Virus record (IMG/VR): IMGVR_UViG_3300023118_000024
Location: 1-29,793 of that record
Strand: one strand, 5' to 3'
Origin: a virus
Length of the DNA: 29,793 nt
The notes under the pieces were generated by a model. It worked only from the letters and a program-made list of their open reading frames with translations, ran no database searches and was not told where the DNA came from. Both the position numbers and the translations under genes were made by a program. Positions 1 through 29,793 of this stretch are shown here, in pieces. How positions within the stretch are numbered: the stretch's first letter is position 1; each line of letters opens with the position of its first letter.

Positions 1-456
1 ACCGAGATGCTGACGTTCAGCGCTCAACACCCGGACATGAACCCACTGGCAGCCCGTAAGCGCGATCCTGGCAACCTGTTTTCCGAGGCTGTCGAGATCG
101 AACTTGAATTCGAAGAAGTTGAGGACGAAAGCGGAAAGGTCACAGGCCTGTTCACCCGCGTTCTCGAACTCCTCGGCAAGAGCAAGGACAAGGAAGGCAA
201 GGACGCCGCTCTATTCACTGAACTGGGCGAGGCCGTCGAGGCCATGGCCGAGCATGTCGCCAGCCAGGGCGAAACCTTCGCTACCGAAAAGTCGGCCCGC
301 GAAAAGTTGCAGATCGCGCACGACAAGCTGTCCGCCGACTTCACGGCTCTGGTTGCCCAGCTCGAAAAAACCCCGGACACCACCGGACAAAAACCGCAGT
401 ACTCCGTTCGCCCGCCGGCTACGGGCGGTGACGGCGCGCTCGTCACTGACTGCTGA
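1..456 (+). CDS. O: P2-like capsid scaffolding protein gpO, C-terminal part (5' truncated by window)
   Basis: The frame is open from base 1; the first Met in the window (base 7) is internal. About 151 codons of the C-terminus are visible. They contain a charged, coiled-coil-like stretch rich in Glu, Lys and Ala, followed by a Pro/Gly-rich tail. In P2, gpO has an N-terminal serine protease and a C-terminal scaffold helix that organises gpN into the procapsid. Only the scaffold half would be present here. Identification rests on the helical composition and on the position immediately before the major capsid gene, which is the O-N order of P2. The protease residues lie outside the window and cannot be checked. 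Confidence 0.85.
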   Translation, partial: TEMLTFSAQHPDMNPLAARKRDPGNLFSEAVEIELEFEEVEDESGKVTGLFTRVLELLGKSKDKEGKDAALFTELGEAVEAMAEHVASQGETFATEKSAREKLQIAHDKLSADFTALVAQLEKTPDTTGQKPQYSVRPPATGGDGALVTDC

Positions 457-501
457 TTCACATCACGGACAACACCCAGCCAAGGAACATCGGAGAACAC
501 C

Positions 502-1509
502 ATGCGTAACGATACCCGCGTCCTGTACAACGCCTACCTGCAACAACTCGCGCAGCTGCACGGCGTGAGCGATGTCACCACCAAATTTACCGCCGCACCG
601 AGCGTGGCCCAGACCCTGGAAACCCGTATCCAGGAGTCCAGCGCCTTCCTCAGCGCCATCAATGTGTTTGGCGTGTCCGAGCAGTCCGGTGAAAAAATCG
701 GCATCGGTATCGACGGCACCATCGCCAGCACCACCGACACAACCGTCAAGGACCGCGAGCCGCGCGACCCGAGCGGACTGGACAACCGTGGGTACGTCTG
801 CACCCAGACCAACTTCGACACCGGCATCCGTTACCAGAAGCTGGATCAGTGGGCCAAGTTCAAGGACTTCCAGGCGCGTATTCGCGACGCCATCATCAAG
901 GCCCAAGCACTCAACCGGATCATGATCGGCTGGAACGGCACCAGTCGAGCCGCCACCTCCAACCCGACGCTCAACCAACTGTTGCAGGACGTCAACGTTG
1001 GCTGGCTGGAGAAAATGCGCCTGGAAAACCCTGCTCGTGTGATGAAGGAAGTCGTCGACGGCAGCGGAAAGATCCAGATCGGCGCCGGCAAGGACTTCGA
1101 AAACATCGACGCCCTGGTCGTGAGCATGGTTAACGAGTTCATCGAGCCCTGGTATCAGGAAGACACCGACCTGGTGGTGATCTGCGGTCGCCAACTGTTG
1201 GCCGACAAGTACTTCCCGATCATCAACAAAACCCAGGCGCCGACCGAAATGCTCGCGGCCGATATCGTCACCAGCCAGAAACGTATCGGTAACTTGCCCG
1301 CAGTGCGTGTGCCGCACTTCCCGCCCAACGGCCTGCTGGTGACCCGCCTCGACAACCTGTCGATCTACTGGCAGGAAAACACCCGGCGCCGCACCGTTGT
1401 CGACAACGCCAAACGCGACCGCATCGAGAACTTCGAATCGGTCAACGAGAGCTATGTGATTGAAGACCTGGGCTGCGCTGCCATGGCCGAAAACATCACT
1501 CTGAGCTGA
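502..1509 (+). CDS. N: Major capsid protein, P2 gpN family
   Basis: A 335-residue protein with the character of P2-family major capsid proteins: an N-terminal YNAYLQQLAQLHGV-type helix, a central GRQLLADKYFPI segment, and a C-terminal SVNESYVIEDLG stretch. It forms the icosahedral shell together with gpO. The length is close to P2 gpN (about 357 aa). A clear ribosome binding site, CGGAGA, lies 6 to 7 bases before the ATG at 502. In P2 the first roughly 30 residues are removed by the gpO protease; whether that happens here cannot be read from the sequence. It is the second gene of the O-N-M-L head operon. Confidence 0.95.
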   Translation: MRNDTRVLYNAYLQQLAQLHGVSDVTTKFTAAPSVAQTLETRIQESSAFLSAINVFGVSEQSGEKIGIGIDGTIASTTDTTVKDREPRDPSGLDNRGYVCTQTNFDTGIRYQKLDQWAKFKDFQARIRDAIIKAQALNRIMIGWNGTSRAATSNPTLNQLLQDVNVGWLEKMRLENPARVMKEVVDGSGKIQIGAGKDFENIDALVVSMVNEFIEPWYQEDTDLVVICGRQLLADKYFPIINKTQAPTEMLAADIVTSQKRIGNLPAVRVPHFPPNGLLVTRLDNLSIYWQENTRRRTVVDNAKRDRIENFESVNESYVIEDLGCAAMAENITLS

Positions 1510-1520
1510 GGACGGCAACC

Positions 1521-2237
1521 ATGACCAATCCTTGCCGCCGCCACTTCCAGCGCGTCACAGCAGCCGTTGCAGCGGCTGCCGTGGCCGGTCCCGAGATGAC
1601 CATGGAAGGCGCATCCGTTTACGAACTGCACCTCGCCAAGCTCCAGCAGGACTATCTGCGCCTGAAACAGGTGCAATCGACCGAAGGCAAGGCGGAACTG
1701 AAACGGCAGTTGCTGCCGGAGTACGTCCCCTATGTGGAAGGTGTTCTCGCTGAAGGCAAAGGCGCCCAGGACCAGGTGCTGACCACGCTGATGGTCTGGC
1801 GCATGGATGCCGCGGACTTTACCGGCGCCCTGGACATTGCGGAATACGTGATCCACCACGCGCTGCTGATGCCTGATCGCTTCGAACGCACCACTGGGAC
1901 CATCGTCGCGGAAGAAATCGCCGAAGTGGCACTGAAAGCGCAGAAGGCCGGTGGAACCTTTGACCTGGATCTGCTGCTACGTACCGAGCAGATCGCAGGT
2001 GACGAGGACATGCCTGATCAGGCCAAGGCCAAGCTGCACCTGGCACTGGGCAAGGCATATGCCGAGAAAATTTCCGACGAGGATCCAGCAGAAGACCGCC
2101 TGATAGTCCTCGGCACTCTGGAGTCCGCCAAAACTCACTTGGCCCGCGCCATCGAGCTGAACACCAGCTGCGGCGGCAAGAAGGATCTGGAGCGCGTTGA
2201 GCGCCTCCTCAAAAAATTCGCTGCTCCCAGCAGCTAA
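1521..2237 (+). CDS. M: Terminase small subunit, P2 gpM family
   Basis: A 238-residue protein starting 11 bases after the N stop. The first 25 residues are Arg/Ala-rich (CRRHFQRVTAAVAAAA). The rest is mostly helical, with the LHLAKLQQDYLRLKQVQSTEGKAEL-type segment seen in gpM proteins and a tetratricopeptide-like C-terminus (residues ~170-235). gpM recognises the cos site and works with the gpP ATPase, whose gene would lie upstream of the window, to package and cut DNA. Length matches P2 gpM (about 247 aa). The assignment rests on sequence character plus the N-M-L order. Confidence 0.92.
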   Translation: MTNPCRRHFQRVTAAVAAAAVAGPEMTMEGASVYELHLAKLQQDYLRLKQVQSTEGKAELKRQLLPEYVPYVEGVLAEGKGAQDQVLTTLMVWRMDAADFTGALDIAEYVIHHALLMPDRFERTTGTIVAEEIAEVALKAQKAGGTFDLDLLLRTEQIAGDEDMPDQAKAKLHLALGKAYAEKISDEDPAEDRLIVLGTLESAKTHLARAIELNTSCGGKKDLERVERLLKKFAAPSS

Positions 2238-2341
2238 CCGAGCGTCCCCACGCACCCCGCCGGCTCGGGGCGGATCGGCCAGGCCGCTCCTCCTGAACGT
2301 GAAGCCCCGACCACCGGCGACCCATTTTTGAGTGCTGTTCC

Positions 2342-2803
2342 ATGAGCGCATTTGTAGCCAGCGGCCCAGTCACCGGCGGTCACATCAACACCGACCCGTT
2401 CTGGCCCTCAATAGACCTTGAGCAGCTCCGCGCCACTCTACGCATCGACAACAGCGTCACCCCCGCTCGCCTGGAAACGGCCGTAATCGCTGCAGCGATC
2501 AATCTCAATCGCGAGCTGAAGTTGTGGAAGGCCCAGCAACTGGCCGCCGGTTACACCACGCTGGCCGACGTCCCTGACGACAAGATCAACGATGTATCGG
2601 TCCAGGCTCACCTGTACCGGCGTGCGATCGAGGCCGGTACCGGCGCCGAAGTCTGCGAGCGGTACCGCGACTACAGCGCAACCAATACAGGCAACGATAA
2701 AGCCGAAGATGTCGCCCCGACCATCGACGACTACCGCCGCGATCTGCGCTGGGCTGTCCGTGACTTTCTCGGCATCAGCCGCACCACCGTGGAGCTGATC
2801 TGA
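2342..2803 (+). CDS. L: Head completion/stabilisation protein, P2 gpL family
   Basis: A 153-residue protein with the layout of gpL: an N-terminal WPSIDLEQLRATLRID segment, a helical VIAAAINLNRELKLWK region, a YRRAIEAGTGAEVCERYRDY stretch, and a C-terminal RRDLRWAVRDFLG helix. In P2, gpL completes and stabilises DNA-filled heads where the tail will attach. The 104-bp gap before it contains GC-rich inverted repeats (for example CCCCG at 2255 and CGGGG at 2266) without a T-run. The stop overlaps the start of X by one base. Confidence 0.92.
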   Translation: MSAFVASGPVTGGHINTDPFWPSIDLEQLRATLRIDNSVTPARLETAVIAAAINLNRELKLWKAQQLAAGYTTLADVPDDKINDVSVQAHLYRRAIEAGTGAEVCERYRDYSATNTGNDKAEDVAPTIDDYRRDLRWAVRDFLGISRTTVELI

Positions 2804-3015
2804 TGCCTGTCGCCGTCCGCGCCAATCAGAACGACACCGTCGACGCCCTCTGCTGGCGCCACTACGGCCGCACTGCAGGCGTCACCGAGGCAGTACTTGA
2901 AGCGAACCCAGGCCTGGCCGACCACGGCCCAATCCTGCCGCAAGGCCTTGTCGTCAACATGCCCGAAGTCCAAGCCAACGCGCCCCAGCGGCAGATGGTG
3001 AACCTATGGGACTGA
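2803..3015 (+). CDS. X: Tail protein X (LysM-like), P2 gpX family
   Basis: A 70-residue protein whose ATG shares its first base with the last base of the L stop, giving translational coupling. The pattern is that of gpX/LysM-like tail proteins: an N-terminal beta strand with NDTVDALCWRHYGRT, then VLEANPGLADHGPILPQGLVVNMP. gpX is a small tail-assembly protein in P2. Length matches the P2 protein (67 aa). Between it and the lysis genes, P2 has the holin gene Y, and the same order is seen here. Confidence 0.93.
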   Translation: MPVAVRANQNDTVDALCWRHYGRTAGVTEAVLEANPGLADHGPILPQGLVVNMPEVQANAPQRQMVNLWD

Positions 3016-3060
3016 CACCGCAGCACCAAGCCCTTGAACCCACCAACCCTGGACAACGGA

Positions 3061-3384
3061 ATGAAGCGCATGCCTGACCGTCCCGACACCTGGGCCTGGC
3101 TCGCCGCCTGGCTCGAACAGAACTGGCCGACTCTTTACGCCGGAGTCCTCGCCCTGATCATCGCCGCCCTGCGAATCATGTACGGCGGCGGCACCCTACG
3201 CCGCATGGTGGTCGAGGCTCCGCTGTGCGGATCCTTGGCACTGGCCGCCAGCCATGGCTTGGCGCTGCTGGGCATCCCGACCTCCACCGCGCCATTTTTC
3301 GGCGGGGTAATCGGCCTGCTCGGCGTTGAAGGCACCCGCGCTGCGGCCAAGAGGTTTTTCAACCGAAAGGTAGAGCAACTATGA
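3061..3384 (+). CDS. Phage holin, lambda/P2 Y-like family
   Basis: A membrane protein of about 107 residues with three hydrophobic segments (roughly LYAGVLALIIAALRIMYGG, CGSLALAASHGLALLGI and APFFGGVIGLLGV) and a basic C-terminus (AAAKRFFNRKVEQL). It would form the inner-membrane lesion that releases or activates the endolysin. The start is uncertain: ATG 3061 (GGAC at 3051) and ATG 3070 (GGA at 3058) are both possible, and an upstream TTG at 3034 is less likely. Two in-frame starts separated by Lys-Arg resemble dual-start holin control, but this is only suggestive. The stop overlaps the next start by four bases. Confidence 0.85.
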   Translation: MKRMPDRPDTWAWLAAWLEQNWPTLYAGVLALIIAALRIMYGGGTLRRMVVEAPLCGSLALAASHGLALLGIPTSTAPFFGGVIGLLGVEGTRAAAKRFFNRKVEQL

Positions 3385-4223
3385 CCACCCTTCGCCACGG
3401 TGACCGCTCGCAAGCGGTGCTGATGCTGCAAAAGAGTCTCAACAAGAACGGTGCCAACGTCGTGCCGGACGGTGACTATGGCGACGCCACAGAAACCGCC
3501 GTCCGCGCGTACCAGGTCAAAATGGGCCTGGTCGCCGACGGCGTCGCCGGCACCAAGACTCAAGCCAGTCTTGCCGGTAGCGACTGTACCCAACTGCTAC
3601 GCAACAACGACCTGGTGGTCGCTGCCGAACGTCTCGGCGTACCGCTGGCGAACATCTACGCGGTGAATGAAGTGGAATCCAAGGGCAAGGGCTTTCTCGA
3701 CAACGGGAAGCCGGTGATCCTGTTCGAACGCCACATCATGTACCGCCAGCTCGCCACGGCTCGAAACGCGGGCGATGACCCGGCCGAACTCAAGCGTCAC
3801 GCTGACCAACTAGCCACCGCCAACCCCGCCCTGGTGAACCCAAAGCCTGGCGGATACATCGGCGGTACCGCCGAGCACCAACGCCTGGCCATGGCCCGCC
3901 TGATCGATGACACCGCCGCCCTGGAATCAGCGTCCTGGGGCGCCTTCCAGATCATGGGTTTCCACTGGAAGCGCCTCGGCTATGCCAGCGTGCAGGACTT
4001 TGTCGCGGCAATGAGTGCCGGCGAATCACAGCAGTTCGACGCCTTCACCCGCTTCATCGAGACCGACCCGACGCTACACAAGGCTCTGAAAGCGCGCAAA
4101 TGGGCCGAGTTCGCCAAGCTCTACAACGGGCCGGACTATCTGCGCAATCTCTACGACACCAAGCTCCAGCGCGCCTACGAGCGGCACGCCGGTTGCGAGT
4201 GTGGGCAAGGAGTGGCGGCATGA
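3381..4223 (+). CDS. Endolysin: peptidoglycan-binding domain plus N-acetylmuramidase (DUF3380)
   Basis: A 280-residue lytic enzyme. Residues ~3-65 form a PG_binding_1 domain (LRHGDRSQAVLMLQKSL, then DGDYGDATETAVRAYQ, then LVADGVAGTKT). Residues ~75-270 are an N-acetylmuramidase domain of the DUF3380 family, with the conserved NEVESKGKGF block (candidate catalytic Glu97 or Glu99), FERHIMYR, and an ASWGAFQIMG motif. It cleaves glycan strands after holin triggering. It replaces the smaller P2 gpK-type lysozyme, as is common in Pseudomonas prophages. No signal peptide or SAR segment is visible, so export depends on the holin. It overlaps its neighbours on both sides by four bases. Confidence 0.93.
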   Translation: MTTLRHGDRSQAVLMLQKSLNKNGANVVPDGDYGDATETAVRAYQVKMGLVADGVAGTKTQASLAGSDCTQLLRNNDLVVAAERLGVPLANIYAVNEVESKGKGFLDNGKPVILFERHIMYRQLATARNAGDDPAELKRHADQLATANPALVNPKPGGYIGGTAEHQRLAMARLIDDTAALESASWGAFQIMGFHWKRLGYASVQDFVAAMSAGESQQFDAFTRFIETDPTLHKALKARKWAEFAKLYNGPDYLRNLYDTKLQRAYERHAGCECGQGVAA

Positions 4224-4423
4224 TCGACTTCGACGCGGTAGAAAAACTGCGGGTGCAGGACGGTGACGTGCTGGTGGTGCCGGAGTCGTCCGAGCAGGAC
4301 GACATGCAGCTCTTGGCCGAGTCCATTCAGATAATGAACGGTGCCAGAGCGGTGATCGTGCGCGGCCCCATCAAGCAGCTCAACATCGCCGCGATGAACA
4401 AACTCGGCTGGTACCGCGCGTGA
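4220..4423 (+). CDS. Small lysis-cassette protein of unknown function
   Basis: A 67-residue protein beginning at the ATGA overlap with the endolysin stop and ending in a four-base overlap with the GTG of the Rz-like gene. These tight couplings on both sides are the main evidence that it is real. The sequence (MIDFDAVEKLRVQDGDVLVV..., IVRGPIKQLNIAAMNKLGWY) is soluble, acidic in its first half and has no membrane segment. I do not recognise a characterised family. The position between endolysin and i-spanin corresponds to no P2 gene. Confidence 0.75.
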   Translation: MIDFDAVEKLRVQDGDVLVVPESSEQDDMQLLAESIQIMNGARAVIVRGPIKQLNIAAMNKLGWYRA

Positions 4424-4863
4424 GCACCCTGCGCCAGGCCCTATACGGCTTCGCCCTGCTCGGTGCCCTGGCGCTGCTGATCTGGGGTCAGGAAAAACGG
4501 ATCGACGTCGCCGAGGGCCAAACCCAATTGGCGAAAGATGCGGCCAAGACGGCCCGCGATGACGCCGATCGCAACCTGGCGACCGCCAACACGCTTAGCA
4601 CCACCCTGAAGCAGGAGCGCGATGCACAGAGCAACCTGCGCACTCAGCAGGACCAACTGCGCTTGAGCCTGGCAAAACGCGAGCGAACCATAGAGGACCT
4701 GAAACGTGAAAACTCCGAACTACGCGACTGGGCTGCTCAGCCTTTGCCTGACGCTGCTCGCCGGTTGCGCGAGCGCCCCGCCCTCACCGGCGCCGCAGCT
4801 TACCGTGACTGGCTGTCCGGCCGTGGTGCCGTGCCAACTACCGGCGACCAGCCCGCGCAATAA
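4420..4863 (+). CDS. Rz-like inner-membrane spanin (LysB-type)
   Basis: A 147-residue protein using GTG 4420. One N-terminal membrane segment (residues ~8-25, LYGFALLGALALLIWG) is followed by a long coiled coil rich in Lys, Glu, Gln and Asp (residues ~28-98, including LRLSLAKRERTIEDLKREN). The C-terminus is periplasmic and Pro/Arg-rich. This is the topology of i-spanins, which pair with an outer-membrane lipoprotein to fuse the membranes in the last step of lysis. The o-spanin gene is nested within it in another frame, as in lambda Rz/Rz1 and P2 lysB/lysC. Confidence 0.88.
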   Translation: MSTLRQALYGFALLGALALLIWGQEKRIDVAEGQTQLAKDAAKTARDDADRNLATANTLSTTLKQERDAQSNLRTQQDQLRLSLAKRERTIEDLKRENSELRDWAAQPLPDAARRLRERPALTGAAAYRDWLSGRGAVPTTGDQPAQ

Positions 4864-4963
4864 CGGTGACCAGTTGACCGATCAGGACCGCGCCGAAGCT
4901 GCATGGGCCGATTGCGCCGCCCAGGTAGACATGGTCTACAAACACCAGCAGGCCCAACCATGA
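4706..4963 (+). CDS. Rz1-like outer-membrane spanin lipoprotein, nested in the Rz-like gene
   Basis: An 85-residue protein in the +1 frame relative to the Rz-like gene, starting inside it and running past its end. It has a lipoprotein signal peptide with lipobox L18-A19-G20-C21 (LTLLAGC), followed by a proline-rich segment (ASAPPSPAPQ) typical of o-spanins. After lipidation of Cys21 it would sit in the outer membrane and bind the C-terminus of the i-spanin. Its stop overlaps the start of R by four bases. The nested arrangement and the lipobox together make this a confident call even though the reading frame is overlapped. Confidence 0.88.
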   Translation: MKTPNYATGLLSLCLTLLAGCASAPPSPAPQLTVTGCPAVVPCQLPATSPRNNGDQLTDQDRAEAAWADCAAQVDMVYKHQQAQP

Positions 4964-5442
4964 ACAAGCCCGAAAGCCTGCGCGCCCACCTGCTGGCCAC
5001 CGTTGCGGAGTTCAAGCACAACCCCGACCGCCTGCTGATCTTCATCGACAACGGCAGGGTTCGTTGCACCGCTGCTCATACCCTGTCGTTTGAATACAGC
5101 TTTGACCTGCAGATCATCCTTACCGAGTTCGCCGGCCACCCCGACAGCGTGATCCTACCGATCCTGGGCTGGCTCAGCGTCAACCAGTCCGAGCTGCTGG
5201 AAAACCTCGACAAGGTCAAAGACGGCATTCAGTTCGAAGCCGACATCCTGGACAAGAACAAGGTGGACCTCAGCATTACCCTGCAGCTGACAGAGCGCGT
5301 CGTCGTGGGCAATGACGACGAGGGCAACACCACGGTCAAACACCCTAACGAACCGCAGCGAGTGGCCGGCTATCTCGATCCGAACTGGAAACCAGGGGCT
5401 CAGGGCAACACCAGTGAGTGGGTAGTGCCTGATGGCAAGTAA
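4960..5442 (+). CDS. R: Tail completion protein, P2 gpR family
   Basis: A 160-residue protein. The frame is open further upstream, but the ATG at 4960 is chosen because it gives the standard gpR N-terminus (MNKPESLRAHLLATV) and overlaps the o-spanin stop by four bases. Family features include FIDNGRVRC, FEYSFDLQIILTEFAGHPD and VILPILGWLSVNQSELL. gpR acts with gpS at the head-proximal end of the tail. Length is close to P2 gpR (155 aa). It overlaps S by 11 bases. Confidence 0.93.
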   Translation: MNKPESLRAHLLATVAEFKHNPDRLLIFIDNGRVRCTAAHTLSFEYSFDLQIILTEFAGHPDSVILPILGWLSVNQSELLENLDKVKDGIQFEADILDKNKVDLSITLQLTERVVVGNDDEGNTTVKHPNEPQRVAGYLDPNWKPGAQGNTSEWVVPDGK

Positions 5443-5890
5443 CTTGGAAGCACTGGAGGACTGGGCGGGAGTGCTGCTCGCTCGGTTGGAGCCGGGAGAG
5501 CGAAGCAAACTGGCCCGGACCATCGGGCAGGAGTTGCGTCGTAGTCAGCAGAAGCGCGTGGTGGCTCAGCAAAATCCGGACGGGAGCAAGTTTGCACCGC
5601 GTAAGCAGCGGAACCTGCGCGGCAAGCAGGGCCGTATTCGTCGCAAGCTGGCGATGTTCAAGAAGCTACGGACAGCGTCATACCTCAAGGTCCGTGGTGA
5701 TAGCAACGCCGTAACGGTTGGGTTCACGGGGCGTATCGCTCGAATTGCCAGGGTTCACCAGTATGGTTTGAAAGATCGTGCGGAGCCTGGTGCTCCTGAC
5801 GTGCGTTACGAGCAGCGGGAGATTTTGGGGTTCACCGACGCTGACCTCGATCTGATCCGAGACAGCTTACTCACTCATTTGACCGCATAG
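5432..5890 (+). CDS. S: Tail completion/virion morphogenesis protein, P2 gpS family
   Basis: A 152-residue basic protein with the gpS signature. The N-terminus is helical (LEALEDWAGVLLARLEPGERSKLARTIGQELRRSQQKRV); then come FAPRKQRNLRGKQG and MFKKLRTASYLKV, and the conserved IARVHQYGLKD stretch. The C-terminus reads REILGFTDADLDLIRDSLLTHL. gpS helps complete the tail and permits head-tail joining. It is the last gene of the O-to-S unit. The following 90 bp contain a small hairpin and then a gene of clearly different base composition. Confidence 0.93.
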   Translation: MASNLEALEDWAGVLLARLEPGERSKLARTIGQELRRSQQKRVVAQQNPDGSKFAPRKQRNLRGKQGRIRRKLAMFKKLRTASYLKVRGDSNAVTVGFTGRIARIARVHQYGLKDRAEPGAPDVRYEQREILGFTDADLDLIRDSLLTHLTA

Positions 5891-5931
5891 ACTCCAATGC
5901 TTTGCCGGTGTACAAACTCACCAATGCTTAG

Positions 5932-5947
5932 CTCACAGCAGAGTGAG
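5932..5947 (+). terminator. Small hairpin between S and the cargo gene, possible weak terminator
   Basis: CTCAC (5932-5936) and GTGAG (5943-5947) form a 5-bp stem with a 6-base loop, followed by ACTTTAAA. The T-run is short, so termination would be weak. Its position just after S and before an inserted gene fits the insulated layout common for cargo genes, but no experiment or strong signal backs that. Confidence 0.35.
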
Positions 5948-5980
5948 ACTTTAAACCGAACAGAATGGAGTTGTTCAAAA

Positions 5981-6700
5981 ATGACAGAAGCATTCCGCGC
6001 ACACTGCCCTAGATGCGACGGGGAGAGAAAATGCATTATACATGGTGAATTCGATCAGCCATGGTCTGTGGATGATGGACGAAATCACATGGAGGGCCAG
6101 ATCGATCACAAGTTGGTTCAGTGCGCCGGTTGCGAAACGGTATTTTATTATAGAAGTAGTTGGGACGATCAGGACTGGGATGGTAATTACCACCCTGTCA
6201 CTGGGGAGACCATTATCACCTACCCACGGACGGTTGAAACTTACCCAATACCAGAGAAAAAAAGCCAAAAACCAGACTGGGTATGGGGCATCGCACAGAA
6301 AGACCCACAACTTTTTATAATTCTTCAGGAGGTTTATCAAGCTTATGAAGCGAGGTCTTTTATACTTGCAGCAGTTGGTTTAAGGACTGCTTTCGACCTC
6401 ACAACAACATATCTAAAAATAGACCCAGGCCACACACTGGAACAAAAAGTCAAAGAGTTGCGAGAGAACGGATTCATCGGGGAGACAGAAGCCATGACCC
6501 TCCAAACCGTTACGGAAGCTGGAAATGCTGCGGCTCATCGTGGATGGTCGCCTGATCAGGAGACCTTTCAAATACTGCTTACGACTCTGGAGCATTTTGT
6601 CCATCGAGTAGTTGTCAGTGGCAAAGCGGCCCTGAGCTTGAACGCAAATATTCCAGCCCGCCAACCAAAACCGAAAAAGCAGGCAAAACCTAACAGCTAA
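5981..6700 (+). CDS. Cargo (moron) protein with N-terminal zinc-binding motifs and DUF4145-like domain
   Basis: A 239-residue protein. ATG 5981 is preferred (GGAG 11 bases upstream); an upstream in-frame ATG at 5897 would add 28 unremarkable residues. The N-terminus has paired cysteines (CPRCDGERKC and, further on, CAGC before VFYYRSS) that could bind zinc. The C-terminal ~110 residues match the DUF4145 pattern: a YEARSFILAAVGLRTAFDL helix, LEQKVKELRENGFIG, and the GNAAAHRGW block. Such domains occur in many defence-associated and prophage proteins. The base composition is clearly more AT-rich than in the flanking S and V genes. It interrupts the P2 S-V junction, so it is probably acquired cargo. 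Its function is unknown; a host-benefit or phage-exclusion role is inference from position. Confidence 0.75.
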   Translation: MTEAFRAHCPRCDGERKCIIHGEFDQPWSVDDGRNHMEGQIDHKLVQCAGCETVFYYRSSWDDQDWDGNYHPVTGETIITYPRTVETYPIPEKKSQKPDWVWGIAQKDPQLFIILQEVYQAYEARSFILAAVGLRTAFDLTTTYLKIDPGHTLEQKVKELRENGFIGETEAMTLQTVTEAGNAAAHRGWSPDQETFQILLTTLEHFVHRVVVSGKAALSLNANIPARQPKPKKQAKPNS

Positions 6701-6701
6701 G

Positions 6702-6722
6702 TTGTACCTCGCCTTGTTACAA
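6702..6722 (+). promoter_or_regulatory. Candidate late-activator (Ogr-type) binding dyad upstream of V
   Basis: TTGTA (6702-6706) and TACAA (6718-6722) form a perfect inverted repeat with an 11-base spacer. Exactly the same arrangement occurs at 11663-11683 upstream of FI. In P2, V and FI are the first genes of the late units driven by PV and PF, which are activated by Ogr at a TGT/ACA dyad upstream of the promoter. The spacing here (TGT-N13-ACA) is one base longer than the P2 consensus as I recall it. The dyad ends 46 bases before the V start. Confidence 0.6.
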
Positions 6723-6768
6723 GCCGTTTGAGCTGCACCCGCACGCGCGTGGCGCCACCATCGGCGCC

Positions 6769-7341
6769 ATGAACGACTTCGCCGCCCTCTCCCGCATGCT
6801 CGAAAACCTCATCCGCTTCGGCGTCATCGCCGCCGTGCAGATGGAGCCCCCGCGTGTGCAGGTTAAAACCGGAGCACTTACCACCGCCTGGCTGCCATGG
6901 CTCGCCCTGCGCGCCGGATCTGATCGCGAGTGGGACCCGCCGACCGTCGACGAACAGGTGATCCTGTTCAGCCCATCCGGCCAGCTCGCCAACGGCGTTG
7001 TCCTTACCGGTCTGCCCTGCGACAACATCCCGGCCAACGGCGACCGCGCCGGCCTGCACCGCCGCACCTACGCCGACGGCGCGGTGATCGAGTACGACAG
7101 TGTCGCCCACCACCTGAATGCCACCCTGCCCGACAGCGGCACCACCAGCATCGTCAGTAAGGGCGGGATCAATATCATCGGCCCTATAAATCACCAGGGC
7201 GACTACAACCAAACGGGCAACCAGAATGTGGTCGGCCTTGTGACCGTCTCCGAAGACGTGGTCGCCGCCGGCATCAGCCTGGTCAACCATCCCCACGGCA
7301 GTGTGATGCCAGGCAACGGCAAGACGGGGAAACCAGAATGA
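6769..7341 (+). CDS. V: Baseplate assembly protein V (tail spike), P2 gpV family
   Basis: A 190-residue protein. The N-terminus reads MNDFAALSRMLENLIRFGVIAAV. It is followed by an OB-fold-like segment (RVQVKTGALTTAWLPWLALRAGSDREWDPPTVDEQVILFSPSGQ) and a repetitive beta C-terminus (GDYNQTGNQNVVG) ending near a NHPHG motif, which could belong to the metal-binding spike tip. gpV forms the trimeric needle under the baseplate hub that pierces the outer membrane. No good Shine-Dalgarno sequence is visible before ATG 6769. It starts the V-W-J-I-H unit and overlaps W by four bases. Confidence 0.93.
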   Translation: MNDFAALSRMLENLIRFGVIAAVQMEPPRVQVKTGALTTAWLPWLALRAGSDREWDPPTVDEQVILFSPSGQLANGVVLTGLPCDNIPANGDRAGLHRRTYADGAVIEYDSVAHHLNATLPDSGTTSIVSKGGINIIGPINHQGDYNQTGNQNVVGLVTVSEDVVAAGISLVNHPHGSVMPGNGKTGKPE

Positions 7342-7682
7342 ACCGACAAACCGGCGGCGCCATCGGCAATCTGGACCACATCACCCAGTCCATGACCGAC
7401 ATCCTCACCACCCGCATCGGTACCCGGGTGATGCGCCGAGAGTACGGCAGCTTGCTGCCCGAGCTGGTGGACCACCCATTCAACGACGTCACCCGCTTGC
7501 GGGTGTACTCGGGCGCAGTCATGGCGCTGATGCGCTGGGAACCGCGGATCAGCCTCAGCCGCATTCAGTTCGTCGGCGCAAATCTGCAAGGCCAGTCCGT
7601 GCTGGACGTGGAAGGCAGTGTCGTCGACAGCAACGAGTCGTTCAGCCTGAGCATCCCGCTGCAACTGGGAGGCAGCGTATGA
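7338..7682 (+). CDS. W: Baseplate protein W, GPW/gp25 family
   Basis: A 114-residue protein of the GPW/gp25 wedge family, the same length as P2 gpW (115 aa). It has the conserved SMTDILTTRIGTRVMRREYGSLLPELVDHPFND block and a C-terminal beta region (GQSVLDVEGSVVDSNESFSLSIPLQLG). It forms part of the baseplate wedge with gpJ and gpI. Four-base overlaps with V and J show a tightly coupled operon. Confidence 0.95.
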   Translation: MNRQTGGAIGNLDHITQSMTDILTTRIGTRVMRREYGSLLPELVDHPFNDVTRLRVYSGAVMALMRWEPRISLSRIQFVGANLQGQSVLDVEGSVVDSNESFSLSIPLQLGGSV

Positions 7683-8590
7683 ACTCCTTTGCCGCGATTG
7701 ACCTCAGCCAGCTCCCGGCGCCGCAGATCGTCGAGCAGATCGATTACGAGTTGATCCTCGCCGAGCGCAAGGCCTACATGATCAGCCTGTGGCCGATCGA
7801 GGAACAAAGCGAAATTGCTGCCCGCCTCGAAATGGAATCGGAGCCGCTGACCAAGCTGCTGGAAGAAAACGCTTACCGCGAAACCATCTGGCGCCAGAGG
7901 GTCAACGAGGCCTCAATTGCCAACCTGCTGGCCCTGGCCAAAGGTCCCGATCTGGACCAACTGGCGGGCAACTTCAACGTCACGCGCCTGGTAGTCCAGG
8001 AAGCCAAGCCACTGGCAAACCCGCCCGTAGCTCGGTTGATGGAGAGCGACGATAGCTTGCGCGAGCGGGCACAAATGTCCTGGGAAGGGTTAAGCACCGC
8101 CGGCCCCCGCAACAGCTACATCTTCCATGCCCGAGGCGCGGACGGCCGAGTTGCAGACGCCACAGCCGAAAGTCCATCCCCGGCCGTGGCCGTGGTCACC
8201 GTGCAATCACTCCTGGGTGATGGCACAGCATCGGCCGACCTGCTTGCCATCGTCAAAACGTACCTGAGCGACGATGACCGCCGCCCAGTGGCTGACCGGC
8301 TCACCATCCAAGGCGCGCAAATCGTTCGCTACCAGGTCAAAGCAAAGCTGTACTTGCTGACCAGCGGCCCCGAGTCGGAACCGATTCTCGCAGCAGCTGA
8401 GCAGCGCTTGCTGGCCTACGTCAACCAACGTCGGCGCCTGGGAATGGAAGTGTCTGAATCGGCAGTTCACGCCGCACTTCACGTCGAAGGCGTGCGCAAG
8501 GTTGAACTGGAAAACTGGGCGGATATCGTCGCCACCAAAGCCCAAGCCCCCTACTGCACTGGCGTCACTGTCACCCGGGGTGTCGAGTAA
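7679..8590 (+). CDS. J: Baseplate assembly protein J, P2 gpJ family
   Basis: A 303-residue protein almost identical in length to P2 gpJ (302 aa). It contains AAIDLSQLPAPQIVEQIDYE at the N-terminus, a YRETIWRQRVNEASIANLLALAKGPDLDQLA region, and the conserved ESDDSLRERAQMSWEGLSTAGPRNSYIFHA block, with VADRLTIQGAQIVRY and a VEGVRKVELENWADI segment near the end. gpJ is the wedge protein at the baseplate edge. It overlaps I by one base (TAATG). Confidence 0.95.
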   Translation: MNSFAAIDLSQLPAPQIVEQIDYELILAERKAYMISLWPIEEQSEIAARLEMESEPLTKLLEENAYRETIWRQRVNEASIANLLALAKGPDLDQLAGNFNVTRLVVQEAKPLANPPVARLMESDDSLRERAQMSWEGLSTAGPRNSYIFHARGADGRVADATAESPSPAVAVVTVQSLLGDGTASADLLAIVKTYLSDDDRRPVADRLTIQGAQIVRYQVKAKLYLLTSGPESEPILAAAEQRLLAYVNQRRRLGMEVSESAVHAALHVEGVRKVELENWADIVATKAQAPYCTGVTVTRGVE

Positions 8591-9207
8591 TGGGTGCCCA
8601 ACAACTTCTTCCGGGCAACTCCACGCCGCTTGAGCGCCAAGCCGCTCAGGCACTCGCACAGATTCAGCGGGTACCCATACCGCTGCGGCAGCTGTGCAAC
8701 CCAAACACCTGCCCGGTGAAATTGCTGCCTTACCTGGCTTGGGCATTCTCCGTCGACCGTTGGGATAGCAACTGGACAGAAGCCACCAAGCGTGCGGCCA
8801 TTCGCTCATCCCGCTACATACATGCCCATAAGGGCACCATCGGTGCCTTGCGCCGCGTGGTCGAGCCTCTGGGTTACCTAATCGAGGTGATGGAGTGGTG
8901 GCAGACCGCGCCAGAAGGTGTACCCGGCACCTTTGCCTTGAAGGTCGGCGTGCTCGACACCGGTATCACCGAAGAAATGTACCTGGAGCTGACGTGGCTG
9001 ATTGACGACGCCAAGCCCGTCACCCGTCACCTGACAGGCCTGGCCATTAGCCTGGAAAGCACCGGCACGGTGTTTATCGGGGCCAGCGTGTACGAAGGCG
9101 ACGAACTCAGCGTTTACCCACCGACACAGCGCGACATTGACGTCAGCGGAGTGATTCGCATCGGTGGCCGCGAACATCATATCGACACGATGGACATTCA
9201 CTCATGA
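8590..9207 (+). CDS. I: Tail protein I, P2 gpI family
   Basis: A 205-residue protein with the gpI signature: [21 protein letters not shown], then [32 protein letters not shown], then [26 protein letters not shown]. It is somewhat longer than P2 gpI (176 aa) through its C-terminal beta region ([18 protein letters not shown]). It is a baseplate wedge component connecting to the fibre. A four-base overlap couples it to the fibre gene. Confidence 0.94.
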
Positions 9208-11192
9208 CCGACCAAAATAGCCAGTTTTTCGCGATTCTCACTGATATCGGCAGAGCCAAGCAGGCCAATGCAGATGCCCTCGGCACGGCATGGACATTTG
9301 CCCAAATGGCCGTGGGCGACGCCAATGGCACCGATCCCATCCCCAACAGTGCGCAGACCAGGCTGATCAACGAGCGCCGACGTGCCCCCCTGAATCAGGT
9401 GAAGGTTGATCCAGCCAACGCCAGCGTGATCATTGCCGAGCAGGTCATCCCGGAGAGCGTTGGCGGCTGGTGGGTACGTGAGCTGGCCCTTTACGACAAG
9501 GACGGCGACATGGTCGCGGTTGCCAACTGCGCGCCGACCTTCAAACCCTTGCTCGCCCAAGGATCTGGCCGGACACAGGTGATTCGGATCAACCTGATCG
9601 TCAGCAACACCGCGAATATCGAACTGAAGATTGACCCCAGCGTCGTGTTGGCCACTCGCGAGTATGTCGACACAGCCATCATTGAGGCCCAGGCCAAACA
9701 GGACTTCAAGCACTCCGTACTGGTAGCCACGACCGGCAACACCACGTTGAGCGGTCTGCAGACCGTTGATGGCGTGGCGTTGCAGGCCGGGAACCGCGTA
9801 CTGGTGAAGAATCAGCTGACGGCCAAAGACAACGGCCTGTGGGTGGTTTCTTCAACGGGCCTATGGAAACGCGCCGAGGATGCAGATACCAGTATCGAGG
9901 TAACACCTGGCCTATTTGTGAGCGTCGAGACGGGCACGGTCAACGGCGACAGCGTTTGGCAGTTGGTAACCGACGCGCCAATTGTCCTGGGTACTACCGC
10001 GCTGACCTTCGAGATGGCTGTGGGCCGCACAGGGGTCAATGCGGGCTCATATGGCAAGGTTACCGTCGACAAGTATGGTCGGGTCATTGCCGGTACAAAC
10101 CCGACAACGCTTGCTGCGGCCGGGATCACCGATGCATTGTCGATTAATGGGGGAACCCTTCAAGGCAATGTCCAATTGACGGAGAACAGCAGATTCTATA
10201 TCGGCCCGGGAAATACGCCCTCATGGGGATTGGGAATGTTCGCCGGGGCTCCTGCATCGATTAAGGGGGGCGTCGGCTTTTGGGGCGGAGCTGACGGTGT
10301 ATTCAAAACTGCATTTCTGGGGCTTGGAACTGACCCATGGTCCACCGGACCGGGCATCCGGATCACGTCGGAAGGCAATGTACTGATCACGGGCACCATC
10401 TACGGCAACGGCGCTGGCTTGAACTCTGTGCCGTTCTCCGCACTGACAGGTCTACCGACCACTTTATCTGGCTACGGCATTGCCTCTGTGCCTTTCACTT
10501 CTCTGACAGGGTTGCCAAACACCTTGTCTGGCTACGGCATCGCCGGTGCGAGCCAAACGGAAGCCGAGCAGGGCTCTGACACAACCAAACCGATGACGGC
10601 GCTACGGGTCTGGCAGGCAATCGCTGCCAAAGTAGTTCAGGCGACAACAAGCATTGCTGGTATCGCTCGTATCGCCTCGCAAACAGCTGTCAACAGCGGC
10701 ACTGAACCTTCGACGATAGTCACTCCATTGACGCTTGCCACACGCTTGGCCGCGTTGTGGCAAGCCGCCCAAGAAGGCGTGCTGGGCGTTATACAACTCG
10801 CCACGCAACCGGAGGTCAATGCCGGTACCGACGACACAAAAGCAGTGACGCCAAAAAAGCTGCGCGCGGGTGTTTCATGGGTGCTTGGCGCGAATGGCTA
10901 CATTGCGATGCCAACCTGGCTGGGCGGCTGGATTCTGCAATGGGGGTTAGCGGTCGGGGTTGGGCAGGCGACCAACAGCGGTACGTCGCAAGGCCCTGGT
11001 CGTGACGTGTCTCTTTCCGTGACGTTCCCGACCGAAATCATGTGGGTGGGCGCCTGCATGGCCTTTACGACGATGATCACCGGAGCAGCATTTGCGCCTG
11101 GGGCAGGGTACGTATCGAGGTCTGTGATCCGCGTTCAGAACAACTACACCCAGTCAGCAGGCGACATCGCTTGGCTGGCGCTTGGCCGATAA
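9204..11192 (+). CDS. H: Tail fibre protein, P2 gpH-like
   Basis: A 662-residue fibre. Residues ~1-160 form the conserved baseplate-attaching domain (DUF3751 type: [69 protein letters not shown]). The middle is low in charge, with fibre repeats such as [12 protein letters not shown], two adjacent 20-residue repeats (bases 10428-10547), and two related blocks containing [16 protein letters not shown] and [16 protein letters not shown]. The last ~95 residues ([18 protein letters not shown] onward) resemble a C-terminal receptor-binding tip. It determines host range. The mosaic structure is normal for this gene. Confidence 0.9.
10428..10547 (+). repeat. H: Two tandem 60-bp repeats within the tail fibre gene
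   Basis: Two consecutive in-frame 20-residue units (10428-10487 and 10488-10547) share 16 of 20 residues. Both read [16 protein letters not shown]. They encode a repeated beta element in the fibre shaft and could let the gene vary in length by slippage or recombination. Confidence 0.85.
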
Positions 11193-11204
11193 AGAGGTAC
11201 ACCT

Positions 11205-11639
11205 ATGGCAGCGTTTTACAGCCCATCAGAGCGTGGTTTTTTCGACACGGCGCTCAATAGTAAAAAGCAGATTCCGACCGATGCGATTGCGGTCACCGAG
11301 CCGCAGCGAACGGAGCTGCTGGCAGGGATATCACGCGGTCTGCTCGCGCAAGTGTCCGAGAATGGTTCGCTTGAGCTGGTTGAACCACCGATTGATCCCC
11401 AGGCCGTTGCCCTGGCCGAACGCGCTTGGCGTGATGGAGTACTGACCTCGGCGGCTTGGCTGCGTGACCGGCACCGTGACCAGCTTGAAATTGGTGCCCC
11501 GACGACGCTCACAGCCGAGCAGTTCGAAGAATTATTGGTCTACATGCAGGCTCTGCGGGACTGGCCGCAATCGCCGGAATTCCCGGATAGCACGCATCGC
11601 CCTATCGCGCCCACTTGGCTTGATGAGCAGGTTCAATAA
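11205..11639 (+). CDS. Tail fibre assembly chaperone
   Basis: A 144-residue protein directly after the fibre gene. A ribosome binding site (AAGAGGT) sits six bases before ATG 11205. The N-terminus (AAFYSPSERGFFDTAL) and the C-terminal segment (EQFEELLVYMQALRDWPQSPEFPDSTHRPIAPTWL) are typical of phage tail assembly chaperones that help fibres trimerise. It holds the position of P2 gene G. Such chaperones usually exchange together with the cognate fibre. Confidence 0.88.
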   Translation: MAAFYSPSERGFFDTALNSKKQIPTDAIAVTEPQRTELLAGISRGLLAQVSENGSLELVEPPIDPQAVALAERAWRDGVLTSAAWLRDRHRDQLEIGAPTTLTAEQFEELLVYMQALRDWPQSPEFPDSTHRPIAPTWLDEQVQ

Positions 11640-11662
11640 CAACCATCGAAAGGTGGCGCGCC

Positions 11663-11683
11663 TTGTAGCGTGTCCACCTACAA
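11663..11683 (+). promoter_or_regulatory. Candidate late-activator (Ogr-type) binding dyad upstream of FI
   Basis: TTGTA (11663-11667) and TACAA (11679-11683) are separated by 11 bases, and the dyad can be extended inward by one pair (TTGTAG/CTACAA). It matches the dyad at 6702-6722 in arm sequence and spacing. The position corresponds to P2 promoter PF. The site ends 76 bases before the FI start. Confidence 0.65.
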
Positions 11684-11701
11684 CGTCCACCACTCGCCGA
11701 A

Positions 11702-11719
11702 CTGCCGCGCGCGCGGCAG
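11702..11719. repeat. Perfect 18-bp palindrome in the FI leader region
   Basis: CTGCCGCGCGCGCGGCAG is a perfect palindrome 19 bases after the dyad and 40 bases before the FI start. It could form a GC hairpin in the leader RNA or act as a binding site. No T-run follows, so an intrinsic terminator is unlikely. Confidence 0.6.
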
Positions 11720-11759
11720 CCTGTGCACTGTCATTCCATCACAGCGCAGGCATCCACCC

Positions 11760-12935
11760 ATGGCCGGTTCAGACTATCTCCACGGCGTGCGGGTCATCGA
11801 ACTCAACGACGGCACCCGCCCCATTCGCACCATTCCCACCGCAGTCATCGGCTTGGTTTGTACGGCTGAAGATGCGGACCCGCTCGCTTTCCCGCTGGAC
11901 ACTCCGGTACTGCTGACCAACGTGCAAAGCGCCATCGCCAAAGCCGGCGTAAAGGGCACTCTGGCGTCCAGCCTCCAAGCCATCGCCGATCAGACCAAGC
12001 CCTACACCATCGTGGTTCGGGTCAAGGAAGGCGCAGACTCAGCCGCTACCACCACTGCCCTGATCGGTACCACCACCGCCGATGGCAAATACACCGGCAT
12101 GAAAGCCTTGCTCGCAGCCAAGGCCCGCGTGGGCATGACGCCACGCATTCTCGGCGTACCTGGTCTTGACAGCCAGCCGGTGGCCGCCGCCCTGGTATCG
12201 ATTGCGCAGGACCTGCGCGCCTTCGCCTACGTCAGTGCCTGGGACTGCAAAACCAAGGAAGAAGTGGTCGCTTACCGTGAAAACTTCGGCGCCCGTGAGG
12301 TCATGGTGATCTGGCCGGAGTTCCAGAACTGGGACACGGTCACCAGCGCGACCGTTACCGCGTCGGCGGTGGCCCGCGCCCTGGGCCTGCGGGCAAAAAT
12401 CGACCAGGAAACCGGCTGGCACAAGACCCTTTCCAACGTTGCGGTCGACGGCGTGACCGGCATCAGCGCAGATGTGTTCTGGGATCTGCAAAACCCGGCC
12501 ACCGACGCCAACTACCTCAACAGCAACGAGGTCACAACACTGATCAATGAGGGCGGCTTCCGCTTCTGGGGCAGCCGTACGTGCAGCGACGATCCTTTGT
12601 TTGCCTTCGAAAACTACACCCGTACCGCGCAGATCCTCGCCGACACCATGGCCGAGGCGCACATGTGGGCCGTGGACAAGCCCATGCACGCCTCCCTGGT
12701 GCGAGACATCATCGAAGGCATCAACGCCAAGTTTCGCGAGATGGTTGCCCAGGGCTACCTGATCGGCGGCAGCGCCTGGTACCCGGAAGACATCAACGAC
12801 AAAGACACCCTCAAGGCCGGCAAGCTGACGATCGATTACGACTACACGCCAGTCCCGCCCCTGGAAGACCTCACGCTGCGCCAGCGCATCACCGACAGCT
12901 ACCTGATGACGTTTGCCAGCCAGATCAACGGCTAA
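11760..12935 (+). CDS. FI: Contractile tail sheath protein, P2 gpFI family
   Basis: A 391-residue sheath protein, close to the 396 aa of P2 FI. ATG 11760 (MAGSDYLHGVRVIELNDGTRPI) is chosen because it gives the conserved family N-terminus; an upstream in-frame GTG would add 30 non-conserved residues and overlap the palindrome. Family features include PTAVIGLVCTAEDAD, LTNVQSAIAKAG, VDGVTGISADVFWDLQ, NEGGFRFWGSRTCSDDPLFAFENYTR and a C-terminal ITDSYLMTFASQI. It polymerises around the FII tube and contracts on infection. Confidence 0.96.
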   Translation: MAGSDYLHGVRVIELNDGTRPIRTIPTAVIGLVCTAEDADPLAFPLDTPVLLTNVQSAIAKAGVKGTLASSLQAIADQTKPYTIVVRVKEGADSAATTTALIGTTTADGKYTGMKALLAAKARVGMTPRILGVPGLDSQPVAAALVSIAQDLRAFAYVSAWDCKTKEEVVAYRENFGAREVMVIWPEFQNWDTVTSATVTASAVARALGLRAKIDQETGWHKTLSNVAVDGVTGISADVFWDLQNPATDANYLNSNEVTTLINEGGFRFWGSRTCSDDPLFAFENYTRTAQILADTMAEAHMWAVDKPMHASLVRDIIEGINAKFREMVAQGYLIGGSAWYPEDINDKDTLKAGKLTIDYDYTPVPPLEDLTLRQRITDSYLMTFASQING

Positions 12936-12942
12936 ACCGGGT

Positions 12943-12958
12943 CTCCCCGAAAGGGGAG
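12943..12958 (+). terminator. GNRA-tetraloop hairpin between sheath and tube genes (attenuator or mRNA stabiliser)
   Basis: CTCCCC-GAAA-GGGGAG forms a perfect 6-bp stem with a stable GAAA tetraloop, followed by TTAACCCCC. The same GGGG (12953-12956) can alternatively pair with CCCC at 12963-12966, so two exclusive structures exist. There is no long T-run. It most likely tunes expression or stability between FI and FII rather than fully terminating. Confidence 0.55.
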
Positions 12959-12992
12959 TTAACCCCCTGCCAAACACCCGGAGAACACCGCC

Positions 12993-13508
12993 ATGGCGAT
13001 GCCACGCAAACTTAAGAACCTCATGCTGTTCAACGACGCCAACATCTACAGAGGGGTGGTGAAGTCCGTCACCCTGCCCGCCCTCGGCCGCAAGATGGAA
13101 GCCTATCGCGGCGCCGGCATGAATGGCCCAGTCAAGGCGGACCTGGGCTTTTCTGACGATGGTATCCAGTTCGAATGGAAGACCGGCGGCCTGGATCTAA
13201 TCAGCCTCAAACAATTCGCCATGGTCAACGCCTCGGGTGTGGCCTTGCGCTTTACCGGCGCCTTTGAGCAGGACGACACGGGTGAAGTCAGCGCCGTGGA
13301 AATTGTCGTGCGAGGCCGTCATGAAACCATCGAGATGGGTGACGCCCAGCCAGGCGAAGACACCGAACACTCCATGACCACCACCTGCACCTACTACAAA
13401 TTGACCGTCGACAACGAAGAGATCATCGAAATCGACCTGCTCAACTTCATCGAGAAGGTCGCCGGCGTTGACATGCTGGAGAAACAGCGCAACGCCCTGG
13501 GCTTCTGA
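12993..13508 (+). CDS. FII: Major tail tube protein, P2 gpFII family
   Basis: A 171-residue protein, essentially the same length as P2 FII (172 aa). It begins PRKLKNLMLFNDANIYRGVVKSVTLP, contains MEAYRGAGMNGPVKADLGFSDDG and a DTEHSMTTTCTYYKLTVDNEEI block, and ends IDLLNFIEKVAGVDMLEKQRNALGF. It stacks as hexameric rings forming the channel inside the sheath. A ribosome binding site (CCGGAGA) is visible upstream of ATG 12993. Confidence 0.96.
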   Translation: MAMPRKLKNLMLFNDANIYRGVVKSVTLPALGRKMEAYRGAGMNGPVKADLGFSDDGIQFEWKTGGLDLISLKQFAMVNASGVALRFTGAFEQDDTGEVSAVEIVVRGRHETIEMGDAQPGEDTEHSMTTTCTYYKLTVDNEEIIEIDLLNFIEKVAGVDMLEKQRNALGF

Positions 13509-13556
13509 CCCCCCACCGCCATGTAACTTGCTTGCCAATCACCAGGAGCTATACCC

Positions 13557-13892
13557 ATGAAAAACGCGGCTACCGAACAACCTGACGTTCAATCACTCGC
13601 TGACGACAACACCGTCATCCTCGACACACCTATCCGCCGTGGCACCAGCACCATCGAAAGCATCACGCTGCGCAAACCCAACTCGGGCGAGCTGCGCGGC
13701 GTGAGCCTGGCCGAGCTGCTGCAGATGGACGTCAACAGCCTGATCAAGGTGTTACCGCGCATCAGCTCGCCGACCCTCACCACCATTGAAGTTACGTCCA
13801 TGGACCCCGCCGACCTGGTCGCGCTCAGCACGAAGATCACCGGTTTTTTGCTACAGAAATCGACGAAGACGGATGCATCCCTCGTTGCGTAG
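13557..13892 (+). CDS. E: Tail assembly protein E, P2 gpE family
   Basis: A 111-residue protein preceded by a good ribosome binding site (CCAGGAGC). Features include VILDTPIRRGTSTIESITLRKPNSGELRGVSLAELLQMDV, then RISSPTLTTIEV and DPADLVALSTKITGFLL. In P2, E and its -1 frameshifted extension E+E' are tail-length chaperones for the tape measure, analogous to lambda gpG/gpGT. The frameshift heptamer lies at 13844-13850, near the end of this gene. The unshifted product ends KSTKTDASLVA. Confidence 0.93.
   Translation: MKNAATEQPDVQSLADDNTVILDTPIRRGTSTIESITLRKPNSGELRGVSLAELLQMDVNSLIKVLPRISSPTLTTIEVTSMDPADLVALSTKITGFLLQKSTKTDASLVA
13844..13850 (+). promoter_or_regulatory. Programmed -1 ribosomal frameshift site T TTT TTG in gene E
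   Basis: The heptamer TTTTTTG is correctly phased to the E frame (GG-T TTT TTG). A -1 slip leads into an open frame from base 13850 to the stop at 14018-14020. The predicted fusion is about 154 residues (98 from E plus 56). It is the same slippery heptamer used by P2 gene E. A perfect palindrome GGATGCATCC lies 20 bases downstream and, with flanking ACGA/TCGT, could form a stimulatory stem. A strong AGAGGAGG follows at 13891-13898. Confidence 0.85.
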
Positions 13893-13900
13893 AGGAGGCC

Positions 13901-14020
13901 ATGGCCGATCTGGCCGTGGTTTTTCACTGGGCACCGGCTGACATGGATCAGTTGGGCCTGCAAGAACTGATGGACTGGCGCGAGCGTGCCAGGGTGCGGA
14001 GTTCCACCGATGGCAAATGA
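13901..14020 (+). CDS. E' extension: GpE family tail protein
   Basis: A 39-codon frame (MADLAVVFHWAPADMDQLGL, then QELMDWRERARVRS) that matches the small GpE/E' family (FHW...P...L...ELMDWR). In P2 this region is translated mainly as the C-terminal part of the E+E' frameshift product spanning 13557-14020. Separate initiation at ATG 13901 is conceivable because AGAGGAGG lies just upstream, but the 2-base spacing is too short to be ideal. It overlaps the tape measure start by 11 bases. Confidence 0.8.
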   Translation: MADLAVVFHWAPADMDQLGLQELMDWRERARVRSSTDGK

Positions 14021-16631
14021 TCTGCGGCTACAGGTGGTGCTGGATGCCATCGACAAAGCCACCCGCCCGTTGAAGCAAATCAACAACGGCAGCCTTGAGA
14101 CCGCCCGCGCGCTTAAGGCTGCACGTGACCGCCTGAAAGAACTCAACACTCAGCAGAAAGACGTCAGCGCCTGGCGCACCCAGCGTGCAGCTGCCGACCA
14201 GACAGGCATGGCCCTCAATGCCGCACGCGATAAAGTAAAAACCCTCAGCCAGCAGTTTGCCGCGACCGGCGCGCCGACCAGGGCAATGACGCGCGAGTTT
14301 CAGTCAGCGGTACGCGAGGCCACAAAGCTCAAGCAGCAACACCAGCAGCAGAGCGTTCAACTCCAAGGCCTGCGGTCAAAGCTCAATGACGCCGGCATCA
14401 GCACTAAAAATCTGGTGGCCCACGAACGCCAGCTGCGCGAGCAGATCACAGCCACCAACGCCAGCATCAGCACGCAAGGCAAGCGCATGGCGGAGCTGAG
14501 CGCCCAGCACAAGCGCGCGGCCATGGCCCGGGGCAGCTACGACAAGGGCAAGCAGTTCGCGGGCAACGCGGCCGTGGCCGGGGGCTCCAGCTTGGGCGTT
14601 GCGTACGCAGCCAGCCGCCCAGTCATCGGCGTGGTAAAGGAATACGTCGACTTCGAAACCGCCATGATGGGCGTAGCCAAGCAGGTCGACGGCGCGCGGG
14701 ACGACAACGGCAAACTCACCGCCACCTATTACGAATTTGCGGACGCGATCAAAGCGGCCAGCAACGAAATGCCTATTGCCACCACCGAGTTCGCAGCCCT
14801 AGTCGAAGCGCAGGCCCGGGCCGGTATTCAGGGCAAAGAAAACCTTTTGACCATGGCAAAGGTATCGGCCACTGCCGCCGTGGCGTTCGATCTGCCAGCG
14901 GAACAGGTGGGCGAGGACATGGGCCGGATCGCCGGCTTGTACAAGGTACCGATCAAGAACATCTCCGAGTTGGGTGATGCACTCAACTACCTGGACGACA
15001 ACACCCGCTCCAAGGGTGGTGACATCATTGAAACGCTGACCCGCATGAGCGACGTAGCCGACAAGCTCGACTACCGCAAGGCGGCAGCGTTGGGCAGTAC
15101 GTTCCTGTCGCTGGGTTCGGCACCAGAAGTCGCTGCGAGCGCTTCCAGGGCGATGGTCCGTGAGCTTTCCATAGCCACCATGCAGAGCAAGAAGTTCCAG
15201 GAAGGCATGGCCATGGTCGGCCTTGACTCAAAGGCTGTGCAGAGCGGAATGAGCAAGGACGCCATGGGCACAATGATGGGTGTCCTTGAGCGGATCAAAA
15301 AGCTGTCGCCTGAGCAACAGACAGAAGCGTCAACGCGGATATTCGGCAAAGAATTCGGCAAGGACGCCGGCAAGCTGGTCAACAACCTGGACGAACTGAA
15401 ACGTCAGCTCGACCTGGTGAATGAGGCCGCAGCCAATGGATCGATGCAGCGGGAAATGGATATCCGTGCTGATGCGATCGAAGGTCGCTGGCAAGTGCTG
15501 CAGAACAAGTTATTCAACACCAAAAGCGGCGCGGGCGAAGCCATACGGTCGACCATGGTCGACGTCATGGACGCCATCGGCGGTGTGCTAGACAAGGTCA
15601 ATGCCTGGGTCAAAGCCAACCCGACTTTGACGGCGACCTTGCTGAAGATCGTAGCCAGTGTGGCGGTGTTGTCAGCGGTTTTCGGCGGGCTCGCCCTCAC
15701 ACTCGCCGGCATCTTGGGGCCGTTCCTGTTCCTACGCTTCGGCCTGGCCATGTTCGGTGTTCGCCTGCCCGGCATCATCGGTATTTTCAAGGTGTTCGGC
15801 ACGGTTCTGCGAACGCTGGGCGGGATTTTGATTGGTCCCCTGGTGACCGCACTTCGTACGGTTGGCATAGCGTTGTGGGGGCTTTCCGCTAACCCGATTG
15901 TCCTGGTCATCGCTGCTGTTGTCGCTGCACTGGCCGGCGGCGCGTACCTGATCTACAAGAACTGGGACGCGGTAAAAACCTACTTCGCCAACGCCTGGAA
16001 CGAAATCAAATCGGGGTTCGACGGTGGCATCGGGGGCATCATTACCACCCTGGTCAACTTCAGCCCGCTCGGCCTGCTCTACCAGGCATTTGCCGGTGTG
16101 CTGAGTTACCTGGGCATCGAGCTGCCTAGCCGCTTCACTGAATTCGGCGGCATGATCGTCAACGGCCTGATCAATGGGCTGACGGCCGGGCTCGGCGCCG
16201 TGAAAAACACCATCAGCTCTATCGGTGATGCCAGCATTGGTTGGTTCAAGGAGAAACTCGGCATCCACAGCCCGTCGCGGGTGTTCGCAGAACTGGGGGG
16301 GTTCACCATGGCAGGCCTGACACAGGGCCTGGAAGGTGGACAGAAAGGCCCATTGGACGCCCTGACCAGCATGAGCAAGCAGATGACAGCGGCGGGCACC
16401 CAGGCACTGAGCACAACCGCCATGCCGGCGTTTTCCGTGGACACTGCGCCACCGATCAACAGCGCGCCCGCAGCAGCAGTCTACGACAGCCACGACACCT
16501 ACGAATTCACCATCACGGCGGGGCCTGGCACAGACATGCAAAGTTTGGAAAAGAGCGTGCGTGCACTGATGGCCCGCATCGAAAACGAAAAGAAAGCGCG
16601 TCAGCGCAGCAAACTTTCTGACCTGGAATAA
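14010..16631 (+). CDS. T: Tail tape measure protein, P2 gpT family
   Basis: An 873-residue protein. ATG 14010 is chosen (GGAG at 13998, eight bases upstream, and the standard MANDLRLQVVLDAIDKATRPL start) over an upstream GTG. Residues ~1-175 are a coiled coil of repeated Arg/Lys/Gln-rich helices. A TP901-type core follows (FETAMMGVAKQVDG, then LTRMSDVADKLDYRKAAALGSTFLSLG). Hydrophobic segments lie around residues 540-640, and a LGIHSPSRVFAELGGFTMAGL block comes near the end. It sets tail length and is ejected ahead of the DNA. Confidence 0.95.
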   Translation: MANDLRLQVVLDAIDKATRPLKQINNGSLETARALKAARDRLKELNTQQKDVSAWRTQRAAADQTGMALNAARDKVKTLSQQFAATGAPTRAMTREFQSAVREATKLKQQHQQQSVQLQGLRSKLNDAGISTKNLVAHERQLREQITATNASISTQGKRMAELSAQHKRAAMARGSYDKGKQFAGNAAVAGGSSLGVAYAASRPVIGVVKEYVDFETAMMGVAKQVDGARDDNGKLTATYYEFADAIKAASNEMPIATTEFAALVEAQARAGIQGKENLLTMAKVSATAAVAFDLPAEQVGEDMGRIAGLYKVPIKNISELGDALNYLDDNTRSKGGDIIETLTRMSDVADKLDYRKAAALGSTFLSLGSAPEVAASASRAMVRELSIATMQSKKFQEGMAMVGLDSKAVQSGMSKDAMGTMMGVLERIKKLSPEQQTEASTRIFGKEFGKDAGKLVNNLDELKRQLDLVNEAAANGSMQREMDIRADAIEGRWQVLQNKLFNTKSGAGEAIRSTMVDVMDAIGGVLDKVNAWVKANPTLTATLLKIVASVAVLSAVFGGLALTLAGILGPFLFLRFGLAMFGVRLPGIIGIFKVFGTVLRTLGGILIGPLVTALRTVGIALWGLSANPIVLVIAAVVAALAGGAYLIYKNWDAVKTYFANAWNEIKSGFDGGIGGIITTLVNFSPLGLLYQAFAGVLSYLGIELPSRFTEFGGMIVNGLINGLTAGLGAVKNTISSIGDASIGWFKEKLGIHSPSRVFAELGGFTMAGLTQGLEGGQKGPLDALTSMSKQMTAAGTQALSTTAMPAFSVDTAPPINSAPAAAVYDSHDTYEFTITAGPGTDMQSLEKSVRALMARIENEKKARQRSKLSDLE

Positions 16632-16636
16632 CCACC

Positions 16637-17077
16637 ATGATGATGGCTCTCGGCATGTTCGTGTTCAGCCTATCCACTGCCGCCTACCAGGAGCTGCAGC
16701 GCCAAACCGATTGGCGCCATGCCAGCAACAACCGGATCGGCGCGGCGCCCGCGCGCCAGTTCCTCGGTCGTGGCGACGATGCCATCACCCTCCCCGGCAT
16801 CATCTTGCCCGAGCTGGCTGGTAGCACCCTGAGCCTCGACGCGATACGTCTGATGGCGAATACCGGCAAGGCATGGCCCATGGTCGAAGGCACCGGGCGG
16901 ATATACGGCCTGTGGGTGATAGAGAGCCTGAGCGAGAACAAGACCATCTTTTTCAGGGACGGCACCCCACGGCGCATTGAATTCACCCTGAGCCTCAAGC
17001 GCATCGACGACGACCGCATCGATCTACTCGGCGCCGGCACCAGCATTGGCGTCAACATCTTACGAGGCCTGCTGTGA
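16637..17077 (+). CDS. U: Tail protein U, P2 gpU family
   Basis: A 146-residue protein typical of gpU: MFVFSLSTAAYQELQRQTDWRHASNNRIGAAPARQFLG, then ITLPGIILPELAGSTLSLDAIRLMANTGKAWPMVEGTGRIYG, then RRIEFTLSLKRIDDD. It is needed to complete the tail. Three Met codons begin the frame (16637, 16640 and 16643) and the true start among them cannot be decided. It overlaps D by four bases, using GTG for D. Confidence 0.94.
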   Translation: MMMALGMFVFSLSTAAYQELQRQTDWRHASNNRIGAAPARQFLGRGDDAITLPGIILPELAGSTLSLDAIRLMANTGKAWPMVEGTGRIYGLWVIESLSENKTIFFRDGTPRRIEFTLSLKRIDDDRIDLLGAGTSIGVNILRGLL

Positions 17078-18345
17078 TCGACTCCATCATTTCCAAGGTC
17101 ACCGGCTACGTGCGCAGTACCGCCGAGCAGTACGTCCGTGACGCAGCCTATCCCGTGCCGGCCTTTCGGCTCACCGTCGACGGCCTGGACATTGCGCAAC
17201 TGATCAGCCCGCGGCTGATGAGCCTGGAGCTGACCGACAATCGCGGCGTCGAGGCCGACCAACTCAGCATCACCCTCAGCGATCATGATGGTCTGCTGTC
17301 GATCCCGCCCAAGGGTGCGGTATTGCGTTTGTGGTTGGGCTGGAGCGATACCGGCCTGGTGGACAAGGGCACCTACACCGTCGACGAAACCGAACACAGC
17401 GGCGCGCCGGATGTACTCAGCATTCGCGCTCGATCGGCAGATCTGCGCAAGGGGCTTAAAACCAAACGAGAGCGTAGCTGGAGCAACACCACTCTCGGCG
17501 ACGTTCTGGGCGACATCGCCATTGGCAACGGCCTCACCGCCACCATCGCCGGAGCCCTGGACGGTTTGCCCATTCTACAGCTCGACCAGGCCAATGAATC
17601 CGACGCGAACCTGATCAGCCGCTTGGGAGAAGAATTCGACGCGGTGGCCAGTGTCAAAGCAGGTTGCCTGCTGTGCATGCCAGCGGGCGGTGGCAAGACC
17701 GCCAGCGGCCTGGAACTGCCACACATCACCCTTACGCGTGCCGACGGCGACCAGCACCGCTATCTGCAAGCAGACCGCGACAGCTACGACGGCGTGCGCG
17801 CCTATTACTACGACGTCAATAGCGCCAAGAAACAGGAGGCCATTGCAGGCGGTGGCGATAACCTCAAGGACCTGCGCCACACCTACAGCGACCAGCAGTC
17901 GGCCCTGCGCGCAGCCCGGGCGGAATTCCGGCGCCTACAACGTGGCAGCGCCACGCTCAGCTACAACTTGGCCATGGGCCGGCCAGATCTGATCCCCGAA
18001 CTGACGTACACGCTCCAGGGCGTGAAGGAGGAAATCGACGAGATCATCTGGTATGGCGGTAACGTGCAGCACAGTCTCACTGCCGATGGCGGTTACACGG
18101 TGAGCCTGGAACTGGAAAGCAAACTCCCGGAGGACAACGTTGAAGACCTGGCAGAAGAAAACAAGGGCGATTACACAGGGATCATCGCGTATTACCGCGA
18201 CCATAAAACCGGGAAGGAAAAGACAATTACAGCAGGTGATCAATCGAAACCAAGGCGCTTACGTTGGCTGTACGCCAGTGAAAAAACGGCCAAGCGGGCA
18301 GTGGATCGGGAGTGGAAAAAAGCTCAGGCCGAGAAAACAGCGTAA
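17074..18345 (+). CDS. D: Late control protein D / baseplate hub, P2 gpD family
   Basis: A 423-residue protein starting with GTG 17074 in a four-base overlap with U. It has the gpD hub features: FRLTVDGLDIAQLISPRLMSLELTDNRGVEADQLSITLSDHDG, WLGWSDTGLVDKGTYTVDETEHSGAPDVLSIRARSADLR, and SNTTLGDVLGDIAIGNGL. gpD sits on top of the gpV spike. It is somewhat longer than P2 gpD (387 aa), the extra length being a basic C-terminal tail (LYASEKTAKRAVDREWKKAQAE). It is the last gene of the late unit. Unlike in P2, no ogr gene follows. Confidence 0.95.
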   Translation: MIDSIISKVTGYVRSTAEQYVRDAAYPVPAFRLTVDGLDIAQLISPRLMSLELTDNRGVEADQLSITLSDHDGLLSIPPKGAVLRLWLGWSDTGLVDKGTYTVDETEHSGAPDVLSIRARSADLRKGLKTKRERSWSNTTLGDVLGDIAIGNGLTATIAGALDGLPILQLDQANESDANLISRLGEEFDAVASVKAGCLLCMPAGGGKTASGLELPHITLTRADGDQHRYLQADRDSYDGVRAYYYDVNSAKKQEAIAGGGDNLKDLRHTYSDQQSALRAARAEFRRLQRGSATLSYNLAMGRPDLIPELTYTLQGVKEEIDEIIWYGGNVQHSLTADGGYTVSLELESKLPEDNVEDLAEENKGDYTGIIAYYRDHKTGKEKTITAGDQSKPRRLRWLYASEKTAKRAVDREWKKAQAEKTA

Positions 18346-18366
18346 ACCCCGGAACATGTCCGGGGT
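18346..18366. terminator. Hairpin at the end of gene D, likely bidirectional terminator
   Basis: ACCCCGGA-ACATG-TCCGGGGT is a perfect 8-bp stem with a 5-base loop, starting at the D stop codon. It lies between the converging ends of D (plus) and the small minus-strand gene. No T-run follows on the plus strand; the minus side has GGGGTTTACGCTGTTTT. It is well placed to end late transcription, though it is not a textbook intrinsic terminator. Confidence 0.6.
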
Positions 18367-18377
18367 CAGCACGATTA

Positions 18378-18542
18378 CTACTCAGGTGCGACCGTAAAAA
18401 CCTCCAACAGTCGCAGCACATCATGTTGCCGCTGGGCACTGATGGCCCGGAACATTGCTAGCAACTTCACTTCCTGATCGCTAAGGCAGTTCGTATCTAC
18501 GACTGACACTTGGCTTTCCGACACACCGCTGTTCTCCATCAT
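18378..18542 (-). CDS. Small protein of unknown function, resembling a repressor C-terminal tail
   Basis: A 54-residue protein. Start at 18542 is chosen because a strong AAAGGAG lies seven bases upstream and two adjacent Met codons follow. The C-terminal half (LSDQEVKLLAMFRAISAQRQ, then HDVLRLLEVF) looks like the helical tail that follows the DNA-binding domain in many short phage repressors, including the corresponding region of the repressor at 19560-19919, but no helix-turn-helix is present. I do not recognise a named family. It converges with D and lies downstream of the zinc-ribbon gene on the same strand. Confidence 0.6.
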   Translation of the reverse strand: MMENSGVSESQVSVVDTNCLSDQEVKLLAMFRAISAQRQHDVLRLLEVFTVAPE

Positions 18543-18573
18543 GCGAATACTCCTTTCACACGCAACGGGCACT

Positions 18574-18592
18574 CGGCGCCTACATGGCGCCG
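18574..18592. repeat. Inverted repeat CGGCGCC-TACAT-GGCGCCG in the leader of the small minus-strand gene
   Basis: A perfect 7-bp stem with a 5-base loop, about 20 bases upstream of the ribosome binding site of the 54-residue gene on the minus strand. It may be an RNA hairpin, or a binding site since it sits in a promoter-sized gap. No T-run of useful length follows on either strand. Confidence 0.5.
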
Positions 18593-18654
18593 TTAAAGTC
18601 TCCCGGGGAACAGCTAATTTCCATCACGTTCTGATGTGTCATCGGACGGCAAGC

Positions 18655-18678
18655 AAAAAAATTATGTGTGTTATTACA
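18655..18678 (-). terminator. Weak terminator candidate after the zinc-ribbon gene
   Basis: Reading the minus strand from the stop of the zinc-ribbon gene, ATGT and ACAT can form a 4-bp stem, followed after a few bases by seven consecutive T (18661-18655). The T-run is good but the stem is short, so strength is doubtful. Confidence 0.3.
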
Positions 18679-19473
18679 TCACTGTGCTGGCTCAAACGGG
18701 AGCAGCGTCATGTACACGCCGTTCTCCCCCCAGCCTTGCAGATTGCCCTTGGCGTCAACAACGTAATGCTCATTAAAACCGGCCTCGGGATCGTCCAGAC
18801 GCAGTCCGCCATCAGGTAGTTTTTTTCCTTCATAGTGCTCGGTATTTTTCCCACCGCTGGCAAAAACAGAGTCGAGCAAATACTTGTCGTTTTGCTTGTA
18901 CAACACCATCACATGACCTAATACGCCGTCCTGCAACCAGCTACCTATCCTGTTCGGGTATGCCTTGAGGTCCAGCGCTTTCAGAGCTTGGTAGTCCTTC
19001 ACGCTCAGGCCGATCAGTGAGGCCCTGTAGTCGGGGTCGAAATTGGCGATGGCCCAGAACGCGCTGTCGGTTTGCCCTTCGACACGGAACCCTATGAAGG
19101 TTTTGTCGGCCTTGAATTTGGAATCGGCACGAATGGCTTTTGCCACTTCCGCCAAATCTGCGTCGTTTAACCGCTTAGGCAACATGACCTCTACTTTGCG
19201 AGGCCCACCTTCTCGGAAATCGTCCTCTGTGATTGAGTAGGACTGCGGCACAGCGGCAATTGGTGCAGCCTGCTGCGTGGCCTTTTCTATGGGCTTGGTA
19301 TCGCTTCCACCCGAGAACAACGAAACCGCGCCAGCAATGACAGCGAGCACTATTACAACCCCTAACACCTGGTGTCCTAAGGTTACGCCGGGGGTTTTAA
19401 CGCCACAGTTGGGACAGACCTTTGCAGTGGCATCCACTGTGTGTTTGCAGGACCTACAAGGCTTCAAAGCCAT
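18679..19473 (-). CDS. Zinc-ribbon membrane protein of unknown function (lysogenic cargo candidate)
   Basis: A 264-residue protein with three parts. First is an N-terminal zinc ribbon (Cys6-x2-Cys9 and Cys20-x2-Cys23: CRSCK...CPNC). Next is one membrane segment (residues ~34-53, LGVVIVLAVIAGAVSLF). The rest is a soluble domain of about 200 residues that would face the periplasm if the zinc ribbon is cytoplasmic, with no motif I can name (FRVEGQTDSAFWAIANFDPDYRASL is a typical stretch). A strong double ribosome binding site (AAAGGAGAAAGG) precedes ATG 19473. It lies beside the repressor on the same strand, where lysogenically expressed phage-exclusion genes often sit. That role is an inference. 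Confidence 0.75.
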   Translation of the reverse strand: MALKPCRSCKHTVDATAKVCPNCGVKTPGVTLGHQVLGVVIVLAVIAGAVSLFSGGSDTKPIEKATQQAAPIAAVPQSYSITEDDFREGGPRKVEVMLPKRLNDADLAEVAKAIRADSKFKADKTFIGFRVEGQTDSAFWAIANFDPDYRASLIGLSVKDYQALKALDLKAYPNRIGSWLQDGVLGHVMVLYKQNDKYLLDSVFASGGKNTEHYEGKKLPDGGLRLDDPEAGFNEHYVVDAKGNLQGWGENGVYMTLLPFEPAQ

Positions 19474-19497
19474 TCCTTTCTCCTTTGAACTTCCATG

Positions 19498-19520
19498 AAA
19501 AAACCGACCCTCTTGGCCGG
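19498..19520 (-). terminator. Intrinsic terminator downstream of the repressor
   Basis: On the minus strand CCGGCC-AAGAG-GGTCGG forms a 6-bp stem (one G-U pair) followed directly by six T (19503-19498). It lies between the repressor and the zinc-ribbon gene, only about 25 bases before the latter's start. The zinc-ribbon gene therefore depends on read-through or on a promoter overlapping this region. Confidence 0.8.
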
Positions 19521-19536
19521 CTTGTTGCGTCCGATT

Positions 19537-19560
19537 AAACGGCCCTGACTGGGACCGTTT
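19537..19560. terminator. Second hairpin at the repressor stop codon
   Basis: AAACGGCCC (19537-19545) pairs with GGG-A-CCGTTT (19551-19560), giving a 9-bp stem with one bulged base, a 5-base loop, and an end at the repressor stop. With the terminator at 19498-19520 it makes a double terminator on the minus strand. No T-run longer than three follows it. Confidence 0.5.
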
Positions 19561-19919
19561 CAGTTGCTGGCTTTCTTTCCGGTTGAATCCGCTGCATTGG
19601 CGAATGCCGAAGCCATGCGCAGGAGTACCTGCCGGTCAGCATTATCGACCTGCTCATAAACTTGAAGGAACGCTAATGCATCGCCGCTGATGCTGTCGGC
19701 TGCTTGACGCGTACGCTCACCAGTCACCACGTAAAGAACGTCGACACCTCTATCTGCGATAGCCGCGAGGTAGTCCGCGTCAGGGCTCCGATCGCCTTTT
19801 TCGTAGTTGTATTGACTGTTTTTCGAAGCCCCAGCAACAGCCGCAAATTCAGTCTGACTGAACCCGAGGCGCTCCCGTTCCTCTTTGAGGCGGTCACCAA
19901 TTCCCACAATTGTCTCCAT
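19560..19919 (-). CDS. XRE-family helix-turn-helix repressor (lysogeny repressor)
   Basis: A 119-residue protein from ATG 19919 (an upstream TTG at 19940 is less likely and would run into the promoter). Residues ~8-70 are an XRE helix-turn-helix (GDRLKEERERLGFSQTEFAA, then VAGASKNSQYNYEKGDRSP and YLAAIADRGVDVLYVVTGER). The short helical C-terminus presumably dimerises the protein. There is no S24 peptidase domain, so RecA-stimulated self-cleavage is not expected. It faces the Cro-like gene across 72 bp and should repress the early promoter there. No strong ribosome binding site is visible. Confidence 0.88.
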   Translation of the reverse strand: METIVGIGDRLKEERERLGFSQTEFAAVAGASKNSQYNYEKGDRSPDADYLAAIADRGVDVLYVVTGERTRQAADSISGDALAFLQVYEQVDNADRQVLLRMASAFANAADSTGKKASN

Positions 19920-19925
19920 CAAGAC

Positions 19926-19954
19926 TTGACGATCCCACAAACATGGGAAATACT
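19926..19954 (+). promoter_or_regulatory. Early (rightward) promoter in the switch region with overlapping operator-like dyad
   Basis: TTGACG at 19926-19931 and AATACT at 19949-19954, 17 bases apart, form a good sigma-70 promoter reading toward the Cro-like and early genes. A dyad CCCA-N6-TGGG (19934-19947) fills the spacer. Its left arm, CCCACAA, is repeated at 19903-19909 in the repressor coding start. Binding of the repressor there would block the promoter. The promoter call is from sequence match only. Confidence 0.6.
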
Positions 19955-19965
19955 TCGCCTGTCAT

Positions 19966-19985
19966 CACACGAAACCACACGAAAC
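19966..19985 (+). repeat. Two perfect tandem 10-bp repeats CACACGAAAC in the switch region
   Basis: CACACGAAAC occurs twice back to back (19966-19975 and 19976-19985), between the early promoter and the Cro-like start, about one helical turn apart. This fits a direct-repeat operator bound by a regulator on one DNA face, or an untranslated leader element. Confidence 0.75.
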
Positions 19986-19991
19986 GAGACT

Positions 19992-20204
19992 ATGCCGAAC
20001 GCATCCCCCATCGAGCAAGCATGCCAAGAGGCCCGTGATCGTCTCGCACGTCTCGGGATCTCGGCCAAAGACTGGGCTGAAAAAAATGAATTCAACCCTT
20101 CGACGGTCTACGCAGTTTTGAACGGACAGAAGAAGTGCTTGCGCGGTGAAGCTCACCGCGCGGCCGTCCTGCTCGGAATCAAAGACGGCGTGATTACAAA
20201 CTAG
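19992..20204 (+). CDS. Cro-like DNA-binding protein, BcepMu gp16 family
   Basis: A 70-residue protein from ATG 19992. The pattern matches the BcepMu gp16 phage DNA-binding family: ARLGISAKDWAEKNEFNPSTVYAVLNGQKKCLRGEAHRAAVLLGIKDG. It combines a winged or plain helix-turn-helix with a Lys/Arg-rich turn before a Gly-Glu-Ala-His helix. Its place, opposite the repressor and first in the early operon, suggests it acts as Cro and shuts off repressor synthesis. The ribosome binding site (ACGAGAC) is weak. Confidence 0.85.
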   Translation: MPNASPIEQACQEARDRLARLGISAKDWAEKNEFNPSTVYAVLNGQKKCLRGEAHRAAVLLGIKDGVITN

Positions 20205-20233
20205 GGCCTCTGGCTCCAAGGGGATACCAGAAG

Positions 20234-20704
20234 ATGAAACGCCCAGTTCTAGACAGCAGGAAAAACGTCGTTATGGCCGTGATCGGCGCCTACCCCGGCG
20301 GTCGTTCCTACGCCTCGGCAGACCTCGGTATGCCGCTCAAGAAGTTCGACAACCAAGCCTACGAAAATGCAGGCAGTCGCCCGCTGACCGACGAGCACAT
20401 CCACCGCCTGGAGAAAGTCGCCGGTACCACCTTCCTACCGGACTACATCGCCTCAATGTACGGCGGCATGTTCGTACCGCTGAGCCTCCCGGAAACCCTG
20501 GACAACGTTGAGCTGTACACCCGCTCTCTAAAAGCCTCGGCCAAGCGCGGCAAAGTTGATCAGATCATGTCTGCGGCCCTGGATGACGGAGTCATCGAAA
20601 AGCGGGAAGCCGACGCGATCATCGCCGCCCTTGTCACCTACATGTCGGCCCGTTACGCCGAGGTGTTCGCGACTATCCAGCTTTACAGCCAGGGAGCGGT
20701 CTAG
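20234..20704 (+). CDS. Phage regulatory CII/YmfL-like protein
   Basis: A 156-residue protein. Residues ~1-80 (SRKNVVMAVIGAYPGGRSYA, SADLGMPLKKFDNQAYENAG, SRPLTDEHIHRLEKVAGTTF) form a helical DNA-binding-like region of the type annotated as YmfL or phage regulatory CII. The rest is helical (VDQIMSAALDDGVIEKREADAIIAAL). In related prophages this gene follows the cro-like gene, as here, and is taken to regulate the lysogeny decision. Its biochemical role is not established. It overlaps Ogr by one base. Confidence 0.78.
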   Translation: MKRPVLDSRKNVVMAVIGAYPGGRSYASADLGMPLKKFDNQAYENAGSRPLTDEHIHRLEKVAGTTFLPDYIASMYGGMFVPLSLPETLDNVELYTRSLKASAKRGKVDQIMSAALDDGVIEKREADAIIAALVTYMSARYAEVFATIQLYSQGAV

Positions 20705-20991
20705 TGAGTACCTACAAACTGGTGTGCCCTCACTGCCACAGCCGGATGCGCATCCGCACCAGCGAAGGCCAGCACATTTTTCTGCGCATCACCTACATGC
20801 AATGCACCAACGAGGCCTGCGGCTGGGCGGTGCGTGCTGAATTTCAAATGACCCACGAGCTTAGCCCCAGCGGCATGCCTAACCCGGCTGTGCGCCTCCC
20901 GGTTGCAGATGTGGTCATTCGTCGCCAGGCAATGAAAACCGCTAATGATCAACCCGATCTGCTGGACCAAATGGAAATGGAGGGTGCGTGA
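20704..20991 (+). CDS. Ogr/Delta-type zinc-finger late transcription activator
   Basis: A 95-residue protein using GTG 20704, with AGGGAG seven bases upstream. It has the exact Ogr/Delta zinc spacing C-x2-C-x22-C-x4-C (CPHC at residues 9-12, CTNEAC at 35-40), with the typical ARTS-like region replaced by RIRTSEGQ. Proteins of this family contact RNA polymerase alpha and activate P2 late promoters. The dyads at 6702 and 11663 are its probable targets. In P2, ogr lies after D; here it lies in the early operon. Confidence 0.92.
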   Translation: MSTYKLVCPHCHSRMRIRTSEGQHIFLRITYMQCTNEACGWAVRAEFQMTHELSPSGMPNPAVRLPVADVVIRRQAMKTANDQPDLLDQMEMEGA

Positions 20992-21362
20992 TGAATACTG
21001 CTACCGATACCGATTACCAGGAATACCAGGCAACCATGCAAACCGCTGGCCTGTCCTTCTTGCAACGTCACCAGACCGAGTACCTCGGCAACGACCAATT
21101 ACTTTTCTGCCGCGCGGTGCAGCACTTGGTGGGCAGCCTGGAAGTGCCTTTGCACATGGCTGAAAAACTGATCAGCCGCGCCTACGGTGAACTCAAGTCC
21201 AACAACGACCGCCACCAGCTGGACGTCGATGCAAGCTCCGGTGCCGTGGCTGTCATCACGGACCCGGCCAGCGGAATGACCTGGGCCGTACCGGTCAGCC
21301 TGATCTACCAACGCATCATCAACGCACCGGAAAACCGCCGACTGCGCCTCGTATCACCGTAA
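20988..21362 (+). CDS. Conserved-looking phage protein of unknown function
   Basis: A 124-residue soluble protein that overlaps Ogr by four bases (ATGA), so it is translationally coupled. It is helical in its first 75 residues (FLQRHQTEYLGNDQLLFCRAV, HLVGSLEVPLHMAEKLISRA) with a short beta segment after that (AVAVITDPASGMTWAVPVSL). No catalytic motif is seen. The operon position between the activator and the replication gene suggests an early role only. Confidence 0.7.
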   Translation: MMNTATDTDYQEYQATMQTAGLSFLQRHQTEYLGNDQLLFCRAVQHLVGSLEVPLHMAEKLISRAYGELKSNNDRHQLDVDASSGAVAVITDPASGMTWAVPVSLIYQRIINAPENRRLRLVSP

Positions 21363-21434
21363 TCCCCGACTAACCCCGCCCGCCCCCGTTTCCAATGGGT
21401 TTGGGTGAGCTTTGCCCGCAATCCGAGGTGGACC

Positions 21435-21668
21435 ATGGAAATCGACATCGCCATCACCGCAAAACTGCCCCGCGACCACGCTGAGGCACTACTCGTTGAG
21501 CTACGTGCGCAGTACGCAGTGCTGCTCAACGAGCATTGGTATGACGATCGCTTTCGCATGATCCCCGAGGGTTTGCGGCACGGCTCGTTGCTCGTGGCCT
21601 TCCCCGCGATGGCCGCACGAAAAAGCCTGATTGGCGCCCTTAAATATAGCCTCGGCGAAGTGAAGTAA
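21435..21668 (+). CDS. Small early protein of unknown function
   Basis: A 77-residue protein. ATG 21435 is chosen because GAGG lies six bases upstream; the frame is open ten codons further. The sequence mixes amphipathic helices (HAEALLVELRAQYAVLLNEHW) with a YDDRFRMIPEGLRHGSLLVAFP stretch. I recognise no family. It ends six bases before the primase-helicase start, so the two are probably co-transcribed. Confidence 0.65.
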   Translation: MEIDIAITAKLPRDHAEALLVELRAQYAVLLNEHWYDDRFRMIPEGLRHGSLLVAFPAMAARKSLIGALKYSLGEVK

Positions 21669-21674
21669 GCCCCA

Positions 21675-24389
21675 ATGACAATGGAATACGAGTTGCGCGC
21701 CGACATCCTGGACCGCCTGAAATCCGATTACGGTTTCAAGCACAAGGCCGGCCAATACATGCGGGAAGGCAAATGCCCTGCCTGCAATAAAAAAGAGCTG
21801 TACGCTTTCCATGACGCGCCATGGGTCATCCGCTGCGGTCGTGGCAAGTGCGGCCAGACCTGGCACGTCAAAGAGATCTATGAGGATCTTTTCAACGACT
21901 GGAGCACCCGAGCCCCGGCCACTGAGCAACACCCGAACGCCACAGCCCGCGCATACCTGGAGTTCGCCCGTGGCTTCCGCTTCGACGTCATTCAGGGCTG
22001 GTTCACCCAGGACTCCTACTTCTCCACCGAGCTGAACGAAGGCAGCGCCACAGTGCGTTTCGCGCTCGACAAAGGTGGCTACTGGGAGCGGCTGATCGAC
22101 CGCCCGCATCGCTTTGGAAAGATGAAAGCCCGCTTCAAACCCGGCGACAGCCCGCGTGGTGTTTGGTGGTGCCCGCCGTGCGTCGAACTGCTAGACGTAA
22201 AAGAGCTATGGATTGTCGAGGGAATCTTTGACGCCATCGCACTGGTGCACAACGGCATAGCGGCGGTATCAGCGATGTCATCCGGCGCCTATCCCGAAGA
22301 ATCACTGAAGGAGCTTGCCCGTCAACGCGGCAGCAAATTGCCCAAGCTGATCTGGGCCCTGGACAACGAGCCAGGCGCTCACCGCTACACCAAGCGCTGG
22401 GTACGCCAGGCGCGCGCCCTGGGTTACGTCTGCGAAGCGGCGCAAATCCCCCAACCCGATAGCCGCAAGGTGGACTGGAACGACCTGCACCAGCGTTGGC
22501 AGTTTGTCGATGGCAACGAGCAGCGCGCTAAACAGATCGAAAAGGATTTAGACACCGCCCGTTATCACGGCGACCTGCTCCTGGCTGAAAGCGCCTCGGA
22601 GAAAGGCGTACTCATGTATGACCACTTCGAGCGTCACGAATTTTTCTTCGGGTTCGAGAGCCGGCTTTACTGGTTCAAAATGGACTTTGAAAAATTCAAC
22701 AAAGCCATGCAGGCGCTGGAGACTTCCGAGCGCCAGGAAGACCAGTTGCTCAACGATAAACAGCGCCGTGACAAGGCTCTGCGTCAGTGCGGCGGAGTGG
22801 TCGAAATTGCCAACTGCTACCCACAAGCCCTGTACTTCCAGCGCAACGAAGTAACCGACGAGTCCTGGTACTACTTCCGCGTCGACTTCCCGCACGACGG
22901 TGGCAGCGTAAAAAACACCTTCACCGGTGGCCAGGTCGCGGCCGCCAGCGAATTCAAGAAACGTCTGCTCAGCATGGCGGCAGGCGCTGTATTCACCGGC
23001 AGCGGCCAGCAGCTCGACAAGATTATGAAGGACCAGCTCTACGGCTTGAAAACCGTGGAGACCATCGACTACGTGGGCTACAGCAAGGAACACGGCGCCT
23101 ATGTGTTCGGCGATATCGCGGTGCGTAACGGTGTGGTCAGCCAGGTCAACAAGGAAGACTTCTTTGAGTTCGGCAAGTTGCGCCTCAAGACGCTGCAGAA
23201 GTCGATCGCCATGCACATCCAGCGCGACGCCAAGCATTACCGCAGCGACTGGCTGCCGATGTTGTGGATGTGCTTCGGTGCCAAGGGCATCGTCGCCCTG
23301 GCCTTTTGGTTTGGCTCGCTGTTCGCTGAGCAGATCCGCGCGCAGTACAAGTCATATCCCTTCCTGGAAGTCACAGGCGAGGCCGGCGCTGGTAAAACCA
23401 CCCTGCTCACCTTCCTATGGAAACTGCTAGGCCGCGAACACGAAGGCTTCGACCCATCGAAGTCGACCCGTGCCGGGCGCCAGCGTGCCATGGGGCAGGT
23501 TTCAAACATGCCGGTGGTTTTGATCGAGGGGGACCGCAATGAGCCGGATAAGGCTCATGCAAAGGGATTTGACTGGGACGAACTGAAAGACTTTTTCGGC
23601 GGCGGCACCCTCGGTACCAAAGGTATGAAAACCAGCGGGAATGAGACTTACGAGCCACCGTTTCGCGGGGCGATAGCAATCAGCCAGAACGCCGATGTAA
23701 GCGCATCTGAAGCGATTTTGACCCGGATAATCAAATCTCACTTTGCACGCCCTGAGGTGACCACAGAGAGCCGAGCAGCGGCGGATAACCTCAATCTGAT
23801 CCCGGTGGAACAGCTCAGCCACTTCCTACTGATGGCCGTGCGTGCCGAAGCGCAGATCATGGCGAAATTTGCCGAACGGGTTCTGGTGCACGAACAGCAC
23901 TTGCGCAAACTCAAGGACATTCGCGTCGAGCGGATCATCAAGAACCACAGCCAGATCATGGCCCTGGTGGATTGCCTGTGCCTGATTTGCCCGTTGGACG
24001 AAAACCAGCGGGTCACTACCCAGCAGGCTTTGACCGTCATGGCCTTGGAACGCCAGTCAGCGATCAGCGCCGACCACCCGCTGGTGGCTGAATTCTGGGA
24101 AGTCTACGAATACTTGGAAAGTCTGGGCGATGGCCCGCAGGTCAACCACAGCACTGACCCGAAGCTGATCGCCATAAATCTCAACGAATTCGCCGAGCTG
24201 GCCAGCATCCACCGCCAGAACCTGGCCGATCTCAAAACCTTGCGCTCCCTGCTGACCGAGAGCCGCAGCCGAAAGCTGCTGGAAACCAACAAGTCCACGT
24301 ACAGCGCGGTTCGCGCCTCACAAAGCGCCGGAAATGCCTTGTTTAACAAACCACTCACCGTGCGCTGCTGGGTGTTCAAGAGCGCGTAA
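21675..24389 (+). CDS. Primase-helicase: zinc ribbon, toprim and P-loop ATPase domains
   Basis: A 904-residue replication protein. Residues 34-59 hold a zinc ribbon (C34-x2-C37 and C54-x4-C59). Residues ~175-275 are a toprim domain (LWIVEGIFDAIAL with Glu182, then ALDNEPG with Asp230, and KVDWNDLH). Residues ~565-720 are an ATPase with Walker A GEAGAGKT (568-575) and a Walker-B-like VVLIEGD (614-620). It therefore combines primer synthesis and DNA unwinding in one chain. P2 itself replicates with a rolling-circle nuclease, gpA, and no such gene is visible here. The start could also be the Met at 21681; no strong ribosome binding site distinguishes them. Confidence 0.87.
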   Translation: MTMEYELRADILDRLKSDYGFKHKAGQYMREGKCPACNKKELYAFHDAPWVIRCGRGKCGQTWHVKEIYEDLFNDWSTRAPATEQHPNATARAYLEFARGFRFDVIQGWFTQDSYFSTELNEGSATVRFALDKGGYWERLIDRPHRFGKMKARFKPGDSPRGVWWCPPCVELLDVKELWIVEGIFDAIALVHNGIAAVSAMSSGAYPEESLKELARQRGSKLPKLIWALDNEPGAHRYTKRWVRQARALGYVCEAAQIPQPDSRKVDWNDLHQRWQFVDGNEQRAKQIEKDLDTARYHGDLLLAESASEKGVLMYDHFERHEFFFGFESRLYWFKMDFEKFNKAMQALETSERQEDQLLNDKQRRDKALRQCGGVVEIANCYPQALYFQRNEVTDESWYYFRVDFPHDGGSVKNTFTGGQVAAASEFKKRLLSMAAGAVFTGSGQQLDKIMKDQLYGLKTVETIDYVGYSKEHGAYVFGDIAVRNGVVSQVNKEDFFEFGKLRLKTLQKSIAMHIQRDAKHYRSDWLPMLWMCFGAKGIVALAFWFGSLFAEQIRAQYKSYPFLEVTGEAGAGKTTLLTFLWKLLGREHEGFDPSKSTRAGRQRAMGQVSNMPVVLIEGDRNEPDKAHAKGFDWDELKDFFGGGTLGTKGMKTSGNETYEPPFRGAIAISQNADVSASEAILTRIIKSHFARPEVTTESRAAADNLNLIPVEQLSHFLLMAVRAEAQIMAKFAERVLVHEQHLRKLKDIRVERIIKNHSQIMALVDCLCLICPLDENQRVTTQQALTVMALERQSAISADHPLVAEFWEVYEYLESLGDGPQVNHSTDPKLIAINLNEFAELASIHRQNLADLKTLRSLLTESRSRKLLETNKSTYSAVRASQSAGNALFNKPLTVRCWVFKSA

Positions 24390-24419
24390 CTGCGTGACCT
24401 AGTCAACGGAGATATGACC

Positions 24420-24626
24420 ATGAAATGGGCAGTAAAACGAAACCGAGACGGGCAAGTGCAGCAGAACTGCTGGATCACCGACAGCGGTTACACCGTCGCC
24501 GAGTGCCGGTTACCTGAGTCTCGCTACCCCGTAACTCGACCCGGTGGAGAACTGCCGTTCGCTTATGCAAGGGACCGTGACGAAGTCGTCGCGATCATTG
24601 AGCAGGACATGGCCGACGAAGCCTGA
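24420..24626 (+). CDS. Small early protein of unknown function
   Basis: A 68-residue protein. Met 24420 is preferred over 24414 because it lies eight bases after GGAG (24408-24411); the upstream Met would lie only two bases from it. The sequence (MKWAVKRNRDGQVQQNCWIT, then YTVAECRLPESRYPVTRPGGELPFAYARDRDEVVAIIEQDMADEA) is a compact alpha/beta protein without a recognised motif. It ends ten bases before the first copy of the duplicated leader. Confidence 0.6.
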   Translation: MKWAVKRNRDGQVQQNCWITDSGYTVAECRLPESRYPVTRPGGELPFAYARDRDEVVAIIEQDMADEA

Positions 24627-24635
24627 AAGCACACC

Positions 24636-24684
24636 GGGGCTGCAACCCCTCGACAGTGACCACCCAAAGGAGAAGCACCATGCA
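24636..24684 (+). repeat. Duplicated 49-bp leader, copy 1 (contains ribosome binding site and start codon)
   Basis: This segment matches 25007-25055 at 47 of 49 positions. It comprises GGGG-CTGCAA-CCCC, a TCGACA...GACCACCC stretch, the ribosome binding site AAAGGAG, and the ATG of the following gene plus two bases. The hairpin in this copy has only four base pairs. Confidence 0.9.
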
Positions 24685-24991
24685 CGTACAAGTCATCACC
24701 GGTGACGGCCAACAAGGCGAAACCAACCGCCTTCGGCACCTGAAAGAGCTGAAGGACTGGTTTAACGAGTCCGGGAAGATCGTTCACGCCGAAGCATACG
24801 ACCCAGCCGGCCTGGTCACGATCCTGGAGGTTCGTGCGGTAAGCGACAAAGAAATTCTGGTGCTTGAGTGCAGCCGGGAACAGATCCAGGCAGTCCTGGA
24901 ATGGCAGTCAGCAACAGATGAGGTTGTTGAGTTTGAAAACCTGCTACTGCACCTGGTGCGGAAGCAAAACCCAACCGGCGAAAGCCAGTAA
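24680..24991 (+). CDS. Small early protein of unknown function
   Basis: A 103-residue protein from ATG 24680, whose ribosome binding site AAAGGAG is part of the duplicated leader. It is acidic and helical at both ends (RLRHLKELKDWFNESGKIVH; WQSATDEVVEFENLLLHLVR) with a central beta strand (GLVTILEVRAVSDKEILVLEC). No domain is recognised. Its start shares the leader with the next gene, so the two are probably regulated alike. Confidence 0.68.
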   Translation: MHVQVITGDGQQGETNRLRHLKELKDWFNESGKIVHAEAYDPAGLVTILEVRAVSDKEILVLECSREQIQAVLEWQSATDEVVEFENLLLHLVRKQNPTGESQ

Positions 24992-25006
24992 AAAAGGTGG
25001 TGCCGA

Positions 25007-25055
25007 GGGGCTGCAACCCCTCGACACCGACCACCCAAAGGAGAAGCACCATGCA
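25007..25055 (+). repeat. Duplicated 49-bp leader, copy 2 (contains ribosome binding site and start codon)
   Basis: The second copy, differing from 24636-24684 only at two adjacent bases. With its flanking bases it forms a better hairpin, CGAGGGG-CTGCAA-CCCCTCG (25004-25023, 7-bp stem). The hairpin lies 15 bases before the AAAGGAG of the next gene. Confidence 0.9.
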
Positions 25056-25416
25056 AGTGAATCAACCCAAAGGCGGCACCGCAGAGGCTACCACAACCCC
25101 GCTGGCTGTCGGCGACAAGGTCAGCTACGTCGCTATGAGCGATGGTGGCCAGGAATACCTGTTAGAGGTGCTGACTGAGCGCGATACCCTGAAGACGCAA
25201 CTAAACAATGCAAATCAGTTGCTGGACCGGCTTGCATGGCTGCTTGCGGAGGGCGTGCTTACATACAAACCTGAACACCCTGACGATAGTGAGTGGTTTG
25301 CCGAGGCTGAAGCCGCTCTGGAGTCCGCACATCAATACCAACTGGTGAACGGACAACCGCCAACCGAAAACTCAGAAAACACCACCGAGCAAAGTTCGGG
25401 GGTGCGGAATGCTTAA
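25051..25416 (+). CDS. Small early protein of unknown function
   Basis: A 121-residue protein from ATG 25051 behind the second leader copy. A flexible N-terminus (KGGTAEATTTPLAVG) precedes a probable coiled coil (LLEVLTERDTLKTQLNNANQLLDRLAWLLAEGVL) and a low-complexity Asn/Glu/Thr-rich tail. It resembles the Ead/Ea22-type small early proteins of prophages in overall look only. It overlaps the methyltransferase start by eight bases. Confidence 0.65.
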   Translation: MQVNQPKGGTAEATTTPLAVGDKVSYVAMSDGGQEYLLEVLTERDTLKTQLNNANQLLDRLAWLLAEGVLTYKPEHPDDSEWFAEAEAALESAHQYQLVNGQPPTENSENTTEQSSGVRNA

Positions 25417-27394
25417 GCGCCCCCTCACCCACTTCCACCTCTGCTGCGGCCTGGGCAGCGGCGCCGCTGGATTCAGCGACTCCAAGCCAGTTCTGGGCCC
25501 CGTGCAAGCTGAATGGCGCTGCCTGGGTGGCGTCGACGTTGACCCTGCTGGTTTACGCGACTTCCAGATGATGACCGGAGTGCCCGGCACCCTGATGGAC
25601 TTGTTCACCCGCGAGCAGTTCACGGCGTTCCACGGCCAGCAGCCACCCGCCGGGTGGATAGAGGCCACCGCCGAGGATCTGCGCCGCGCAGCTGGCAACG
25701 AAGACCCGGACGCGGTGTTCATCAGCAGCCCTTGCAAAGGGGCCTCGGGGCTGCTGTCCGAAACGATGAGCCAGACGCCCAAGTACCGTGCGCTCAACGA
25801 ACTGACGTTGCGCTGTGTGTGGCTGATGTGCGAAGCCTGGAAGCACAAACCGGTGAAGTTGATCGTGTTCGAAAACGTGCCGCGCCTGGCAACCCGTGGC
25901 CGCTACCTGCTGGACCAGATCACCAAGCTGCTCCGCCATTACGGCTACGCGGTAGCGGAAACCACCCACGACTGTGGCGAAATTGGCGGGCTGGCACAGA
26001 GTCGCAAGCGATTCTTGCTGGTGGCCAGACACGTCGAGCAGGTTCCTGCATTCTTGTATGAACCTGAAAAACGCAGTCTGCGCGCTGTCGGTGACGTGCT
26101 GAGCCGCATGCCGCTGGCCGGCGACATCGATCAGGCGGGGCCGATGCACCGCGTGCCGGCGTTGCAGTGGAAAACGTGGGTACGCTTGGCCTTGGTCGAG
26201 GCAGGGAAAGATTGGCGCAGCCTGAGTCGGTTTGCGATCGAGGGCGGCCATCTGCGTGATTTTGTGATCGTGCCGGAGTACCACAACGGCGTACTCGGAG
26301 TTGTCGATTGGGACGATACAGCCGGCGTGGTTGCAGGTGCGAGCCGCCCCATGAACGGCAAGTTTTCTGTGGCTGATCCGCGCCCTACCAGCAAATTCGA
26401 ATACACCCAGTACGGCGTGCTGCCCTTCGACCGGCACTGCGGCGTTGTCACCGGGCAGCGCAGCCCAGGACAGGGAACCTTCAGTGTTGCTGACCCCCGG
26501 CATGCCGGCCCCGCCAAACACAGCAACGAATTCCGCGTTATACCGTGGGACCGTTCAGCGCAATCAGTGACCAGCGCCCACGGCTCTGGGCATTGCGTCC
26601 AAGACCCACGTCGGGAAGGAAAGGGCTTCGGCAAATACCTTGTCACCGACTACAACAAGCCGGCCGGCACCGTCATCGCCGGCAGCACCACCGGGCAAGG
26701 TGCTTTCGCTGTGGCGGATCCTGCCTACAAGAACTGGCACCCAGGGGCCAGCACGCAAAAGCTGCGCATCACGCCCTGGTGCGATAACGCCAATACCGTG
26801 ACCGGCTCGCAACAGGTTGCCAGCGGCGCATTGTCGATCGCAGATCCGCGCCCTGGCATGTCACGTACCAAGGGTGACGCGTACCTGACTGGCGGGCATT
26901 ACGGTGTCGTCGATTACAACACCCCGGCTGGCGCCGTTTCTGCCAGTGCCTGCCACGACAACGGCCGGTGGTCGGTTGCAGACCAGCGCATGCCGGCACC
27001 CAACGATCGGCTGACCTGCGTGATCACCAGCCTCGACGGTACCTGGCACCGCCCATTCACCACCCTGGAACTGGCCGCGCTGCAATCGTTGTTTGATCCA
27101 GAGGACCATTGGTCCACGGATCCGCAGACCGCTCACGAAATTCAGGTGATGAAGCGGGTGCGCAAAATCGAGCAGGCACGGTTCTTCCTGCTGGATGGGG
27201 TCAACGACGGCAACCACCGGGAGCGGATCGGCAACGCTGTGCCGCGCGCAGCGGCAAAGGCGATGGCGGATGTGTTCGGCATGACTCTGCTGCTTTCCGA
27301 GGCTGGAGAGACGTTCATGCTCAGCAACGTGTCGATTTGGGTACAGCCGGTAGCGATCGCGCTGAGCGTGGCTCAGCAGGAGGTTGGCGTATGA
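25409..27394 (+). CDS. C5 cytosine DNA methyltransferase with six tandem repeats in the target-recognition region
   Basis: A 661-residue enzyme that would transfer a methyl group from S-adenosylmethionine to C5 of cytosine. Visible motifs: I, FHLCCGLGSGAAGF (9-22); IV, SSPCKGAS (106-113, catalytic Cys109); VI, FENVP (154-158); VIII, QSRKRFLLV (197-205); IX, RPFTTLELAALQS (548-560); X, RIGNAVPRAAA (606-616). It is far longer than typical phage enzymes (about 350-450 aa) because residues 294-533 hold six repeats ending in F-S-V-A-D-P-R-like blocks. No restriction enzyme is encoded nearby, so it is an orphan. Motif IV has Lys where most enzymes have Gln (PCK instead of PCQ). Confidence 0.92.
   Translation: MLKRPLTHFHLCCGLGSGAAGFSDSKPVLGPVQAEWRCLGGVDVDPAGLRDFQMMTGVPGTLMDLFTREQFTAFHGQQPPAGWIEATAEDLRRAAGNEDPDAVFISSPCKGASGLLSETMSQTPKYRALNELTLRCVWLMCEAWKHKPVKLIVFENVPRLATRGRYLLDQITKLLRHYGYAVAETTHDCGEIGGLAQSRKRFLLVARHVEQVPAFLYEPEKRSLRAVGDVLSRMPLAGDIDQAGPMHRVPALQWKTWVRLALVEAGKDWRSLSRFAIEGGHLRDFVIVPEYHNGVLGVVDWDDTAGVVAGASRPMNGKFSVADPRPTSKFEYTQYGVLPFDRHCGVVTGQRSPGQGTFSVADPRHAGPAKHSNEFRVIPWDRSAQSVTSAHGSGHCVQDPRREGKGFGKYLVTDYNKPAGTVIAGSTTGQGAFAVADPAYKNWHPGASTQKLRITPWCDNANTVTGSQQVASGALSIADPRPGMSRTKGDAYLTGGHYGVVDYNTPAGAVSASACHDNGRWSVADQRMPAPNDRLTCVITSLDGTWHRPFTTLELAALQSLFDPEDHWSTDPQTAHEIQVMKRVRKIEQARFFLLDGVNDGNHRERIGNAVPRAAAKAMADVFGMTLLLSEAGETFMLSNVSIWVQPVAIALSVAQQEVGV
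26288..27007 (+). repeat. Six degenerate ~40-residue repeats inside the cytosine methyltransferase
   Basis: Repeats start near residues 294, 336, 376, 411, 453 and 499. Each has a strand plus a W/Y/F-D block (VVDWDD, VLPFDR, VIPWDR, VTDYNK, ITPWCD, VVDYNT), then a V-T/A-G segment, and a closing block (FSVADPRP, FSVADPRH, CVQDPRRE, FAVADPAY, LSIADPRP, WSVADQRM). They are diverged at the DNA level, so they are old duplications under selection. Confidence 0.88.
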
Positions 27395-27642
27395 CCGTAT
27401 TCCTTTTGCTTTACCTGTGCGCGGATGCGACTCGTACGGATTGCCAAGTGGTAAGGGCTGATAGCTGGAGCGGTCCTCACGCCTACGAGCAATGCGTCGA
27501 CGTCGTGCCTGGCCTGACTGATGCACTGACTGCGCCCAATCGGAAACGCCATCGGTTTATTTGCGAGATCCAGGGCGACGGACCAGAGCCTGCAGAACAC
27601 AAAGCGCTGCCGGCGTTCATTCACCAATCGTTTCGGATGTGA
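27391..27642 (+). CDS. Small cysteine-containing protein of unknown function
   Basis: An 83-residue protein from ATG 27391, which overlaps the methyltransferase stop by four bases, with CAGGAGG upstream. A short hydrophobic N-terminus (MTVFLLLYLCADA) could be a weak signal or anchor. Four cysteines (10, 18, 35 and 58) suggest disulfides or a metal site. It lies between the methyltransferase and the PP-loop gene and is coupled to the former. No family is recognised. Confidence 0.62.
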   Translation: MTVFLLLYLCADATRTDCQVVRADSWSGPHAYEQCVDVVPGLTDALTAPNRKRHRFICEIQGDGPEPAEHKALPAFIHQSFRM

Positions 27643-27654
27643 AGGAGAGAACTA

Positions 27655-28533
27655 ATGCACACAATCTCCCCATACAAAATATCCGGGCCGACTGTTGTGA
27701 GCTTTTCCGGTGGCCGGACAAGTGCCTACATGCTGCGGCAGGTACTGGACAACAATGAAGACTGGAGCGATCTGGTGGTCACTTTCGCCAACACAGGGAA
27801 GGAACACCCCGCAACATTGGAGTTCGTGCAGGAATGCGCCGAGCGCTGGGCGGTGCCGATTGCCTGGCTGGAGTTCCGCGACGATAACGCTGGATTTGCG
27901 GTGGTGCATTACGCCACCGCCAGCCGCCTGGGCGAACCTTTCGAAGCGCTGATCCGTAAACGCAAATACCTGCCCAACCCGGTAACCAGGTTCTGCACCA
28001 TCGACCTTAAGATCAGGATCATCCACAAATACCTACGCAGCCTCGGGCTTTCAACCGAGGAAGCACCGGTGGACATGATGACTGGTATCCGAGCCGACGA
28101 GCCACGCCGTGTAGCGAAGATTCGACATCGTAAAAGCACCAGCGAAAGCAAGTGGGCGACCATGGCTATGCCCCTGGCAGACGCCGGTATCGGCGTACAG
28201 GACATAACGGACTTCTGGGCCAGTCAGCCATTTGACCTGATGCTACCGACGATCAACGGCCGGACACTGGAAGGTAATTGCGACTGTTGCTTCCTGAAGG
28301 GCGTCAAGCAGGTCTATTCAATCATTGCCAGCGACCGTGGGCAGCCGGTGCGCAAAGGCGACTGGTGGGCCAAGCAGGAACGGGAAGTGGTCTCCACGGG
28401 TGAATTCACCGGCGACGGCGCCCGCTTCCGCTTCGATCGCCCCAGCTACCAGCAAATGCTCGATTACTCAGATACCCAATTCGACATGTTTACCGACCAC
28501 GACGAGGCTATTGCCTGCTTCTGCGGCGATTGA
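27655..28533 (+). CDS. PAPS-reductase-like PP-loop (adenine nucleotide alpha-hydrolase) protein
   Basis: A 292-residue protein with the PP-loop SFSGGRTSAYM (residues 16-26), which binds ATP or an adenylated substrate. The family motif RFCTIDLKIR (112-121), a TGIRADEPRR block (143-152) and C-terminal cysteines NCDCC (208-212) and CFC (288-290) are also present. Phage members are annotated as phosphoadenosine phosphosulfate reductase family, but this does not prove sulfate reduction. The cysteines could hold an iron-sulfur cluster, as in DndC or tRNA-thiolating relatives. It is preceded by AAGGAGAG. Confidence 0.85.
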   Translation: MHTISPYKISGPTVVSFSGGRTSAYMLRQVLDNNEDWSDLVVTFANTGKEHPATLEFVQECAERWAVPIAWLEFRDDNAGFAVVHYATASRLGEPFEALIRKRKYLPNPVTRFCTIDLKIRIIHKYLRSLGLSTEEAPVDMMTGIRADEPRRVAKIRHRKSTSESKWATMAMPLADAGIGVQDITDFWASQPFDLMLPTINGRTLEGNCDCCFLKGVKQVYSIIASDRGQPVRKGDWWAKQEREVVSTGEFTGDGARFRFDRPSYQQMLDYSDTQFDMFTDHDEAIACFCGD

Positions 28534-28542
28534 GGACAGACC

Positions 28543-28818
28543 ATGAATACAGCCTTCATTCTCATGGCCCAATACGACGGCCAGGCAATTATCTCCCTGG
28601 AGCTAGTGTGTCGTGATTACTTCACGCACCTCACGCCAGAGATGTTCCAACGCAAGGTGATGAGCGGTCAGATCAAGCTGCCTATCACCCGCCTGGAACC
28701 GAGCCAGAAGTCGGCCAAAGGCATCCACCTCACCGACCTCGCTGTCTACCTCGACTTGCAGCGCGCCGCCGCTGTGAAGGAACACAACCAGCTCAACGGG
28801 ATAAAACACGCCGTTTGA
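28543..28818 (+). CDS. Pyocin activator PrtN-family protein
   Basis: A 91-residue protein matching the PrtN family: MNTAFILMAQYDGQAIISLE, then VCRDYFTHLTPEMFQRKVMSGQIKLPITRLEPSQKSAKGIHLTDLAVYLDLQRAA. GAGGACAG precedes ATG 28543. In P. aeruginosa PrtN activates pyocin genes. Here it converges with the integrase gene (26-base tail overlap), the position where small DNA-bending excisionases usually sit. It may therefore act as excisionase or activator; the sequence cannot separate these. Confidence 0.88.
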   Translation: MNTAFILMAQYDGQAIISLELVCRDYFTHLTPEMFQRKVMSGQIKLPITRLEPSQKSAKGIHLTDLAVYLDLQRAAAVKEHNQLNGIKHAV

Positions 28819-29793
28819 GCCACTTCTCTGATGCGGCGCCCAGTTGGACGGGCGCCCTCAGTATCTTTTCGTGCCATTCCCAGCCCGCATAACGGTCACC
28901 CTTGCCACGCAGGTGTGTGTAGCGCCGCATTGAATTCCAGTCCCGGTGGCCGGACACACTTGCCACACGCGGTATATCCCAATCCATTTCAAACAGGCGG
29001 CTGACGCCTTCATGCCGAAGGTCGTGGAAGTGCAGATCCGCAATTTCCAGGAATTTGCAGGCTTTGGCCCAGGACGTGGAGATGGATTCAGGGCTGTAAG
29101 GGAAGATGTCCTCGCCCGCCTTCGGCATGCTCTGGAGGATCTGCCACGCCTCGTCCGGCAGGTAGCACCACACGTCGTTGCCGATCTTCTGCCCGGGATT
29201 CTTCATGTCACGCACCAGTACCCGCTGACCCGGCTCGTCGACGTCAGCCCAGCGAATGCGGGTTATTTCATCCAGCCGGCGCGTGGAGAACAGAGCGAAA
29301 CCCACGACCTTGAGCATATTGATGACGGTGGGGCGGCGCGCCTGCATGGCCTGATAGTGCGTGAACACCTTACCCAGCTCGTCCAAAGTCGGCCGGCGGT
29401 CACGCTCTCGGCTTTTGAGGTTGTAGCCCAATTTACGCAGCACCCGGCGGGCACCGCCCATGGCGAGCGGATCGACCTGGTAGCCCCAGGCGTCTTTGGC
29501 GATCGCCAGAACAGCGCCAAGGTGCGCAAGGTCGTTGCCAGCGGTTTGCGGCTGGACGCCCCCACCCTCGCGGCTCATCCGAAAAAGGGCAAAGTCGACC
29601 AGGCATTGAGTGGTGACGTCGGTATCGCTCAGTTGGCCAATGTCCATCTTGCCGATGGCTTCGAGCGTGGCCTTCTTGGTTTTGCCCAACGGCCGGGCCT
29701 TCCCCACTTCCAATAGGTACTGGTCGATCATGTCTTTGACGGTGACGCCCTTACGGCTGGCCCGCTCGATGGCGCCAGGCTGATCCAGCTCCG
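28793..29793 (-). CDS. int: Tyrosine recombinase integrase (5' end outside window)
   Basis: The minus-strand frame is open to the window edge (upstream codons continue ELDQPGAIERASRKGVTVKD). A SAM-like core-binding domain (MIDQYLLEVGKARPLGKTKKATLEAIG) precedes a catalytic domain with Arg in TRRLDEITRIRWADV, the HDLRHEGVSRLF box (His-x-x-Arg), SGHRDWNSMRRYTHLR with the second His and the nucleophilic Tyr. About 333 residues are visible. It integrates and excises the prophage. The attachment site should lie beyond the right edge. Confidence 0.93.
   Translation of the reverse strand, partial: ELDQPGAIERASRKGVTVKDMIDQYLLEVGKARPLGKTKKATLEAIGKMDIGQLSDTDVTTQCLVDFALFRMSREGGGVQPQTAGNDLAHLGAVLAIAKDAWGYQVDPLAMGGARRVLRKLGYNLKSRERDRRPTLDELGKVFTHYQAMQARRPTVINMLKVVGFALFSTRRLDEITRIRWADVDEPGQRVLVRDMKNPGQKIGNDVWCYLPDEAWQILQSMPKAGEDIFPYSPESISTSWAKACKFLEIADLHFHDLRHEGVSRLFEMDWDIPRVASVSGHRDWNSMRRYTHLRGKGDRYAGWEWHEKILRAPVQLGAASEKWLKRRVLSR

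Follow-up and report, generated by a model that had tools for sequence, protein, structure and literature searches.

A phage cytosine methyltransferase with an array of exchangeable recognition-type units, probably serving several target sites

The methyltransferase described here is probably a multispecific enzyme, in which an array of interchangeable recognition modules provides one target site per unit. It is encoded by an open reading frame of 661 amino acids on the plus strand, at 25409–27394 of the window. The window is the whole stretch of viral DNA that was analysed (29,793 nucleotides, IMG/VR record IMGVR_UViG_3300023118_000024). Between catalytic motifs VIII and IX the protein carries an array of repeat units. 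The number of units varies among relatives, units are exchanged as cassettes, and the units contain part of the TL element of C5-methyltransferase recognition domains.

Judged by its motifs, its Pfam match and the predicted fold of its core, the protein is a C5-cytosine methyltransferase. Catalysis is predicted, and the catalytic residue, Cys109, is present. The conserved motifs all lie on the plus strand. Motif I (FHLCCGLGSGAA region; FHLCCGLGSG) occupies residues 8–19 (25430–25465), and its glycines are invariant throughout the family. Motif IV (SSPCKGAS, residues 106–113, 25724–25747) shows no variation at P108, C109 or K110 among 28 aligned members. It is followed by the invariant motif VI (FENVP, residues 154–158, 25868–25882) and by motif VIII (QSRKRFL, residues 197–203, 25997–26017), in which Q197, S198, R199 and R201 are invariant; the motif VIII stretch QSRKRFLLVA spans residues 197–206. 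Motif IX (WHRPFTTLELAALQS, residues 546–560, 27044–27088) has H547–P549 and T551–E554 invariant, and motif X (RIGNAVPRAAA, residues 606–616, 27224–27256) has I607–P612 invariant. Motifs I, IV (Pro-Cys), VI (ENV), VIII (QxRxR), IX and X are thus in order and conserved across 28 members. In motif IV, PCK replaces the usual PCQ and the lysine is invariant in the family. A lysine likewise follows the catalytic cysteine in the enzyme of Rhizobium phage RR1-A (PDCK).

The Pfam DNA_methylase match (E 6e-9, above the Pfam cut-off) covers residues 99–225 only, so the repeat array falls outside standard annotation. Among PHROGs, the protein matches phrog_32684 in its N-terminal part (E 2e-128) and phrog_116, "DNA methyltransferase" (E 1.5e-48). 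A Foldseek search with the predicted core finds DNMT1, DNMT2, M.HhaI and M.HaeIII.

The original prediction described six repeats of about 40 residues between motifs VIII and IX, at 26288–27007. A search with a profile of one repeat unit, which that prediction had proposed as a check, recovers six copies. They span residues 292–528, or 26282–26992. Comparison of the protein with itself agrees: the top self-match over 25 residues reaches a score of 65, while no match in 40 shuffles exceeds 38, and eight offsets score at least 40, against none in the shuffles. Since these scores lie far above the shuffled controls, the internal similarity is not due to chance.

All six units are read from the plus strand. 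Unit 1 (type 5, HNGVLGVVDWDDTAGVVAGASRPMNGKFSVADPRP) covers residues 292–326 (26282–26386) and scores 64 bits against the unit profile. Unit 2 (type 4, TQYGVLPFDRHCGVVTGQRSPGQGTFSVADPRH) covers residues 333–365 (26405–26503; 53 bits). Unit 3 (type 10, HSNEFRVIPWDRSAQSVTSAHGSGHCVQDPR), an exchanged cassette, covers residues 371–401 (26519–26611; 37 bits). Units 4 (type 0, FGKYLVTDYNKPAGTVIAGSTTGQGAFAVADPA), 5 (type 3, TQKLRITPWCDNANTVTGSQQVASGALSIADPRP) and 6 (type 1, TGGHYGVVDYNTPAGAVSASACHDNGRWSVADQRM) follow at residues 407–439 (26627–26725; 49 bits), 449–482 (26753–26854; 54 bits) and 494–528 (26888–26992; 56 bits). Each unit has 31–35 matched residues, and their starts are 36–45 residues apart. 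The consensus is [YFL]-G-[VI]-x-x-W-[D]-x-x-[AS]-G-[TA]-[VI]-[TA]-[GA]-(variable, 5–7)-G-x-[FW]-[SA]-V-A-D-P-R. It contains both blocks that had been picked out beforehand, V-x-x-[WYF]-[DNC] and S-V-A-D-P-R. Variability is highest in the loop (profile positions 20–25), and the V, the G and the V-A-D-P-R are conserved. The segment RLTCVITSLDG, just before motif IX, may be a degenerate seventh copy, as judged by eye.

The units can be compared with the TL element, (YFW)X(RK)X5P(STCA)PT(ILV)(TASV)X5-16H(PFYWL), which marks the recognition domains of C5-methyltransferases. The flanks of this motif touch DNA in M.HhaI and M.HaeIII, and modules of multispecific enzymes have been defined with its help (PMC2413257). 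The repeat units have the aromatic residue of the motif at the correct distance (−11), and the STCA, ILV and TASV positions are mostly satisfied. The T is present in about half of the units and is otherwise often A or V. Three positions differ: V stands in place of R/K, G usually replaces the second P, and the motif closes with D-P where the consensus has H-P. With the best of seven positions taken as anchor in units and controls alike, 30 of 43 unit types agree with the motif at four or more of eight positions, compared with 8.8% for shuffled units and about 5% for windows from the core. Matches of the unit profile to 28 canonical enzymes are weak, with a best HMM score of 4.9 against 2.8 for the best shuffled control, and the strongest of them coincide with the TL element, as at RVRSWDEPSFTIQAGG. 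In hhalign, the same comparison gives P 0.002–0.007 at low probability. Homology between the units and the canonical TL element is thus supported by these sequence comparisons, but not proven. If the units are recognition modules, the slot between motifs VIII and IX would hold more than one of them, in the form of six homologous units.

Relatives of the enzyme were gathered from IMG/VR, from genomes and from annotated phages. They come from phages of Pseudomonas, Achromobacter, Marinobacter and Sinorhizobium and from other proteobacterial loci. The family comprises 193 distinct proteins with 3–10 units each: three units in 6 proteins, four in 38, five in 37, six in 103, and seven to ten in 9. 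Protein length follows the relation 373 + 47 residues per unit (r 0.96 over the 193 proteins). In most members the first unit starts near residue 293, and therefore differences in length are mainly differences in unit number. A very divergent relative (L208:2468-4267, 33% identity) has kept about five units of the same kind, which indicates that the array is old.

Some relatives are interrupted. In two genomes, G100 and G076 (L101/L107 and L102/L105), a related methyltransferase is divided into two overlapping frames at the same point, between residues 189 and 194, and motif IV reads PPCKWFS in both. Either the two genomes have inherited a common frameshift or the enzyme is a split one. In Pseudomonas phage PA8 (L091, 2501–3543) the methyltransferase gene is disrupted: it matches in three pieces and lacks about 30%, and one open reading frame retains four recognisable units, one of which is partial.

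When the 1,049 units of the family are grouped at 62% identity, they fall into 43 types, which occur in 50 arrangements. The last position is almost always held by type 1, the final unit in 181 proteins. Types 5, 9, 15 and 32 are the usual first units, and the middle types (0, 2, 3, 4, 6, 7, 8 and 10) occur in many combinations and orders. Among 2,546 pairs of proteins with cores at least 95% identical, the arrays differ in 1,711 and the unit number in 717; there is some redundancy and relatedness among the IMG/VR records, so that these counts describe the collected set and not independent events. Some pairs whose core residues are 100% identical have four units in one protein and five or six in the other.

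Individual pairs give examples of the exchange. One relative, L298, equals another, L233, minus exactly one unit, and the two are 92% identical otherwise. Between L080 and L189, the core is 98.6% identical at the nucleotide level, units 1–3 are 100, 98 and 92% identical, and the last unit is 95% identical. Between these near-identical neighbours, one protein has type 10 and the other has types 7 and 3. L230 (types 9-8-6-1) and L271 (types 9-2-0-10-1) are another pair of different arrays on near-identical cores. In L180 and L295, unit 2 is 76% and unit 4 is 83% identical in nucleotides, and the other units are 93–100% identical.

The window enzyme fits this pattern. It carries type 10 at the place where 57 close relatives have type 7. 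Its unit 3 is 45–55% identical to the type 7 unit 3 of relatives with 92–98% identical cores, and its units 2 and 4–6 are mostly 88–100% identical to those of relatives with 97–98% identical cores. At the nucleotide level, identity to close relatives drops to 43–66% only over about 26489–26638 (roughly residues 361–410). Close relatives have two alleles of unit 1, types 5 and 9, and all four combinations of unit 1 alleles with unit 3 alleles are found. Conversely, some unit types remain 85–88% identical on cores that are below 72% identical, with their loops kept. Recombination, and not simple divergence, best explains this pattern of array variation in the aligned sequences.

A second group of enzymes has a comparable layout. 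The Rhizobium phage RR1-A enzyme (L334:41579-43672, 697 residues) is a member of phrog_116 and has nine TL-like elements, P-x-x-T-[IVLMA], in the slot between motifs VIII and IX. Its family of 78 relatives has 6–11 TL units of about 34 residues each, and length again follows unit number (r 0.96). The window enzyme shares the phrog_116 profile with this group. The closing motif of the unit is V-V-A-P-like in the RR1-A type, compared with V-A-D-P-R in the window enzyme, and the motif IV sequences are PDCK and SPCK. Homology of the two enzymes was tested by BLAST and no pairwise similarity was found. The weak profile match between their units (hhalign P 0.002, low probability) is only suggestive.

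RR1-A is named among the homologues of the approximately 700-residue enzymes JCM7686_0772 and JCM7686_2655 (PMC5537653). These Paracoccus prophage enzymes are described as relaxed, with partial protection at many different sites that share "CC" (PMC5537653). Together with Phi2LM21_p23 of Sinorhizobium and RR1-A, they make up a group of large (about 700 residues), relaxed-specificity m5C enzymes from alphaproteobacterial prophages. By analogy, the array of the window enzyme might bind DNA weakly and broadly, for example at CC, with no separate target for each unit. This reading is improbable. Discrete unit types, conserved loops and the exchange of one unit at a time are not expected from non-specific binding, and several modules would equally give partial protection at many sites. 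A multi-module array, known here from the homologue RR1-A, would offer a natural explanation for the partial protection seen in Paracoccus.

The original prediction allowed two forms of modular recognition, one long or degenerate site, or several sites as in multispecific phage enzymes. In the first form the units would stack as a solenoid or propeller and read consecutive bases, and the repeat number would set the length of the site. The regular period and the conserved framework of the units fit such an arrangement. However, the loss, gain and reordering of units on unchanged cores would alter the whole site each time. In addition, each unit has a variable loop of 5–7 residues by a TL-type element, not one or two residues that could specify a base. 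The structural check that had been suggested gives a confident catalytic core, with AlphaFold values mostly of 80–94 for the window protein (with 28 sequences) and for a three-unit relative (with 17). In both predictions the array has a pLDDT below 40, and no propeller, solenoid or array of hairpins is resolved; a search of solved structures by sequence gave no useful match for the array. Neither a propeller nor a solenoid can therefore be claimed. The long-site reading is unlikely and has gained no support, whereas the reading with several sites is well supported by the TL-type element in the units, by the range of 3–10 units and by one-at-a-time exchange on near-constant cores.

It is equally unlikely that one or two units do all the work and the others form an inert reservoir for recombination. 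"Pseudo" domains have been described for Bacillus phage enzymes, some units of the window enzyme are shorter or weaker (unit 3 has the lowest bit score of the six), and in many units the TL pair has A or V for its T. Against this, the preservation of loops on distant backbones suggests selection. Finally, the repeats might be an insert that binds proteins or acts as a scaffold and takes no part in DNA recognition. The low pLDDT of the array and the weak profile link to canonical recognition domains would be in keeping with this, but it is very improbable: the repeats occupy the place of the recognition domain, the stretch from motif VIII to motif IX has no other apparent one, and the units have TL-type elements.

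In the proposed multispecific enzyme, one catalytic domain would be served by an array of small target-recognition modules, about six in number and interchangeable, in the stretch that separates motifs VIII and IX. Each unit of about 40 residues would be a copy of an element that is normally single in a C5 methyltransferase. It would consist of a strand, a T-[VI]-[TAS]-[GA] turn, the variable loop of 5–7 residues, and the closing ADPR; the counterpart of the loop lies on the DNA in M.HhaI and M.HaeIII. A single module would dock its target beside the active site at any time, and the number of short sites methylated would equal the number of working modules. Phage recombination would then swap, add and delete units. 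One gene could in this way mask several host restriction sites on the phage genome, and the set of masked sites could change.

Since the 1980s, a few Bacillus phages have been known to encode C5 enzymes with recognition domains in tandem within a single protein. Like the window enzyme, these proteins (M.SPRI, M.SPbetaI, M.phi3TI, M.rho11sI and M.H2I) are orphan C5 enzymes encoded by phages, and their several short recognition modules follow one another between motifs VIII and IX, where the window enzyme has its units. They are multispecific (PMC8936443, PMC12707154), methylating several sites and giving protection against several restriction systems. By this analogy, each working unit of the window enzyme would most likely direct methylation to one short site, giving several sites in all. 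The SPbeta enzyme (443 residues) has two TL elements in its VIII–IX region. The window family differs from the Bacillus enzymes in the number of its near-regular homologous units (3–10, compared with a few), in its occurrence in proteobacterial phages, and in the shuffling of many cassette types among closely related members. On SPbeta mtbP the unit profile scores only −4.6 bits, which is no match. The window enzyme is therefore not assigned to the Bacillus SPR/SPbeta lineage, as only the organisation and the TL element are alike.

Another parallel is the HsdS subunit of Type I systems, whose specificity evolves as recognition modules are swapped while the frame stays constant. The window family likewise exchanges its units on a near-constant core. 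HsdS is an unrelated protein, with two domains per subunit, one bipartite site and adenine methylation; its domain layout is given in PMC12707154.

The prophage is P2-like and related to Citexvirus, and the methyltransferase gene adjoins its excisionase/integrase end. The methyltransferase had been called an orphan, and this holds for the predicted window proteins that were tested, its neighbours included, among which no cognate restriction endonuclease or restriction enzyme family was recognised. The enzyme may protect the phage against restriction. The product of the next gene (27655–28533, plus strand) is a PAPS-reductase-like ATP pyrophosphatase, and in PADLOC it matches SspD of phosphorothioate systems best (E 2.5e-15). 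A PAPS reductase is also found downstream of the methyltransferase in Dobby, D14A and RR1-A. A conserved partnership was rejected, since a relative of this gene lies within 2.5 kb downstream at only 10 of 177 loci. The gene at 28543–28818 (plus strand), which adjoins the integrase, encodes a PrtN-like protein (pyocin activator, Pfam PF11112, E 7e-29) that PHROGs calls an excisionase.

The array is real and more general than the original prediction had it, and the enzyme is probably a longer and combinatorial form of the multispecific kind. No description of such arrays in proteobacterial phages was found in the openly available literature that was searched, with subscription papers and REBASE outside the search. 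The chances are about even that they represent a widespread class of proteobacterial phage enzymes with a "specificity array". In this class, up to 10–11 independent modules per catalytic domain would be reassorted unit by unit, giving each lineage a changing set of 5mC sites against restriction. The natural arrays, with 3–10 units on often near-identical cores, are a ready-made experiment on the assignment of units to sites, on the importance of unit order, and on the number of modules that one catalytic domain can serve. If the proposal is true, the arrays would be a source of interchangeable modules for 5mC targeting, and they would explain why large phage m5C enzymes have been labelled "relaxed".
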